Under the pieces are notes generated by a model. The model was not told the DNA's origin, ran no database searches, and was given only the letters and a program-made list of their open reading frames with translations. Of a stretch of 64,000 nt of DNA, positions 1 through 64,000 are shown piece by piece (position 1 is the first letter of the stretch; each line of letters opens with the position of its first letter). A program made the translations under genes and the position numbers. This stretch comes from Rhodococcus sp. HNM0563 (lineage in GTDB: Bacteria; Actinomycetota; Actinomycetes; Mycobacteriales; Mycobacteriaceae): assembly GCF_012726195.1 (NCBI RefSeq), contig NZ_JAASAF010000003.1, positions 186,001 to 250,000 of the forward strand, written 5' to 3'.

Positions 1-2
1 TG

Positions 3-587
3 ATTTCCATCGCCCAGTTCACGGAGGGGAACACCCCGGTGGTGTGGCGCGGCCCCATGCTCCACCGGGCATTGCAGCAGTTCCTCGCCGATGTCTTCTG
101 GGGCGATCTCGACGTGCTGCTGCTTGATCTCCCGCCCGGCACGGGCGACGTCGCGATCTCGGTTGCGCAACTGATCCCCAACGCGGAGATCCTCGTGGTG
201 ACAACCCCGCAGCAGGCAGCGGCGGAGGTTGCCGAGCGCGCCGGCTCGATTGCCCTGCAGACCCGTCAGCGCATCGCGGGCGTTGTCGAGAACATGTCGT
301 GGCTCGAACTGCCCGACGGCACCAAGATGGATGTCTTCGGTACCGGTGGCGGCCAGGCAGTCGCAGAGCGGCTCTCACGCGCAGTCGGAGCCGAGGTGCC
401 GCTGCTGGGCCAGATCCCCCTCGACCCTGCGATCCGTGAGGCGGGCGACGCGGGCACCCCGATCGTCCTCAGCGCCCCGGATTCCGCACCGGGCATCGCG
501 ATGCGGGAGATCGCCGAGAAGCTCGCAGTCCGTCGTCGTGGTCTGGCAGGAATGTCACTGGGGATCGACACCACCCGGCATCTCTGA
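3..587 (+). CDS. mrp: Mrp/ApbC-type Fe-S carrier ATPase, 3' part
   Basis: This is the C-terminal 194 residues of an Mrp/ApbC P-loop ATPase, a cytoplasmic carrier that binds and delivers Fe-S clusters. The start and the Walker A loop lie before the window; the frame is open from base 3. Visible are the DLPPGTGD switch segment, TTPQQAAAEVAERAG, VENMSW and FGTGGG. The CxxC pair that many Mrp proteins carry after VENMS is absent; the stretch reads ELPDGTKMDVF, a form I associate with actinobacteria. The gene ends 57 bases from the stop of convergent tatB. In M. tuberculosis an mrp gene sits near the same sigE-tatB block (recalled, not searched). Confidence 0.93.
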   Translation: MSIAQFTEGNTPVVWRGPMLHRALQQFLADVFWGDLDVLLLDLPPGTGDVAISVAQLIPNAEILVVTTPQQAAAEVAERAGSIALQTRQRIAGVVENMSWLELPDGTKMDVFGTGGGQAVAERLSRAVGAEVPLLGQIPLDPAIREAGDAGTPIVLSAPDSAPGIAMREIAEKLAVRRRGLAGMSLGIDTTRHL

Positions 588-606
588 GCCGGCAGGCAAG
601 CAGCAC

Positions 607-639
607 CGCCCCTCGGGGCGCAGAGCCCCTCCTCGGGGC
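607..639. terminator. Two G/C hairpins between convergent mrp and tatB
   Basis: Two back-to-back stems lie in the 57-base gap: CGCCCC/GGGGCG (607-612 and 615-620) and GCCCC/GGGGC (625-629 and 635-639). There is no U tract, which is usual for high-GC actinobacteria. Placement between two converging genes suggests a bidirectional terminator. Confidence 0.5.
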
Positions 640-644
640 GGACA

Positions 645-1055
645 TTACGTCGCGTCGGGATCGATCGGCGGAATCTCGCCCGGAGCGAGGGGCTTCGCCA
701 TGTCCGGCCGCGAAGGCGTCGAACTGTGGGCGCCTCCACCGGACCCATTGGTCGCCGGGGAATCGAACTTACCCGTGAGGATCGAGTCGTCGCCGTCGAG
801 AAGATGCTTGGTGATGACGGCCTTCGGCGTCATGCCCCGCAGCTGGTTGAGGTCGGACAGCGGCTTCTGGAGATCGTCGAATTCGGGTCCGAGTTCGTCC
901 TTGAGCTGCTGCCGGGCACCCGATGCATACTCACGCACCTGCCGGAGCGACTTGGTCACCCACGACACCGCACCCGGAAGTCGCTCCGGACCGAGGACCA
1001 CGAGGGCCGCGATGAGGAGGACCATGAACTCGCCCCAACCGATGTTGCCGAACAC
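645..1055 (-). CDS. tatB: Sec-independent protein translocase subunit TatB
   Basis: TatB (136 aa) is the twin-arginine translocase component that receives folded precursors together with TatC at the inner membrane. The GTG start at 1055 gives the typical N-terminus [20 protein letters not shown], one membrane helix, followed by the GPERLP hinge and an amphipathic helix around residues 22-60. The C-terminus is long, Pro/Asp-rich and probably disordered. The open frame continues upstream to 1166 but that extension would put a Cys-rich stretch before the membrane helix, so I reject it. It follows htrA by 64 bases, the same order as sigE-rseA-htrA-tatB in mycobacteria. No strong ribosome-binding site is visible before the GTG. 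Confidence 0.92.
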
Positions 1056-1119
1056 GGCACCAGAGTACGTGGTCCACGCAGGATTGCAGCACCGACGGCA
1101 GATGTCACATCCCTCATGA

Positions 1120-2712
1120 TCAATCCGATACCGGTGTGACCTCGATGTCGACCAGGCGCCCCTCACGCACCAACTGCACGGTGACCGGCTGGTCCATCGC
1201 CTGCAGGTGAACGGCGACGACGAGTTCGTCCGCGCTCGTGACCTCTCGGTCGCCGACCTTGACGATCACGTCGCCTTCGACGATGCCTGCCTGCTGAGCC
1301 GGACTGCCCTGCTGCACATTGGCCACCTCGGCGCCGCTGGCAACATCGTTGACGACGGTCCGGGCATTCACACCGATCTCGGGATGATGCATCACACCCT
1401 CGGTGATGAGCGCCTGCGAAACCTCGGTGACGGTATCGATCGGGATCGCGAAGCCCAGACCGACCGATCCGCCGGTCTCCGACTTGATAGCCGAGTTGAT
1501 GCCGATGACCCGGCCTTCCGAGTCGATGAGCGGTCCGCCCGAATTACCCGGGTTGATGGCCGCGTCGGTCTGCACGGCATCGATGACCGCGTCGGTGTCG
1601 GTGCCCTGTCCGTTCAACCGCATGGGCCGATGCAGCGCACTGACGATGCCGCGCGTGACGGTCTTGTTCAGGCCGAGGGGAGAACCGACCGCGACGACGT
1701 CCTCGCCTACCTGGACGTCCTCGGAACGGCCGAGTTCTGCGACGACGAGATTGTCGACGTCATCGACTTTCAGGATCGCCAGATCGGTCTTGATGTCGCG
1801 CCCGACGATCGACGCAGGCACCTTCGTACCGTCGTTGAACGACACCTGCACGTTGGCTTCGGGATTGTTCGCGGCCATCGACACCACGTGGTTGTTGGTA
1901 GCGATATAGCCTTCCCCGTCGATCACGACACCTGATCCGGTTCCGGCGTCCTGGCCGAGCGTGACCTGGATCGACACGACCGCGGGCAGTACGGCGTCGG
2001 CAACCTGGGCAACAGTGCCGGTCGGGACGTCCTCACCTGCCGCAACCTGCGTCAGCGACACACCACGACTCGTCAGCGATCCGTTCTCGGACAGCATCAG
2101 AGCAACGACGAGCCCGCCGACCATTCCGATGACGACGGCTACGGCGGCGAGGGTGGCGAGGGCACGTGGCTCGACGCGACGGTCGAAGAGCACTTCCCGG
2201 AGGGCCAATTTGCGGGCAGGCGGCAGTTCGGTCGGCGCGGTGTCCGCAATGGGAGGACCGAGTCGCACGGCCGAGTCCGGGTTGCGCCACGGGTCGGGCG
2301 GCGTCGCCTCGACAGGGTCCTCGTCGGAGTCCCCGGGCGGCCGCTGAAGAGTATCCACGGCCTCGTGAGGGCGTCCGTACGCCTCGGCGAAGATCGGGTC
2401 GGCCGGAGGTGCATGCTGGATCCGCGGGTCCGGTGCCCGGTCTCGGGAGTTCCCGCCGAAGGAACCGACGGCACCGGCAGGCCGACCGAAGACCTGCGCA
2501 GCGGACGGGTCGACGGTAGGCCGATACACGGGCCTGGGTTCGAGACGCGGCGCGTCGGCGGGTCTTGCAATCTCCCCGGACCGACCCGAAGTGGCATCGG
2601 GCATATCGTCGGCGGGCACAGTGTCGTTGTCGCCGACCCCATTGTCGGCGGCACCGGCGTCGCCTCGCCCGTTACGTTGCACACCCGTCCGTTGCACAGA
2701 ATCGCCGCTCAC
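1120..2712 (-). CDS. htrA: HtrA/DegP-family membrane-anchored serine protease
   Basis: HtrA (530 aa) is a cell-envelope quality-control protease. Residues 1-180 are cytoplasmic, acidic and Pro-rich; one membrane helix spans about 184-207; the trypsin-like domain carries H275 (ATNNHVV), D310 (KTDLAILKV) and S391 (GNSGGPL); one PDZ domain fills about 440-528. The N-terminal region has two related short motifs, [10 protein letters not shown] and [10 protein letters not shown], about 38 residues apart. The GTG start at 2712 has GGGGGAGACGG about 8 bases upstream. It lies downstream of sigE and rseA and before tatB, so it probably belongs to the SigE envelope-stress response, as in M. tuberculosis. 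Orientation of domains suggests the protease faces outward. Confidence 0.95.
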
Positions 2713-2796
2713 GCGTGTCCGTCTCCCCCGTGTAGGTCCGTCACGCAGCCCAGTATCACCGATGGCACTGTCTCTGCTGCTACCGCCTGCTCGCTG

Positions 2797-3171
2797 TCAC
2801 CGACGACGGCGGATCGACCACCGGCGTGTGGTGCTCCACGGATCCTGGGCGGCGGCGTCGAACAGACCTCCCGGCCCCGACAGGCGGGTGGGGTCGGTGC
2901 TCGGCTGGTCGCAGAGATGGCTGGGGATGTTGCTCAGCGCCCCGAGCAACGAGGACGGCATCGCCGGGGCCTGACGGGCTGCCGACCGCAATGCGCGACG
3001 GGCCTGTTCCTGCGCTTCGACCTCGGTCGCGCATTCGCCGCAGATGGACAGATGCTGGGCGGCTCGGAGGTACGCCGACATCCGGAGCTCTCCGTCGACG
3101 AATGCGGCAACGGCTTCGCTGGCCAGGTGCTCCGTAGAGCCGAACCTGCGAGGTGGTTGCACCATCGTCAT
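2797..3171 (-). CDS. rseA: Zinc-associated anti-sigma factor RseA
   Basis: This 124 aa protein is the anti-sigma factor for the adjacent SigE. It has the ZAS motif H40-x3-C44-x2-C47 (HLSICGEC) in a small N-terminal helical domain and a disordered, basic C-terminus; no membrane helix is seen, so it is a cytoplasmic, redox-sensitive type. The open frame extends to 3225, but the ATG at 3171 has a perfect AGGAGG six bases upstream and starts 16 bases after the sigE stop, so I take that start. Family knowledge: thiol oxidation or phosphorylation-triggered Clp proteolysis releases SigE in mycobacteria. Confidence 0.92.
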   Translation of the reverse strand: MTMVQPPRRFGSTEHLASEAVAAFVDGELRMSAYLRAAQHLSICGECATEVEAQEQARRALRSAARQAPAMPSSLLGALSNIPSHLCDQPSTDPTRLSGPGGLFDAAAQDPWSTTRRWSIRRRR

Positions 3172-3187
3172 CAAATCCTCCTGGCGG

Positions 3188-3814
3188 CTACCCCGCATCG
3201 ACGCGACCGACTTCGACCTTCCCATGCTCGCGCAGGTGCTCGCGCAGCGCCTGGCGACCCCGGTGGATACGACTACGCACCGTACCGAGCTTCACCCCCA
3301 GTGTGGCACCGATCTCCTCGTAGGAGAGTCCTTCGATGTCACAGAGCACCACCGCGGCACGGTACTCCGGTGCCAGCGAGTCCAGTGCGGACTGCAGATC
3401 GGCACCGAGGCGAGCGTCGTGGTAGATCTCCTCGGGGTTCGGCCCGTGGGCCGGTACCCGATCGTAGTCCTCCGGCAGCGCTTCCATCCGGATCCGATTC
3501 CGGCGGCGCACCATGTCCAGGAAGAGGTTGGTGGTGATTCGATGCAGCCAGCCCTCGAAAGTGCCCGGCTGGTAGTCCTGAAGCGAACGGAACACTCGGA
3601 TGAATGTGTCCTGGGTGATATCTTCGGCGTCCTGTGCGTTGCCGGAAAGTCGGTAGGCGAGCCGGTACACGCGGTCGCCGTGCTGACGGACCAGCTCGTC
3701 CCATGACGGCATGGAAGCACGATCACCGGTGGCATCGAACACTGCTGTTCCGCTCATATCGGTGTCGGCAGATGTGCACACGTCGGGGGTGGGGACGGTA
3801 TCGGATCTTTGCAT
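3188..3814 (-). CDS. sigE: ECF sigma factor SigE
   Basis: SigE (208 aa) directs RNA polymerase to envelope and oxidative stress promoters. Region 2 covers about residues 38-105 ([20 protein letters not shown], then [12 protein letters not shown]) and region 4 about 140-195 ([23 protein letters not shown] with the helix-turn-helix [19 protein letters not shown], written here in two parts). The acidic linker [18 protein letters not shown] is typical of this group. An AGGAGG lies 14 bases before the ATG, which is long; M20 is an alternative internal start, and multiple starts are known for mycobacterial sigE. It heads the rseA-htrA-tatB run and diverges from the methyltransferase. Confidence 0.95.
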
Positions 3815-4101
3815 GTGGATCGGTGGATCCTCCTCTTCGGGACCGCTGATCGAAAACGATATCTTCGGTGGTCAACGCTTGGACGCGGGATTCTATTTCC
3901 GCTGGTGTCCTTCGTCGACCTTTCCGATGAATCTTTCGCCTTCGTCGAACCGGCGGTCTGTTGCGTATCCGACCATCACTTTTCACCACAGCGATGTGGA
4001 CGCCGTATGAGTACCCTGAAAGTCAGCTGAGAAACCACGAACGTGGGATTCTGGGGCGCGCCTGCCTGCACTGATGCGGTCGCGACGATAGCCTCATCAG
4101 G
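3815..4101. other. Divergent intergenic region sigE / O-methyltransferase
   Basis: This 287-base gap is less GC-rich than its neighbours and must hold promoters for both directions. No credible coding frame with a ribosome-binding site was found. I could not identify a SigE-type GGAAC/GTT promoter pair with confidence. Confidence 0.4.
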
Positions 4102-4737
4102 GTGCAGACCAATGCCGACCGGATCCTGGCCCACGCGGAGAATGTCGTCGTCGAGGACGATGCCCTCGTCAACGCGCGCGAACGCGCCCTCGATCTCGGC
4201 GCCGAACCCGTTTCTCCGTCCGTGGGCGCAACGTTGTCGCTGTTCGCGCGCATGCTCGATGCGCGCACCATCGTCGAGATCGGCACCGGCGCCGGTGTCA
4301 GCGGCTTGTGGTTGCTCCACGGACTCCGCGAGGACGGCGTCCTCACCACCATCGACAGCGAACCCGAGCACCAGCGGGCCGCCAAGATCGCGTTCCGGGA
4401 CGGCGGGATGGTCGCCTCCCGAACCCGGCTGATCAACGGCCGGGCACTCGACGTGCTGCCTCGCCTCGCGGATTCCGGGTACGACCTCGTCTTCGTCGAC
4501 GCCACGCCCGCCGACCATCCGCACTTCGTCCAGGAAGGCGTACGGTTGCTCAGGCCCGGCGGTGTCATCGTGCTGCACAACGCACTGCTCGACGGGCGTG
4601 TCGCGGACCCGGCAGCGCGAGACTCGACGGTGCTCGCCGTTCGTGAGGCCGCCCGTGCCATCTCACAGGACGACCGGCTTGCTCCCGTCGTCCTGCCTCT
4701 CGGCGACGGACTTCTGTGCGCTGTGCGTATGAGCTGA
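4102..4737 (+). CDS. SAM-dependent O-methyltransferase (catechol/caffeoyl-CoA type)
   Basis: This 211 aa protein belongs to the class of small SAM-dependent O-methyltransferases. Motif I is [15 protein letters not shown] near residues 58-72, followed by the acidic ribose-binding residue in TTIDSEPEH and the metal/catalytic segment [13 protein letters not shown] around 128-140. The last strand motif [19 protein letters not shown] is complete. Length matches the family. The start is GTG at 4102. The gene diverges from sigE exactly as Rv1220c does from sigE in M. tuberculosis (recalled). Substrate is unknown. Confidence 0.85.
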
Positions 4738-4758
4738 GCGCCGTGCCTACCGGGTGAG

Positions 4759-5973
4759 CTAGATCCACACGCCCTTGCCGATGGCGACGACCCCTCCGTT
4801 ACTCACCGCGAAGCGCTGACGGTCGCGTTCGAGATCGACTCCGATGATCTCGCCGTCTCCGACGACGACATTCTTGTCGAGAATTGCGTGACGCACGACG
4901 GCGCCCTTGCCGATACGCACCCCGGGCATCAGCACACTGCCCTCGACGGTGGCGCCGTCCTCGACCATGACATTGGAGCTGAGTACCGAGTTACGGACGG
5001 TCGCGGCCGACAGGATGCTCCCTGCCCCCACGATCGACTCCTGCGCGAGACCGCCCTGTACGAACTTCGCGGGCGGGAGGTTCTCCGCCGCACCGCGGAT
5101 CGGCCAACGCTTGTTGTACAGATTGAAGATGGGGTGGACGGACACCAGATCCATGTGTGCGTCGTAGAACGCGTCGAGCGTGCCGACGTCGCGCCAATAG
5201 GCGCGATCGCGTTCGGTGGCGCCCGGCACCACGTTGTCGTTGAAGTCGTAGACGTGCGCCGCACCCTGCGCGACGAGAGCGGGGATGATGTCGCCGCCCA
5301 TGTCGTGGTCCGAATCGGAATTCTCGGAATCGGCACGCAACGCCTCGACAAGCACCTTCGTGGTGAAGACGTAGTTGCCCATGGAGGCAAATGTCACGTT
5401 GGGGTCGTCGGGAGTGCCGGGCGGGTGTGCGGGCTTTTCGAGGAACTGGGTGATGCGGCCGGACTCGTCACTGTCGATGCATCCGAAGGCGAACGCTTCA
5501 CTGCGCGGAACCCGGATGCCCGCGACGGTCACGCCGGCTCCGGATTCGATGTGCTGACGCACCATCTGCTCGGGGTCCATACGGTAGACGTGGTCGGCAC
5601 CGAACACCACGATGTACTCGGGATCCTCGTCGTACACGAGGTTCAGCGACTGCAGGATCGCATCGGCACTCCCGGTGTACCAGCGCGGCCCCAGACGCTG
5701 CTGCGCGGGCACCGGGGTGATGTATTCCCCCGTGAAACCGGAAAGCCGCCAGGTCTGGGAGATGTGCCGATCGAGCGAGTGCGACTTGTACTGCGTCAGC
5801 ACACAGATACGCAGATAGCCGGCGTTGACGAGGTTGCTCAGCACGAAATCGATCAGACGGTAGGCACCTCCGAACGGCACCGCGGGCTTCGCGCGGTCAG
5901 CGGTCAACGGATACAGCCGCTTACCCTCGCCGCCGGCGAGCACGATTCCAAGCACATGTGGCTGGCTCCTCAC
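4759..5973 (-). CDS. glgC: Glucose-1-phosphate adenylyltransferase
   Basis: GlgC (404 aa) makes ADP-glucose from glucose-1-phosphate and ATP, the first committed step of bacterial glycogen and maltose-1-phosphate synthesis. The nucleotide-binding signature [13 protein letters not shown] is at residues 13-25, [17 protein letters not shown] follows, and the catalytic loop [10 protein letters not shown] and sugar-binding FLEKP are present. The last 110 residues form the left-handed beta-helix with repeated V/I-G-D/N hexapeptides. The protein is full length. It is transcribed away from glgM with a 162-base shared intergenic region, and converges on the O-methyltransferase with only 21 bases between stops. 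Confidence 0.97.
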
Positions 5974-6135
5974 ACGCTCAACCTATCCGCACTGCGCACG
6001 ATGCCGCCAGCCAAGTGAGAACTCGGACACCGAGGAGTCGGCAACCCTGTCGGGGTACCGCGGCCTCCGATGCCTCGCGTCCCGGCGTCCGGAGATCGAG
6101 TGGCCGGAATTTCTGCGGCCGGATAGTTTGATGCG
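5974..6135. promoter_or_regulatory. Shared divergent promoter region of glgC and glgM
   Basis: The 162 bases between the two glycogen genes must carry both promoters. I see no clear operator palindrome or riboswitch. Co-divergence of glgC with the ADP-glucose-using synthase suggests joint control. Confidence 0.45.
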
Positions 6136-7308
6136 GTGCGGGTGGCAATGATGACACGGGAGTATCCGCCCGAGGTGTACGGCGGTGCAGGCGTTCACGT
6201 GACCGAGCTGGTGTCGCAATTACGGCACCTGTGCGAGGTCGACGTGCATTGCATGGGGGCGCCCCGCGAGACCGCGATCGTGTACTCCCCCGATCCGGCG
6301 CTCTCCGGCGCCAACGCTGCATTGACCACCCTGTCAGCGGAATTGCGCATGGCGCACGGGGCGGCCGGAGCGGACATCGTCCACTCACACACGTGGTACT
6401 CGGGTCTCGCCGGTCATCTCGCCGCAGACCTGTACGACGTCCCCCACGTCCTCACCGCTCACTCGCTCGAGCCCCGACGCCCGTGGAAGGCCGAACAGCT
6501 CGGTGGCGGTTACCGGATTTCGTCGTGGTCCGAGCGCAACGCCGTGCAGTACGCGGACGCGGTCATCGCCGTCAGCGACGGTATGCGCCTCGACGTTCTC
6601 GACGCATATCCGTTCGTCGACCCCGCACGCGTCCACGTGGTGCGAAACGGGATCGACACCTCGGTGTGGCATCCGGGCCCCCTCGCGCCCGATTCCGAAT
6701 CGGTGCTGCCGACGATCGGTGTCGATCCGACCGCACCGATTGCCGTGTTCGTCGGCCGCATCACCCGGCAGAAGGGCCTCGGTCATCTGATCGCCGCGGC
6801 GCACCGCATCGCGCCCGAGATCCAACTCGTGTTGTGTGCAGGCGCTCCCGACACCCCGGAGCTCGCAGCGGACACCGAACGGGCCGTCGCCGAATTGCAG
6901 AGCTCGCGGGGCAACGTCATCTGGGTTCAGGAGATGCTTCCGCGAGAATCGGTTCGCGAGCTGCTCGCTGCCGCTCAGGTTTTCGTGTGCCCTTCGGTGT
7001 ACGAGCCACTCGGTATCGTCAACCTCGAAGCGATGGCGTGCGAGACCGCCGTAGTGGCGTCGGATGTGGGCGGGATCCCCGAGGTCGTGCAGGACGGCGT
7101 CACCGGCACGCTTGTGCACTACAACTCGTACGAACCCGCAGTCTACGAACGCGCTCTCGCGGACGCCGTCAACGATCTCGCCTCCGACTCCGTGCGCGCC
7201 GCCGAATTCGGTCGGGCCGGGCGAGCGCGGGCGATCAGCGAGTTCTCCTGGGCGCAGATCGCGCGGGCCACCCTCGCGGTCTATCAGGACGCGATCAGTC
7301 GCCGCTGA
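6136..7308 (+). CDS. glgM: ADP-glucose-dependent glycosyltransferase (alpha-maltose-1-phosphate synthase, GlgM/GlgA type)
   Basis: This 390 aa GT4-fold transferase is the actinobacterial glycogen synthase type, now known in mycobacteria to join ADP-glucose to glucose-1-phosphate forming alpha-maltose-1-phosphate. The N-terminal MTREYPPEVYGGAGVHV has the GGAGVH acceptor/phosphate loop; the C-terminal half carries VFVGRITRQKGLGHLI and the E-x7-E element CPSVYEPLGIVNLEAMAC with VGGIPEVV. Length matches the GlgM form rather than the longer plant-type GlgA. GTG start at 6136. Its last 14 bases overlap the 3' end of the convergent methyltransferase gene. Alternative reading: a true glucan-elongating synthase. 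Confidence 0.9.
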   Translation: MRVAMMTREYPPEVYGGAGVHVTELVSQLRHLCEVDVHCMGAPRETAIVYSPDPALSGANAALTTLSAELRMAHGAAGADIVHSHTWYSGLAGHLAADLYDVPHVLTAHSLEPRRPWKAEQLGGGYRISSWSERNAVQYADAVIAVSDGMRLDVLDAYPFVDPARVHVVRNGIDTSVWHPGPLAPDSESVLPTIGVDPTAPIAVFVGRITRQKGLGHLIAAAHRIAPEIQLVLCAGAPDTPELAADTERAVAELQSSRGNVIWVQEMLPRESVRELLAAAQVFVCPSVYEPLGIVNLEAMACETAVVASDVGGIPEVVQDGVTGTLVHYNSYEPAVYERALADAVNDLASDSVRAAEFGRAGRARAISEFSWAQIARATLAVYQDAISRR

Positions 7309-8149
7309 CCTCACCGGGCCGCCGGATCCACGTCGACACCACCACCGATGCGGTCACCTCGAAATCGTCGGGCAGCGCCTCCACCATTTCAGTGCGCTGC
7401 GCCGCGGTGAGATGGAAGGCGGAGGGGCCCATTCCCACGAGAGCGACGAGCGCCGTGCGGGTCAGCTCCATGGCGAAACGAACCTCGGTGCGATCGTGTC
7501 GCTCGAATCGCCCGGACAGCGCCGACGACAGACGTTCGGTCTTGTGTTCGTCGACGCTGACCATCCCGGGCAGCGACACGAGTTCACGCAGGTGCTCCGG
7601 TGTCGGAGTGGCCACCACGAGCACACCGCCGGGCTCCAGGACGCGGTGCGCCTCGGACGCGTTGCGCGGGGCGAACACCGACAGGACGTGCCCGAGCGTC
7701 CCGGATCGCACCGGGATCTGCGCCCACACGTCCGCCAGGACAGCGCCGGTGCGGGGATGGCTACGGGCGATTCGGCGAGCCGCCGGTTTCGACACATCGA
7801 GACCGATACCTCGGGAACCCGGCATCCCGTCGAGGACGGAGGCAAGGTAGCTCCCGGTGCCCGCGCCCACCTCGAGCACACCCGAATCGGACGGGACGGA
7901 CGCGCACGCAGCCCTCACCGCCTCGCGGATCGGGTCGTAATGGCCGCCGTCGAGGAACGCGGCGCGGTCGGCGATCATCTCTGCTGTGTCGCCGGTGAAT
8001 CGGGTCGCCGCACCGCTCGAGAGAGAAACGTAGCCCTGCCGTGCGATGTCGAAGCTGTGGCCGCGTTCGCAGAACACCGCCGTGGCATCGAGATCCATCG
8101 CGGATTCACAATGCGGGCACGCGAGGAGGTCGATCACCGAGTCGAGCAT
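7295..8149 (-). CDS. Putative 23S rRNA (guanine-N1) methyltransferase, RlmA/TlrB type
   Basis: This 284 aa protein has the layout of RlmA-family rRNA methyltransferases: an N-terminal zinc ribbon with C11-x2-C14 and C27-x3-H31 (ACPHCESA, FCERGH), the conserved DIARQGYVSLSSG link, then a Rossmann SAM domain with VLEVGAGTGSY and the late motif VLEPGGVLVVATPTP. Homologs methylate G745 or G748 in helix 35 of 23S rRNA and can alter macrolide susceptibility; which base is modified here cannot be told. It is the last gene of the long minus-strand run and overlaps glgM by 14 bases at the 3' ends. Confidence 0.82.
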   Translation of the reverse strand: MLDSVIDLLACPHCESAMDLDATAVFCERGHSFDIARQGYVSLSSGAATRFTGDTAEMIADRAAFLDGGHYDPIREAVRAACASVPSDSGVLEVGAGTGSYLASVLDGMPGSRGIGLDVSKPAARRIARSHPRTGAVLADVWAQIPVRSGTLGHVLSVFAPRNASEAHRVLEPGGVLVVATPTPEHLRELVSLPGMVSVDEHKTERLSSALSGRFERHDRTEVRFAMELTRTALVALVGMGPSAFHLTAAQRTEMVEALPDDFEVTASVVVSTWIRRPGEVSGD

Positions 8150-8179
8150 GGTTTCCCTTCATCCACGACGCGCACCGCA

Positions 8180-8230
8180 GGTCTCGCCGATACGAATCCG
8201 GGCCCCGCGCACAGACACCAGCGCGAGACC
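8180..8230 (-). terminator. Long-loop hairpin after DUF3117 gene
   Basis: An 8-base perfect inverted repeat, GGTCTCGC (8180-8187) and GCGAGACC (8223-8230), lies 26 bases beyond the DUF3117 stop. The 35-base loop is large and no U tract follows, so it is only a weak terminator candidate. Confidence 0.3.
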
Positions 8231-8255
8231 CGGAAACGTTCGAAAGAGGCGCTGA

Positions 8256-8423
8256 TCAGCTGGTGACACTCTTGAGTTCGTCGCCGAGGGCCGCAGCCTC
8301 GTCCGGCGTGAGCTCGACGACCAAACGTCCGCCGCCCTCGAGTGGAACCCTCATGACGATTCCTCGTCCCTCTTTGGTTGCTTCGAGGGGACCGTCCCCG
8401 GTCCGGGGCTTCATGGCCGCCAT
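8256..8423 (-). CDS. DUF3117 small conserved protein
   Basis: This 55 aa protein matches the DUF3117 family found across actinobacteria (the Rv1211 type, from memory). Recognisable are MAAMKPRTGDGPLEATKEGR near the start, MRVPLEGGGRLVVEL and the ending LTPDEAAALGDELK. Function is unknown; the size and basic N-terminus would fit a nucleic-acid or ribosome-associated factor, but that is inference. The ATG at 8423 has GGAGGGAGCAGAGG directly upstream. It follows tag by 151 bases and is well conserved in position after it in mycobacteria. Confidence 0.9.
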   Translation of the reverse strand: MAAMKPRTGDGPLEATKEGRGIVMRVPLEGGGRLVVELTPDEAAALGDELKSVTS

Positions 8424-8574
8424 CCTCTGCTCCCTCCAAATCTGCACCCGACCTCCGGGCGCGTGGGTTACCGTGTGGTTGCCTCGTCGCGGTCGACGAT
8501 GCGCGCTCCACCATTGTTCCCTATCGCGGTCCTCGCTGGACAGCGGACTCCCGCAGGTGCCCGCGCGCAGTAGG

Positions 8575-9168
8575 TCAAGCGTCCGTTCGAACCCAGCACT
8601 CCGCGATGTGGTCGTCGACCATGCCGGTGGCCTGCATGAGGGCATACGCAGTGGTGGGGCCCACAAAACGGAACCCCCGGCGCTTGAGTTCACGCGCCAT
8701 GGCCGTCGATTCCTCGGTCACCGCGGGAATCCGCTCCGCGGAGTCGAACCGCTCGGCGCGCCGCGGCGGCGCGAACGACCACAGCAACGTGTCGAGGTCC
8801 GAATCGGTGAGATCGAGTACCGCTCGCGCGTTCGACACGACTGCCTCGATCTTGAGCCGATTGCGGACGATGCTGGCGTCGGCCATCAGCGCCGCGATCT
8901 TCTCCTCGTCGTAGCGAGCCACGATGTCGACATCGAAACCGTCGAACGCCGCGCGGAACCCCTCGCGTTTACGCAGGATCGTCAACCACGAAAGCCCCGA
9001 CTGGAACGCCTCGAGGGCGAGCCGCTCGAACAGTTCGTCGCGGCCGTGCAGTTCCCGTCCCCATTCGGTGTCGTGATAGTCGCGGTAGAGCGTCTCGCCG
9101 GTGCGATCGACCGCCCAGGGACACCGTGTCCGTCCGTCCGCGGTCATGGTCCGTCCGTCCGAGGTCAT
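8575..9168 (-). CDS. tag: DNA-3-methyladenine glycosylase I
   Basis: Tag (197 aa) excises 3-methyladenine from alkylated DNA. It has the family start RCPWAVDRTGETLYRDYHD, the E and Y residues that recognise the base, SGLSWLTILRKREGFRAAF, and the C-terminal FVGPTTAYALMQATGMVDDH with zinc-binding H and C residues (HIAECW). The ATG at 9168 overlaps the TGA of the upstream DivIVA-like gene (ATGA), so translation is probably coupled. The open frame upstream of this ATG is ignored. Length and motifs are complete. Confidence 0.94.
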   Translation of the reverse strand: MTSDGRTMTADGRTRCPWAVDRTGETLYRDYHDTEWGRELHGRDELFERLALEAFQSGLSWLTILRKREGFRAAFDGFDVDIVARYDEEKIAALMADASIVRNRLKIEAVVSNARAVLDLTDSDLDTLLWSFAPPRRAERFDSAERIPAVTEESTAMARELKRRGFRFVGPTTAYALMQATGMVDDHIAECWVRTDA

Positions 9169-9608
9169 GACGTGGCCCCTTCGTCGGCGTCCTGCTGCTC
9201 CATCTCGGCCACCGACTCCGCCGGTCGCGTGGACCCGCAAGGCCTGGATTCGTCGTGCTCGTCGTCCGGTTTCTCGACGACGCGATCGTCGGGAAGGGGT
9301 ACGTCGTCGCCCAGCGTCTCGGCGGACACCTCGTACTCCGCGATCCGCGCCTTGAGTTCGTCGATCTCGCGAGCGAGCCGATCGAGTGCCCAATCGACCT
9401 CGCCCATCTTGTATCCGCGCAAAGTCTGCTGGAAGCGCAGATCTCGCACGTCGGTGCCCGTCACGTCGGACGCGGGCAGGACGGTGGCTGTGGTACCGGG
9501 CGGGATGGGCGCGAGCGCTTCACCACGCCCGAACACCACACTCGCGACGAAGAACAGCGCGGCGCCGACGACGACGATGACGAGCACGTACAGCAGAACC
9601 GTCAGCAT
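9165..9608 (-). CDS. DivIVA-domain membrane protein
   Basis: This 147 aa protein has one N-terminal membrane helix (about residues 3-26) and, near residues 57-90, a DivIVA-like element RFQQTLRGYKMGEVDWALDR leading into a short coiled coil. The C-terminal 50 residues are acidic and low-complexity. It corresponds to the small conserved gene between gpgS and tag in mycobacteria (Rv1209, recalled). The motif suggests a role at poles or septa, where DivIVA/Wag31 acts in this group, but no function is established here. It lies 34 bases after gpgS and overlaps tag. Confidence 0.8.
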   Translation of the reverse strand: MLTVLLYVLVIVVVGAALFFVASVVFGRGEALAPIPPGTTATVLPASDVTGTDVRDLRFQQTLRGYKMGEVDWALDRLAREIDELKARIAEYEVSAETLGDDVPLPDDRVVEKPDDEHDESRPCGSTRPAESVAEMEQQDADEGATS

Positions 9609-9642
9609 CCCTCGATCTTGACACGCCGCACCGACATCCGGA

Positions 9643-10560
9643 TCAGCCGGTGATGGTGAGCATCGGTGGACGGTCCTCGAGGCTCACGTGCGTCTCGACC
9701 GGGCTGAACGAGTCGCCGTCGACGAGGAACTGGGTCAGGGGCGCACCCGAATCCGCGATTCCGCAGCGACCCAACATCGTCCCGACGATCTGCCTGCTCA
9801 TCGCGCCGAGCTCGGACAGGGGCCGGTTCCGGTGCTTGCGCACGCCGAGGTTGACCTGGGCAATCGCATCGAGACCGCGCTGGTCGTACGTATCGAGCAG
9901 CAGTCCGATCTCGACGCCGTAACCCGGTGCGAACGGCACCGACTGCAACAGCTCGCGGGTACCCGCGTATTCGCCGCCGAGAGGTTGGAGGACACACGTC
10001 AGTTCCGGCCGCAGAGCCGCGAGCAGCGGTCGGGCGACCAGTTCGGTGACTCGGCCACCTCCGGAGGCGTCCTCGGCGCCACTGACCCGTAGGGGCCTCC
10101 GGTAGAAGCCCTTGACGAGGTGGATTCCGTCTCCGAGCAGTAGCGGGCCGAGGAGCTTCGGCACGAACGCCGGATCCGGGTTGATGAGATCGGAATCGAC
10201 GAACGCGATCAGGTCGCCGGACGTCGCCGCGATCGACCGCCACAGGACCTCGCCCTTGCCCGGGACCGGTGGCACACCGGGCACCGCTTCCTCGCGGGAG
10301 ATCGTGCGTGCACCGGCGGCACGCGCGCGGGCCACGGTGTCGTCCGTGGAACCCGAGTCGAGCACCACCAGCTCGTCGACGAGACCACCCAGGAGGGGGT
10401 GGATCGAGTCGACGACCCTTCCGACGGTTTCCTCCTCGTCGAGAGCGGGCAACACCACGGTCACCGTGCGCCCTGCCTTCGCGCGCTCGAGTTCGGCGAC
10501 CGTCCACGTGGGACGGTCCCAACTGTTCGCTTCGCTCCAGGTGCGGGTGGGAGCGCTCAT
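9643..10560 (-). CDS. gpgS: Glucosyl-3-phosphoglycerate synthase
   Basis: GpgS (305 aa) transfers glucose from UDP-glucose to 3-phosphoglycerate, starting the methylglucose lipopolysaccharide pathway. It is a GT-A fold enzyme: TVVLPALDEEETVGRVVDS at the nucleotide site, VVLDSGSTDDT, and the metal-binding FVDSDLINPDP. GKGEVLWRS and the LQPLGGEYAGTRELL acceptor region fit the family. I place the start at ATG 10560, which overlaps the folP2 stop (ATGA); the open frame runs 75 codons further up but inside folP2. Length agrees with mycobacterial GpgS. Confidence 0.94.
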   Translation of the reverse strand: MSAPTRTWSEANSWDRPTWTVAELERAKAGRTVTVVLPALDEEETVGRVVDSIHPLLGGLVDELVVLDSGSTDDTVARARAAGARTISREEAVPGVPPVPGKGEVLWRSIAATSGDLIAFVDSDLINPDPAFVPKLLGPLLLGDGIHLVKGFYRRPLRVSGAEDASGGGRVTELVARPLLAALRPELTCVLQPLGGEYAGTRELLQSVPFAPGYGVEIGLLLDTYDQRGLDAIAQVNLGVRKHRNRPLSELGAMSRQIVGTMLGRCGIADSGAPLTQFLVDGDSFSPVETHVSLEDRPPMLTITG

Positions 10561-11510
10561 GCCAAGCCCCTGACCGTGCGGGCGGGCAGGCGGGTGCCGA
10601 CGATCGCGGCGGTCATGTCGACCACGCGGCGGGTCGCTGCGACCTCGTGCACCCGGAACACCCTCGCTCCCGCTGCCGCGGACAATGCTGTCGCTGCCAA
10701 TGTGCCCTCCAACCGCTCGGCGAGTTCGACTCCCAGAGTCTCGCCTACGAAGTCCTTGTTGCTGAGCGCCATGAGCACAGGCCACCCGCTATTTACGAGA
10801 ACGTCCACGTGCCGCAACAATTCGAGCCCGTGATAGGTGTTCTTCCCGAAATCATGGGTGGGATCAATGAGGATCGAGTCGGACGCGACGCCTCGCCGCG
10901 CAGCGTCCTCGGCAGCGCCGACGACCTCGGCCGCGACCTCGGCAACGATGTCGGCGTACCGCACCCGGTGAGGACGGGTCCGAGGGACCGCGCCGCCGGT
11001 GTGGGAGCACACGATGCCCACGCCGAGCGCTGCCGCGACGTCGACGAGTTCGGGGTCGGCGCCCGCCCACGTGTCGTTGATCAGATCGGCGCCTTCGGCG
11101 ACCGCGCGCCGCGCGACCTCGCTGCGCCACGTATCGACGCTGATGAGCACGTCGGGGTATCGCTCACGGATCGCTGCCACGAACGGTACGACCCGCCTGA
11201 TCTCCTCAGCAGTGTCGACGAGGTCGCCCGGTCCCGCCTTGACACCGCCGATGTCCACGAGATCGGCTCCCTCGGCGACGGCGCGGTCGACTGCGGCGAG
11301 GGCTGCGTCGTCCGTGAACGTCGCGCCCCGGTCGTAGAAGGAGTCCGGAGTGCGGTTGACGATCGCCATCACGAGGGCCCGGTCGGTCGCGACCGGCCTG
11401 CCGCACAGCGTCGGAGACGGTCGTCCGCCCACCATCAGGGATGCGTGCCCGGGTGGGCGCACGTCGCGATGTGCGGGCAGCTCGGGAACCTCTGCGGCGG
11501 AACCGGTCAT
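10557..11510 (-). CDS. folP2: Dihydropteroate synthase homolog FolP2
   Basis: This 317 aa protein is a dihydropteroate synthase-fold TIM barrel. Visible are MAIVNRTPDSFYDRG, the ADLVDIGGVK pterin-site element, ISVDTWRSEVA, LINDTWAG and IDPTHDFGKNTYHGLELLRH. The DIGG where canonical DHPS has DIGGESTRPG, and the VKAGPGD that follows, are typical of the second actinobacterial paralog, which is reported to lack normal DHPS activity in mycobacteria; its link to gpgS suggests another role. Two ATGs compete: 11519 and 11510; the latter has AGGA eight bases upstream. It is coupled to gpgS by an ATGA overlap. Confidence 0.9.
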   Translation of the reverse strand: MTGSAAEVPELPAHRDVRPPGHASLMVGGRPSPTLCGRPVATDRALVMAIVNRTPDSFYDRGATFTDDAALAAVDRAVAEGADLVDIGGVKAGPGDLVDTAEEIRRVVPFVAAIRERYPDVLISVDTWRSEVARRAVAEGADLINDTWAGADPELVDVAAALGVGIVCSHTGGAVPRTRPHRVRYADIVAEVAAEVVGAAEDAARRGVASDSILIDPTHDFGKNTYHGLELLRHVDVLVNSGWPVLMALSNKDFVGETLGVELAERLEGTLAATALSAAAGARVFRVHEVAATRRVVDMTAAIVGTRLPARTVRGLA

Positions 11511-11529
11511 GGCTCCCATCCTGACATGA

Positions 11530-13317
11530 TCAGCGTCGAGGGATTTCACCCCGAGTGACTGCCTCGACGTATCCGTCGTAGTGGGGGCGATATCCGTCGG
11601 AGCGGTCTGCGAGTACGAACACCGCGTCGGACCCGGTGTCGGTGTAGCCCTGCTTGCGCAGATCCACCTTGCGACTCTTGAAGGTCGTCGTGTGTTCGAG
11701 CTCGTCGACGATCCGCACGAACAGCGGCACCGCATAGTCCGGGAGCGCGTGGTGCAGGGCCGCGGAGAGCGCCGCGCCGTCGAATCCCGAGTCCGGATTC
11801 AGCGTGACCGCGACCATGCCCGCGCGGCCTTCTACGCCGGGCACCTCGACCCCGTAGGCGACGGCTTCGGCGATCGACTCGTGCGACGATACCGCCCCTT
11901 CGACCTGGGTGGTTGCGACGTTCTCGCCTTTCCACCGGAAGGTGTCGCCGAGTCGGTCGACGAACGCGACGTGCATGAAACCCTGTTTGCGGACGAGGTC
12001 GCCGGTGTCGAACCAGACGTCGCCGTTGTCGAACCCGTCGCGGACGAGTTTGGCTTCGGTTGCCTCTGGATCGGTGTAGCCGTCGAAGGGAGCGCGGGAC
12101 GTGACCTTCGCGAGGAGCAGTCCGACCTCACCTTGCCGGACGCTCTTCAGACGCCCGTCGGCACCGCGTCGCGCTTTGCCCGTATCGGGGTCGTATTCCA
12201 CCACCGCGTGCGGGAGCGGGCAGATTCCCGCAGTGCGGGTCTGGTTGAGCGCGTTGATGAATGCGATGTTGCATTCGCTTGCGCCGTAGAACTCTGCGAC
12301 ACGGTCGATTCCGAAGCGGTCGGTGAACTCGGTCCAGATCTCGGGTCGCAGGCCGTTGCCCACGATCAGCCGGATGCCGTTGTCGCGGTCGTCGGGACGC
12401 GCCGGCTGGTTGAGCAGGTAGCGGCAGATCTCACCGATGTAGATGAACGCGGTGGCTCCGTTGCGTCGGGCATCCGCCCAGAATCCTGACGCCGAGAACT
12501 TGCGGCCCAGCGCGAGGGTCGCTCCGGAACCGAGCACCGACGAGAGCGCGACTGTCAGTGCGTTGTTGTGGTAGAGCGGCAGGCAGCAGTACAGGGTGTC
12601 GTCGCGGCGCAATCGGACACCCAGTCCGCCGAGCCCCGACATCGATTTGAGCCAGCGGAAGTGCGACATCTTGCTGGCTTTGGGTAGACCTGTCGTCCCC
12701 GAGGTGAAGATGTAGTACGCGGTCTCGGAGGCCTGTAGACGTTCGGTGACGGCGGGGTTCGCGGAATCGGCCTCGGCGGCGAGTGAGTCGAGCTCGTCGA
12801 CGCGCAGCACCGCCTCCGCCTGCGGTGGTCCGTCGAGGGACTCGATCGCGTCCTCGCATTCCTCGCCGATCACGAGGACCCGGCTGTCGAGTAGGCCGAG
12901 GCTGTGGGCCAGGACCTCGCCGCGCTGATGATTGTTGAGCATGCCTGCTGCGGCACCGAGCTTGACCGCTGCGAGCGTGATGAGAAGCGCTTCGGGCCTG
13001 TTCGTCATGAGGATGCCGACGACGTCGCCGACCCGCACGCCCCGCGCCGTCAGCACAGCCGCGTACCGGTTGACCTGTGCGTTCGCATCGCCGTAGCTCA
13101 GTGTGTCGCCGTCGAAACGCAGGAACGGACGGTCGGGCCGACGCTCGGCAAGTTTCTGGAAGACCGAACCGATCGTCTCGCGGGCTGTCGGAGTGCGGGT
13201 CATTCCGAGCGCTCCGCGCAGCAGGCTCGGTGCATCCGGCAGCATGGTCGGCAGTTGGGCAAGCAGGCCTAGCGGGGAGATGGTCGAATCACGCTCGGTG
13301 GACACGGACTTGGTCAA
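11530..13317 (-). CDS. fadD6: Long-chain acyl-CoA synthetase FadD6
   Basis: This 595 aa enzyme adenylates fatty acids and forms acyl-CoA. The AMP-binding P-loop is YYIFTSGTTGLPKASKMSH near residue 205, followed by LPLYHNN, the EFYGASECN motif, and the C-terminal WFDTGDLVRKQGFMHVAFVDR with DTFRWKGENVAT. It is of the very-long-chain/FATP-like type. Start is TTG at 13317 with GAGGAA eight bases upstream; GTG four codons in is the alternative. It sits 19 bases before folP2, in the same order as fadD6-folP2-gpgS in M. tuberculosis. Confidence 0.93.
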   Translation of the reverse strand: MTKSVSTERDSTISPLGLLAQLPTMLPDAPSLLRGALGMTRTPTARETIGSVFQKLAERRPDRPFLRFDGDTLSYGDANAQVNRYAAVLTARGVRVGDVVGILMTNRPEALLITLAAVKLGAAAGMLNNHQRGEVLAHSLGLLDSRVLVIGEECEDAIESLDGPPQAEAVLRVDELDSLAAEADSANPAVTERLQASETAYYIFTSGTTGLPKASKMSHFRWLKSMSGLGGLGVRLRRDDTLYCCLPLYHNNALTVALSSVLGSGATLALGRKFSASGFWADARRNGATAFIYIGEICRYLLNQPARPDDRDNGIRLIVGNGLRPEIWTEFTDRFGIDRVAEFYGASECNIAFINALNQTRTAGICPLPHAVVEYDPDTGKARRGADGRLKSVRQGEVGLLLAKVTSRAPFDGYTDPEATEAKLVRDGFDNGDVWFDTGDLVRKQGFMHVAFVDRLGDTFRWKGENVATTQVEGAVSSHESIAEAVAYGVEVPGVEGRAGMVAVTLNPDSGFDGAALSAALHHALPDYAVPLFVRIVDELEHTTTFKSRKVDLRKQGYTDTGSDAVFVLADRSDGYRPHYDGYVEAVTRGEIPRR

Positions 13318-13421
13318 CTTCGTTCCTCACGGCGGTCGGCTGGGCAGCAGGCTCGGAAGAAGTCGCAGCTCCCCCGAACTTACCGAAGAGTAGATAATCG
13401 ATCGGCCGAACGAAACCCCCT

Positions 13422-13982
13422 CTACATCCGAGCGGCCGCGCCACACCGGTCGAGCGCATCCTCGATATCGTCGGTGACCTGCAGGGAATCGAGCGCCCGC
13501 CGAGCCACGAACCCGGTGTCGACCATCGACTCCAGCCACGTGAGCAATCCGGTGTAGTGCCCGACCGGATCGAGCAGCACCATGGGTTTATCGTGCATCC
13601 CCAAGTATCCCGCGGTCCAGGTTTCGAAGAGCTCCTCGAGGGTGCCGATACCACCGGGCAGGGTGATGAACGCGTCGGCGCGGTTCTCCATGATCTCCTT
13701 GCGCTGGCGCATCGTATCGGTGACTACGAGTTCGTCCGCGTCGACGTCGGCGACCTCACGGTGCACGAGCGCCTTCGGGATGACTCCGAGCGTGTGCCCG
13801 CCCGCAGCGCGCACGGCGTCGGCGATCGCACCCATCATCGACACGTTGCCCCCGCCGGAAACCAGCCTCCATCCGCGACGTCCCAGCGCCGTGCCGACCG
13901 CGGTCGCGAAACCGAGGTACGACTCGTGCACCGGACCGGACGCGCAGTAGACGCACACCGCCAGACCGGACTCGCTCACCAC
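13422..13982 (-). CDS. LOG family protein (cytokinin riboside 5'-monophosphate phosphoribohydrolase type)
   Basis: This 186 aa Rossmann-fold protein is a LOG-family enzyme that hydrolyses nucleoside monophosphates to free base. The nucleotide site shows VCVYCASG, LVSGGGNVSMMGAIADA and the signature PGGIGTLEE near residue 109. Two adjacent GTG codons open the frame; the second (13979) lies 7 bases from a GGAGGAGG and is a better fit than 13982. The start overlaps the end of the next LOG gene. The M. tuberculosis counterpart Rv1205 makes cytokinins and is a proteasome substrate (recalled). Confidence 0.9.
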   Translation of the reverse strand: MVSESGLAVCVYCASGPVHESYLGFATAVGTALGRRGWRLVSGGGNVSMMGAIADAVRAAGGHTLGVIPKALVHREVADVDADELVVTDTMRQRKEIMENRADAFITLPGGIGTLEELFETWTAGYLGMHDKPMVLLDPVGHYTGLLTWLESMVDTGFVARRALDSLQVTDDIEDALDRCGAAARM

Positions 13983-14797
13983 GAGGCCTCCTCCCCGTAG
14001 AGCTCGTGCTCGTCCTCACCGCGGTGCGCGGCGACGATGATCTGCACCGCCTCCTCGATGCTGTCGGTCACCGAGATCAGGTCGAGGTCCTCGGCCGAGA
14101 TCTTGCCCTCGCGCAGCATCGTCGAGCGGATCCACTCGAGCAGCCCCGACCAGTACTCGGTGCCGAACAACACGATCGGGAACTGGGTGATCTTGTGGGT
14201 CTGAACCAGCGTGACCGCTTCGAACAGTTCGTCGAGCGTTCCGAATCCGCCGGGCAGGCAGACGAACGCCTGTGAGTACTTCACGAACATCGTCTTGCGC
14301 GCGAAGAAGTACCGGAAGTTCAGGCCCAGATCCACCCAATCATTGAGTGACTGCTCGAATGGCAATTCGATACCCAGCCCGATGGAGAATCCGCCCGACT
14401 CGCTCGCGCCGCGGTTCGCGGCTTCCATCGCACCGGGGCCACCACCGGTGATCACGGCGTATCCGGCTTCGACGAGTGCAGCGCCGAGACGGCGACCGAC
14501 CTCGTAGTCCGCGTGGTCCGTCGGCGTCCGCGCCGACCCGAACACCGCGACAGCGCGTGGCACCTCGGCGAGTGCACCGAACCCCTCGACGAACTCACTC
14601 TGGATTCGCAGCACCCGCCACGGGTCGGTATGCACCCAGTCGGCAGGCCCTCGCCGGTCGAGCAGACGCTGATCCATCATGGTGGACTCGAACGCACGCT
14701 CGCCGCGCAACTGCACGGGTCCGCGATGCACGACCTCGTCGCGGTCGCGTCGACTGTTCGAGTTCGCGGGGGGTTCGTCGCCTGGCATGCCGGTCAC
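13976..14797 (-). CDS. LOG family protein, long form (TIGR00730-like)
   Basis: This 273 aa protein is a second LOG/lysine-decarboxylase-like Rossmann protein. The core has VAVFGSARTPTDHADYEVG, VITGGGPGAMEAANRGA and the PGGFGTLDELFE signature near residue 185; about 70 residues precede the core and are charged. It begins one base after the dapE stop and overlaps the following LOG gene by 7 bases, so dapE and both LOG genes form one transcription unit. Start is GTG 14797; ATG three codons in is the alternative. Substrate unknown; the two LOG paralogs side by side share only the core signatures. Confidence 0.88.
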   Translation of the reverse strand: MTGMPGDEPPANSNSRRDRDEVVHRGPVQLRGERAFESTMMDQRLLDRRGPADWVHTDPWRVLRIQSEFVEGFGALAEVPRAVAVFGSARTPTDHADYEVGRRLGAALVEAGYAVITGGGPGAMEAANRGASESGGFSIGLGIELPFEQSLNDWVDLGLNFRYFFARKTMFVKYSQAFVCLPGGFGTLDELFEAVTLVQTHKITQFPIVLFGTEYWSGLLEWIRSTMLREGKISAEDLDLISVTDSIEEAVQIIVAAHRGEDEHELYGEEASW

Positions 14798-14798
14798 G

Positions 14799-15875
14799 TT
14801 ATCGGGTGAGGTACCCGCGGAGCACTGTGGTCACCTCGGTGATGTGACGCACGTCTACATTCTCGTCCCGCTTGTGCGCGAGGTTCGGGTCGCCCGGGCC
14901 GTAGTTGACGGCGGGGATCCCCAAGGCCGCGAATCTCGAGACATCGGTCCATCCGTATTTCGCGCGGAAGCGCCCGTCGGCCGCCGCGACCAGTGCTGCC
15001 GCTGCGGGATTCGCCAGCCCGGGCAAGGCGCCGGGCGACATGTCGGTCAGCTCCATCTCGATGTCGAGGCCGGCGAAAACCTCCTTCACGTGTGCGAGGG
15101 CGGTGTCGGGGCTGCGGTCCGGGGCGAATCGGAAGTTGACGTCGACCTCCGCAGTGTCGGGCACGACATTGCCTGCCACTCCCCCGCCGAGGCGCACGGC
15201 GGACAGCCCCTCGCGGTACACACAGCCGTCGATGTCGACCGATCGCGCTTCGTACCGCGACAGCCGTTCGAGTACGGGCGCGAGCTTGTGGATCGCATTG
15301 TCGCCGAGCCACGACCTGGCCGAATGTGCTCGCACACCATCCGTGGTGATCCTCACCCGCAGCGTCCCCTGACAGCCCGCTTCGATCAGCCCGCCGGTGG
15401 GCTCGCCGAGGATCGCCACGTCGGCATCGAGCCACTCACGTAGATCGGACTCGATTCTGCCGAGTCCGTTGAAGGAGGCGGCGATCTCCTCACAGTCGTA
15501 GAACACGAGTGTCAGGTCGTGCGCGGGTTCGGCGACCGTCGCAGCGAGATGCAGGAAGACCGCGTCGCCCGACTTCATATCGGAGGTACCGCACCCGTAC
15601 ATCAGATTGCCCTCGCGCCGCGACGGCACGTTGTCGGCGATCGGCACCGTGTCGAGGTGACCGGCCAGCATCACCCGGCTTCCGAGACCTCGGTTCGTGC
15701 GCGCCAGAACAGCGTTGCCACTGCGAATCACCTCGAACCCCGACGTCTGTTCGCGCAGCGCCTTCTCTACGGCGTCGGCAATGACCGATTCGTCCTGCGA
15801 CACGCTGGGAATGTCCACCAGGGCAGCGGTGAGGTCGATCGGATCGGCATGCAGGTCGAGGTGTGGAACGGTCAT
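14799..15875 (-). CDS. dapE: Succinyl-diaminopimelate desuccinylase
   Basis: DapE (358 aa) removes succinate from N-succinyl-LL-diaminopimelate in lysine and peptidoglycan precursor synthesis. Metal ligands are visible in [30 protein letters not shown] and the late [10 protein letters not shown]; the dimerisation domain sits between about 175 and 280. Start is set at ATG 15875; an in-frame GTG 21 bases upstream is less likely. It heads the minus-strand LOG-fadD6 run and diverges from dapD, the enzyme two steps earlier in the same pathway, with 98 bases between. Confidence 0.95.
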
Positions 15876-15973
15876 AGCCGCACAATACGGAATCACGCTT
15901 TTTCACAGGTTCGGCATCGGTTTTTCACAGGGCCTACACAGGAGCACGCGCGCCTCGCGTACGCTTCTCGACC

Positions 15974-16927
15974 GTGAGTGCACACGGAGCATCAGCAGTA
16001 GGCATCGCGAACATCGCGTCGGACGGCACCGTCCTCGACACCTGGTTCCCGGCTCCCACGCTGGGCGAACATACCGAAACCGGGACGACGCAGCTCGAAG
16101 GCAAGGACATCCCGTCCGACCTCGCGCTGCTCGCAGGGACCGACGAGGCGCGCGACGTCAACCAGGTCGCGGTCCGCACCACCATCGCCGACCTGTCGCA
16201 GGCACCCGCCGACGCACACGACGCCTACCTGCGTCTGCACCTGCTTTCCCATCGTCTCGTCCAACCGCACGGCATCAACCTCGACGGTCTGTTCGGCCTG
16301 CTCGCCAATGTGGTGTGGACCAACTACGGTCCCTGCGCTGTCGAAGGGTTCGAACTCGTCCGTTCGCGTCTTCGCATCCGCGGACCCGTCACCGTCTACG
16401 GCGTCGACAAGTTCCCGCGCATGGTCGACTACGTCGTGCCGTCCGGTGTCCGCATCGCCGATGCCGATCGCGTCCGTCTCGGTGCGCACCTTGCCTCCGG
16501 TACCACCGTGATGCACGAGGGCTTCGTGAACTTCAACGCGGGCACCCTCGGGAACTCGATGGTCGAAGGCCGAATCTCCGCGGGCGTCGTCGTCGACGAC
16601 GGCTCCGACGTGGGTGGCGGCGCATCGATCATGGGCACCCTGTCGGGTGGCGGCAAGGAAGTCATCTCCATCGGAAAGCGCTGCCTCCTCGGAGCGAACG
16701 CCGGCGTCGGCATCTCTCTCGGTGACGACTGCGTCGTCGAGGCAGGCCTGTACGTCACCGCCGGAACCAAGGTCACCGGCCCCGACGGCACCGTCATCAA
16801 GGCCAAGGAACTCAACGGCAAGTCCAATCTCATGCTGCGCCGCAACTCGGTCAGCGGTGCTGTCGAAGTGGTTCCCAACAAGGGCACCGGCGTCGAATTG
16901 AACGCAGCCCTCCACGCCAACGACTGA
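15974..16927 (+). CDS. dapD: Tetrahydrodipicolinate N-succinyltransferase
   Basis: DapD (317 aa) succinylates tetrahydrodipicolinate in the succinylase branch of lysine synthesis. The C-terminal half is a left-handed beta-helix ([40 protein letters not shown]). This is the long actinobacterial form with its own N-terminal domain. GTG start at 15974. The amino-acid permease begins 10 bases after its stop and may be co-transcribed. dapE, dapD and dapC all lie in this window, as in mycobacteria. Confidence 0.95.
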
Positions 16928-16937
16928 GTAGGGTCTC

Positions 16938-18335
16938 GTGAGCACAGCCGAGTCGCCCGCAACCGAGCCGCAGCACCTCGGAAGCGGGCTGAAAGTCCGA
17001 CATCTGACCATGATGGGGCTCGGCTCCGCGATCGGCGCCGGCCTTTTCCTCGGCTCCGGCGTCGGTATCGCCGCGGCTGGTCCCGCCGTCCTCATCTCGT
17101 ACGTCCTCGCGGGCATCATGATCATCTTCGTGATGCGCATGCTCGGCGAGATGGGCGCGGCACTTCCGGTCTCCGGTTCGTTCTCGCATTACGCCCGCAT
17201 CGGGATCGGCCGCTGGGCCGGGTTCACGATGGGATGGCTGTACTGGTTCATGCTGATCATGGTCCTCGGCGTCGAGATCACCGGCGCATCGGCCATTGTG
17301 CAGTCGTGGCTTCCCGGTGTGCCCCAATGGGTTGTGGCACTCGTGTTCGTCACCTTCTTCGCCGTGATCAACCTCGCGCGTGTCGCCAATTTCGGTGAGT
17401 TCGAGTTCTGGTTCGCCGCGTTGAAGGTCGCTGTCATCGTCGGCTTCCTCGTGCTGGGTGTGCTGTTGGTGTTCGGACTGCTGCCCGATACCGATCCCGT
17501 CGGCACCGTGCACCTGCTCGGCGACGGTGACGGATTCGCACCGAACGGCCTCGCCGGCATCGCTGCGGGCCTGCTCGCGGTCGCATTCGCGTTCGGCGGG
17601 ATCGAGATCGTCACGATCGCCGCTGCCGAATCGAAGGACCCGGAACGGTCGATCGCCACCGCCGTGCGCTCGGTAGTGTGGCGAATCAGCCTCTTCTACC
17701 TGGGTTCCATCGCGATCATGGTGCTCGTGTTGCCCTGGACCACCGCGAGCGGCGACACCTCACCGTTCGTGTCCGTCCTCGATATCGCCGGGATCCCCTA
17801 CGTTTCCGGCTTCATGGAACTGGTCGTGGTGGTCGCGCTGTTGTCGGCGTTCAACGCGAACGTGTACGGAACCTCGCGGATGGCCTACTCCCTCGCGCGC
17901 GGCGGAGACGGACCCGCGTGGCTCGGCAAGCTCTCCCACAACGGAGTACCTCGCAACGCGGTGCTGGTGTCGGTCTTCTTCGGCTTCGTCAGTGTGTTGC
18001 TGAACTGGCTGCTTCCCGATCAGATCCTCGGAATCCTGCTCAACGCCGTCGGCTCGGCGCTGATCGCGATCTGGCTCTTCATCGTGGTTGCGCACCTGCG
18101 GCTACGGCGGCGGTTCGAGCAGGAGGGCACGCTGAAGCTGAAGATGTGGGCGTTCCCCTACCTGAGCTGGTTCACGCTCGCCATGCTCGTCGCGTTCATC
18201 ATCCTGATGCTCTCCGACTCCGACGCCCGCGCGCAGCTCACCGCTACTGCCGTACTGTTCGTGATCATCAGTGTGATCGGCATCGTCTGGCGCAGGTTCC
18301 ATCCCGCAGACTCCGAGAATCTTCCCGCTTCCTGA
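16938..18335 (+). CDS. APC-superfamily amino acid permease
   Basis: This 465 aa protein has the AAT-family layout with about 12 membrane helices. The first helix carries GLGSAIGAGLFLGSG, the consensus substrate/Na-free binding break, followed by PVSGSFSHYARIGIGRWAGF; the family loop PERSIATAVRSV and FSAFN-like LLSAFNANVYGTSR are present. Related carriers take up neutral or aromatic amino acids or GABA by proton symport; the substrate cannot be assigned. GTG start ten bases after dapD, so likely co-transcribed. A strong hairpin follows. Confidence 0.88.
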   Translation: MSTAESPATEPQHLGSGLKVRHLTMMGLGSAIGAGLFLGSGVGIAAAGPAVLISYVLAGIMIIFVMRMLGEMGAALPVSGSFSHYARIGIGRWAGFTMGWLYWFMLIMVLGVEITGASAIVQSWLPGVPQWVVALVFVTFFAVINLARVANFGEFEFWFAALKVAVIVGFLVLGVLLVFGLLPDTDPVGTVHLLGDGDGFAPNGLAGIAAGLLAVAFAFGGIEIVTIAAAESKDPERSIATAVRSVVWRISLFYLGSIAIMVLVLPWTTASGDTSPFVSVLDIAGIPYVSGFMELVVVVALLSAFNANVYGTSRMAYSLARGGDGPAWLGKLSHNGVPRNAVLVSVFFGFVSVLLNWLLPDQILGILLNAVGSALIAIWLFIVVAHLRLRRRFEQEGTLKLKMWAFPYLSWFTLAMLVAFIILMLSDSDARAQLTATAVLFVIISVIGIVWRRFHPADSENLPAS

Positions 18336-18348
18336 CAGAGTGTCGGTC

Positions 18349-18375
18349 TCGGGCCCGGCCGAACGCCGGGCCCGA
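18349..18375. terminator. Bidirectional terminator hairpin
   Basis: A perfect 11-base inverted repeat, TCGGGCCCGGC (18349-18359) and GCCGGGCCCGA (18365-18375) with a 5-base loop, sits in the 64-base gap between the convergent permease and PucR genes. It is well placed to end both transcripts. Confidence 0.75.
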
Positions 18376-18399
18376 TTCCCGACTGCGCGAGGCGAGGTG

Positions 18400-19698
18400 C
18401 TACTGGGCGGCGAGGAATTCCCTGTCCGCCCCGAGGCCTTCGAGCCTCCGGGCGATCAGCGCAGCTTGCAACTGTCGCAGACCCGAAGGGCGTGTGGGAT
18501 CGAAACCGGTCAGCTGAGAAACCCGCTTGAGCCGGTAGTCGACGGTGTTGGCATGCACGTGCAGTGACCGTGCGGTCAGCTGTCTGCTCAGATCGTGCGA
18601 GATATGGGTCTCGAGAGTCTCGACGAGTTCGGGTGAATCGTCGAGTGGATCGAGGACACGCGCGAGATGCCGCCGTGCCGGGCCAGGACGGGTCAGCTGG
18701 TATTCGAGGGCCAGATCGTGCATTCCGTACGTGCCGACCGGGCGTCCCAGCAATCGGACGAGGTCCAGCAGTTCGTGGGCCTGCTTCGCCGCTGCAGGCA
18801 CTTCCGGCACGGACGCATGCACCAGCGCCACCGTCACCGAGACACCGGCCACCGCCTCGATCCGGTGCCGCAGATCGTCGACCGATGGAGAGGTCGACGC
18901 CCCCGCGAGCAGGACCGTCCCCCCTTCCGGCCCGAGCAGCGCCAGATGCTTGCCGTCGCAGATGGCTTCCAGTTCGACCTCGACGCGACGCAAAGTTCGT
19001 CGGGCGACGACTTCCGGGCGCACGTGCGGATTCCGCTCGTCCGGATGCCGCGCCAGCGACACGGCGAGCACCGTGTATCCGTCGGCGAGTTCGAGCCCCG
19101 AACGGCGCGCGACCGACGCCGCATCCTGTCCGCTGAGCAGTGCAGCGACGAGTTCCTGTGCGGCGACGTCGCGCTCGCGGCGAATCACCTCGAGCTCCGA
19201 GACGAAACCGGTCGTGGCGGTGACGGTGACGCGTTCGAGCAATGACATCCACAGCCGCGAGGCGTCGGCGACCGACATGACGTCTCCTTCGCGGGCCCGG
19301 TCGCTGACGAGCTCCCAGCCGAGGCGAATGCCCTCGTGGTAGATGCGCAGCATGTATTCGAGGCGGAAGCCTGCCCGTGCCCACTGCGCTGCGCTGCTGC
19401 GCAGGTCTGCGAGATCTGCATCCGACGGCAGCTCGCCGGAGTCGAGCAGGTGGATCGCGATGCGCAGGCACCGCACGGTGACCTCGGTGACGTCGCCGCG
19501 CAACGACTCTCCCGGGCGTAGCGAGCACGGTGCGACGTTGTCTGCGAAGTGTGCGACCAGCTTGCGCGCTACCGCAGGCAGGTCGCGAAGCGGGACCGAC
19601 GCCGGCTTGCCGTCGACCATGAAGGCCGGGCTCGCGCCGCTGTAGCGATCCGAACGAAGCGCTTGCTCGGTGTCGCGAACCTGATCCGTCAAAGACAT
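18400..19698 (-). CDS. PucR-family transcriptional regulator
   Basis: This 432 aa protein is a PucR/CdaR-type regulator. The N-terminal 160 residues are helical sensor-like, the middle (about 195-330) is the GGDEF-like CdaR domain, and the C-terminus has the PucR helix-turn-helix: ETLETHISHDLSRQLTARSL, LHVHANTVDYRLKRVSQLTG. ATG 19698 has GGGGG eight bases upstream; an ATG at 19713 is possible. It follows the acyl-CoA synthetase on the same strand by 133 bases. A fadD36/PucR pair exists in M. tuberculosis (Rv1193/Rv1194c, recalled). Its ligand is unknown. Confidence 0.87.
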   Translation of the reverse strand: MSLTDQVRDTEQALRSDRYSGASPAFMVDGKPASVPLRDLPAVARKLVAHFADNVAPCSLRPGESLRGDVTEVTVRCLRIAIHLLDSGELPSDADLADLRSSAAQWARAGFRLEYMLRIYHEGIRLGWELVSDRAREGDVMSVADASRLWMSLLERVTVTATTGFVSELEVIRRERDVAAQELVAALLSGQDAASVARRSGLELADGYTVLAVSLARHPDERNPHVRPEVVARRTLRRVEVELEAICDGKHLALLGPEGGTVLLAGASTSPSVDDLRHRIEAVAGVSVTVALVHASVPEVPAAAKQAHELLDLVRLLGRPVGTYGMHDLALEYQLTRPGPARRHLARVLDPLDDSPELVETLETHISHDLSRQLTARSLHVHANTVDYRLKRVSQLTGFDPTRPSGLRQLQAALIARRLEGLGADREFLAAQ

Positions 19699-19719
19699 AC
19701 CTCGAACCCCCATCGAAGT

Positions 19720-19747
19720 GAGTAGACCTACTTACTCTGCAGTAGAC
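19720..19747. promoter_or_regulatory. Candidate operator upstream of the PucR gene
   Basis: Overlapping inverted repeats occur seven bases above the upstream ATG: GAGTA/TACTC (19720-19724 and 19733-19737) and AGTAG/CTACT (19721-19725 and 19728-19732), plus a direct copy AGTAGAC at 19741-19747. This is an unusually AT-rich patch and could be an autoregulatory site. Confidence 0.4.
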
Positions 19748-19846
19748 AATCCGCCCTGGAGTGTGGCACACGCAACCCTCGAGCCGACTGTCTGTCGAGT
19801 TTCCGCCGACACCGGGACTCCGCCGGAGAATGTTCCGTCAGCATCG

Positions 19847-21298
19847 CTACTGCAACAGTTTCTTCTGTACCTTTCCCATCGCGTTTCGTGGCAAGGAATC
19901 GACCACTCGCACCTCCCGCGGGCGCTTGTGGATCGAAAGCTGCTGAGCAACAAGCGTGATCAACTCTTCCTCGACCACTTCCGGACCATCGGCGCGAGGA
20001 ACCACGAACGCGACGATACGTTGGCCGAGATCATCGTCTTCCAAGCCCGCAACCGCAACCTCGCTTACCGCTGGGTGCGCGAGCAGCACGGTCTCGATCT
20101 CTCCGGCGCCTACGCGAAAACCTCCGGACTTGATCAGATCCGTCGATTCCCGGCCGACGATCCGGTGGAAACCGTCGGCGTCGATTACCGCGACATCACC
20201 GGTGACGAACCACCCGTCGTCGGTCCACGAAGCGGCTGTCGCCTCGGGACGGCCCAGATAGCCGTCGAACAACATCGGCCCGCGCACCTGAAGCACACCG
20301 ATGCTCTCCCCGTCGTGGGGCACGTCGGCGCCGTGTTCGTCGCGCAGCCGCGTCTGCACCCCTGCAACCGGTGTCCCGACCCAGCCGGGGCGACGATCAC
20401 CGTCGGCACGTGTACTCACTGTGAGCATCGTTTCGCTCATTCCGTACCGCTCGATCGGGGCGTGACCGGTGAGCTCGCGCAACTTCTCGAACACCGGCAC
20501 AGGCAGCGGGGCGCTACCCGAGACGAGCAGGCGCGCGCTACCGAGTGCGCGCGCGGACTCTTCGTCCTCGGCCACCCGCGACCACACCGTGGGCACACCG
20601 AAATAGAGGGTGCCCGCAGCCTCCGCATAGGCCTGCGGGGTCGGCTTACCCGTGTGGATGAGCCTGCTACCCATCCGAAGTGGGCCGAGGACACCGAAGA
20701 TCAGTCCGTGCACGTGGAACAGCGGCAGTCCGTGCACGAGCGTGTCGCGCTCGGTCCAGTCCCACGCCCGCACGATCGCGTCGAGCCCGGCCGCAATGGC
20801 CTGGCGACTGAGTAGCACCCCCTTGGGCGAGCCCGTGGTGCCGGATGTGTAGAGCACGAACGCGACCTTCGACGGGCTCGGTTCGGGAACGTGATGCCAG
20901 TCGCGCGCGTGCAGTCGCACCGGCAGCACCGGAAGTTCCGGCACCTGCACTCCCGCGCCGGCACCGCCCGTCTCGGGAGCGGACCCGAGCCACGCCTGCG
21001 CACCCGAATCCTTCAGAATGTGGGCGAGCTCCGCCGGCCCCGAGTCCGGCGGCACCGGCACCACGGTGACGCCCGCGAGCAGGCAGCCGACGACCGCCAC
21101 GACCGTCGTCGCAGTGGGGGTCGCGAGCACCGCGACCCGCTCGGCCCGCGACACACGGGCGGCCACCGCGGTCGCCGCACCGAGAATGTCGCTGCGCGAC
21201 AAGGTGTGGCCGTCGATCCGGACGGCATCGGGGACATCGTCACCGCGGGCGACGGCAAGCGGGTTCAACGAACGCAGTAGTGCAGACACCCCAGTCAC
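19847..21298 (-). CDS. Acyl-CoA synthetase, FadD36/MatB-like
   Basis: This 483 aa ANL-superfamily enzyme activates a carboxylic acid as its CoA ester. Motifs: VLYTSGTTGSPKGVLLS near residue 148, LPLFHVHGL, ERYGMSETM, GWFVTGDVAVIDADGFHRI and the C-terminal catalytic lysine in PRNAMGKVQKKL. The short length and YGMSET resemble malonyl-/short-chain acyl-CoA synthetases (MatB, FadD36) more than long-chain FadD. GTG start at 21298. It precedes the PucR-type regulator and follows the rhomboid gene by 43 bases. Confidence 0.88.
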   Translation of the reverse strand: MTGVSALLRSLNPLAVARGDDVPDAVRIDGHTLSRSDILGAATAVAARVSRAERVAVLATPTATTVVAVVGCLLAGVTVVPVPPDSGPAELAHILKDSGAQAWLGSAPETGGAGAGVQVPELPVLPVRLHARDWHHVPEPSPSKVAFVLYTSGTTGSPKGVLLSRQAIAAGLDAIVRAWDWTERDTLVHGLPLFHVHGLIFGVLGPLRMGSRLIHTGKPTPQAYAEAAGTLYFGVPTVWSRVAEDEESARALGSARLLVSGSAPLPVPVFEKLRELTGHAPIERYGMSETMLTVSTRADGDRRPGWVGTPVAGVQTRLRDEHGADVPHDGESIGVLQVRGPMLFDGYLGRPEATAASWTDDGWFVTGDVAVIDADGFHRIVGRESTDLIKSGGFRVGAGEIETVLLAHPAVSEVAVAGLEDDDLGQRIVAFVVPRADGPEVVEEELITLVAQQLSIHKRPREVRVVDSLPRNAMGKVQKKLLQ

Positions 21299-21341
21299 GA
21301 TACTTTGGCGATCTTCGATCGCACATATCGCTTGCGCACGT

Positions 21342-22028
21342 TCAGGAACGGAGATGCCCGTGCACGCCGGGGTGGGACGCGGTGATCTGCCGCGGCGGCG
21401 GTAACACGATTCCGAGTACTGCCCCGAGCAGCATGCCGATCAGGACCGCAACACCGTGGGCATCGTCGAAGAGAACCAGCAACACCCCGGCGACGAACGT
21501 GCCCGCCGATGCCAGGAGTAGGGCGTGCCGGGCCGCCACCACCGGCCACAGGCCCGCGAGCGAGGCTGCCATCACGAACGTCGCTCCCGACACCCCCGAC
21601 CCCACCGATGGGGAGACGAACGAGGTGAACAGCCCCCACAACAGCTGGCCGACCACACACAACGCGACCGCGCGCTGCCACCCCCAGACTCGCACCACCG
21701 CGATCGCGACGATCGCGAACATCACCAGATTGCCGACAGTTCCGGCGACACCGTCTTGAGTCAGCGCCGAGGTGAAGACCCGCCACCATTCACCGTCGCG
21801 AGTGCGGATCGGATCCCGACGGAACACCATTTCCATCGAGGGTTCGATCAATCGGATCACCGACGGCACGGCGATCAGTAGCCACAACGCGATCGCAGCG
21901 ACCGGAGGCGGCCACCACCAGCCGTTCGCGGCGTGCCTGCCGTGACGCGGGGCTGCCATCAGCGCGGTCAGCGCCACCACGACGACGTACAGCACCCACG
22001 AACGGGGGTCGTCGCCTGAGGTACTCAC
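21342..22028 (-). CDS. Rhomboid-family intramembrane serine protease
   Basis: This 228 aa protein has six or seven membrane helices. The rhomboid signature is present: EWWRVFTS (the WR loop), the GNLVMF helix, the catalytic serine in GSGVSGATF (GxSG) and a conserved His in DDAHGVAVLIGMLLG. So both residues of the Ser-His dyad can be seen and it may be an active protease; substrates are unknown. The frame opens with TTG 22037, but GTG 22028 is preferred. It lies between putB and the acyl-CoA synthetase on the same strand, with gaps of 30 and 43 bases. Confidence 0.82.
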   Translation of the reverse strand: MSTSGDDPRSWVLYVVVVALTALMAAPRHGRHAANGWWWPPPVAAIALWLLIAVPSVIRLIEPSMEMVFRRDPIRTRDGEWWRVFTSALTQDGVAGTVGNLVMFAIVAIAVVRVWGWQRAVALCVVGQLLWGLFTSFVSPSVGSGVSGATFVMAASLAGLWPVVAARHALLLASAGTFVAGVLLVLFDDAHGVAVLIGMLLGAVLGIVLPPPRQITASHPGVHGHLRS

Positions 22029-22058
22029 GGGCGCCAATCTACCGGCGAGGGGGTCCGC

Positions 22059-23042
22059 TCAGTCGCGCCTGAGGAGTGACTGCAGAAAGAATCGCAGGTT
22101 GGCGGGGCGCTCGGCGAGGCGTCGCATGAGATAGCCGTACCACTGCGACCCGTACGGTACGTACACCCGCACCCGCCGGCCTGCACCGGCCAAGCGCACT
22201 TGCTCGCCGTCGCGAATCCCGAACAACATCTGGTGCTCGAAGTCGCCTCGGCCACGTCCGGCCACCGCGGCGAGCGGATCGACCGCCGTCACCACGGCGG
22301 GGTCGTGCGAGGCGACCATCGGGTACCCGTCTCCCCCCATGAGTATCTGCAGGCACCGTAGATACGACGCATCGACTTCAGCGCGATCCCGGTACGCCAC
22401 CGACTCGGGCTCGTCGTACGCGCCTTTGCACAACCGCACCCGCGACCACGGTCCCGACAATTCTCGGCAATCGCCTTCGGTGCGGCGCAGATACGCCTGT
22501 ACGACCGCCCCCACGTCGGGAAAATCGATGCGCAGCTCGCGGACGATCGCGAGCGTGTCGTCGGTGACGGTGTGGTCTTCGGCGTCGATACTCACCCACG
22601 CGCCCACGTTCTGTGCGGCGGCGCAGATCTCCCGAGCGTGGTCGAGCGCGATCTTGCTACCGTCCGACCCGAGCGACAGCCCGAGAGCCGTGAGCTTGAC
22701 CGACACTTCCACTGCGGGCGCACCCCCGAACGTCTCGGGCGTGAGTTCTTCGAGCTTCCCGAGATCGGTGAGCAGGTCACGGTATTCTTCGACGATCGCA
22801 CGGGCCTGCCCGACGTCGAGGGTGTTCTCACCGAGATGGTCGACACTCACGCCCCTGCCCGAACCCAACAGGTGCGCGGCAACGGTCACCGCGTCCGCGC
22901 GGGTGTTCCCGGCAACGAACCGGTCGACGATGCGTCGAGTGGGTGGTGCGGCGGTCACCACGCGGCGCACCGCGTCCGATTTCGCGGCCGTGAGGATGAC
23001 CGGACGCAGCGGGTTCGACAGCGCGTCGCCGAGACCGGTCAC
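22059..23042 (-). CDS. putB: Proline dehydrogenase
   Basis: PutB (327 aa) is the monofunctional flavin-dependent proline dehydrogenase that oxidises proline to pyrroline-5-carboxylate at the membrane. TIM-barrel motifs: VSVKLTALGLSL, WVSIDAEDHT, AYLRRTEGDC, RLCKGAY, VASHDP and the C-terminal RVYVPYGSQWYGYLMRRLAE that binds proline. GTG start at 23042 overlaps the pruA TGA (GTGA), so the two proline-catabolic enzymes are translationally coupled. Length fits the family. Confidence 0.95.
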   Translation of the reverse strand: MTGLGDALSNPLRPVILTAAKSDAVRRVVTAAPPTRRIVDRFVAGNTRADAVTVAAHLLGSGRGVSVDHLGENTLDVGQARAIVEEYRDLLTDLGKLEELTPETFGGAPAVEVSVKLTALGLSLGSDGSKIALDHAREICAAAQNVGAWVSIDAEDHTVTDDTLAIVRELRIDFPDVGAVVQAYLRRTEGDCRELSGPWSRVRLCKGAYDEPESVAYRDRAEVDASYLRCLQILMGGDGYPMVASHDPAVVTAVDPLAAVAGRGRGDFEHQMLFGIRDGEQVRLAGAGRRVRVYVPYGSQWYGYLMRRLAERPANLRFFLQSLLRRD

Positions 23043-24694
23043 GGTTCCGTCCCGGGGCCGGGTTCCATGTGCGGGTAGCGGTGGTCGGTGGGCGGGACGA
23101 ACGTCTCCTTGAGTGCCCGCGGCGACACCCAGCGCAGCAGGTTCAGCGCTGAGCCTGCCTTGTCATCGGTACCCGAGAGGCGACCACCTCCGAACGGCTG
23201 CTGTCCGACGACCGCACCGGTGGGCTTGTCGTTGACGTAGAAATTGCCCGCCGTGAACCTCAACGCGGCGGCGGCATGCTCGATTGCGGCGCGATCCTCC
23301 GCTATCACCGCACCGGTCAGGGCATACGGGGTTGCCGTGTCGATCATCGCGAGCACGTTCTCCCACGCACCGGCCACGCTGTCGTCGTAGACGTGCACGG
23401 CGAGAATCGGACCGAAGTATTCGGTGGTGAGAGCTTCGTCGCCGGGATCGTCGACGAGCAACACCGTGGGCCGTACGAACCACCCGACCCACTGGTCGTA
23501 CCCGCCACCGACGGCGAACTCCACCGAGGTGCGGTCGCGAGCGCGATCGAGAGCACCGACGACCTTCTCGTATGCGCGACGATCGATCAACGCGCCACCG
23601 AAATTGGACAGATCGGTCACGTCGCCGTAGGTGAGCGCATCGACCTCCGCGAGGAAGCCCTCCCGCATCCGCGACCACACCGAGCGCGGCACGAACGCGC
23701 GCGACGCCGCGGAGCACTTCTGTCCCTGGTACTCGAACGCGCCGCGGATCAGCGCAGTGGCCAGCACAGCAGGATCGGCAGAAGGATGCGCGACGACGAA
23801 GTCCTTTCCGCCGGTCTCCCCCACGATCCGCGGATAGGTCCGATACACGTCGAGGTTGCCGCCGATCTCCTTCCACAGGTGCCGGAACGTCGCAACCGAT
23901 CCGGTGAAATGAAGACCTGCGAAACGGGGGTCGCTCAGGACCACGTCGGACACGGCTCTGCCGTCTCCGGTGAGCAGATTGATCACGCCGGGCGGCAGAC
24001 CTGCCGCCTCGAGCACGCGCATCGTCCAGTGGGCCGCGAGGGACTGGGTCTCCGAGGGCTTCCAGATGACGGTATTGCCCATGAGGGCGGGCGCGGTCGG
24101 CAGGTTCCCGGCGATCGCAGTGAAGTTGAACGGCGTCACCGCGTAGACGAACCCTTCGAGCGGACGGTGATCCATACGGTTCCACACACCGGGCGAGGAC
24201 ATCGGTTGCTCGGCCAGGAGACCGCGTGCGAAATGTACGTTGAACCGCCAGAAGTCCACGAGTTCACACGGCGCGTCGATCTCGGCCTGCTGCACCGACT
24301 TCGACTGGCCGAGCATCGTGGCGGCCGCGATGGTCTCGCGCCACGGCCCCGACATCAGGTCGGCGGCCCGCAGCAGGATCGCGGCGCGCGCATCGAACGG
24401 CATGTCGCGCCACGCGGGCGCAGCGGCGGTAGCTGCGTCGACCGCTGCCGCCGCATCCGCTGCGGTGGCGTTGCGGAGGGTTCCGAGCACCGCCGCGTGG
24501 TTGTGCGGTTGCACGATGTCGACGCGATCACCCTCGCCGTGGAGGTGCATTCCCCCGATCACATGGCTGACATCGATCGGCTCTGCGGTGAGTTCCGCGA
24601 GCTTTCCGAGCAGGCGGGTTCGCTCGGGACTGCCCTGGGCATATCCGTGAACCGGCTCGTTCCTCGGCTCAGGAACAACTGTGACGGCGTCCAT
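23039..24694 (-). CDS. pruA: 1-pyrroline-5-carboxylate dehydrogenase
   Basis: PruA (551 aa) oxidises glutamate semialdehyde to glutamate, the second step of proline catabolism. Aldehyde dehydrogenase motifs are complete: TPFNFTAIAGNLPTAPALMG, FTGSVATF, the catalytic glutamate in VGETGGKDF and cysteine in YQGQKCSAASR. The open frame runs to 24901, but ATG 24694 has a textbook AGGAGG four bases upstream and gives the standard N-terminus. putB follows with a GTGA overlap. No PruC-type regulator is adjacent; the nearest PucR gene is 4 kb downstream. Confidence 0.96.
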   Translation of the reverse strand: MDAVTVVPEPRNEPVHGYAQGSPERTRLLGKLAELTAEPIDVSHVIGGMHLHGEGDRVDIVQPHNHAAVLGTLRNATAADAAAAVDAATAAAPAWRDMPFDARAAILLRAADLMSGPWRETIAAATMLGQSKSVQQAEIDAPCELVDFWRFNVHFARGLLAEQPMSSPGVWNRMDHRPLEGFVYAVTPFNFTAIAGNLPTAPALMGNTVIWKPSETQSLAAHWTMRVLEAAGLPPGVINLLTGDGRAVSDVVLSDPRFAGLHFTGSVATFRHLWKEIGGNLDVYRTYPRIVGETGGKDFVVAHPSADPAVLATALIRGAFEYQGQKCSAASRAFVPRSVWSRMREGFLAEVDALTYGDVTDLSNFGGALIDRRAYEKVVGALDRARDRTSVEFAVGGGYDQWVGWFVRPTVLLVDDPGDEALTTEYFGPILAVHVYDDSVAGAWENVLAMIDTATPYALTGAVIAEDRAAIEHAAAALRFTAGNFYVNDKPTGAVVGQQPFGGGRLSGTDDKAGSALNLLRWVSPRALKETFVPPTDHRYPHMEPGPGTEP

Positions 24695-24753
24695 GGTGCC
24701 TCCTGGGCCCAGGGTAGCGCCGGGTGAACGATCGAGCGGGATGTTCCGATCGA

Positions 24754-25863
24754 TCAGGCCAGTCGCTGTGCGGCAGCCTCGATCCGCTCGTCGGTGGCCG
24801 TCAACGCGATCCGCACGTGCTGCACACCACCGGGACCGTAGAACTCGCCGGGTGCAACGAGAATGCCGCGCTCGGCGAACCAGTCGACAGTGGTGCGACA
24901 CGCTTCATCGCGGGTGGCCCACAGGTACAGACCCGCCTCGGAGTGGTCGACGGTGAAACCGGCGCCGCGCACGGCCGCGAGCAGCGTCTTGCGACGCGCC
25001 CGGTACCGCTCACGTTGGATGGCCTCGTGCTCGTCGTCGTCGAGTGCCGCAGTCATCGCGGCCTGGATCGGCAGCGGCACCATCATGCCGGAGTGCTTGC
25101 GCACCTCGAGCAGATCGGCCACGAGTCCGGGGTCGCCGGTGACGAATCCCGCGCGGTAACTCGCAAGGTTCGAGGTCTTCGACAGCGAATGCACTGCAAG
25201 AAGATTGGTGTGGTCACCGTCGCTCACGCTCGGATGCAGGATCGAGAGCGCTTCGCCCTCCCACGTGAGTCCGAGATAGCACTCGTCGGACACGACGATC
25301 GCGTTCCGGGTGCGCGCCCAGTCGACCACCTTGCGCAGGTGGTCGCGGCCGAGCACTTTGCCGGTCGGGTTCGACGGCGAGTTGACGAACACCAGCGACG
25401 CACCCTCCGGACCGAGCCGGGTGAGGCCGTCGGCGCGGATCAACCGAGCGCCCGCGAGCAACCCTCCGACCTCGTAGGTCGGATACGCGAGCTCAGGGAT
25501 GACGACGAGATCGGTGGCGCCGACACCCAGCAGGGTCGGCAGCCACGCGATCATCTCCTTGGTACCGATGGCAGGCAGGATCGACGCCTCGTCGATGCCG
25601 GTGATCCCGTAACGACGCGCGAGCGCACCCACCGCAGCCCGACGCAGTTCGGGCGTTCCGTGGGTCGTGGGATAGCCCGGCTCTTCCGCAACCGAGGTGA
25701 GCGCTTCCCGGATCACCGGTGCGACCGGATCGACAGGCGTACCCACCGAGAGGTTGACGATGCCGTCGGGGTGCGCGGCAGCCTTCGCCTTCGCGTCGGT
25801 CAGTGAATCCCAAGGAAAGTCCGGAAGGCTCTGCGCGACCGACCGGCGTGTGCGTGTCGCCAC
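24754..25863 (-). CDS. dapC: N-succinyldiaminopimelate aminotransferase
   Basis: DapC (369 aa) is a PLP-dependent class I aminotransferase that makes N-succinyl-LL-diaminopimelate, the step between the dapD and dapE enzymes found 9 kb away. Key elements are VGTPVDP, SNPSNPTGK-like NSPSNPTGKVLG, IVVSDECYLGL and the Schiff-base lysine in HSLSKTSNLASYRAGF, ending with HVRIALTATDERI. GTG start at 25863, six bases after the ferredoxin stop, so the two are co-transcribed, an association common to actinobacteria. Confidence 0.92.
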   Translation of the reverse strand: MATRTRRSVAQSLPDFPWDSLTDAKAKAAAHPDGIVNLSVGTPVDPVAPVIREALTSVAEEPGYPTTHGTPELRRAAVGALARRYGITGIDEASILPAIGTKEMIAWLPTLLGVGATDLVVIPELAYPTYEVGGLLAGARLIRADGLTRLGPEGASLVFVNSPSNPTGKVLGRDHLRKVVDWARTRNAIVVSDECYLGLTWEGEALSILHPSVSDGDHTNLLAVHSLSKTSNLASYRAGFVTGDPGLVADLLEVRKHSGMMVPLPIQAAMTAALDDDEHEAIQRERYRARRKTLLAAVRGAGFTVDHSEAGLYLWATRDEACRTTVDWFAERGILVAPGEFYGPGGVQHVRIALTATDERIEAAAQRLA

Positions 25864-25869
25864 AGGTGC

Positions 25870-26193
25870 CTAGTCCTCACCCATGGGAGGCAGGTTCTTG
25901 ACGAACGGCGTGTCGTAGTCGACCTTGCCGAGCTTCGCTGCGCCGCCCGGCGATCCGAGATCCTTGAAGAAGTCGATATTGGTCTGCACGTACTCGGACC
26001 ACTCGTCCGGCACGTCGTCCTCGTAGAAGATCGCCTCGACGGGGCACACGGGCTCACAAGCACCACAGTCCACACACTCGTCCGGGTGGATGTACAGCAT
26101 GCGACCACCCTCGTAGATGCAGTCGACCGGGCACTCTTCGATGCATGCCTTGTCCAACACGTCCACGCACGGCTCCGCAATCGTGTACGTCAC
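25870..26193 (-). CDS. fdxA: 7Fe ferredoxin (FdxA/FdxC type)
   Basis: This 107 aa electron carrier has one [3Fe-4S] and one [4Fe-4S] site: C9 with C17 and C21 (PCVDVLDKACIEECPVDC) and the second set VDCGACEPVCPVEA. After about residue 60 it has the acidic helical tail of seven-iron ferredoxins. The counterpart in M. tuberculosis next to this aminotransferase is called FdxC, so the symbol is by family. It is 6 bases from dapC. Partners are unknown; cytochromes P450 and other oxidoreductases are typical. Confidence 0.95.
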   Translation of the reverse strand: MTYTIAEPCVDVLDKACIEECPVDCIYEGGRMLYIHPDECVDCGACEPVCPVEAIFYEDDVPDEWSEYVQTNIDFFKDLGSPGGAAKLGKVDYDTPFVKNLPPMGED

Positions 26194-26292
26194 TGCTGTT
26201 CTCCCTGCCTCTCTTCGATGCCCGCCGACCCGGTACGGTCCCAGCGCATCGGCGCACTGGCGCCCACAACCGAACAGTATCCACCGTCGCCG

Positions 26293-26337
26293 GTGGCCCC
26301 CTCCCTCTTAGGGTGCCCTGACCCGACCGGGGGCCAC
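26293..26337 (-). terminator. Hairpin downstream of fbiC
   Basis: GTGGCCCCC (26293-26301) and GGGGGCCAC (26329-26337) form a perfect 9-base stem with a 27-base loop, ten bases beyond the fbiC stop and ahead of the ferredoxin gene. It could end fbiC transcription; the loop is long, so this is tentative. Confidence 0.4.
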
Positions 26338-26346
26338 GAGCCGGGA

Positions 26347-28938
26347 CTATCGAACAGTGACGCCGATCTCACGACGGGCATACGCGGTGGTGCGTTCCCG
26401 GGCGGGACGACCGATGCCCTCGGCGATCGCCACCAGTTCGGCGACGGTTTTCTCCGACCCGTGCTGCGAACCCGCCATCCGCGAGATCGTCTCCTCCATC
26501 AGCGTGCCACCGAGATCGTTGGCGCCGCCCTCGAGCATCGCCTGTGTCCCCGCCACGCCGAGCTTGACCCAGCTGGTCTGGATATTCGCGATCCGCCCGT
26601 GCAGCATGATGCGGGCCAGCGCGTGCGCCGCGCGGTTGTCTCGCATCGTCGGCCCCGGACGCGAGGCGCCCGCCAGATAGAGCGGCGACGACTGATGCAC
26701 GAACGGCAGCAACACGAACTCGGTGAACCCACCCGTCCGGTCCTGGATTCCGCGCAGCACGTTCAGGTGCCCCACCCAATGGTGCGGCTGGTCGACGTGC
26801 CCGTACATCATGGTCGAACTCGACCGCAGTCCCACCTCGTGCGCCGTCGTGACGACCTCGATCCACTCCGCGGTCGGCAGCTTGCCCTTCGTCAGGACCC
26901 ACCGCACCTCGTCGTCGAGGATCTCCGCGGCCGTACCGGGGATGGTGTCGAGGCCGGCCTCGCGCAGCTCGGTCAACCATTCACGGATGGAGGTACCGCT
27001 CCGCGCGACACCGTTGACGATCTCCATCGGGGAGAACGCGTGCACGTGCATGGAGGGCACCCGCGCTTTCACTGCCCGCACCAGATCGGCGTAGCCGGTG
27101 ACGGGCAGCTCCGGATCGATGCCACCCTGCATACACACCTCGGTGGCGCCTGCGACGTGCGCTTCCCACGCCCGGTCGGCGACTTCGTCGGCAGAGAGCG
27201 TGAAGGCATCGGCGTCACCCTTGCGCTGCGCGAACGCGCAGAACCGGCAGCCCGTGTAACAGATGTTGGTGAAGTTGATGTTCCTGTTGACGACATAGGT
27301 GACGTCGTCGCCGACCGTGTCGCGGCGCAGCTGATCTGCCAGCGCCACCATTGCCTCCAGGCCCGCACCGTCGGCGTTCGCGAGCGCTGTGTACTCGGCA
27401 TCCGAGCACCCTCCCGGGTTGCGCTCCGCGGAACGCAACGCCGACAGCACGTCGCGCTCGAGGCGAACCGGCGCGGACTCACCCAGTGCCAGCACCTGCT
27501 CGCGCACAGTGTCCCAATCACCGAAGGCACTGCCCAGGTCGGAGCGATGATCGGTATTGCGCCCGGTCACGTCGATCTCGGAGTTGAGGTCGATACGCCC
27601 CGACGACTCCCAGTCCACATCGGGCTCCTGCCACGGCAGACCCGACGGGATGACCCCTCTGGCGAGACCGGTCTCCGGGTCGGACAGCGCACGCACGTGC
27701 GCGGTGATCCTCGGATCGATCCACGGCTGACCGGCCAGCACGTACTGCGGCTGCGCTGCGATTCGTTCGGTGAGCCGGAAGCCCGCTTCGGCGCTCAGCC
27801 GGGCAAGCGTGTCGAGGTTCGGCCACGGCCGCTCCGGATTGACGTGATCCGGGGTCAGCGGCGACACCCCGCCCCAGTCGTCGACTCCCGCCCCGAGCAA
27901 CGCGCGGCACTCGTCGAGCGACACCAGGTTGGGCGGCGCCTGGATACGCATACCCGGACCGAGGATCAGACGGGTGACCGCGATCGCGGCCAGGAATTCG
28001 TCGAGCGCGGCGTCGTCGACGTCGCGCATCGCCGTGTCGTCCTTGGCCCGGAAGTTCTGCACGATGACTTCTTGGATGTGCCCGAACGCCTTGTGCGTCT
28101 TCCTGATCGCCAGGATCGACTCGGCACGCTCGACGAACGACTCGCCGATTCCGACGAGGATGCCCGTAGTGAACGGCACCGACAACCGGCCCGCATCGGT
28201 GAGCACCCGCAGCCGCACGGACGGTTCCTTGTCGGGGCTGCCGTGATGGCACTGGCCCTTCTCGGTGAACAACCGCTCCGAGGTCGTCTCGAGCATCATG
28301 CCCATCGACGGCGCTACCGGCTTGAGCCGCGAGATCTCGGCCCAGCTCATCACGCCCGGGTTCAAGTGCGGAAGCAATCCGGTCTCCTCGAGCACCCGGA
28401 TCGACATCGCGCGCACATAGTCGAGCGTCGAGTCGTACCCGCGTTCGTCAAGCCACTGCCGCGCCTCTGGCCACCGGTCCTCGGGCCGGTCACCGAGAGT
28501 GAACAGCGCTTCCTTGCAGCCGAGCTCGGCGCCCTGCCGTGCGATCTCGAGGATCTCGTCGGGCTCGAGGTACATCCCCCGGCCTTCTGCCCGAAGCTTG
28601 CCCGGGACCGTGACGAACGTGCAGTAGTGGCAACGGTCGCGGCACAGCCGGGTGATCGGGACGAACACCTTCCGCGAGTAGGTGACCGTACCCGGCCGCT
28701 CCTGCTCGAGCAGACCCGCATCGCGTACCCGGGCCGCCGACGCACACAAATCGTCGAGGTCGGCGCCGCGCGCCTGCAGCAGCACAGCGGCTTCGTCGAT
28801 GTTGAGAGTCACCCCGTCGCGGGCGCGACGCAGCACCCGGCGCATCGCAGACGGGGACGGCCGGGGAGCGGCACCGGGGCGCAGCGACGGCGACGGAAGC
28901 ATCGCAGAGTGCTGGGTGTCGTCAGCGGAATCGGTCAT
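26347..28938 (-). CDS. fbiC: FO synthase, fused CofG-CofH
   Basis: FbiC (863 aa) makes the 5-deazaflavin FO, the chromophore of cofactor F420, from tyrosine and a ribityl-pyrimidine. It is a fusion of two radical-SAM enzymes: the CofG half with the cluster motif CRDRCHYC near residue 100 and the CofH half with CYTGCRFC near residue 565, each with its own TIM barrel. ATG 28938 is used; the frame continues 16 codons further. Several F420-dependent enzyme families are expected in this genome. The position before mshB matches M. tuberculosis Rv1173-Rv1170 apart from the inserted PH-domain and UDG genes. Confidence 0.96.
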
Positions 28939-28993
28939 GGGCCGATCATGCGCCCCTGCCGTGTCGCATGCCACTTCGGGGTGCACCCGGCTG

Positions 28994-29209
28994 TCACTCG
29001 TGGGGATAGTCGTCGTCCACGGCTACCTCGCGATTCTGCTCGACCGCGTCGGCAGGATCGACCTCGAGCGGCAGGTCTGTCGGGTATGTATCGCGAGGCT
29101 CGTCATAAGCCGGCGTCGACTGTTCGGCCCGATCGCCTTCGGAATCCTCCGCCGAAAGGCTGCCGAACCCGAGGACATCGGCAGTGTCGGTCATGTCGGC
29201 TTCGCTCAT
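28994..29209 (-). CDS. Small acidic protein of unknown function
   Basis: This 71 aa protein starts at an ATG with AGGAGG six bases upstream, which makes it a convincing small gene. It is very acidic and has no membrane helix: [18 protein letters not shown] at the start and [20 protein letters not shown] near the end. I recall similar short C-terminal patterns (P-x-E-A-x-x-A-D-x-x-x-Q) in other actinobacterial proteins, but I cannot name a family. It lies 55 bases upstream of fbiC on the same strand and may be its operon leader gene. Confidence 0.75.
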
Positions 29210-29317
29210 CTCGATCCTCCTCGTGACTGAAACGCCCGGCAGTGTGGGAATACTCGGGGCTGCCCCGATCGGGTGTCCAACCAAGCCTAACGTGGAACCC
29301 TGAACCGAGTCGGGAGT

Positions 29318-29824
29318 GTGAATGTGGACAGCAGCACCGGGACGGTGATGACCGAACCCGCATGGAGGCCGAGTCCGAAGGCTCGGGCATTGTGGGCGAT
29401 CAACGCTGCGTTGATGTGGGTACCGATCGTCATTGCGCAGGTCGTGTGGGGTGTGCTCGACTCCGGTCGGGCCGGGTGGCACATCGCCGCGGCCGTCGCG
29501 ACCGTCGTCGTCGCGGGCGTGCACATCACGGTGGTGCCGCTGTGGCGGTATCGGGTGCATCGATGGGAGATCAGCGACACCGCCGTCCACACCCGCTCCG
29601 GTTGGTTCACGCAGGAACGCCGCATCGCACCGATCTCCCGGATCCAGACCGTCGACACCGAACGCGGACCGATCGACCGGTGGCTCGGGCTCGCGACCGT
29701 GACCGTCACCACCGCGTCGTCCGCAGGTGCCGTGGAAATCACCGCGCTCGATGCGGCAGTGGCCGACGAGACGGTCGCACGACTCACCGCGATCGCAGGT
29801 GGCGACGGAGCCGATGCGACGTGA
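29318..29824 (+). CDS. Bacterial PH-domain membrane protein (YdbS-like)
   Basis: This 168 aa protein has two membrane helices (about 25-45 and 55-75) followed by one bacterial PH domain (bPH2): YRVHRWEISDTAVHTRSGWF, then RRIAPISRIQTVDTERGPID and LGLATVTVTTASSAG. The frame opens with GTG 29318; GTG 29324, seven bases after GGGAG, is a better start. It overlaps the next gene by GTGA. YdbS/YdbT-like pairs are known as membrane proteins of unclear function, in some Gram-positives linked to bacteriocin or envelope stress resistance. Confidence 0.82.
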   Translation: MNVDSSTGTVMTEPAWRPSPKARALWAINAALMWVPIVIAQVVWGVLDSGRAGWHIAAAVATVVVAGVHITVVPLWRYRVHRWEISDTAVHTRSGWFTQERRIAPISRIQTVDTERGPIDRWLGLATVTVTTASSAGAVEITALDAAVADETVARLTAIAGGDGADAT

Positions 29825-31410
29825 CTTTCGAATCCGAGACACCCCCACCCGACACGACGCATCCTGCAGGCACCGTCGACGACGACATCGTCGGCTGGCA
29901 GCGACTCGACCGCCGGATGCTGCTGATCCATCCGGTCGAGGAGATCGCGAAGCTGTTCCCCGTCCTGATCGGGTCGGTGTTGCTGGGCAGCAGCAGAGGC
30001 AACCCGTACTGGGGGCTCGGTGTCGCGGGGCTGCTGGTCCTTGTCGGACTGGCCCGCTGGTTCACCACGAGCTATCGGATCGGGCCCGCGCACGTCGAGT
30101 TGCGCCGCGGTCTGCTCCGACGCCGCGAGCTCTCGGTCCCGCGCAGCCGCATCCGGTCGGTCGACGTCGATCGGCGGGTACTGCATCGACTGCTCGGCCT
30201 CGCAGTGGTGAAGATCGGCACCGGACAATCGGTCGGCAGCGCCACCGATCACAACAGATTCGAACTCAACGGCATCGCCATCGAGGACGTTCCCGCTCTG
30301 CGTGCCGGACTCCTCGGGGACGGCCTCGCTGCCGCAGCGCCCGAAAGCACGGCCGCGCGCACACCGGTGGACTCCGTGCGCGCCCCGATGGGCACTGCAC
30401 CGAGCGAACGCGAACTGGCCCGCCTCCGATCCGGGTGGGTGCGGTACGCGCCGTTCTCGGCCACCGGCCTGATCGGTATCGCCGCCGTGGTCGGGCTGGC
30501 GTTCCAATACGGGATCGGCGAACAACTCACCGAATCGGACACCGTCGCACGCGGGGTCGATGCGCTCGCGGCCGCCGGCATTGCGGTCGTCGTCGGAGTC
30601 GCAGTGGTCGTGATCCTCGTCGTCGCGAGCATCGCCGCGTGCATCCGGTACCTCCTGCTGTACGGGAACCTACTGGTCACCGACGACGGACGGATGCTGC
30701 GGGTCGGGCGAGGCCTGCTCCGGGTGCGGCACACGACGCTCGATCGCGCGCGCCTTCGCGGCGTCGACGTCCACGAGCCCGTTGCACTGAGACTCGTGGG
30801 AGCTGCACGACTCGACGCGATCATGACAGGTGTATCGGCCGAACGCGGCGAGTCGTCGCTCGTGCTGCCGTCGGCGCCCGATGGTGAGGTCCGCCGGGTC
30901 GCAGGCGAAGTGCTCACCACCGATTCACCGTTGACGGTGCCGCTGGTCCCCCACGGCGCTGCGGCACGCCGCCGCCGATTCACCAGGGCGGTCGCGCCGG
31001 TGGTGTGCCTGATCGCGGCGGGCATTGCACTCACCACGATCCTCGACCGGCCGCTGCCGTTGCCCGCGACCACAGCCGGAACGGTGGTGCTCGTCGTTGC
31101 CGCGGCAGCGCTCGGGTGGGATCGCTATCGGGGGCTCGGGCATGCGTCGCCGCCGGGGTACCTCGTCACACGTGCGGGTTCCGTCGATCGTCATCGGGTC
31201 TGCCTCGAGTCGGACGGGATCATCGGATGGACCGTGCGCCAGACGTTCTTCCAGCGGCGCGCGGGAGTGGCGACGGTGATCGCTGCGACGCCCGCGGGCG
31301 CAGGCCACTACGAGGTCGTCGACGTCCCCGAAAGCGACGCCTGGGCGTTGATCGAATCCGTGACGCCCGGCGCGGGCGATATCTGGACACGCGGAGGTCA
31401 TGCCTCGTGA
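29821..31410 (+). CDS. Multi-PH-domain membrane protein (YdbT-like)
   Basis: This 529 aa protein continues the YdbS/YdbT pair. It has PH-like segments YRIGPAHVELRRGLLRRREL with SRIRSVDVDRRVLHRLLGL, then LLVTDDGRMLRVGRGLLRVR with LDRARLRGVDVHE, and a third PGYLVTRAGSVDRHRVCLES, each between pairs of membrane helices (about 50-85, 205-275, 395-435). GTG 29821 overlaps the previous stop, and its own end overlaps the start of the uracil-DNA glycosylase gene (GTGA). A longer upstream open frame is ignored because it overlaps the first PH gene. Function is unknown. Confidence 0.82.
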   Translation: MTFESETPPPDTTHPAGTVDDDIVGWQRLDRRMLLIHPVEEIAKLFPVLIGSVLLGSSRGNPYWGLGVAGLLVLVGLARWFTTSYRIGPAHVELRRGLLRRRELSVPRSRIRSVDVDRRVLHRLLGLAVVKIGTGQSVGSATDHNRFELNGIAIEDVPALRAGLLGDGLAAAAPESTAARTPVDSVRAPMGTAPSERELARLRSGWVRYAPFSATGLIGIAAVVGLAFQYGIGEQLTESDTVARGVDALAAAGIAVVVGVAVVVILVVASIAACIRYLLLYGNLLVTDDGRMLRVGRGLLRVRHTTLDRARLRGVDVHEPVALRLVGAARLDAIMTGVSAERGESSLVLPSAPDGEVRRVAGEVLTTDSPLTVPLVPHGAAARRRRFTRAVAPVVCLIAAGIALTTILDRPLPLPATTAGTVVLVVAAAALGWDRYRGLGHASPPGYLVTRAGSVDRHRVCLESDGIIGWTVRQTFFQRRAGVATVIAATPAGAGHYEVVDVPESDAWALIESVTPGAGDIWTRGGHAS

Positions 31411-32141
31411 TCGATCCTTGGCGCAGACCCGGAGCAAGCACGCTCGCGGTGATGGACGAGTTGCTCGTGGACTGCCGCGCGTGCCCGAGGCTGGTCGAGT
31501 GGCGTGAACGCGTCGCACGGGAGAAGCGGGCCGCTTTCCGCGACGAGGAGTACTGGGGAAGACCGGTCCCCGGTTTCGGCCCCACCGATGCGGCGCTGCT
31601 CATCGTGGGATTGGCGCCTGCCGCGCACGGCGCGAATCGGACGGGTCGGATGTTCACCGGCGATCGCTCCGGGGACTTCCTCTACGCCGCCATGTACGAA
31701 GCCGGACTCGCGTCGCAACCGACTGCGACCCACATCGGTGACGGACTCGAATTGTTCGGCACCCGGATCACCTCACCGGTGCACTGCGCGCCCCCCGCAA
31801 ACAAGCCGACCGTGACCGAGCGGGACACGTGCCGTGGCTGGCTCGAGCAGGAACTCGCGTTGCTCTCGCCGACGCTGCGGGCCGTCGTGGTGCTCGGTGG
31901 TTTCGGATGGCAAGCGTTGCTCCCGGTGCTTACCGCCGCGGGATGGGTCGTGCCGTCACCGCGTCCGAAGTTCGGGCACGGCGCAAGCGTCACCCTCGCC
32001 CCGGCGACCGAGGGCAAGGCCCCGCTGCACCTGTTCGGGTGCTATCACGTGAGTCAGCAGAACACCTTCACCGGCCGCCTCACCCAGGAGATGACCGCGG
32101 CGGTTCTCACATCTGCTGCGCAGGCGGCCGGGCTGTCTTGA
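31407..32141 (+). CDS. udgB: Family 5 uracil-DNA glycosylase
   Basis: UdgB (244 aa) removes uracil and related deaminated bases from DNA. It has the Fe-S family motifs: VDCRACPRLVEWRERVA with the first two cysteines, motif A GLAPAAHGANRTGRMFTGD, which lacks the polar catalytic residue of other families as expected for family 5, HCAPPANKPTVTERDTC with the other cysteines, and motif B CYHVSQQNTFTGRLT. GTG 31407 overlaps the stop of the PH-domain gene, so a repair enzyme is coupled to an envelope protein. Its 3' end overlaps the convergent membrane protein gene by 35 bases. Confidence 0.92.
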   Translation: MIDPWRRPGASTLAVMDELLVDCRACPRLVEWRERVAREKRAAFRDEEYWGRPVPGFGPTDAALLIVGLAPAAHGANRTGRMFTGDRSGDFLYAAMYEAGLASQPTATHIGDGLELFGTRITSPVHCAPPANKPTVTERDTCRGWLEQELALLSPTLRAVVVLGGFGWQALLPVLTAAGWVVPSPRPKFGHGASVTLAPATEGKAPLHLFGCYHVSQQNTFTGRLTQEMTAAVLTSAAQAAGLS

Positions 32142-32541
32142 TGATCGCTTTGATCCTCGCCGAGAAGAGATAACCGCCTGCGGGCAAGAGCGCCGCGACG
32201 GGAAGCATCAGGATCCGCCAGTCCGCCATGGCCAGCTGATCGCCACCCGGCCCGACGGCCAGGCACACCGCGAATCCGAGCAACCAGGCCGCGAGCGGCA
32301 GCATCGCGGTTCGCAGCGAGTCGGTTTCGCTGTACAGGGCCATCACCAGCAGCAGATTGATCACCGCTGCGAGCAGAATCGTGATCGGGAACGGAACCGG
32401 GCCGATGTAGAGGCCGAGGAACAGCACCGACAGGATCGCGCAGAGGGCACCGTCGAAGACGAGCAACGCAACGATGCCTCGCCGCGGCTCCGGCGGCAGC
32501 GCGGGTACGTCCGGCAGTTCGGTTGCAGGGTCGACGGTCAT
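32107..32541 (-). CDS. Four-helix membrane protein (Rv1171-like)
   Basis: This 144 aa protein has four membrane helices (about 23-45, 50-70, 80-97, 108-128) after a Pro-rich cytoplasmic start with LPDVPALPPEPRR, and ends in a basic tail. No enzyme motif is seen. It matches by size and place the conserved membrane protein next to mshB in M. tuberculosis (Rv1171, recalled). It is the last gene of the lpqW-mshB run, 53 bases after the 52 aa gene. Confidence 0.8.
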   Translation of the reverse strand: MTVDPATELPDVPALPPEPRRGIVALLVFDGALCAILSVLFLGLYIGPVPFPITILLAAVINLLLVMALYSETDSLRTAMLPLAAWLLGFAVCLAVGPGGDQLAMADWRILMLPVAALLPAGGYLFSARIKAIIKTARPPAQQM

Positions 32542-32594
32542 CGTTCCATAGTGCGTGACGGCACCTCTGCCGAGCTACCCGGGGTCGGGGCAGG

Positions 32595-32753
32595 TCAGGG
32601 CACGGGCGGGTAACCGAGCATGGTCAGCAGGTGCGATTGCATGTCGACGAACCCGTAGAGCGCATCGAAATAGCCGGCGCGAATCTCGTCGGCGTGCGGC
32701 CGCAACGAGTCGACGAACGCGACGATCTGATTCTGAACGGACCAGTTGTACAT
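32595..32753 (-). CDS. 52-residue protein in the mycothiol operon
   Basis: A short frame gives a 52 aa protein beginning MYNWSVQNQIVAFVDSLRPH and ending LLTMLGYPPVP. The ATG at 32753 follows a strong purine block GGAGGGAGGGGG by five bases. It is predicted helical and amphipathic with no membrane segment, cysteine or signal. It sits 36 bases after mshB and 53 before the membrane protein gene, all on the minus strand. I do not recognise a family. The good ribosome-binding site and operon position support a real gene. Confidence 0.72.
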   Translation of the reverse strand: MYNWSVQNQIVAFVDSLRPHADEIRAGYFDALYGFVDMQSHLLTMLGYPPVP

Positions 32754-32789
32754 CGCCGCCCCCTCCCTCCATAGGTGACGGCGGTCACA

Positions 32790-33674
32790 TTAGCTGATGC
32801 CGGAGAAGAGGTCACGCTCCCGCCCGGAATCGTCCCGTTCGCCCGGTTCTCCGCGCACCAAGCGGAAATGCTCCTCGCGGAAGATCGGTTGGGCGACCGA
32901 GTTCGACAGTGTGAACTGTGCTCCTCCCGGTGCCACGGTGACCTGTGTCGCGTGGGCTGCCATCGCGGCACGTTTCGCGTCGAGCACGTCGCGGACGTCG
33001 ACGACGGCGCTGACCTGATCGTCGGGCACGCTCGGGAGCTCGCCCGTCTCGGGCACGCGCCACCCCTCGGGGAGCTCGCCGATCTCGGCGACGCCCGCTT
33101 CGAGTGCCGTCCGCTCGGTGACCGTCCAGTACACCTTCGCCGGTGTCCACGGTGCACCCGCACCGGGGTAGTTCTCCGTTCCGGCGAGCTCGACGGCGGC
33201 GGTGACGCGTTCGTGCACCGCGATGTGGTCCGGGTGCCCGTACCCACCGACCGGGTCGTAGGTGATCACGACGTGAGGCCGAGTGCGCCGGATGACGGCA
33301 ACGAGCTCCCCCACGGCTTCATCGGGATCGGCGTTGACCCACGCTCGGGGATTCGACGCTGCCGGAGTGCCTGCCATCCCGGAGTCCCGCCAATGGCCTG
33401 CCCCGCCCAGGAACCAGGGCGCGGCGACCCCGAGGGCATTCAGGGCCCTGGTCAGTTCCAGCACGCGGTAACCACCCAGTTGGTCTGCCCGGTCCGCAGT
33501 CAGCTGCGCCCACTCGTCGCCGATGACTTCACCTTCCTCGCCGAGGGTGCAGGTCACCACGGTGACCTCGACTCCTTCGTCGACATACCGGGCGATAGTG
33601 CCGCCCGTGGTGAGGGTTTCATCGTCCGGGTGTGCGTGGACGAGCAGCAGTCTGCGCGGTTCGCCAGCGGTCAC
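32790..33674 (-). CDS. mshB: Mycothiol biosynthesis deacetylase MshB
   Basis: MshB (294 aa) deacetylates GlcNAc-inositol, the third step of mycothiol synthesis; mycothiol is the main thiol of actinobacteria. The LmbE-type zinc site is clear: HAHPDDE near residues 14-20, GTIARYVDEG, and GYGHPDHIAVHER with the third ligand. TCTLGEEGEVIG is typical of MshB rather than Mca. GTG start at 33674 with GGAGAGGAA upstream overlaps the lpqW stop (GTGA). The open frame upstream is a shadow of lpqW. Confidence 0.95.
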   Translation of the reverse strand: MTAGEPRRLLLVHAHPDDETLTTGGTIARYVDEGVEVTVVTCTLGEEGEVIGDEWAQLTADRADQLGGYRVLELTRALNALGVAAPWFLGGAGHWRDSGMAGTPAASNPRAWVNADPDEAVGELVAVIRRTRPHVVITYDPVGGYGHPDHIAVHERVTAAVELAGTENYPGAGAPWTPAKVYWTVTERTALEAGVAEIGELPEGWRVPETGELPSVPDDQVSAVVDVRDVLDAKRAAMAAHATQVTVAPGGAQFTLSNSVAQPIFREEHFRLVRGEPGERDDSGRERDLFSGIS

Positions 33675-35680
33675 GGTGTGTTCCTCTCCCAGAATCGAGC
33701 GTCGCCGACGATGCCTGCCTGCACCGGGCCTGCCAAGGCCACTCCGTCCACACCGGGGCCGGCGGCAGCGACGGACCGGCCCTGGATGATCGGAAGGTTC
33801 ACCGCGAGATCCCACAATCTGGACTCCACTGCAGCCAGGGTTGCAGGGACGTCGCCCACCCCGTGCAGGGCATCGACGAGCTGGGCCTGCACCGCGGGAT
33901 CGCAAGCACCGGAAAGGTTGCTCGGCGCTTCGAGCTGGGCCGCGGCAGCATCCTCTGCGTCATCCGTCGAGTCGGCGTCGCCGGGCTCATCGTTCCCGGC
34001 GTCCGAGCCTGGGACACCTGCTGCCGTGGTTTCCGGAGGGCCACTCCTCGACGTGGGCGTCGCCTCCGCCGTCTCCGACATGTCTGCGGTCTCCGAGGCG
34101 GCAGGAGCCGGGAGCGCGGGGAGGCATCCGAAGCGGGAGATCGCCGCCGTTGCCGGGTCGGACCCCGCCTCCATCCAGCCGACGATCGCGTGTACCTCCC
34201 CCGTGACGAGGGCGTCGCCGTAGAGTTCGTCCGGCGGTAGTTCACTCACTGAGGCCGCAATGCCTGCGCCGGACAACACGTCCGCTACCGTCCGCGCGAC
34301 AGTACGCGCTGTTTCGGACCCTTCGGCGACACCGATCACGAGCACGAGGGGCGCACCGTCCCGGACGAGCGTGCCGTCCGCGATCGGCTCTGCACGTCCC
34401 GATGGCGCCTCCTCCGGCGAATCCGCTTCCGAGGACGTCCCTTCCGCCGCGGTGGTCTCCGGTGTCGTCGTTTCGGCCGAGGACGACGAATCCACGGGCG
34501 GCTCGGAGGCAGGCACAGCGAGGAGGTTGGGCAGGTAGCCGGCGTCCGCGAACAGGGCGAGTGCGTCCTCACGACTCGGTCGCGGCGGCATCGTCGGCGC
34601 GTAGCCGGGATCGGACGGAGCGAGGACCTGGGCCCGGTCGGGCACGATCTCGGCAGCGGAACCCGCTGCGACGAGGGCAAGCATCTCCGGGTCGAGAAGG
34701 CCGAGCACAGCGCGGCGCACCCGCGGGTCGGCGAGAGTGGCGGTACGGGTGTTGAGCGTCAATTCGAGCGTGCGGGACTCGAGCTGCACGTGCGTTCGCA
34801 GGCCGGATACCGCACCGAGCTGGGCGAGCAACGCCGATCCGCCCGAGACCTGCGCGATCTGAGTATCGCCGGTGCGCATGGATTCGGTGAGCTGGGCGTC
34901 GCTGCCACCGCGTCGCATGAGGATCTCGTCCGGGAGCGCGGGCTCGCCCCAGAACCGGTCGTTACGCTCGAGCAGCACCTCGCCGCGACCACGGTCGACG
35001 GATTCCACCTTGAACGGGCCACCCGACACCGGGATCGTTTCCGACAGGCCGGTGTCGAAACCACCCGGGGTGTCCTTGACGAGATGCGCGGGCAGCATGT
35101 CGGCGAACAACTCTCGCCAGGCGGGGTACGGCTCACGCAGTGTCACAGTGACCGTCTTACCCGCGCCCGAGGACTGGACGTCTTCGATCAACCGGTAACC
35201 GGCGGCGTCGACGACTCCCGGCTGCGTGATCATCTGCTGCCAGAGGTAATGGAAGTCCTCCGCCGCGATGGGTGCGCTGTCGGACCATTGGGCGTCGGTG
35301 CGAACCTCGTACTCGATGGTGAACGGTGCCTGCGAGACCACCTCCGCCGACACCAGCACCGAGTCGTCCAGCACCCATTCGGTGACTCCGGGGTGCTCCA
35401 CGCTCGGCACGGGACGGAAGGCGCTGGGCAGCACCAGCTGCGCGATCGCATCACCGACCGGTGACTGATCTGCCAGCAGATGAGGGTTGAAGCCGGTCTC
35501 CACGCCGTCGATCGCGACGACCACGGTGTTGCGCTTCGGGGCAGGTGCCGGCGTTGCTGTCGGCTCCGTCTGTTCGATCGGCGGGGGTGGATCCGCGGTA
35601 CACGCCGCCGACGTCAGGACGGCTGTCGCGACGGCCACCGGAACGACCCATCGCCGATACCAGGTGCGCGAACGCAACAC
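33671..35680 (-). CDS. lpqW: Lipoprotein LpqW (family 5 solute-binding fold)
   Basis: This 669 aa lipoprotein has the oligopeptide-binding-protein fold (SBP family 5). The signal peptide is MLRSRTWYRRWVVPVAVATA with a lipobox ending SAAC. I place the start at GTG 35680, six bases after GAGGAA, not at the upstream GTG 35710. In mycobacteria LpqW controls the branch point between polar PIMs (made by PimE) and lipomannan/LAM; pimE is 3 kb away. Two long Ser/Thr/Glu/Ala-rich, probably disordered insertions (about 395-440 and 545-600) interrupt the C-terminal lobe. mshB is coupled downstream. A peptide-binding role is unlikely on family grounds. Confidence 0.87.
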   Translation of the reverse strand: MLRSRTWYRRWVVPVAVATAVLTSAACTADPPPPIEQTEPTATPAPAPKRNTVVVAIDGVETGFNPHLLADQSPVGDAIAQLVLPSAFRPVPSVEHPGVTEWVLDDSVLVSAEVVSQAPFTIEYEVRTDAQWSDSAPIAAEDFHYLWQQMITQPGVVDAAGYRLIEDVQSSGAGKTVTVTLREPYPAWRELFADMLPAHLVKDTPGGFDTGLSETIPVSGGPFKVESVDRGRGEVLLERNDRFWGEPALPDEILMRRGGSDAQLTESMRTGDTQIAQVSGGSALLAQLGAVSGLRTHVQLESRTLELTLNTRTATLADPRVRRAVLGLLDPEMLALVAAGSAAEIVPDRAQVLAPSDPGYAPTMPPRPSREDALALFADAGYLPNLLAVPASEPPVDSSSSAETTTPETTAAEGTSSEADSPEEAPSGRAEPIADGTLVRDGAPLVLVIGVAEGSETARTVARTVADVLSGAGIAASVSELPPDELYGDALVTGEVHAIVGWMEAGSDPATAAISRFGCLPALPAPAASETADMSETAEATPTSRSGPPETTAAGVPGSDAGNDEPGDADSTDDAEDAAAAQLEAPSNLSGACDPAVQAQLVDALHGVGDVPATLAAVESRLWDLAVNLPIIQGRSVAAAGPGVDGVALAGPVQAGIVGDARFWERNTP

Positions 35681-35720
35681 TCGGGCTTCCTCTCGTCGAC
35701 TTGTGTCCACCGGGTATGTC

Positions 35721-35752
35721 GCGGCCCCGGGAGCCTGGGCTACCGGGGCCGC
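35721..35752 (-). terminator. Terminator hairpin after typA
   Basis: GCGGCCCCGG (35721-35730) and CCGGGGCCGC (35743-35752) form a perfect 10-base stem with a 12-base loop, starting 13 bases beyond the typA stop and before lpqW on the same strand. It likely separates the typA transcript from lpqW-mshB. Confidence 0.7.
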
Positions 35753-35764
35753 TTCACACTATTC

Positions 35765-37651
35765 CTACTTGTTGCGGGCCTTCTCACGCGAACGTGCGCG
35801 CGCACGATCGGTGCTCGACAGGTGCACCTTGCGTACGCGGATCACCTCGGGCGTCACCTCGACGCATTCGTCGACCGCACAGAATTCGAGTGCAGCTTCG
35901 AGGGTGAGTTCGATCGGCTTCGAGAGCGTCTCCATGACGTCGGCCGTCGACGAGCGCATGTTGGTGAGCTTCTTCTCGCGCGTGACGTTGATATCGAGGT
36001 CCTCGGCGCGGGGGTTGATACCCACGACCATGCCCTCGTAGGTGTCGGCACCGGGCTCGACGAAGAAGGTGCCGCGGTCGGCCAGCTGGATCATCGCGAA
36101 CGGGGTCACCGAACCTGCGCGGTCGGAGACGAGCGAGCCGGTGTGGCGCGCGCGGATCTCACCGGCCCACGGCGCGTAGCCGTGGAAGATCGCGTTGGAG
36201 ATACCCGTGCCGCGTGTCTCCGTGAGGAAGTCGGTGCGGAAGCCGATGAGACCTCGGGACGGGATGATGAACTCCATCCGGACCCAACCCGTGCCGTGGT
36301 TGGTCATCTGCACCATCTTGCCCTTCCGGGCAGCGAGCAACTGAGTGATCGAGCCGAGGTACTCCTCCGGGCTGTCGATCGTCAGCTCTTCGTACGGCTC
36401 GTGCAGTTTGCCGTCGACAGTCTTGGTGACCACCTGCGGCTTGCCGACCGTGAGCTCGAAACCTTCGCGGCGCATCTGCTCGACCAGGATCGCGAGGGCG
36501 AGTTCACCACGGCCCTGCACCTCCCACGCATCCGGGCGGCCGATGTCGAGCACCTTGAGCGACACGTTGCCGATGAGCTCGGAATCGAGACGGGTCTTGA
36601 CCATGCGCGCGGTGAGCTTGTGTCCCTGGACCCGACCGACGAGCGGCGATGTGTTGGTACCGATCACCATGGAGATCGCGGGCTCGTCGACGGTGATGGT
36701 GGGCAGCGCGACCTGGTTCTCGATGTCGGCGAGCGTGTCGCCGATCATGATGTCGGGAATGCCCGCGACAGCGACGATGTCGCCCGCGACGGCTTCTTCA
36801 CCGGGCTGACGCTCGACACCGACCGTCTTGAGCAGCTCGGTGATCTTGACGTTCTTCACGCCGTCCGAGTGCATCCATGCAACGGTGTCGCCCTTGCGGA
36901 GCTTGCCGTTGTGGACGCGAAGCAGCGCAAGGCGTCCGAGGAACTCGGACGCGTCGAGGTTGGTGACGTGCGCCTGCAGCGGGGCCTCCGGGTTGCCCTT
37001 CGGAGCGGGGATGCACTCGAACAGGACCTCGAAGAGTTCGTCGAGGTTCTCTGCGTCGGGGACCTGACCGTTCTCGGGCTGCTTGCGGCTGGCCTTGCCT
37101 TCGCGACCCGAGGCATAGAGCACGGGGAGCTCGAGGGCGAGTTCGGCGGCTTCCGCTGCTTCGTCGTCGAGATCGGACGCGAGATCGAGAAGCAGGGTCT
37201 GGCTCTCCTCGACGACCTCTGCGATACGGGCGTCGGGGCGGTCGGTCTTGTTCACCACCAGGATCACCGGCAGCGACGCGGCGAGCGCCTTGCGCAGCAC
37301 GAAGCGGGTCTGCGGAAGCGGGCCCTCGGAGGAGTCGATGAGCAGGACGACGCCGTCGACCATCGACAGGCCCCGCTCGACCTCGCCACCGAAGTCGGCG
37401 TGGCCGGGGGTGTCGATGACGTTGATCACCGTCACGCTGCCGTCGGGGTGGTGGCGGTGCACCGCGGTGTTCTTGGCGAGAATGGTGATGCCCTTCTCGC
37501 GTTCGAGGTCGCCGGAGTCCATGACGCGGTCAACGAGTTCAGCGCGTTCGGCGAACGCACCCGACTGGCGCAGCATTGCGTCGACGAGGGTGGTCTTTCC
37601 ATGGTCGACGTGCGCCACGATGGCGACATTTCGAAAATCGGCGGTGCTCAC
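35765..37651 (-). CDS. typA: Ribosome-associated GTPase TypA/BipA
   Basis: TypA/BipA (628 aa) is an EF-G-like translational GTPase that binds ribosomes under stress and aids assembly. G1 AHVDHGKTTLVD is at residues 14-25, followed by switch I GITILAKNTAV, G3 DTPGHADFGGEV and G4 NKTDR; domains II, III, V and the BipA-specific C-terminal domain (SRGLIGFRTDFLTETRG, EVTPEVIRVRK) are complete. GTG 37651 has AGGAG nine bases upstream; the longer open frame adds an unlikely basic leader. It lies between the 60 aa Cys/Lys protein gene and lpqW, as in mycobacteria. Confidence 0.97.
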   Translation of the reverse strand: MSTADFRNVAIVAHVDHGKTTLVDAMLRQSGAFAERAELVDRVMDSGDLEREKGITILAKNTAVHRHHPDGSVTVINVIDTPGHADFGGEVERGLSMVDGVVLLIDSSEGPLPQTRFVLRKALAASLPVILVVNKTDRPDARIAEVVEESQTLLLDLASDLDDEAAEAAELALELPVLYASGREGKASRKQPENGQVPDAENLDELFEVLFECIPAPKGNPEAPLQAHVTNLDASEFLGRLALLRVHNGKLRKGDTVAWMHSDGVKNVKITELLKTVGVERQPGEEAVAGDIVAVAGIPDIMIGDTLADIENQVALPTITVDEPAISMVIGTNTSPLVGRVQGHKLTARMVKTRLDSELIGNVSLKVLDIGRPDAWEVQGRGELALAILVEQMRREGFELTVGKPQVVTKTVDGKLHEPYEELTIDSPEEYLGSITQLLAARKGKMVQMTNHGTGWVRMEFIIPSRGLIGFRTDFLTETRGTGISNAIFHGYAPWAGEIRARHTGSLVSDRAGSVTPFAMIQLADRGTFFVEPGADTYEGMVVGINPRAEDLDINVTREKKLTNMRSSTADVMETLSKPIELTLEAALEFCAVDECVEVTPEVIRVRKVHLSSTDRARARSREKARNK

Positions 37652-38007
37652 GCGATGGCTCTCCTGGCTGTAGTCCGGCCACACGGCACTGGACCCGGTT
37701 GGCACCTCGCCCGTACGGCGCAATTTCGTTCTGGGCCGCGACGCGAATGCGAAACACCCGGCGTGGTCTTCGAGATCAACTCTCCGAAGGACCATGCGGG
37801 CACTGCGGCCACGAATACCCTACAGCCCGCACGGGTGTGCACGCGGCATCGCGCACCTATCGGCCCAGCTCAGAGTACCTCGAAGTGACGTTCGACACGT
37901 AGGAGAGACGCGCTTCGTGGTGCTCGACCCCTCCAAAGTGACCCTTGGTGTTCAACTGAGGGAACGCTAACCTGACTTCCACGCGCATGGACGGGAGCAG
38001 GACGACG
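37652..38007. other. Divergent intergenic region typA / 60 aa protein
   Basis: This 356-base gap holds the typA ribosome-binding site at its left end and a promoter-like pair for the rightward gene at 37945-37973. No coding frame with a ribosome-binding site and no clear palindrome was found elsewhere in it. Confidence 0.5.
37945..37973 (+). promoter_or_regulatory. Candidate sigma-70-type promoter of the 60 aa gene
   Basis: TTGGTG (37945-37950) and TAACCT (37968-37973) are spaced by 17 bases and end 34 bases before the ATG at 38008. The match to TTGACA/TATAAT is partial, as is usual in actinobacteria. Confidence 0.45.
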
Positions 38008-38190
38008 ATGGGCAAGAAGAAATTCAAGGCGAGCGCTGTCGCGAGCCTGAAACCGAAGAAGAAGTGCTGCCGCAAGAAGACTCGCTGCGTCAAATGCCCC
38101 GTCGTGATCATGCGCATGAAGAAGGTCCAGGACGAGGGGATGAGCGAGAAGCAGCTACGCAAACACCTGGAGAAGGTCCGCGCCGCCTGA
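38008..38190 (+). CDS. Conserved small Cys/Lys-rich protein
   Basis: This 60 aa basic protein begins MGKKKFKASAVASLKPKKKC and has four closely spaced cysteines in KKKCCRKKTRCVKCPVV, then a helical MSEKQLRKHLEKVRAA end. The cysteine set could bind zinc; the charge suggests nucleic acid or ribosome contact, but this is inference. ATG 38008 has AGGA six bases upstream, so I do not use the open frame from 37987. It is followed by the pterin dehydratase gene 52 bases later. Similar proteins occur in other mycolata in my recollection. Confidence 0.8.
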   Translation: MGKKKFKASAVASLKPKKKCCRKKTRCVKCPVVIMRMKKVQDEGMSEKQLRKHLEKVRAA

Positions 38191-38242
38191 CTCGCACCGA
38201 CGGGTCATTGCGGGTGCGACCGCTGAGGCGACACAATGGGTC

Positions 38243-38530
38243 ATGGCCCAACTGCTCACCGACGGCGAGATCGACGCCGCACTGTCCGACCTTCCGCATT
38301 GGCACCGCGCAGAAGACGCCTTGGTGCGCACGATCGAATCACCGACGTTTCCCGAAGCGATCACCCTGGTCGGCAAGGTCGCCGAAGTCGCGGAGGACGC
38401 AAACCACCATCCCGATATCGATATCCGATGGCGCAAGGTGACCTACTCGCTCAGCACGCACTCCGCAGGCGGAATCACCGAGGCCGATCCGGCTCTGGCT
38501 CACAGGATCGATGCGCTGGCCGGGCCGTAG
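38243..38530 (+). CDS. 4a-hydroxytetrahydrobiopterin dehydratase
   Basis: This 95 aa protein is a pterin-4a-carbinolamine dehydratase, which dehydrates 4a-hydroxytetrahydropterin formed by aromatic amino-acid hydroxylases. The active-site signature DANHHPDIDIRWRKVTYSL is complete, with the third histidine in STHSAGG. No aromatic hydroxylase is nearby, so the role may be different, for example in molybdopterin-related chemistry. Its 3' end overlaps the convergent pimE gene by 56 bases. The pairing with pimE matches Rv1159A-Rv1159. Confidence 0.9.
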   Translation: MAQLLTDGEIDAALSDLPHWHRAEDALVRTIESPTFPEAITLVGKVAEVAEDANHHPDIDIRWRKVTYSLSTHSAGGITEADPALAHRIDALAGP

Positions 38531-39719
38531 CAGCATCACGCTCGCCCCACCGCGGAGCAACGATCATCCACAGGTAGACGACGAGAACACCGACGACGTT
38601 CACGGCTCCGAGCCAGGCGAGCGGGGCGGGCCGGTCGATGTCCCACATCGAAGCCTGGAAAGTACTCAGCACCCACGGCACGCCGACCAACGTCACCGCC
38701 GCCCAGCAGACCGCCACCACCCGCGTGCCGAGACGACCTGCGAGGGGTCCGTAGACGAGCCACAGCAACATCGGCACGACCCACACCCAGTGGTGCACCC
38801 ATGAGATCGGCGAAATCAGCAGCCCGAACAGCTGAACGATGACGAGCGTGCCGAGTCTGTCGTCGGGGCCCAGGGACCGCCACGCCGCGACCGCGAGGAG
38901 CGCGCACACAGCGACGGCGACGATCCACACTGCACCGGTGTCGACGTCACGGCCGAGAAGCCGGCTGAGCGCACCCCGCAGGGACTGATTCCAGACCGAC
39001 CCCACCGGCCCGATCCGATCGGCGTCACCGAACAGGGAGGTGAAGTAGGTGCGAGCCTGCTCACCGAGCAGCACGGCGCTGACGACGACGGTGGCACCGA
39101 ACGCGACCGCCGAGAAGAATGCCTCGCGCCAACGTCGCCTGGCCAAGAAGTAAACGCCTGTGATCGCCGGGGTGAGCTTGATCCCGGCCGTTACGCCGAC
39201 GAGCCCACCGGAGAGCCACCACCGGCTGCTACGGACCGCCACCATCACGGCGAGCACGAGGAAGACGTTGATCTGCCCGTAGTCGAGGGTCGTACGTACC
39301 GGTTCGGTCCACACCGCGATCGCCGTCCAGACCAACGCCACCGACGTCCAGCGATCGTCGTGCGCCGCCGGACCGACGAGCAGTTCGAGTGCGATCCGGA
39401 TGACGTAGAACAGCGCCGCGATGGTCAACAGCAACCACATGATGCCGAGCAATCCGAACGGCAGATAGTGCAGCGGCAGGAACACGAGAGCCGCGAACGG
39501 CGGATAGGTGAACGGCAGCGGGAAATCCGGGGTGTCCCGCGAATAGGTGAAGTCGTAGAGCTCGCCGCTGAGGAGCGCGGCGGAACCGTCGACGTAGACA
39601 TGCAGGTCGACGAGGTTCATGCCGTTGGGAGTCAGCAGACCCCATGCAAGCCTGGCCACCACGGAGATCAGCAGAAGCAACACGCACCACAGACGGTACG
39701 ACCGAGCACGTTGTGGCAC
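38475..39719 (-). CDS. pimE: Alpha-1,2-mannosyltransferase PimE
   Basis: PimE (414 aa) is a polyprenyl-phosphomannose-dependent GT-C (GT87) enzyme that adds the fifth mannose in polar PIM synthesis. It has about ten to twelve membrane helices; the first outer loop carries the catalytic acid in NLVDLHVYVDGSAALLSG, and LDYGQINVFL and GGLVGVTAGIKLTPA are family motifs. The C-terminus is a basic, Pro-rich tail. GTG start at 39719. Nearby lpqW encodes the protein that balances PimE against LAM elongation, so the two genes are functionally linked. Confidence 0.93.
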   Translation of the reverse strand: MPQRARSYRLWCVLLLLISVVARLAWGLLTPNGMNLVDLHVYVDGSAALLSGELYDFTYSRDTPDFPLPFTYPPFAALVFLPLHYLPFGLLGIMWLLLTIAALFYVIRIALELLVGPAAHDDRWTSVALVWTAIAVWTEPVRTTLDYGQINVFLVLAVMVAVRSSRWWLSGGLVGVTAGIKLTPAITGVYFLARRRWREAFFSAVAFGATVVVSAVLLGEQARTYFTSLFGDADRIGPVGSVWNQSLRGALSRLLGRDVDTGAVWIVAVAVCALLAVAAWRSLGPDDRLGTLVIVQLFGLLISPISWVHHWVWVVPMLLWLVYGPLAGRLGTRVVAVCWAAVTLVGVPWVLSTFQASMWDIDRPAPLAWLGAVNVVGVLVVYLWMIVAPRWGERDAATARPAHRSCEPEPDRPR

Positions 39720-40052
39720 TGCGGTGCGCCTCCCGTCGTCGTCATCCGGGTGCTCCGACCCGGCGTCAGAGGTTACCGGTGCGACGCATCAGAGAGAAAA
39801 GCACCAACCTCTCACGTAACAATTTTATCTCTCGTCACACTTTCCGCATCTGTATCGAGTTACCGTCGAACACGAACCGCCATACGGAACACCCTGTCGC
39901 TACACTCCCCGCAGGTATCGGCCACGCCCGCTGCAATCGGGCGCTGCCGCTTGTACCGGACCGGGGGGCTACATAGAGTGTCTCCTCGAGCCGTCAGTAT
40001 CTGGTTGCCCGTCCAGGACACCCGGATACTTCAACGACAAGGATGGGGAACA
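39720..40052. other. Divergent intergenic region pimE / secreted protein
   Basis: This 333-base region is comparatively AT-rich (for example AACAATTTTATCTC around 39818-39831) and should hold both promoters. A promoter-like pair for the rightward gene is listed separately. No coding frame with a ribosome-binding site was found. Confidence 0.5.
39951..39979 (+). promoter_or_regulatory. Candidate promoter of the secreted protein gene
   Basis: TTGTAC (39951-39956) and TAGAGT (39974-39979) are separated by 17 bases and lie 73 bases before the GTG start at 40053. Confidence 0.4.
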
Positions 40053-40907
40053 GTGCTTCGTACTCGAGGAATGCGGAGGGCGCTCACAGTGTGCGCACTC
40101 GCCGCCACCGCGGGACTTGCCGTGCCGACGCACGCAGTCGCGCAACCTGCACCGCCCGCGCTACCGGATCTGGCCGAGCTCGTAACGCTCCCCCAGTTCG
40201 CTGTGCCGGCCGACCTGTCCATCGAGTCGCTGACGCAGTTCCTCCCCCGGGCCGAGGTCGACCCCGAGCAGACGGAAGCGCTCGCGTCTCTTGCTCCCGC
40301 GATCGTGGGGGCTGCTGCCGGTCCCTCCGACATCGCGGACGACGGCAAGAACGACATCCTCGCCCAGGCCAAGGAACTGCTCGCGAACTCCGAGCTTCCC
40401 GATTCGGTGAAGGGCACCCTCGAAAGGGTCATCACCTTCCTCGACGGCAGCGGTGGCGGCGGGCCCGATCTCCCGGCTCCGGGTGAAGTCGTGATCTCAC
40501 AGTTCCTGTATCCGACACTCGGCCAGGACTGCATCGGCGACGGCGCCGACTCGGTGGGCACTGCACTCGCAGTCGCGGGCCCGGCACTGTTGCCGCCTCC
40601 GGGACCGGGCGCCGGTCAGGCCGGTTTCGTGTTCACTGCACTCGGCACCGCACCGGCGGCCGCTGAGCAGGCCGAGCCGCTCACCCTGACCTGGATCAAC
40701 ATCTCCAACGGTCGCACCGGGACGCAGCCGTTGACCAACGAGGCCAATGTCAACCCTGACGGCCCGACCACACTGACCGCGATCGCCGACACCGGGCCCG
40801 GCCAGGTCGTCGCCGTGATCTCGGGGGGCGTCACCACGCAGGAGGAAGGCGCGGACGCGCGCTCCTGCACCTTCCTGCCGACCCTGGGGCTCGTCGCAGT
40901 TCCCTGA
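40053..40907 (+). CDS. Secreted Ala/Pro-rich protein (Rv1158c-like position)
   Basis: This 284 aa protein has a Sec signal peptide: MLRTRGMRRALTVCALAATA then GLAVPTHAVAQP with likely cleavage after AVA. The mature part is Ala/Pro/Gly-rich with two cysteines (QDCIGDG and RSCTFLP) that could form a disulfide, and a beta-rich C-terminal half ending LPTLGLVAVP. GTG 40053 has GGGGAA upstream; the longer frame covers the pimE promoter region. It lies divergent to pimE where M. tuberculosis has the secreted Rv1158c. Function unknown. A strong hairpin follows. Confidence 0.8.
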   Translation: MLRTRGMRRALTVCALAATAGLAVPTHAVAQPAPPALPDLAELVTLPQFAVPADLSIESLTQFLPRAEVDPEQTEALASLAPAIVGAAAGPSDIADDGKNDILAQAKELLANSELPDSVKGTLERVITFLDGSGGGGPDLPAPGEVVISQFLYPTLGQDCIGDGADSVGTALAVAGPALLPPPGPGAGQAGFVFTALGTAPAAAEQAEPLTLTWINISNGRTGTQPLTNEANVNPDGPTTLTAIADTGPGQVVAVISGGVTTQEEGADARSCTFLPTLGLVAVP

Positions 40908-40920
40908 CAGGCACATTCAC

Positions 40921-40953
40921 ACGAGGCCACCGGAATCGTTCCGGTGGCCTCGT
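40921..40953 (+). terminator. Strong terminator hairpin
   Basis: A perfect 15-base stem (40921-40935 paired with 40939-40953, ACGAGGCCACCGGAA/TTCCGGTGGCCTCGT) with a 3-base loop lies 13 bases after the secreted protein stop. It marks the right end of the segment that is collinear with M. tuberculosis. Confidence 0.8.
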
Positions 40954-41015
40954 CGCGTATGCAGCCGAATTTCTCGTTTGCTTTTCACCGGCCGCTGTAC
41001 GTGGTAGACCGAGGC

Positions 41016-41357
41016 ATGGCCCGCATGCCCTACCAGCCACCACCACAGCGGCACCGGTCGTTGCGCTCGCGCCGCTCGATCCTGTCGATTGCCTCGGAGG
41101 GGTCGATCCTCTCCATCGGGTCCGCCTATTCGATCCTGTCGATCGGCAGCGTCGGTTCGATCCTGTCGGTCGGGTCCGCCGGATCCGCAGCGTCGGCGCT
41201 GTCGTCTTTGTCGTTCGGAAGCGTGGGCTCCTGCATGTCGGCGCTGTCGCGCTGGTCGCTGATGGCGTGGCGCGGAGTGCATTCGACACCGGAGGAGCAC
41301 CCACGCCTCGTGGTCACGGCCGACGAAACCGATCCCGCCGGTCACTGCCAGTCCTGA
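41016..41357 (+). CDS. Ser-x-x triplet-repeat protein, unknown function
   Basis: This 113 aa protein is built from an unbroken triplet repeat. From S15 to S81 every third residue is serine, 23 in a row, organised as nonads of the form S-I-L-S-I-G-S-x-x that decay toward SAASALSSL, SFGSVGSCM and SALSRWSLM. The intervening positions are mainly I/L/V and G/A. Residues 1-14 are basic and Pro-rich (MARMPYQPPPQRHR) and the last 30 are polar. No signal peptide is seen. I chose ATG 41016 (weak GAGG upstream); M6 of the longer frame from 40944 is possible. Serine codons are mixed (tcg, tcc, agc), which suggests selection on the protein. I do not recognise a named family. Confidence 0.65.
   Translation: MARMPYQPPPQRHRSLRSRRSILSIASEGSILSIGSAYSILSIGSVGSILSVGSAGSAASALSSLSFGSVGSCMSALSRWSLMAWRGVHSTPEEHPRLVVTADETDPAGHCQS
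41058..41258 (+). repeat. 27-base coding repeat (nonapeptide units)
   Basis: The repeat is 9 codons long, with units starting at 41076, 41103, 41130 and 41157 that share TCGATCCTGTCGATC-like cores, and three more degenerate units to 41258. It encodes the Ser-x-x array described for the gene. Confidence 0.8.
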
Positions 41358-41479
41358 CACGCGTGCGGTGGGTCCGCTGGGCTTCCGAACTGTCGGCATG
41401 TTAGACAAGTTGCGACATAGTTGTTTTCGCACACATCACAGTTGAGGCCGCGTTCGAGCGTGGCTCGGACGAGGACCCC

Positions 41480-42907
41480 ATGGCCGTCGACAGCCCGATT
41501 CCGACACGGGAGCGGCCCGTACCGCGCGCAATCGTTCCGGTTCTGGCACTGTGTGGCATCGGCGTGGCGCTCATGCAGACCCTCATCGTTCCGCTCCTGC
41601 CGCAGTTGCCGGTACTCGTCGACGCAACACCTGAGAACACCTCATGGGCCGTCACCGCGACCCTTCTCGCCGGGGCCGTCATCACCCCGATCTCCGGCCG
41701 CCTCGGCGACATGTTCGGTAAACGCCGGATGTTGATCGTCAGCCTCGGCATGATGGTCCTCGGTTCCGGCGTGTGTGCTCTGTCGACCACCCTGATTCCC
41801 CTCGTGGTCGGCCGTACCCTCCAGGGCGCCGCGGTCGGCGCGATTCCACTCGGTATCGCAATTCTGCGCGACGAACTTCCCCCCAGGAAGATCCCGGCCG
41901 CCATGGCGACGCTCAGCGCCACCCTCGGTGTCGGCGGCGCGATAGGTCTGCCGTTCGCGGCGTTCGTCGCGCAACTGACCACCTGGCACATGCTGTTCGT
42001 GGTCTCCGGGATCATCGGGGTCATCGGCATCGCTGCAGTGCTGTATTTCGTCCCCGAGTCCTCCCAGCGCAATCCGGGCCGCTTCGATTACCTCGGCGCC
42101 GTTCTGCTCTCGATCGCGTTGGTGCTGCTGCTGCTTCCCGTCAGCAAGGGCAATACGTGGGGGTGGTCGAGCCCGATCACGCTGGGGATGTTCGCCGGTG
42201 CGATTGCGGTATTCGTCGGGTGGGGCATGTACGAACTACGGCTGCCACGTCCGCTCGTCGATCTCCGGATCTCCGGGAGACGCCCGGTTCTCATGACGAA
42301 CCTGGCCTCGATCGCGCTGGGGTTCGCGATGTATTCCAACGTTCTCGCGTTCCCGCAGCTGCTCATGGCGCCCTCCGAAACGGGTTACGGATTCGGGCAG
42401 TCGATGGTGATGGCGGGGCTCGTACTCGCACCGAGCGGACTTGTGATGATGGCCCTGTCCCCGGTATCGGCCGGGATCACGCGGCGATTCGGCGCGCGTG
42501 CAACACTCGCGTGCGGGGCGGCCACCGTCGGACTCGGATATCTTGTGGCGTACCTGCTGTACACCGAGGTATGGCACATCCTTGTCGCTGCGATGATCAT
42601 CGGGGCCGGGGTGGGCCTCGCCTACGCGGCGATGCCCGCTCTGATCATGGCGGCGGTGCCCTTGACCGAATCCGCCGCAGCCAACAGTCTCAATACTCTG
42701 ATGAGATCGATCGGTACGTCGACGGCGGCAGCGGTCATCGGAGTCGTGCTGGCCGCCATGACCACCCGGATCGGCGATGCCGTGGTCCCGTCCCTCGATG
42801 GTTTCCGGATCACGTTCCTGATCGCGGTCGTCGCAGCGATCGTCTCGTTGGCGATCACTGCACTGATCCCCAGACCGGCTCCGACGGCGCGGCGCTTCGA
42901 CAACTGA
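41480..42907 (+). CDS. MFS multidrug-type exporter (DHA2-like, 14 helices)
   Basis: This 475 aa protein has about 14 membrane helices and the DHA2 drug/proton antiporter layout: motif A GRLGDMFGKRRMLI after helix 2, and the antiporter motif C region ATLGVGGAIGLPFAAF in helix 5. The second half repeats the motif less well (AGITRRFGARATL). ATG 41480 has GAGGA five bases upstream. It has no adjacent TetR or MarR gene. Substrate unknown; related exporters carry cationic drugs or metabolites. Confidence 0.85.
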   Translation: MAVDSPIPTRERPVPRAIVPVLALCGIGVALMQTLIVPLLPQLPVLVDATPENTSWAVTATLLAGAVITPISGRLGDMFGKRRMLIVSLGMMVLGSGVCALSTTLIPLVVGRTLQGAAVGAIPLGIAILRDELPPRKIPAAMATLSATLGVGGAIGLPFAAFVAQLTTWHMLFVVSGIIGVIGIAAVLYFVPESSQRNPGRFDYLGAVLLSIALVLLLLPVSKGNTWGWSSPITLGMFAGAIAVFVGWGMYELRLPRPLVDLRISGRRPVLMTNLASIALGFAMYSNVLAFPQLLMAPSETGYGFGQSMVMAGLVLAPSGLVMMALSPVSAGITRRFGARATLACGAATVGLGYLVAYLLYTEVWHILVAAMIIGAGVGLAYAAMPALIMAAVPLTESAAANSLNTLMRSIGTSTAAAVIGVVLAAMTTRIGDAVVPSLDGFRITFLIAVVAAIVSLAITALIPRPAPTARRFDN

Positions 42908-42921
42908 GCCGGTCACCGAAC

Positions 42922-43644
42922 TCAGAGTTTCGACAGTGACCACTGTCCGTAGTCGGCGGCAAGGATGTTGTTCACGTCGATACCGATACCGTCGATCTCA
43001 CCCCCGGACACCTGGTGCAGGTGCGCTGCCCCGTGGACGAAGCCCTTGGGTGTTCCCCAGTTGTGCTGCCAGTAGAAGGCCCCGAGTCCGACGGCAGACG
43101 CCCACTCGATTGTCGGCGAATTCGCATACACGCCGGTGTTCGAAGGTCCGACCACTTCCTGCCATGCAAGCAGATACGGGACGATCTGAGTGGTGAACTG
43201 CACGAAGGTCGGATTGTCGTCGATCGAGGCATAGATCGGCCGATCGTCGGGTCCCCCCGCCGCGCGATGCAGTTCGAGTCCGCGTCGCGCGTGTTTCAAC
43301 CCGGCCTGGTAGCCACCGAGCCAGTCGGAGGTCTCGCCCTTTCCGAACTGGTAGTTCGACACCACTTCGAGGCCGCTGCCGATGAGCGCATCGGCCTCGC
43401 TTTCGGTGAGCGGCTTGCCCAACATCCATTCGGCACCCGGTCGGCGGTCGGAAACGTAGCGGATCGCACCGATATGCCCCGCGGAACGGATCGAGGCCGG
43501 GGACGGTACACCGGCGGAGTAGTCGACGATGGTGCCGAGCACCTCGCGTCCCTGGGCGATCCCCGGCGCGGCGAGCGCGGAGGCAACCACGGCTCCTGAT
43601 CCGATCGCCGTATACCGCAGCAGTTCCCGACGGGTGAGTGTCAT
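42922..43644 (-). CDS. Tat-exported DUF1906 glycoside-hydrolase-like protein
   Basis: This 240 aa protein has a twin-arginine signal: MTLTRRELLRYTAIGSGAVV then ASALAAPGIAQG. The mature domain is DUF1906, a TIM-barrel related to GH25-type hydrolases: TIVDYSAGVPSPASIRSAGH, IRYVSD, VVSNYQFGKGETSDW, IYASIDDNP, VGVYANSPTIEWA-like GVYANSPTIEW and GIDVNNILAADYGQW. It resembles M. tuberculosis Rv2525c, a Tat substrate tied to cell-wall and beta-lactam phenotypes. ATG 43644 is used because upstream sequence lacks a signal. It sits 113 bases downstream of the Mrr-like gene. Confidence 0.87.
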   Translation of the reverse strand: MTLTRRELLRYTAIGSGAVVASALAAPGIAQGREVLGTIVDYSAGVPSPASIRSAGHIGAIRYVSDRRPGAEWMLGKPLTESEADALIGSGLEVVSNYQFGKGETSDWLGGYQAGLKHARRGLELHRAAGGPDDRPIYASIDDNPTFVQFTTQIVPYLLAWQEVVGPSNTGVYANSPTIEWASAVGLGAFYWQHNWGTPKGFVHGAAHLHQVSGGEIDGIGIDVNNILAADYGQWSLSKL

Positions 43645-43757
43645 GCGCGCTCGCTTCACTGGTGGGGTAGATACCACCCGGTATTGCACCACAGCACCAC
43701 CGGGCTCACCTGTCACATCGACGAAGGCGCCCGATTTGCCCGGTGCTACGAAGGAAA

Positions 43758-44702
43758 TCAGTAACCGGCAAGATCTGCGAAGAACGCAGGCACCAGTGCG
43801 ACATCCTCGACGGTCCGCACCGTGGTGCGTACCCCAAGCCGGTGCTCCTTGAGCAGATCGCACAGGCCTTCGCCGTCGACCAGATCGATCGGCGGAGCTC
43901 CGTGCCGATGGGCCTCCGCCCTGGCGTCGTCGGTGAACTCGCCGGTCGACACCAGCAGACCCTTCTCGCCTCGGCCGACCATCGCCGCACGGAACTCTCG
44001 TACAACATCTGCACCCACCCGCTCGCGGCCGCGGACGAAGCGGAAGAAGACCGAGAAGCTCAGCAGCGACACTCGCAGCACGCCGGTGCCCTCGACGACA
44101 TCGGTGTCGGTGCTCTCATCCGGGTCGAGGGTCGTCAGCGTCGTGAACCCGGCCGCGCGGAGCACAGCGGTGACCAACCGTTCGAAACCGGCATCGGAAA
44201 GGTCTGTGACGGCACCCAGCAGCGGTTCACGCCACAATTCCGGATCCTCGGGAGCCGCGACGAGCGGCACGACCTGCGCACCCGACGAGTTCCGGCCGAT
44301 CCGCTTGCGCCGCTTCTCGGTGGTGTAGGCGATCTGCATGGGCCTGATCTCGGATTCCCGCACCGCACGCCCCTGATCGGTGGCGCTCCACACGCCGCGA
44401 CGTGCGTTGGCGAGCAGCCCCATGCCCTTGAGGTAGGTGCGCGCCCAGGCCACGCGGTATTCGATCTCCGTCCCAGGGCCGTCGCCGTGCAGTACCGCAC
44501 GTGCCGCCTCGGACAGCCCCACGCGGTCCGAGACAGCAGCGTCGATCTCGTCTATCGCGCCGGATCCACCCAGCCCGATCACTGCCTGCAGGGTCGGCCA
44601 CAACAGTTCCGTATAGGGCGGGAGCGCGCACTCGTCGCCGGTTGCACGCGCAGTACTCGCGGTGTTCCCGAGGGGGTTTCCGACAACGTTTCGGCGCTGC
44701 AC
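43758..44702 (-). CDS. Mrr-like restriction endonuclease homolog, catalytic motif atypical
   Basis: This 314 aa protein has the two-domain plan of Mrr: an N-terminal winged helix (ALPPYTELLWPTLQAV to about residue 120, with GVWSATDQGRAV) and a C-terminal PD-(D/E)xK-like domain (FERLVTAVLRAAGF, DESTDTDVV, VGADVVREFRAAM, KGLLVSTGEFTDDARAEA). At the strand where Mrr enzymes have Q-x-K (IQAKRW) this protein reads VFFRFVRGR, so the catalytic lysine pair looks lost or moved. It may bind modified DNA without cutting. Start is GTG 44702. A DUF1906/Mrr neighbourhood also exists in M. tuberculosis (Rv2525c and Rv2528c, recalled). Confidence 0.75.
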   Translation of the reverse strand: MQRRNVVGNPLGNTASTARATGDECALPPYTELLWPTLQAVIGLGGSGAIDEIDAAVSDRVGLSEAARAVLHGDGPGTEIEYRVAWARTYLKGMGLLANARRGVWSATDQGRAVRESEIRPMQIAYTTEKRRKRIGRNSSGAQVVPLVAAPEDPELWREPLLGAVTDLSDAGFERLVTAVLRAAGFTTLTTLDPDESTDTDVVEGTGVLRVSLLSFSVFFRFVRGRERVGADVVREFRAAMVGRGEKGLLVSTGEFTDDARAEAHRHGAPPIDLVDGEGLCDLLKEHRLGVRTTVRTVEDVALVPAFFADLAGY

Positions 44703-44858
44703 ACCTTCCCCAATCGTTGCGGCGCTGCCCAGTGCCGCCCGTCGCTCCTACAGGTCGGGAAACACCCTATCGGATCGGCGGTGCCCGTTTTCGGCGTGGT
44801 CACCTGCCGTGCGCCCTACGATTGAGTCCGTGCTCCCCACGAGATCTGCGGGCCGGCC

Positions 44859-46253
44859 GTGAATCGCCCCGCACCAGTCGATCTGGCCCACAACCCCTAC
44901 CTGAGCGGGGTGTTCGCCCCGCAACGCGACGAAGTGGACGTGGCGAATCTCCCGGTATCCGGTGAGCTGCCACCGGATCTACAGGGTAGTTATCTGCGGA
45001 ACGGGCCGAACCCCAGGTTCGATCCGATCGGCACCTACGTCTATCCGCTGGACGGCGACGCGATGGTGCACCGCGTCGAAATCGGCGATGGCACAGTGCG
45101 GTACACCAACAGGTTCGTCCGCACTCCCAATGTGGTCGCGGAGGAGAAGGCCGGACGTGCGCTGTGGGCCGGGATCACCGACCCGTATTTCCCGTCCGCA
45201 GACGAGGTGGGCCCGGATCTCGCGAACAGCATGCGCGAACTCCCCGACATCAACGTGATCCGGCACGGCGGCAAATTGTTCGCTCTCGCAGAGGGTGCGC
45301 CGCCGTACACACTCGGATCCGAGCTCGAGACACTCGCCCGCGACACCTTCGACGGCGGCCTGCCCGTCGGCCTCACCGCCCACCCGAAGGTCGATCCGAA
45401 CACCGGCGAGATGGTGGCGTTCTGCTACATGCTCGAAGCCCCGTATCTCACCTGGTCGGTGATCGATGCCGCGGGCACGGTCATCCGCCCCCCGACGCCC
45501 GTTGCCGGGGCGGACCGACCGCTGATGATCCACGACATGGCACTGACGTCGCGCTACATCGTGCTCATCCTCTCCCCATGTGTGTTCCAGATGGAGCGGA
45601 TCTTCTCCGGCGCTTCGCCCCTGACCTGGCTGCCGGACCTCGGCACCCGGATCGCGCTGATCCCCCGCGACGGCAGCGTGGTGCGCTGGCACACCACCGA
45701 CACGTTCTGGGTCTGGCACACGGCCAACGCCTTCGACATGCGTAACGGCGATGTCGCACTCGACTACGTCGAATGGCGGTATCCGGGCGGAATCATCGAG
45801 TCGAACGAGCCGAACCCCGGTTCACTCACACGCGCGGTGATCTCCGAATCCGGAGTCACCCGGACACCGTTCGCCGAACGCACCATCGAGTTCCCTCGCG
45901 TCGACGACCGCCTCCTGACCGGCGAGCACCGGACGGTGGCGACGGTCGGCAAGACCGGAGAGCGCCGGATTCCGCCGGGCGACGCGGACGCGCTGTGCTG
46001 GTTCGACGTGGTCGCAAACACCGATACGACGTGGGACGCGGGCGACTACGCCGTGGGCGAACCCGCGTACCTGTCGAGTTCGTCCGGAGGACCGGGTTAC
46101 TGGGGCACGATCGCCACCGACCGCACCGATATGACCAGTCGTTTCCTGATCTTCCCCGCCGAGGATCCCGCAACCGGTCCGGTGGCGCAGGTGCAGCTGC
46201 CGATCCGGGTGCCCTCGGGGCTGCACGGAGCATGGCTACCCGAGATCTCCTAG
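44859..46253 (+). CDS. Carotenoid cleavage oxygenase family protein
   Basis: This 464 aa protein is a non-heme iron carotenoid/stilbene oxygenase. The seven-bladed propeller motifs include GSYLRNGPNPRFDP and YPLDGDAMVHRVEI; the four iron-binding histidines appear in LTAHPK, MIHDMAL, WHTANAF and LHGAW, all present. It should be active and soluble or peripheral. Related enzymes cleave apocarotenoids, stilbenes or lignin-derived isoeugenol; the substrate is not predictable here. GTG 44859. The mug gene starts 9 bases after its stop. Confidence 0.92.
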   Translation: MNRPAPVDLAHNPYLSGVFAPQRDEVDVANLPVSGELPPDLQGSYLRNGPNPRFDPIGTYVYPLDGDAMVHRVEIGDGTVRYTNRFVRTPNVVAEEKAGRALWAGITDPYFPSADEVGPDLANSMRELPDINVIRHGGKLFALAEGAPPYTLGSELETLARDTFDGGLPVGLTAHPKVDPNTGEMVAFCYMLEAPYLTWSVIDAAGTVIRPPTPVAGADRPLMIHDMALTSRYIVLILSPCVFQMERIFSGASPLTWLPDLGTRIALIPRDGSVVRWHTTDTFWVWHTANAFDMRNGDVALDYVEWRYPGGIIESNEPNPGSLTRAVISESGVTRTPFAERTIEFPRVDDRLLTGEHRTVATVGKTGERRIPPGDADALCWFDVVANTDTTWDAGDYAVGEPAYLSSSSGGPGYWGTIATDRTDMTSRFLIFPAEDPATGPVAQVQLPIRVPSGLHGAWLPEIS

Positions 46254-46262
46254 TGTGAGCGT

Positions 46263-46832
46263 GTGGGTTTCACACGCGCCGAGCTCGAGTCCTTCCGCGA
46301 TGCCGTCGTCCCCGACCTGATCGGCGACGGCTGCCGGCTGCTGTTCGTCGGCATCAATCCCGGATTGTGGACGGCCGCGACCGGAGCCCATTTCGCGCGA
46401 CCGGGCAACCGGTTCTACCCCGCCTTGCTGCGGGCCGGCATCCTCACCCGCGCTGTCGACCCCACCTCCGGCCTGAGCGAAGCCGATACCGCGCACCTTC
46501 TCGAGCGCGGCATCGGCATCACCAATCTGGCACCCCGCGCCACGGCGCGTGCGGATGAGCTCACCACCGACGAATTACGCGCCGGCCCTGAGCGATTGGC
46601 AGAGGTGGTCGCGCGATGGCAACCTCGCGTCGTCGCGGTTGCGGGAATCACCGCGTACCGCGCAGCCTTCGGGCGCCGCAAAGCCGTTTCCGGCGTGCAG
46701 GAGGAGACGATCGCCGGCGTTCCGCTGTGGGTGGTCCCCAATCCGAGCGGTCTCAATGCCCACGACACCGTCGACTCCCTGGCCGAGGCGTACGCAGCGC
46801 CCGCTCGGGCGGCAGGCATCCTCGCGCAGTGA
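46263..46832 (+). CDS. mug: G/U mismatch-specific DNA glycosylase Mug
   Basis: Mug (189 aa) removes uracil, ethenocytosine and sometimes thymine opposite guanine. Motif A is FVGINPGLWTAATG with the catalytic asparagine, GNRFYPAL follows, and motif B is VVPNPSGLNAHDT. Length is complete. GTG start ten bases after the carotenoid oxygenase stop, so the two are probably one transcript although no functional link is known. It is the second uracil-processing enzyme in this window besides UdgB. Confidence 0.93.
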   Translation: MGFTRAELESFRDAVVPDLIGDGCRLLFVGINPGLWTAATGAHFARPGNRFYPALLRAGILTRAVDPTSGLSEADTAHLLERGIGITNLAPRATARADELTTDELRAGPERLAEVVARWQPRVVAVAGITAYRAAFGRRKAVSGVQEETIAGVPLWVVPNPSGLNAHDTVDSLAEAYAAPARAAGILAQ

Positions 46833-47171
46833 TCAGGCGCGACCGGTCACCTTCACGAGGTAGTCGGTCGCGCGGTAGCCGTCCGCCGTCCCCTCGACGA
46901 GGACGGCGACACCGTCGGAGTTCTCCGTGCGGAGCGGGAGGATCTCCTGATACCCGGGTGAGTCGTACCATCCGCGGGCTCGCGCGATGTCGGGGAATTC
47001 GATGACGATCACAAACCCGGGGAAAGGTCCTTCCAGCACCTCCGGGTCGACCCCGTGAACAAGGAAACGTCCTCCGTACGGAGCGAACGTGTCATCGATC
47101 TTCTCGAGGTATCGGATGATGTCCGCGCCGAAGTCGACGGAACTGAGGTGAGCGATTGCGTATGCGGTCAT
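46833..47171 (-). CDS. DUF1330 protein
   Basis: This 112 aa protein has the DUF1330 dimeric alpha-beta fold: MTAYAIAHLSSVDFGADIIR, FLVHGVDPEVLEGPFPGFVI, IEFPDIARARGWYDSPGYQE and LPLRTENSDGVAVLVEG. Function is not established for the family. It touches the mug stop (converging) and diverges from an XRE regulator with 86 bases between, which suggests that the regulator controls it. Confidence 0.88.
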   Translation of the reverse strand: MTAYAIAHLSSVDFGADIIRYLEKIDDTFAPYGGRFLVHGVDPEVLEGPFPGFVIVIEFPDIARARGWYDSPGYQEILPLRTENSDGVAVLVEGTADGYRATDYLVKVTGRA

Positions 47172-47206
47172 GCCGACGACTCTGCAATATCGGGCGCCAC
47201 AGATCG

Positions 47207-47223
47207 ATTACCCATCAGGTAAT
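47207..47223. promoter_or_regulatory. Candidate operator between DUF1330 and XRE genes
   Basis: ATTACC (47207-47212) and GGTAAT (47218-47223) form a perfect 6-base inverted repeat around CATCA, in the 86-base divergent region. It lies 36 bases from the DUF1330 start and 35 from the XRE start, so one site could control both. Confidence 0.5.
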
Positions 47224-47257
47224 GGCAACACTTCCCTCGCGTCCGTAGGGTCGACGC

Positions 47258-48034
47258 ATGACGACGATGCAGTCGGAACCGGCGGGCGCGATGCTGCGAC
47301 ACTGGCGAGAACGTCGAGGACTCAGCCAGCTCACGCTCGCGAACCGCGCGGGCGTCTCTGCGCGACACGTGAGTTTCGTCGAAACCGGCCGGTCGCGCGC
47401 CTCCCGCGACATGCTGTTGAAGATCTGTGAGGAGTTGGAAATACCTCTGCGCGAGCAGAATTCGATCTTGATGGCCGCGGGTCTGGCACCGGCCTATCCC
47501 GAGCATCGGCTCGGCGACGTACCGATGTCCGCGGTGTCCGATGCCATCACGCGAATTCTGCGATCACACCAGCCGTTTCCCGCGCTGGTCGTGGATCGGC
47601 ACTGGACGATGATCGACGCCAACGAAGCCATCGGAGCACTCGTTGCGGGCTGCTCACCGGAATTGCTCGAACCACCGGTCAATGTGCTGCGCCTGTCGTT
47701 GCATCCGAACGGGCTGGCCCCGCGGATCGCGAATCTGGGACAGTGGCGTTCCCATCTGCTGGTCCGGCTCCGTTATCAGATCGGCGCGACCGCCGACCCC
47801 GTTCTCCTGCGCTTGTACGACGAACTGTCCCGCTATCCGTGCGACGACCCGGACGAGCCGGAGGAGCCGCATTCGCTCGTGGTGCCCCTGCGGGTACGCA
47901 CCGACGACGGCGAGCTGTCGTTCTTGAGCACCACCACCTTGTTCGGGACACCGCTCGACGTGACCGTCTCCGAACTCGCGATCGAGGCGTTCTACCCGGC
48001 CGACGACGCGACCGCCGCTGCGCTGCACGGCTGA
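47258..48034 (+). CDS. XRE regulator with MmyB-like ligand domain
   Basis: This 258 aa protein has an N-terminal helix-turn-helix (LRHWRERRGLSQLTLANRAG, VSARHVSFVETGRSRASRDM) and a C-terminal PAS-like MmyB domain from about residue 95 (PFPALVVDRHWTMIDANEA, LSLHPNGLAPRIANLGQW, LSTTTLFGTPLDVTVSELAI). Such regulators usually sit divergent to a short enzyme gene and repress it; here the partner is DUF1330. ATG 47258 with AGGG eight bases upstream. Ligand unknown, possibly a small lipid or quinone-like molecule. Confidence 0.88.
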   Translation: MTTMQSEPAGAMLRHWRERRGLSQLTLANRAGVSARHVSFVETGRSRASRDMLLKICEELEIPLREQNSILMAAGLAPAYPEHRLGDVPMSAVSDAITRILRSHQPFPALVVDRHWTMIDANEAIGALVAGCSPELLEPPVNVLRLSLHPNGLAPRIANLGQWRSHLLVRLRYQIGATADPVLLRLYDELSRYPCDDPDEPEEPHSLVVPLRVRTDDGELSFLSTTTLFGTPLDVTVSELAIEAFYPADDATAAALHG

Positions 48035-48122
48035 GGGCGTAGCGCGAACCCTGTTCTCACCGGGCGTCATGGGCGTACGGTTCGAGAGGAAGCTGTTCGA
48101 ACTGATCCGGAGGCGACCGATC

Positions 48123-48338
48123 ATGAGCACTGCGAAATGGTGGGTGATCGACGGGCGGAAAGACGGATTCGCCGTCGAAGAACGTTCGACCGGGGACATC
48201 GTGGTCACGAACAAGTCCTCGTCCGAAGAACACGTGCTTCACGGGTATGTGTGGAAGCACTCGCCGGTGTTCGGCATCCAGATCCAGAGCGAGGGACCGC
48301 CACCCTACGGGCACTGGGTCGAGAATCCCGACGACTGA
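48123..48338 (+). CDS. 71-residue protein of unknown function
   Basis: This small protein begins MSTAKWWVIDGRKDGFAVEE and ends PPPYGHWVENPDD; it looks like a compact beta-rich domain with several tryptophans. ATG 48123 has GGAGG nine bases upstream, so I do not use the open frame from 48069. It follows the XRE gene by 88 bases on the same strand and converges on the 2H phosphoesterase gene with 7 bases between. No family recognised. Confidence 0.65.
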   Translation: MSTAKWWVIDGRKDGFAVEERSTGDIVVTNKSSSEEHVLHGYVWKHSPVFGIQIQSEGPPPYGHWVENPDD

Positions 48339-48345
48339 TCCCGCG

Positions 48346-48870
48346 TCAAGGCAGATTCTGCAGCCGGTACCGCTCTCCGGTCACGGTGTCGATGAGCTCC
48401 GCCCGCGTCACCGTGGCTTCGATGGGTAGCACGTCGTAGACGACCGCGGTCAACCGTGGGAGTTCGTCGCGCCGGGTCCTCGGACTGAGCGAACAGTGGG
48501 GTGTCCACGACCGCGGCCTGTAGTGGCGGTGCAGTTCGGCGCCGGTGCTCTCCACCGCACGCACCACGAGTTCCTGCCGTACGAGAAGATCCGCGGTGGG
48601 CGCCGGGATCAGGCATGCCCGGCCCCTGCGAAACAGGCCGACAGCATCGAACCTCAGTGGGATCGGGTCGGCTGCGGGCAACGCGTCGAGCGCCGCGAGG
48701 AGTCGACCCGTGTCGTAGGTCCGCAGCACCGCGTACGACAGGTGCGGTACGTGCCTGCAATGTGTGTGGGTGAGGAGCGTGGAGATGCCGTCGTCCTCGA
48801 GGCGTTCCCACAGTCGCCGTACCGCACGGTCGGTGTCGGCGTCGAAGAGCAAGCAGACGGCGAGTGCCAT
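48346..48870 (-). CDS. 2H phosphoesterase (2'-5' RNA ligase-like)
   Basis: This 174 aa protein has the two HxS/T motifs of the 2H phosphoesterase superfamily: HLS in CRHVPHLSYAVL and HCS in WTPHCSLSPR, about 80 residues apart. Members hydrolyse 2',3'-cyclic phosphates or join 2'-5' RNA ends. The substrate is unknown. ATG 48870. The CPBP-protein gene lies 33 bases upstream on the same strand, so both may be co-transcribed. Confidence 0.8.
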   Translation of the reverse strand: MALAVCLLFDADTDRAVRRLWERLEDDGISTLLTHTHCRHVPHLSYAVLRTYDTGRLLAALDALPAADPIPLRFDAVGLFRRGRACLIPAPTADLLVRQELVVRAVESTGAELHRHYRPRSWTPHCSLSPRTRRDELPRLTAVVYDVLPIEATVTRAELIDTVTGERYRLQNLP

Positions 48871-48903
48871 CAGCCGAAGCGTTCGCGAGGCGGCATGGCT
48901 TCG

Positions 48904-49653
48904 TCAGGCCACGGTGACGTGCCACACGAGCGCTGCCGCGAGCGCCCCGGCGCCGTTGAGCGACCAGTGCAACGCGATCGGCGCGAGGATGCTGCCGCTC
49001 CGCCGGCGGAGCCAGGTGAACACGAACCCTGCCGCTGCGGTCGCGATCACGGCGCCGGCGATCCCTGCGAGCTGTGCCCAGATTCCGGCGCCGAGGAAAG
49101 CGCTCAGTCCGGCGTTGCCCGCGGTCAGCCCGAACGACGATGCGATGTGCCACAGGCCGAACAGCAATGACCCGACCGCGAAGACACCTCGGGCTCCCCA
49201 CACACGCTCGAGGGTGCCGTGCAGGACACCGCGGAAGGCGAGTTCCTCGGGGATGACGGTCTGCAACGGGATGATGATCATCGACGCAACCAGTGCGCCG
49301 GACACGGTCGCGTACCGTTCGGACAGGAAGAACTGCCTGGTGAACGGTAGCGCGATGCCGATGGCAACCACGGCGAGGACCAGCCCGATCGCGCCCACCG
49401 AGTAGAGCGTGCCGCGCTTCCAATGCCGCGGCGACAGCCCGAGTTCGTTCCAGTGCATGCCACGCTGCCGCATGATCGCGACGAGCACTGCGGCAGCGAT
49501 GGGGACTGTGGCAATCGATGCCCAGACGGTGGTGAAGTGCGCGACAAGATTCGTGGCGACGAGTACTGCGACGACGACGCACACGTCGACCCATGCGTGG
49601 AACTGTGGAACCCGTCGGACGATCGGGACGATCCGTTCTGCTTCGACAGTCAC
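48904..49653 (-). CDS. CPBP-family intramembrane metalloprotease
   Basis: This 249 aa protein has seven or eight membrane helices and the Abi/CPBP motifs: EExxxR in IPEELAFRGVLHG, FxxxH in LLFGLWHIAS and HxxxN in IALHWSLNG. These bind a metal and indicate a type II CAAX-protease-like active site. GTG 49653 follows GGAGAGGG by about seven bases; the longer frame from 49812 adds a non-membrane leader. Family members act in immunity to bacteriocins or in processing; its role here is unknown. Confidence 0.87.
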   Translation of the reverse strand: MTVEAERIVPIVRRVPQFHAWVDVCVVVAVLVATNLVAHFTTVWASIATVPIAAAVLVAIMRQRGMHWNELGLSPRHWKRGTLYSVGAIGLVLAVVAIGIALPFTRQFFLSERYATVSGALVASMIIIPLQTVIPEELAFRGVLHGTLERVWGARGVFAVGSLLFGLWHIASSFGLTAGNAGLSAFLGAGIWAQLAGIAGAVIATAAAGFVFTWLRRRSGSILAPIALHWSLNGAGALAAALVWHVTVA

Positions 49654-49872
49654 GCGCGAACCCTCTCCACCAGGTGTGATACAGGGAAACGGGAGGTTAC
49701 GTGCGGGTTGCTCGAGAACATCTCCCCCAGTATACGGACCGAACCAACCGATCCCCGTGACGCACATCACGATCCGCACACTCGAGGGATGCGTCACACG
49801 CCCCGTTGTCAAGGCCTTGCGTCGACGCGACTAATCTGATTGGCGAACCTCAGCCTCTTTTCAGGAGAAACA

Positions 49873-51570
<1,698 letters not shown>

Positions 51571-51591
51571 ACTTCGGTCTACCGACGGAAA

Positions 51592-51669
51592 ATCCGCTCC
51601 CGCGATCGAATTCGCTTCCCGCTACGGCAATTACCGATGTGGGAAGCTGGGCCGGTCGCGGGAGCGGAT
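51592..51669. terminator. Nested inverted repeat after fumarase
   Basis: Outer 14-base arms ATCCGCTCCCGCGA (51592-51605) and TCGCGGGAGCGGAT (51656-51669) enclose inner 7-base arms GCTTCCC (51614-51620) and GGGAAGC (51641-51647). It lies between convergent genes and may be a bidirectional terminator or a structured RNA. Confidence 0.55.
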
Positions 51670-51685
51670 CTCCCTGAGTCCAGGG

Positions 51686-52078
51686 TCAGGCGGCGCAGGA
51701 ATGCGTACGGGACAGAACCGCCGGCGACTGCGCGACCACACTCTGCAGGAAGCCCGCTACGACGTCCGGTGAGGGTTCTTCACCGGGAGCAAGGATCTCA
51801 CACAGGCGACGGTAGGTGTCGTCGCTCAGCACAGGTGCCACGCGGAAGTGCGTGGTCATCGCCAACGTGAACGCGATTCCGTGACTGCGGGAGCGCACCA
51901 GCAACTCGGGGCCGTGTTGGCCCTCGGTCAAACAGATCTCGAAGACAGCACCACCTGCGTCGTGTTCGAACGACGCGGACGCTACGTTGCTTCGGATCAT
52001 TTGACGATGAAGGGGACGCAGTCCGCCGAGCACCAGCGGCGGAAGCGTCACAGTGCGAAAACGGTCGGCGGTGAACAT
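51686..52078 (-). CDS. 130-residue protein of unknown function
   Basis: I do not recognise this protein. It starts MFTADRFRTVTLPPLVLGGL, is predicted mixed alpha-beta with no membrane helix or signal, and ends VLSRTHSCAA. ATG 52078 has AAGGAGAG seven bases upstream. It is divergent from the PopR-like XRE gene, and the shared region carries two tandem palindromes, so it is probably a regulated gene of that or a related XRE protein. Confidence 0.7.
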   Translation of the reverse strand: MFTADRFRTVTLPPLVLGGLRPLHRQMIRSNVASASFEHDAGGAVFEICLTEGQHGPELLVRSRSHGIAFTLAMTTHFRVAPVLSDDTYRRLCEILAPGEEPSPDVVAGFLQSVVAQSPAVLSRTHSCAA

Positions 52079-52129
52079 GCGAATCTCTCCTTGCGCTACC
52101 CCGGCCATGGTACTCCGACCGGGAATTTT

Positions 52130-52162
52130 CTGGAATCAGTCCAATAACTGGAACTATTCCAG
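52130..52162. promoter_or_regulatory. Tandem palindromic operators
   Basis: CTGGAA-CTA-TTCCAG (52148-52162) is a perfect 6-N3-6 palindrome. A second, imperfect copy CTGGAA-TCA-GTCCAA begins 18 bases to the left (52130-52144). The whole block is framed by TTTTCTGGAAT (52126-52136) and ATTCCAGAAAA (52156-52166), an 11-base inverted repeat. It lies 51-115 bases upstream of the 130 aa gene and about 130 upstream of the XRE gene. Confidence 0.6.
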
Positions 52163-52294
52163 AAAACGGCACACTTCGCAATCATCACACCCGAGGTATG
52201 GGTCACGTCGACGGCCGGTCTTGACGGAGGGCCCGAATACGCGCGTGTTCGTCCACAGCGGAACCGAGTCCGCTCCACGTATTCCGGCGGAACA

Positions 52295-52642
52295 ATGGAC
52301 GACATGCACACGGAGCCACGGAACGTCGTCGATCTCGGAGCCGCCCGCGCCGCCCGCGAACCGAGGTTGCTTCGTCAGGTGTACGGCGAAGTTCTCCGCA
52401 GCGAGCGGCTCGACCAGGACCGCAGTCTCGACGAAGTCGCCCGCACCGTAGGGATGTCGAAACAATATCTGTCCGAGATCGAGCGCGGACGCAAAGACCC
52501 GTCCTCGGAGATACTCGGGTCGGTCTGCACGGCACTGGGCATGCCGGTGGAACAACTCCTCGAGCGGGGAATCCGCCGCATGTCGGCACACCGCGCGATC
52601 GGAACCACACAGCAGACCACAGTGGAACTGCGTGCGGCCTGA
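52295..52642 (+). CDS. PopR/ClgR-like XRE transcriptional regulator
   Basis: This 115 aa regulator has a basic-acidic leader, then LLRQVYGEVLRSERLDQDRS and the helix-turn-helix DEVARTVGMSKQYLSEIERG, followed by RKDPSSEILGSVCTALGMPV. The LSEIERGRKxPSSE core is that of ClgR and PopR, activators of clp genes in actinobacteria. The C-terminus ends RAA; a terminal Ala-Ala is the Clp degradation tag described for Streptomyces PopR. A secondary clpP pair lies 0.6 kb downstream. No clear ribosome-binding site is seen; M4 is an alternative start. Whether it controls clpP or the 130 aa gene is inference. Confidence 0.8.
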   Translation: MDDMHTEPRNVVDLGAARAAREPRLLRQVYGEVLRSERLDQDRSLDEVARTVGMSKQYLSEIERGRKDPSSEILGSVCTALGMPVEQLLERGIRRMSAHRAIGTTQQTTVELRAA

Positions 52643-52773
52643 CTCCGATCCACAAAGCAATTCAACAGATTTCGAATCTTCGGTCTCCGGATTCGTTGCA
52701 CAATGCCACAATCGGCAGGGAAACAACCGTCCACACGTGGTATCTCACGCTGCCGAATCGTCAAAGGAGAGGA

Positions 52774-53268
52774 ATGTACCGGAAAGTTCCCGGTCTCGTC
52801 GTCACCTCGTTCGTCGCCACCACCGCTGCTGCTCTGTCACTGAGCGTAGGCGCGGCCCACGCGAACCCCCTGGGATCGATCGACTTCACTCCACCTACCG
52901 ATCCCGTCGAAACACCGTTCTGCAGCATCGAATACCCCGACCCCAACCAGTTCGACCGCATCGACGTCAGCGACGTGACGGTGTCCTCTCCGGCGGACGG
53001 GCAAGCAACGTTCACCTTCCACACACGGTCACAGACCACGGCACCGTACACACAGGCCGCGTCGGTGACGTGGGCGAACCTCGACAGCGGAATCAGCGGT
53101 GTCGGCGACACCTCGGCACGAATCGGAGCGGGTGAAACAACCCTCACCGTGCCGGTGCAGAACACAGGCACCGGACGCGTCACTGCAGTAACGCGAGTCA
53201 CCAACACTGCAGACAACGGGCAGGACGTCACGACGCTCGATTGTGTCTCCGAGTACACAGTTCCCTGA
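52774..53268 (+). CDS. Secreted protein of unknown function
   Basis: This 164 aa protein has a signal peptide MYRKVPGLVVTSFVATTAAA then LSLSVGAAHA with likely cleavage before NPLGS. The mature part looks like a beta-sandwich: ATFTFHTRSQTTAPYTQAAS, LTVPVQNTGTGRVTAVTRV; two cysteines (PFCSIEY and TLDCVSEY) may form a disulfide. ATG 52774 has AAAGGAGAGGA directly upstream, which rules out the longer frame. It follows the XRE gene by 131 bases and converges on clpP with 18 bases between. Confidence 0.75.
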   Translation: MYRKVPGLVVTSFVATTAAALSLSVGAAHANPLGSIDFTPPTDPVETPFCSIEYPDPNQFDRIDVSDVTVSSPADGQATFTFHTRSQTTAPYTQAASVTWANLDSGISGVGDTSARIGAGETTLTVPVQNTGTGRVTAVTRVTNTADNGQDVTTLDCVSEYTVP

Positions 53269-53286
53269 CACGCTGCGTTCCCACCC

Positions 53287-53883
53287 CTAGACGTCGCCGC
53301 GGTCGACGACGATATGGTCGGCGAGTCCGTAGGCGACAGCCTCCTCCGGAACGAAGATGCGGTCCCGGTCGGTGTCGCGACGAAGTTGCTCCACGTCACG
53401 GCCGGTGTGCGCGGCGAGGATCTCCTCGGTCTGTGCCCGCACCCGCATCACCTCCGCCGCCTGCAACGCGAGGTCGGAGATGGTGCCCTGCCCCTGCGCC
53501 GACGGCTGGTGCAGCAGAACTTTCGAGTGTGCCAGCACATGCCGTCGTCCCTGTGCTCCGGCTGCCAGGAGAACAGCGGCAGCGGAGGAGGCCTGACCCA
53601 TGCAGTAGGTGGCCACGGCCGGACGCAGGAATTGCATGGTGTCGTAGATCGCGAGCATCGCCGTGGTCGAGCCGCCCGGCGAGTTGATGTACAGCCCGAT
53701 CTCCCGGTCGGGCGAGTCCGCTTCGAGGTGCAGCATCTGGGCCATCACGACATTTGCGACGCCGTCGTCGATCTCGGTGCCCAAGAAGATGATCCGCTCG
53801 TTGAGCAGCCGGCTGAAGACATCGAACGACCGCTCCCCTCCCGGTGTTCGTTCGATGACGTTGGGGATCGTGTACGAGCTCAT
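53287..53883 (-). CDS. clpP: ClpP-family serine peptidase, second of pair
   Basis: This 198 aa ClpP subunit has the full triad: S100 in [11 protein letters not shown]125 in [12 protein letters not shown]174 in DRDRIF. The start [20 protein letters not shown] resembles propeptide-bearing ClpP2-type subunits. ATG 53883 has AGGAGG seven bases upstream and overlaps the TGA of the upstream clpP (ATGA). Neither tig nor clpX is adjacent, unlike the housekeeping clpP1P2 locus of this order, so I read the pair as the secondary, clpP3P4-like set. It would form a mixed 14-mer with its partner. Confidence 0.93.
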
Positions 53884-54509
53884 CGGACGTCCTCCTGCCG
53901 GTCGGCGGACAATCCGAGCCGACGCGCTGCGGCAAACGGAGCAACCTCCTGCAGCGACCCGACGACGGCGTCGACGATCCCGTACTCGCGAGCCTGGTCG
54001 GCGGTGAACCACCGGTCGCGGTCACTGTCGCGGGCGATCTCCTCCACCGAACGCCCGGTGGCCTCGGCGAGAATCAGCTGCGACTGCTGCTTCATGTACT
54101 CGAGGTGCTCGGCCGCGATCGCGATGTCGACGGCAGTACCCGAGAACCCTGCGGACGGCTGGTGCATCATGATGCGACTGTGCGGCAAGCTCAGCCGTTT
54201 ACCTTTCGTGCCCGACGCGAGAAGCACCTGCCCCATGCTCGCGGCGAAGCCGACGGCGACAGTGACCACGTCGTTGGCGATGAGGCGCATCGTGTCGTAG
54301 ATAGCCAGCCCGGCGAGAACCGATCCGCCCGGAGAGTTGATGTGGAGGACGATGTCGCGTCGGTCGTCCTCGCTGGCGAGCAACACCAGTTCCGAACAGA
54401 CACGTTCGGCCATTTCGTCGTCCACCTCGCCGGTGAGGAGGAGGGTGCGGTGCCGAAAGAGTCTTTCGACAAGGGTGTCGTGATAAGTGGAGCTTCCGTT
54501 TGTTGCCAT
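53880..54509 (-). CDS. clpP: ClpP-family serine peptidase, first of pair
   Basis: This 209 aa ClpP subunit has S91 in [12 protein letters not shown]116 in [12 protein letters not shown] and D165 in DSDRDRWF, so the triad is intact. The start [20 protein letters not shown] gives the usual handle region [21 protein letters not shown] 54509 has AAGGTGAG three to ten bases upstream. The second clpP overlaps it by ATGA. A perfect 19-base palindrome sits 39 bases before the ATG, which suggests a dedicated regulator, probably the PopR-like protein nearby. Confidence 0.93.
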
Positions 54510-54548
54510 GCGCTCACCTTTACGGGTTCCGGCCCGAATCGGTCCGTT

Positions 54549-54567
54549 TGTCTGCCCAGGGCAGACA
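54549..54567. promoter_or_regulatory. PopR-like palindromic operator upstream of clpP
   Basis: TGTCTGCCC-A-GGGCAGACA is a perfect 19-base palindrome 40 bases upstream of the first clpP ATG. Read as TCTGCC-N3-GGCAGA it matches the core of the Streptomyces clpP3 promoter site that I recall as TTCTGCC-N3-GGCAGAA. This supports activation by a PopR-type regulator. Confidence 0.65.
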
Positions 54568-54635
54568 GTGCACCTTGCGGCGGGAACCAACCCCGAAACA
54601 TATGCTATCGGAACGCCTAGGCCTGACCACACACC

Positions 54636-54719
54636 GAAGTAAGCAGACGAAACAGGAACCTCGCAGGGCCAGTGGTCAACCACCAGCCCTGCGAGGTTTA
54701 CATTTGCCCTGCTTACTTC
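54636..54719. repeat. Nested inverted repeat
   Basis: Outer 11-base arms GAAGTAAGCAG (54636-54646) and CTGCTTACTTC (54709-54719) enclose inner 13-base arms AACCTCGCAGGGC (54657-54669) and GCCCTGCGAGGTT (54686-54698). The inner loop contains TGGTCAACCA, also self-complementary. It lies in a gene-free gap between divergent genes, so a simple terminator role is not expected. Confidence 0.7.
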
Positions 54720-54877
54720 CGGAGCGCTAGTGCTCGTCGGTGAGGGCCAGCAGTCCGCAGAGTTCCACTGTCCCCAAGGCGGTGCACGCGGTCAAGGGAG
54801 CTGACCGAGCCGCTTCTCCGTGTCCTCCGAGCGGCCAGCGGGTATACGAGCTGCACACCTTCGAAAGGAGCCACGCC

Positions 54878-55594
54878 ATGACCGAAGCCCTGTTCGTCGT
54901 CAGCGCTGCCGATCACTGGACTCTTCAGGACGGCACCCACCATCCCACCGGTTTCTGGGCGGAAGAACTCGTGGAGCCCTACACCGCCTTCGACGAGGCC
55001 GGCTACACCATCACCGTCGCGACTCCAGGCGGGCGCACTCCGGTCGTTGACCCTGCCAGCCTCGAACCCGACACTGCCGGAGGAGAGGACCGCGCCGCGG
55101 CTCTCGAAGCGTCGTTGCACAACTTGCATCCCGTGCTCGAGCATGCTGTACCACTCGAACGCCAGCGCGCCGATGATTTCGATCTACTGTTCGTGCCCGG
55201 TGGCCACGCGCCGATGGAAGACCTTGCCGTCGACGAAAAGTTCGGTGAGCTCGTGCGGCATTTCGTCGACTCGGACAAGATCGTCGCGATGGTGTGCCAC
55301 GCCCCCGCAGCACTTCTTCCCGCTTTCGCGTCGGGCGGGCGTTGGTTGTTCGAGGGCTACCGATTGACCTCCTTCACCAACCTCGAGGAGGCGCAGGCAG
55401 GACTCGCAGACAAGGCCCCCTGGTTGCTGCAGGATCGGCTCCAGGAAGCGGGCGCGGTCTTCTCGTCCGAAGATCCGTGGCAACCTCACGTCGTGGTCGA
55501 TCGCGGTCTGTACACCGGTCAGAACCCCGCGTCGTCGCGGCCGCTGGCCGAGCGGGTCGTCGCCGACGTGGCCGGTCAGGGAACTACACGCTGA
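54878..55594 (+). CDS. DJ-1/PfpI family protein (Hsp31-like)
   Basis: This 238 aa protein belongs to the Hsp31/glyoxalase III branch of the DJ-1/PfpI superfamily. The nucleophile elbow is VCHAPAALL with the cysteine, the partner acid is probably in WAEELVEPYTAF, and FVPGGHAPMEDL follows the family. Members detoxify methylglyoxal or act as chaperones or deglycases. ATG 54878 with AAGGAG eight bases upstream replaces the longer open frame. Its 3' end overlaps the convergent flavin-enzyme gene by 19 bases. Confidence 0.88.
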   Translation: MTEALFVVSAADHWTLQDGTHHPTGFWAEELVEPYTAFDEAGYTITVATPGGRTPVVDPASLEPDTAGGEDRAAALEASLHNLHPVLEHAVPLERQRADDFDLLFVPGGHAPMEDLAVDEKFGELVRHFVDSDKIVAMVCHAPAALLPAFASGGRWLFEGYRLTSFTNLEEAQAGLADKAPWLLQDRLQEAGAVFSSEDPWQPHVVVDRGLYTGQNPASSRPLAERVVADVAGQGTTR

Positions 55595-56133
55595 CCGCTC
55601 CACCCACTGTCCCGGCGGACGAACTTCCAACGCGCGTGGCGGGGTACCGACAGGTCGAGCCAGTCGAGCCGCTCGAGTTCCACACCCACCCACGCAAAGC
55701 GTTCGAAAGCGGTCGCATCGTCGTCGAACGCCTCCGGTCGCTCTCGCATCGGCGTGCCGGGGACCGCCGGCGAACTGTACAGCTCGCGACTGTGGGGCCC
55801 GAACGTCTCCCACACCGATTCCCGCTCGTCGGTGTCGTCGACGAGGACGGCGTGGCCTTCGACGCGTAGTTGCACCGCGCGCTGATCGTCGCCCATCGTC
55901 AGCGCGACACGTGGGTTGCGCCGGATCTCGGGCACTTTCTCCGACCGTGAGTCGGTCGCGAACATGACCCGGCTCCGTACCGGGTCGAAGCGGCGAAGGA
56001 TCACCGCACGAACCCGCGGTCCACCATCGATGCCCACCGTTCCCAGATACCCGAGGGTGAACGGCGTGCGCCGCGCGGTCGCGTCCTGCAGCGACCCGAC
56101 GATCAGCTCGAGGACCTCTTCGCTCGTTGTCAT
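55576..56133 (-). CDS. Pyridoxamine-5'-phosphate-oxidase-like flavoprotein
   Basis: This 185 aa protein has the split-barrel FMN-binding fold: TPFTLGYLGTVGIDGGPRVR, AVILRRFDPVRSRVMFATD, SRSEKVPEIRRNPRVAL and the C-terminal WKFVRR-containing extension. The RAVILRRFD and SEK-x-x-x-I pattern matches the Alr4036-like branch of the PNPOx family. Substrate and whether it uses FMN or F420 are unknown. ATG 56133 has AGGTG six bases upstream; it lies 10 bases after the MFS stop, so likely co-transcribed with the carrier. Confidence 0.82.
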   Translation of the reverse strand: MTTSEEVLELIVGSLQDATARRTPFTLGYLGTVGIDGGPRVRAVILRRFDPVRSRVMFATDSRSEKVPEIRRNPRVALTMGDDQRAVQLRVEGHAVLVDDTDERESVWETFGPHSRELYSSPAVPGTPMRERPEAFDDDATAFERFAWVGVELERLDWLDLSVPRHARWKFVRRDSGWSGQRVVP

Positions 56134-56142
56134 GACGGGCAC

Positions 56143-57462
56143 CTAGTCCTCGAGGGCGACCTGCGCCCGCTCCGGGAGGGTGATCGCCGCAACCGCAGCG
56201 ATCACGAACGACACCGCGAACATCGAGAACACCAGACCGTTTCCACCACCGTCGAGAAGCAGTGGGACGAGTAGCGGAGCGATGATGGACGCGAGGCGCC
56301 CGAACGCGGCGGCAGCACCGGTTCCCGATCCACGCACCGACGTCGGATACAACTCCGGTCCGATTGCATACAGCGCACCCCACGCGCCGAGGTTGAAGAA
56401 GGAGAGTGCCATTCCCGCGGCAATGATCGTGCCGGGGGTGTCTGCGAGACCGAACAACGCCGCCGAGACCGCCGACCCCGCCAGGAACAGCGCAAGTGTG
56501 GTGCGCCTGCCCCACACTTCGATCAGCCACGCGGCGACGGCGTAACCGGGAAGCTGCGCGAGGGTGATGATCAGGGTGTACCCGAATGAGGTGACCAGGT
56601 CGAAGCCCTGTGCCACGAGCAGGCTCGGTAACCAGATGAACGCGCCGTAGTACGAGAAGTTGATGCCGAACCACACGATCCACAGCGCTGCCGTGCGGGC
56701 GCGCAACCCCGCGTCCCAGATCGATCGCCGCGCAACCTCGGCCTGTGCTGTCTCGGACGGCGCATCGTCCGCCACGTCTGTCCGGGGCGCGACACCGGCG
56801 GAGCGTTCGTAGTCGAGGACGATCGCTTCGGCCTCATCGGTGCGGCCTCTGCTCTCGAGAAACCGCACCGATTCCGGCAATCCCAGACGCACGACAAGTG
56901 CGTACGCGGCCGGAACGAGACCGATCGCGAGAGCCCACCGCCACCCGTCGTCGTTCAGCGGTACGACGAAGTACCCGATCAGTGCTGCAAGAAGCCACCC
57001 GGCAGCCCAGAAGGCTTCGAGCGCCACCACGACGCGACCACGGATTTTGCGCGGCGCGAATTCGCTGACCAGCGTCGACGCCACCGGAAGTTCGGCGCCG
57101 AGCCCGAGTCCCACCACGAAACGCAGCGCGATGAGCATCGCGACCGACGTCGACAACGCGGCCGCGCCCGTCGCCAGTCCGTAGAGCAGGAGCGTCGCAG
57201 CGAATACCTGCCTGCGGCCGATGCGGTCGGCGAGCAGACCACCGACCGACGCACCGATCGCCATGCCGAGGAAGCCGATGGACCCGATCCACGACAGTTG
57301 AGTGGACGACAGATCCCACTGCACTGCCAGCGCCGCCATGACGAACGAGATCAGGCCGACGTCCATCGCGTCGAGTGCCCAGCCCACACCGGACCCTGCC
57401 AGCAGGCGGCGGTGCTTGGCGGTGAACGGCAGTTCGTCGAGCCGCTGGGTACGCGTGGTCAT
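56143..57462 (-). CDS. MFS transporter (metabolite:H+ symporter type)
   Basis: This 439 aa protein has 12 membrane helices with a cytoplasmic loop near the middle (DYERSAGVAPRTDVADDAPS). Motif A GGLLADRIGRRQVF after helix 2 and its second copy WLIEVWGRRTTLAL are clear, and GLGLGAELPVASTLVSEFAP is typical of the aromatic-acid/sugar/niacin group. It probably imports a small organic acid or sugar. ATG 57462. It is followed by the flavoprotein gene; no catabolic operon is adjacent on the same strand except the VOC gene 36 bases upstream. Confidence 0.87.
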   Translation of the reverse strand: MTTRTQRLDELPFTAKHRRLLAGSGVGWALDAMDVGLISFVMAALAVQWDLSSTQLSWIGSIGFLGMAIGASVGGLLADRIGRRQVFAATLLLYGLATGAAALSTSVAMLIALRFVVGLGLGAELPVASTLVSEFAPRKIRGRVVVALEAFWAAGWLLAALIGYFVVPLNDDGWRWALAIGLVPAAYALVVRLGLPESVRFLESRGRTDEAEAIVLDYERSAGVAPRTDVADDAPSETAQAEVARRSIWDAGLRARTAALWIVWFGINFSYYGAFIWLPSLLVAQGFDLVTSFGYTLIITLAQLPGYAVAAWLIEVWGRRTTLALFLAGSAVSAALFGLADTPGTIIAAGMALSFFNLGAWGALYAIGPELYPTSVRGSGTGAAAAFGRLASIIAPLLVPLLLDGGGNGLVFSMFAVSFVIAAVAAITLPERAQVALED

Positions 57463-57498
57463 GGATCGGAAGTTACACGGTGCCTCCGTGGAAGGTGC

Positions 57499-57972
57499 TC
57501 ACCCGCGTGCGGCTTCCTCCAGGATGGCTATGTCGATTTTCTGCATCTTCATGAACGCGTCGCTGACCCGCTGCGCGACCGACCTATCGGGGTCGGCGAG
57601 CAACTCCACGACTCGTCGAGGCACCACCTGCCATGACAGCCCGAACCGATCTCTGAGCCAGCCGCACTGCGATTCCTCGCCGCCGTCGGCGAGGAGCGAA
57701 TTCCAGTAGTGATCGACTTCGTCCTGGTCGCCGCAGTCGATCTGGAACGACACCGCTTCGGTGAACTGGAACTGCGGCCCACCGTTCAGCGCAGTGAAGC
57801 GCGAACCGTCGAGTTCGAATTCCACGGTCAACACGGTACCGGCCGGGAACGGCCCGTCCTCCGGGTAGTAGGAGGTGCTCAGGATCTTCGAATTGGGGAA
57901 GACGGAGGTATAGAACTCGGCGGCTTCCTGCGCGTTCATGTCGAACCACAGGCACGGGGTGAGGGCGGGCAT
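57499..57972 (-). CDS. VOC-superfamily protein (PhnB / 3-demethylubiquinone methyltransferase-like)
   Basis: This 157 aa protein is a vicinal-oxygen-chelate fold protein of the PhnB/YjdN type: PCLWFDMNAQEAAEFYTSVF, GTVLTVEFELDGSRFTALNG, GPQFQFTEAVSFQIDCGDQD, WLRDRFGLSWQVVP. Despite a common database name it is not a proven methyltransferase. The second start codon (ATG 57972) is 7 bases from AAGGAG and is preferred over GTG 57975. It lies between the unknown 208 aa gene and the MFS gene on the same strand. Confidence 0.88.
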   Translation of the reverse strand: MPALTPCLWFDMNAQEAAEFYTSVFPNSKILSTSYYPEDGPFPAGTVLTVEFELDGSRFTALNGGPQFQFTEAVSFQIDCGDQDEVDHYWNSLLADGGEESQCGWLRDRFGLSWQVVPRRVVELLADPDRSVAQRVSDAFMKMQKIDIAILEEAARG

Positions 57973-58041
57973 CACGAGGCTCCTTCATAGGTCGTGCGGC
58001 TGTCATATGGACTGACCGCCACCGAAGAGAAACCTCATCGT

Positions 58042-58668
58042 TCACTCGACGGCGAGCTGAACAGGTGGTTCTCGGAGCACCCGGTCGGGCCACAGGCTTG
58101 CTCCGGCATGACCGAGCAGCAGTTTGGTGTAGTACACCGGCGCGAACCAGGGCGCAGTGCGAGACGATCCGAGTGCCCGGTCCAAGGCGATGCCACCCAC
58201 GGTCAGCGCCACACCGAGCGGGCGCCGATATCGTGGGGTGGCACGAATCGCGACGGTCGCGGCCATCATGTAGCCGTACTGCGCGCCCGCCCACAGCCAC
58301 ACCGATATGCGGTTCGCCTCGTCCCGATCCCACCAAGCAAAGACGAACGGATGTACGTGCAGTGCAGCAAATTTCAGGTGATCGGTTCCGGACGCGCCGG
58401 GACGCTCGTACCAGCGGGCGCACGCACGAGTGTTGTTCACCCATGCCCCACCCCACAGATCGACCGCACACGCGCGAAGAATCAACGATTCGGTGCCGGA
58501 CAGGTCGCGCGATCGGCGTGAGAGTGTCGGTGCTCCGATAGCGCCGAGTACCGATAGCGCCGCGGTGACCGTGTTTTCCACGGGTCCCGCCTCGGGCCCC
58601 ACGAACTCGTCCCACGCCTGTCGAAGTCTTCCTCGTGCTCCCATGCCTGCCCAGTCTGCCACCGACAC
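58042..58668 (-). CDS. 208-residue protein of unknown function at the end of the polyol operon
   Basis: I do not recognise this family. The protein has Trp/Ala-rich hydrophobic stretches (about 100-112 and 120-138, FAALHVHPFVFAWWDRDEAN, ISVWLWAGAQYGYMMAATVA) that could be two or three membrane helices, and several His residues. It starts 7 bases after the xylulokinase stop, on the same strand, so is probably co-transcribed. GTG 58668 opens the frame; ATG 58644 is the alternative. A role linked to polyol uptake is possible only by context. Confidence 0.65.
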   Translation of the reverse strand: MSVADWAGMGARGRLRQAWDEFVGPEAGPVENTVTAALSVLGAIGAPTLSRRSRDLSGTESLILRACAVDLWGGAWVNNTRACARWYERPGASGTDHLKFAALHVHPFVFAWWDRDEANRISVWLWAGAQYGYMMAATVAIRATPRYRRPLGVALTVGGIALDRALGSSRTAPWFAPVYYTKLLLGHAGASLWPDRVLREPPVQLAVE

Positions 58669-58674
58669 GCTGTT

Positions 58675-60078
58675 TCAGGGGCCGACACCATCCGTCAGAT
58701 CCCGTACCTCGGCGTACCGCCGACGGACGTGCGGGGCCGGGTCGGCTTCGTAACGTCTGATCGAGCCCTCCGCCCACTTCGGGGGTTCGTGGCCACCTCG
58801 CAGCACCCACGCGGCCTGCCGTGCTGCACCGCGGGCGACGTACTCACCCGGTTCGGGCACGTCCACCGGCAGACCGAAGATCGCAGGTGCGAGCTCACAC
58901 AGGGCCTGGGACCTCGCCCCTCCCCCGACCATCAGCACCCGCCGGACCGGTGTGCCTTGACCGATGATGTGGTCGATACCCTCGGCCAGCGAACAGAGCA
59001 ACCCCTCGACGGCGGCGCGGGCCAGGTGCGCGGGTGTCGAATTCGTCAGTCGCATACCGTGAATCGCGCCGGTCGCGCCGGGGCGGTTGGGAGTCCGCTC
59101 GCCCTCGAGATACGGCACCAGTACGAGGCCGTCGCTGCCCATGGGGGCAGACAGCGCGAGCCGGGTCAGTTCTGCACGTTCGACACCGAGCATCGATGCG
59201 GTCGCGTCGAGCACCCTGGCCCCGTTGAGCGTGCACACGAGCGGTAGGTGCCGCCCGGTCGCGTCGGCGAACCCGGCGACGTATCCGTCCGGGTCGCGCG
59301 GGGCGGTCGCCGACACCGCGCACACCACGCCGGATGTGCCGATCGATACGACGACGTCACCTTCTCGCGCATCCAATGCCAATGCCGCAGCCGCATTGTC
59401 GCCGGCTCCGGGGCCGAGCAACGCACCCCAAGGTGTTTCCCCGACGGAATCGACCGGCCCGGCAATGGAGGGCAACGCCGGACTCGACCGGCGCAGTGCA
59501 AGTTCGAGCAGATCACGACGGTAGTCGCCGGTAGTGGCATCGAAGTAGCCGGTACCGCTCGCATCGCTACGATCGGTGGCGAGCGCGCGGAGGTCGGAGC
59601 TGCCTGCGATTCGCCACGTCAACCAATCGTGCGGTAGGCACAAAGCCGCTGTGCGCGCAGCATTGTCAGGTTCGTGGTCGGCAAGCCAGCGGGCTTTGGC
59701 GACGGTGATCGCGGCGACCGGCACGACTCCGACTGCGTCCGCCCATTCCTCGGCCCCACCGAGATCGCGGACCAGATCCGCTGCCGACTCAGCGGATCTG
59801 TTGTCGTTCCACAGCAGAGCATCTCGTACGATCCGACCGGAGGAGTCGAGGCACACCATCCCATGCTGTTGCGCACCCACCGACACCGCAGCGACGTCCT
59901 CGAGGCCCCCGGCCGCGGCGATCGCCTCGTCGAGCGCCGCCGACCATGCCTGAGGATCCACTTCTGTTCCGTCCGGGTGCGTCGCTCGGCCTTCTCGGAC
60001 CACGGCCCCGGTGTCCGCGTCGCACACCATCACCTTGCAGGATTGGGTGGACGAATCCACGCCGGCTACCAACGTCAT
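58675..60078 (-). CDS. xylB: Xylulokinase
   Basis: XylB (467 aa) phosphorylates D-xylulose. FGGY-kinase motifs: [20 protein letters not shown] at the start, [12 protein letters not shown], the catalytic aspartate in [26 protein letters not shown]-like VSIGTSGVV and [11 protein letters not shown]. The QQHGMV and NDNRS forms favour xylulokinase over glycerol kinase. ATG 60078 overlaps the stop of the PfkB kinase (ATGA). Length is slightly short but complete. It fits a pathway in which a dehydrogenase makes D-xylulose from arabitol or xylitol. Confidence 0.93.
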
Positions 60079-61001
60079 GGTGTCACCGCCCGGTCGCGTT
60101 GCGCACGGGTGGGAAGGTCCGCGCCGGGACGGGCGACGGTGAGCGCCGATATCGAAGAGGCCGCATGTAATACGGATTCGAGGTCGGCGACACCGATCTC
60201 GCTCAGCGTCTCGCGCTGCTCCGCTCCCAGGAGACCGAGGTCCCACAGCGCGTCGAGCAGGCCGACGGTGAACGCGTCGCCCGCACCGACGGTGTCGACC
60301 ACGTCGACCTTCTTCGCAGGCAGCTCGACGACACCGGCGCGACACACCGCGACGGCACCGGACGCTCCACGCGTGACCGCGACGATCGACGGTCCTCGCG
60401 ACAACCAGTCGCGTGCGATGTCGAGCAGGTCGTGTCCCGGCGCGACCCATGCCAGGTCCTCGTCACTGACCTTGACGACATCCGACAGTGCCACCAGCCG
60501 CGCTATCCGTTCCCGTCCGCGCTGGTCGTCTCCGATCAGTGCCGGCCGGATGTTGGGGTCGAAGCTGATCGTCGATGTGCGCGCCTGCTGCTCGACGAGG
60601 TCGGCGACCGCGTCGCATCCCGGCTCGAGCACGGTCGCGATCGAACCCGTGTGGACCAGCACCGGACCGGGGTCCGGCGAGGGTAGCTCGGGCTGCCAGC
60701 TGATATCGAATTCGTATGTGGCGGCGTTGTCGTCGCCGATCCTCGCCGACGCGGTCGCGGTGCTCGTCGGCGACACGCTGCCGTCGGTCAGAGCGACACC
60801 GGACGCGTCGAGATATCCGACGATACGCCTGCCGCGCTCGTCTGCCCCCACACTCGTGGCGAGCCGGACCTCCCGGTCGAGCCGCCCCAACCCGACCGCG
60901 ACATTGAGTGGGCTCCCACCGACGTGTTCGACGGGCTTCTCGTCGCCGCGACGGACGATGTCTATGAGGGCTTCTCCGACAATCAGTGCCCGGCCACTCA
61001 T
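60075..61001 (-). CDS. PfkB-family sugar kinase (fructokinase-like)
   Basis: This 308 aa ribokinase-fold enzyme starts with [10 protein letters not shown] and [15 protein letters not shown], has the SFDPNIRP motif and the catalytic [18 protein letters not shown] with the aspartate base. The GGSPLNVA form is typical of fructokinases. In this operon it would phosphorylate fructose made from mannitol or sorbitol. ATG 61001 overlaps the stop of the mannitol dehydrogenase gene (ATGA), and its own stop overlaps xylB. Confidence 0.9.
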
Positions 61002-62470
61002 TCCGGCTCCACAGGTAGGGCTTCGAGGGTGCCTTTCGCACCCTCGTTGTGCAAGGAGTTCAGGGCCCAGGTGTACGCGTCGACGAAGCGCGCGCTCCGG
61101 GCGAGATCCCCGAACACCGAGGTGTTCTCGATGAACACCGCGGGGTGGGTGTACTGCTTGCGCGCGAGTGGCACCAGTTCGTCGGCGAGACGGTCCACCA
61201 CCTCGATCGGATTGCCGTGTTCGTCGACGCCTTCGGCATAGCGAGCCCAGGATGCGACGATCGCCGCGGAGCGGACGATGTGACCGCCGCTCGCGAGATT
61301 CTCGCGGATGACCGGCAGTAGCCACTTGGGGATGCGATCGGACGATTCGGCGCACAGGCGCGCGATCGTGTCTCTGATCTCGGGGTTGGCGAACCGCTCG
61401 ATGAGTGTCCGGGTGTATTCGTCGAGGTCGATACCCGGGACCGGCCGCAGGGTCGGTATCGCATCATCGGCCATGTAGTTCAGAAGGAACTGCGCGATCA
61501 ACGGATCCTGCGCTGCGTCGTGCACATAGCGGTAGCCCATCAGGTACCCGAAATAGCAGAGACCCTGGTGGCTCGCGTTGAGCAGTCGCAACTTCATCAG
61601 TTCGTACGGCGCGACGTCGTCGACGAGATGCACACCCGCCTTTTCGAGCGGTGGCCGCCCGTCGGTGAAGTCGTCTTCGAGGACCCACGTCGTGAATGGC
61701 TCGGCCACCACGGGCCAGCGGTCCTGAACATCGAAACGCGACGAGAGTTCGTCGATCACGCGCTCAGTGGTGACGGGAGTGATGCGATCGACCATCGAGT
61801 TCGGGAAACGGGTGTTCTGGGTGATCCAGTCCGCGAGTTCGGGGTCCACCAGGCGGGCATAGGAGGTGAACACCAGGCGGGCGACAACGCCGTTGCCCTC
61901 GATGTTGTCGCAGGACATCAGCGTCGGGGACGGAATGCCCCGAGCCCGTCTGCGCGCCAGTGCTTCGACGACCAGGCCGAACACCGTGACAGGTGGTCCT
62001 TCGGAGGCCAGGTCCTGCTTGATGGCCGGGTTGTCGACGTCGAATTCGCCGGTGTCGTGGCGGATGTTGTATCCGCCCTCGGTGACGGTGAACGAGACGA
62101 TCTTCGTGCTCGGCGCTGCGAGGAGTTCGATGACGGCCTCGGGTTCGTCGGGCGCATACCGATAGTCGACGATCGACCCGATCACGCGGGGTTCCCATGT
62201 CCCATCGGGGTGGGTGAGCACCAGCGTGTAGAGGTTGTCCTGGGCGGCGAGGGCCTCCTGCATCCGGCGATCGCCCGGCATGACGCCGACCCCGCAGATC
62301 CCCCAGTCCTTCGCGAGGCCCTGCTCGAGGAGACGGTCGACGTACATCGCCTGATGCGCACGATGGAATCCCCCGACACCGAAATGCACGATACCGACGG
62401 TCACGTCGTCCCGGGAATAGGTCGGCGTAGGTATACCCAGCTCCGGCAGGGTCTCTTCACTCGGTTCCAC
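60998..62470 (-). CDS. Mannitol/arabitol dehydrogenase (long-chain)
   Basis: This 490 aa protein is a polyol-specific long-chain dehydrogenase of the mannitol dehydrogenase family. The NAD site is VGIVHFGVGGFHRAHQAMYV, followed by SCDNIEGNG, RFPNSMVDRITPVTT and the catalytic lysine in YELMKLRLLNASHQGLCYFG. Family members oxidise mannitol to fructose or D-arabitol to D-xylulose. GTG 62470 has GGAGG seven bases upstream and overlaps the end of the zinc dehydrogenase gene by 14 bases. Both products have a matching kinase downstream. Confidence 0.93.
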   Translation of the reverse strand: MEPSEETLPELGIPTPTYSRDDVTVGIVHFGVGGFHRAHQAMYVDRLLEQGLAKDWGICGVGVMPGDRRMQEALAAQDNLYTLVLTHPDGTWEPRVIGSIVDYRYAPDEPEAVIELLAAPSTKIVSFTVTEGGYNIRHDTGEFDVDNPAIKQDLASEGPPVTVFGLVVEALARRRARGIPSPTLMSCDNIEGNGVVARLVFTSYARLVDPELADWITQNTRFPNSMVDRITPVTTERVIDELSSRFDVQDRWPVVAEPFTTWVLEDDFTDGRPPLEKAGVHLVDDVAPYELMKLRLLNASHQGLCYFGYLMGYRYVHDAAQDPLIAQFLLNYMADDAIPTLRPVPGIDLDEYTRTLIERFANPEIRDTIARLCAESSDRIPKWLLPVIRENLASGGHIVRSAAIVASWARYAEGVDEHGNPIEVVDRLADELVPLARKQYTHPAVFIENTSVFGDLARSARFVDAYTWALNSLHNEGAKGTLEALPVEPE

Positions 62471-63524
62471 GTTGCGCCTCCACGGTGGGTGATACGTGTA
62501 CAACTGCCTTGATCGAGCCGGGGACCCGATCGGAATCGAGGGCATCGACAGATTTCTCGAGCGGGAAGTGCGCGGTGACCATCGAATCGAGGTCGACCCG
62601 ACCGGACTCGAGAAGACGCAGCGCCGTCGGCCACGTATTCGCGTATCGGAAGACGCCGGTGAGCACCAATTCCCGGTTCTGGATCACCTGCACGGGTATC
62701 GGCATCGTCTCGGCACCCGACCCCACGAGTACGACGGTGCCCGCGGGACGGACGGCGCGGATACCCGAGTTCACCGCCGAGGGCGATCCGGACGCATCGA
62801 TGTAGGCGTCGACCCGCAGATGCGACATGTCGTCCGATCGTGGATCGCGGGTGACGGTGGCACCGAATCTCCGCGCGACCTCGCGTCGGTGTTCGTCCAG
62901 GTCGGTCACGATGATGTCGACGGCCCCGAATGCACGCGCGACCTGGACGGTGACGATGCCGACCGGACCCGCGCCGCTGACCAGCACGCTCGACCCGGCC
63001 GTCACCTGCGCCTTCCGGACCGCGGCGATCCCCACCGACAGCGGTTCGCACAGCGCCGCGGCATCGTCGGACACCGTGTCCGGAACTGGATGAGCGAAGT
63101 GTGCGCCGATGGTCACGTACTCGCACAGCGCGCCGTCGACCGGTGGCGTCGCGTAGAACTGCATGTGCGGACACAGGTTGTAGTCGCCTCGCCGGGTCGG
63201 GGCGCTGCCCGGGTCGGGGCGTTGCGGCTCGATCGACACCCTTTGCCCGATGCGTTCGGCGGACACCCCCTCCCCGACAGCGACGATCGTCCCGGACGCC
63301 TCGTGCCCGAGAATGAGCGGCGCCTCGACCACGAATTCGCCGATGCGGCCTTCACGGTAGTAGTGCGCATCGGATCCACAGACCCCCACGGACGCGACCC
63401 GGATCAGCACGTCACCGGGAGCGGGCTCGGGAACGAGGCGTTCCTCCATCTCGATCCGCCCCGGCTCGACGAGGACCGCCGCGCGCATCGTCGCCGGAAG
63501 AGCCGAATCTGTTGTGTAGATCAC
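62457..63524 (-). CDS. Zinc-dependent sorbitol/xylitol-type dehydrogenase
   Basis: This 355 aa medium-chain dehydrogenase is the first gene of the polyol operon. Catalytic zinc ligands are in GVCGSDAHYY and ILGHEASGTIV with EP in LCEPLSVG; the NAD motif is VSGAGPVGIVTVQ. The SIEPQRP stretch replaces most of the structural zinc loop, as in sorbitol dehydrogenases. Family members oxidise sorbitol, xylitol or arabitol. GTG 63524 opens the frame; ATG 63488 is possible. It is divergent from the SorC-type regulator with 91 bases between. Confidence 0.9.
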   Translation of the reverse strand: MIYTTDSALPATMRAAVLVEPGRIEMEERLVPEPAPGDVLIRVASVGVCGSDAHYYREGRIGEFVVEAPLILGHEASGTIVAVGEGVSAERIGQRVSIEPQRPDPGSAPTRRGDYNLCPHMQFYATPPVDGALCEYVTIGAHFAHPVPDTVSDDAAALCEPLSVGIAAVRKAQVTAGSSVLVSGAGPVGIVTVQVARAFGAVDIIVTDLDEHRREVARRFGATVTRDPRSDDMSHLRVDAYIDASGSPSAVNSGIRAVRPAGTVVLVGSGAETMPIPVQVIQNRELVLTGVFRYANTWPTALRLLESGRVDLDSMVTAHFPLEKSVDALDSDRVPGSIKAVVHVSPTVEAQRGTE

Positions 63525-63542
63525 ACTCCGATGCTAACCTAC

Positions 63543-63580
63543 TGAGCACATGAACGCACCCCTGCGCATTTGCTCATGAG
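63543..63580. promoter_or_regulatory. Candidate operator of the polyol operon
   Basis: TGAGCA (63543-63548) and TGCTCA (63571-63576) form an inverted repeat 22 bases apart; the right part also contains the palindrome CTCATGAG (63573-63580). It lies in the divergent region of the dehydrogenase and SorC-type genes. Confidence 0.45.
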
Positions 63581-63615
63581 ATTCGAATGCTGCAGGCACA
63601 GAGGAGAGCCCTTCC

Positions 63616-64000
63616 GTGACGAATCCCAGTCCAGCACCGAAGGCGCCGGACGGCGACACCACAGCCGCACCCGAAGACCTCCGCCTGGCCCTGCGCGCGG
63701 CAACCCTCTACTACCTCGACGGGCTCACCCAGGCCCAGGTGGCGGACCGACTCGGCGTCTCCCGCGCGACCGCCGGACGCCTCGTGGCGCGCGCCCGCAC
63801 TCACGGCCTCGTCCGCATCGAGGTCGCCACACCTCCCCACCTCCGCGACGACCTGCACGCCGATATCGAGCACGCGCTCGAGAAGCGATTCGGACTCACC
63901 GAAGCAGTGGTCGTCGGCGTTCGCGTCGACGACCGTGGGCCGGTGGACAACTCGGCGAGCTTCGCCGTGCTGGGCCGCGCGGCCGCCTCCCTCCTGACCC
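63616..64000 (+). CDS. SorC/DeoR-type sugar-responsive regulator, 5' part
   Basis: The first 128 codons of a SorC-family regulator are present; the window ends inside the gene. After a disordered leader, RLALRAATLYYLDGLTQAQV and ADRLGVSRATAGRLVARARTHG form the helix-turn-helix, followed by GLVRIEVATPP and the start of the sugar-binding domain (EHALEKRFGLTEAVVVGVRV). GTG 63616 has GGAGAG seven bases upstream. Family members bind a phosphorylated sugar or polyol and control the divergent catabolic operon. Confidence 0.88.
   Translation, partial: MTNPSPAPKAPDGDTTAAPEDLRLALRAATLYYLDGLTQAQVADRLGVSRATAGRLVARARTHGLVRIEVATPPHLRDDLHADIEHALEKRFGLTEAVVVGVRVDDRGPVDNSASFAVLGRAAASLLT

Follow-up and report, generated by a model that had tools for sequence, protein, structure and literature searches.

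A probable PopR-controlled backup ClpP module (clpP3P4) in Rhodococcus sp. HNM0563 and its occurrence among the Actinomycetota

The window, by which we mean the whole stretch of 64,000 nucleotides of Rhodococcus sp. HNM0563 that was analysed, contains two adjacent clpP genes on the minus strand. The first of the pair, clpP3 (53880 to 54509), encodes a protein of 209 amino acids (Pfam CLP_protease, 1.3e-68) that falls on the ClpP1-like side of the ClpP tree; the second, clpP4 (53287 to 53883), encodes one of 198 amino acids (CLP_protease, 2.9e-69). Both reading frames are intact and are coupled by an ATGA overlap, as a preliminary description of the locus had proposed. In an alignment of the four ClpP proteins of this genome the Ser-His-Asp triad is present in both ClpP3 and ClpP4, at the positions that we take to be those of the triad, and an N-terminal stretch of the ClpP2 type is kept in ClpP4 and absent from ClpP3. 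Convergent on clpP4, rather than placed ahead of the clpP promoter, lies the gene of an XRE regulator of 115 amino acids, designated popR here (52295 to 52642, plus strand), with the C-terminus VELRAA; the codons for its terminal L-R-A-A (52628 to 52639, plus strand) would specify a putative Clp degron. The start of popR that is common to its relatives is the second Met at 52304, which is probably the true one. The flanking genes recognized with Pfam encode a fumarase, a DJ-1/PfpI protein, a PNPOx-like protein, and an MFS transporter. The same description had already reported the regulator with its RAA end and the lack of tig and clpX nearby; by eye, neither appears in the list of open reading frames from 47000 to 60000. 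Its interval, 52295 to 54509, took in the genes, but ended at the start codon of clpP3 and so missed the putative PopR operator at 54549 to 54567, a perfect 19-bp palindrome (TGTCTGCCC-A-GGGCAGACA).

An open reading frame of 164 amino acids (52774 to 53268, plus strand) sits between popR and clpP4; it is of the secreted type, with a signal-peptide-like start, and has no match in Pfam or NCBIfam. Among the 32 loci searched it occurs only in the genome of the window (G000), in G010, and in G011 / Rhodococcus sp. SMB37, and it is probably an insertion of its clade and not part of the circuit. Divergent from popR is another frame, of 130 amino acids (51686 to 52078, minus strand), which is unassigned to a family, also ends in Ala-Ala (SCAA), and has no match within the flanks of the other 31 loci searched. 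An inverted repeat between this frame and popR (52126 to 52166; TTTTCTGGAATCAGTCCA / TGGAACTATTCCAGAAAA) is a possible operator. On the other side of the locus, between clpP3 and the DJ-1/PfpI gene, there is a long imperfect inverted repeat (54636 to 54719) with 41-nt arms that are 78% complementary and a gap of 2 nt.

The tail of PopR is conserved: in the genus, the E, the L, and the final A-A are invariant in 12 of 12 PopR proteins, while the linker that precedes them varies, and on this ground a chance -AA tail was rejected. Including near-duplicates, 73 of the 76 PopR rows linked to a clpP pair end in AA, compared with none of the 42 open reading frames of at least 120 amino acids in the window that passed a codon filter (the filter skipped the frame at 51686 to 52078, which has AA). 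The -AA tail alone does not mark a PopR, since all 18 ClgR rows of the genus carry it as well.

The preliminary description had suggested looking for a separate clpP1P2 pair beside tig and clpX, and such a pair exists. A search with ClpP3 returns four ClpP matches in the genome: two are those of the window, and two lie side by side on contig C44 (locus L010) in the order tig-clpP1-clpP2-clpX, tig and clpX being recognized by eye from their translations. The same contig carries the nearest relative of the window's XRE protein (C44:361301; 44% identity over the HTH region), which is the genome's own ClgR and lies near a gene that by eye is PspA-like. An alternative is that the window's regulator acts as a second ClgR on the general Clp regulon and lies close to clpP3P4 incidentally. 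Its best curated family match is indeed ClgR, and both proteins end in AA. With the NCBIfam ClgR model, however, it reaches 76 bits against a cut-off of 170, though the test is weak, since the 137 bits of the genome's own ClgR fall short of it as well. The published ClgR box GTTCGC-N5-GCG is absent upstream of both clpP3 and clpP1 in the four stretches scanned, and a C. glutamicum ClgR consensus has no match in these stretches either. A looser ClgR-type CGC-N5-GCG occurs only before clpP1 (around position 4000 of L010, between tig and clpP1); with six fixed bases it is a weak match.

A tree of the regulators also bears on this alternative. A branch with an SH-aLRT of 97 parts 41 rows from 26: the former, of which 38 were scored as linked to a clpP pair, hold the window's PopR together with six Streptomyces-like PopRs; the latter hold the genome's own ClgR and the mycobacterial ClgRs, and also take in four clpP-linked rows of Micromonosporaceae (Actinoplanes, Paractinoplanes, Asanoa). 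The XRE protein thus groups with the clpP-linked PopRs, apart from the genome's own ClgR, which agrees with its earlier designation as PopR-like; as an ordinary ClgR it was rejected, being on the opposite side of the tree. The tree was made by a quick method from 67 hand-picked rows of 124 distinct ones, with two fragments dropped, and with so short a protein, and no ClgR from Streptomyces among the rows, the grouping is support rather than proof. We hold a second ClgR in an incidental position to be very improbable. The ClpP tree that the preliminary description had called for (73 of 75 rows, likewise by a quick method, with two L214 rows dropped as repeats of L211) unites ClpP3 in one clade (SH-aLRT 98) and ClpP4 in another (91); both window proteins lie inside these clades, along with those of three Streptomyces-like genomes.

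The strongest single piece of evidence, and the decisive one, is the palindrome at 54549 to 54567. Within it, the 15-nt core TCTGCC-N3-GGCAGA (54551 to 54565) is exact. According to a review (PMC9775585), PopR of S. lividans activates the clpP3 operon through TCTGCC-3N-GGCGAATCTGCC-3N-GGCAGA. The exact core occurs once in the 5,543,300 bases (5.54 Mb) of the genome, directly upstream of clpP3; one exact match does not in itself amount to proof, since the exact core is also found away from clpP3 in three of the 18 genomes of the genus (G002, G014, and G017), two of them lacking popR. Among 70 distinct upstream regions of clpP3 the best site has no mismatch to the core in 15, one in 33, two in 12, three in 8, and four in 2, so that 48 of the 70 have a site with at most one mismatch against 0.07 expected, a count that overstates the number of independent cases because the regions are related. 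The controls were order-1 Markov-resampled sequences, which on average gave no exact site, 0.07 with one mismatch, and 1.06 with two. In the genus, each of the 13 clpP3 genes is preceded by a site that departs from the core at two positions or fewer (two exact, in G000 and G001; eight with one; three with two). A chance palindrome was rejected on the strength of the single site genome-wide and of the resampled control. The looser pattern GTCTGCY-N3-RGCRGAC matches in at least 231 of 401 genomes of the family; it is unspecific on its own and was therefore not used for co-occurrence.

The distance of this site from the gene is nearly constant. In a first set, the core begins at -57 (21 promoters) or -56 (15) from the ATG of clpP3 in all 36 distinct promoters, drawn from 42 loci after removal of four duplicates, one locus without the pair, and one without a nearby ATG; in the window it begins at -56. 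A second set gave 19 usable promoters, 12 with the core at -54 to -57 and seven with it at -70 to -119; of the 12, six are from Nocardiaceae and six from outside, including Actinoplanes and Ilumatobacter. These 19 were what was left of 75 loci once 32 without the pair, six with a single clpP, eight where no ATG was near (these include the six Streptomyces-like loci), and ten without a site had been set aside; the last ten belong to the 29 pairs of this set whose start was usable, and have no site within two mismatches. The two sets overlap, several named loci being genomes or species of the genus set (for example L084 and G011).

Whether such a site would serve an activator or a repressor can be judged from its surroundings. 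XRE proteins are often repressors. All 36 first-set promoters have a C at -1, and many show a TAGTAAT-like stretch at -13 to -7, which we read as the -10 element of an mRNA without a leader. The operator would then adjoin the -35 region on its upstream side, and a site so placed would suit an activator better than a blocker. In the window the -10 is less clear, and TAAAGGTGAGCGC before the ATG may be either a ribosome site or a -10, which leaves some room for another reading of the same parts: PopR might repress clpP3P4, or activate it on a signal other than ClpP1P2 failure, such as growth stage or stress. We consider this unlikely, given a core fixed at -56/-57 upstream of the -10-like stretch in many relatives and a Streptomyces orthologue that is called an activator (PMC9765437). 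The position of the operator, taken together with the analogy to Streptomyces, thus speaks for PopR as a probable activator of clpP3P4 transcription.

Regulator and pair also travel together. Of the 18 genus genomes, 12 carry a PopR orthologue (E <= 4.9e-33), 13 carry the clpP3P4 pair, and five have neither. The exception is G005 (locus L080, G005:C2:4116500-4123500), which retains clpP3P4 and the operator and is missing popR: its alignment with the near relative G006 breaks on both sides of popR, with 539 bases missing, which marks it, as far as an alignment can tell, as a natural loss of popR alone. In G010, a draft genome that is 75% complete, clpP3 is in two overlapping pieces. Across the 401 genomes of the family, 41 have both PopR and ClpP3, one has PopR only (G277, 74% complete), one has ClpP3 only (G005), and 358 have neither; the two genes thus occur together in 41 of the 43 genomes having either, which is a further argument against a second ClgR standing by chance beside clpP3P4. 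The cut for PopR (E <= 1.1e-34; 42 genomes) was set post hoc at a gap from 1.1e-34 to 5.9e-29, and that for ClpP3 (at least 70% identity; 42 genomes) at a gap between 70% and 59%. The co-occurrence omits 16 g30 genomes with weaker PopR-like matches (E 5.9e-29 to 9.5e-26); with all 58 genomes having a PopR-like match, ClpP3 of the 70% type is found in 41 and not in 17. Many other genomes of the family have four ClpP matches and a more distant ClpP3, and the module may accordingly extend beyond the genomes counted here.

A scan of the contigs of named organisms with a PopR alignment gave at least 80 loci, and counts from these are not frequencies. Among the matches listed (80 loci), 48 have a clpP match (a pair in 42, a single clpP in 6) and 32 have none, many of the latter being mycobacterial ClgR. 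Among these same matches, the 42 loci with a reversed clpP pair beside a popR-like gene represent at least 16 genera: Rhodococcus, Nocardia, Antrihabitans, Microbispora, Microtetraspora, Agromyces, Actinoplanes (with Paractinoplanes), Asanoa, Gordonia, Nocardioides, Cellulomonas, Sanguibacter, Kineococcus, Paenarthrobacter, Ilumatobacter, and Mycolicibacterium (M. hodleri). Evidently, the popR-clpP3P4 arrangement is not special to Rhodococcus. A different layout is seen at six Micromonospora loci (L117, L126, L127, L131, L134, and L137), where a PopR-like gene and a single clpP lie on the same strand and the exact TCTGCC-N3-GGCAGA core stands 114 to 132 nt before the estimated clpP start in six of six. 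At three Tsukamurella loci (L105, L109, and L110) the PopR-like proteins end in AAA and no clpP lies within about 5 kb on each side; a similar stretch is also found on a plasmid record of T. tyrosinosolvens. A plasmid origin of the module was rejected, as a tblastn search of a plasmid collection with PopR produced two weak matches.

The kind of system is already known. The work on PopR and clpP3-clpP4 of S. lividans is that of Viala et al. (2000, 2002), as cited in PMC9775585, PMC9765437, and PMC12607617. In Streptomyces, ClpP1P2 removes PopR, so that clpP3P4 is silent until ClpP1P2 fails (PMC9765437, PMC12607617), and the two C-terminal alanines of the S. lividans PopR are given as the likely recognition site (PMC9775585). 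The window shares with that system a second ClpP pair beside the housekeeping pair, with members in the ClpP3 and ClpP4 clades; a ClgR-like XRE gene convergent on clpP4; the C-terminal Ala-Ala of PopR; and the core TCTGCC-N3-GGCAGA upstream of clpP3. At each of the six Streptomyces-like loci, popR converges on a clpP3-clpP4 pair and its product ends in CLAA. Differences are found in the operator, with two tandem palindromes in Streptomyces and one in the window, in its distance (in the Streptomyces-like G423 about 135 nt separate the nearer core from the estimated start of clpP3, compared with 56 nt in the window), and in the extra secreted-type frame between popR and clpP4. The full double operator, at no more than one mismatch, was found in six of 396 genomes of the phylum, all in the genus group g34, of which 11 genomes were sampled; these six, presumed to be Streptomyces, supply the Streptomyces-like loci that anchor our trees. 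The comparison with ClgR is less close: it is likewise an XRE activator of clp genes with a homologous HTH and an Ala-rich C-terminus, and in Streptomyces it is a Clp substrate (PMC9765437), whereas the genome has its own ClgR elsewhere, across the tree from the window protein, and the clpP3 site is unlike the ClgR box. In the open-access literature, outside which most subscription papers lie, we found no description of PopR-clpP3P4 in Rhodococcus. PMC4416901, the one paper in which both names occur, mentions PopR solely in the reference list, and PMC7142297, PMC8182300, and PMC11005422 added no further PopR-clpP3P4 host outside Streptomyces. What is new is therefore the presence of the system in this Rhodococcus-type genome, its breadth in the Actinomycetota, the single-palindrome operator, and the fixed distance from operator to start.

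From all this we are highly confident that the locus is a PopR-controlled ClpP3P4 backup protease module, and the backup role that the preliminary description had given to this ClpP pair is supported. By analogy with Streptomyces, PopR would be made continuously and kept low by the housekeeping ClpP1P2 through its C-terminal Ala-Ala degron. Should ClpP1P2 be absent, inhibited, or overloaded, the level of PopR would rise; PopR would bind the one palindrome, some 50 nt ahead of the start codon of clpP3, and recruit RNA polymerase, so that clpP3 and clpP4 would be transcribed. ClpP3 and ClpP4 would assemble into a mixed core that stands in for the housekeeping one. The ring on which the ATPases dock would likely be ClpP4, because the ATPases of M. 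tuberculosis dock on ClpP2 (PMC4416901) and ClpP4 has the ClpP2-type N-terminus. A different assembly is conceivable since ClpP3 is ClpP1-like and ClpP4 is ClpP2-like: by subunit exchange with ClpP1 or ClpP2, they might form specialised hybrid cores under some conditions and not a stand-alone backup. In ADEP-producing Streptomyces an extra ClpP does pair with ClpP2 (PMC12607617). Against this, clpP3 and clpP4 are adjacent at those 42 named loci, among the matches listed, where a pair occurs, and their products are therefore probably made together; we give hybrid cores only a small chance and hold to a ClpP3P4 core of its own.

On a wider scale, we lean towards the view that PopR-ClpP3P4 is an old, phylum-wide alarm for ClpP failure and not a Streptomyces peculiarity: a self-erasing activator that serves as a gauge of ClpP1P2 activity. 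The clpP3 promoter on which it acts would probably be leaderless, with the operator kept 54 to 57 nt ahead of the start codon across the range from Rhodococcus to Ilumatobacter. ClpP1 and ClpP2 of M. tuberculosis are treated as drug targets. Both are essential in that organism (PMC4416901), and if the alarm reading is true, Rhodococcus-type bacteria would survive the loss of ClpP1P2, unlike mycobacteria with one pair. The popR-less genome G005 offers a natural test of clpP3P4 without its switch, and the conserved operator with its fixed spacing provides a simple reporter of Clp failure. If many relatives hold such a stand-by ClpP pair, neither essentiality nor drug response may be transferred from one genus to another without a check for popR-clpP3P4.
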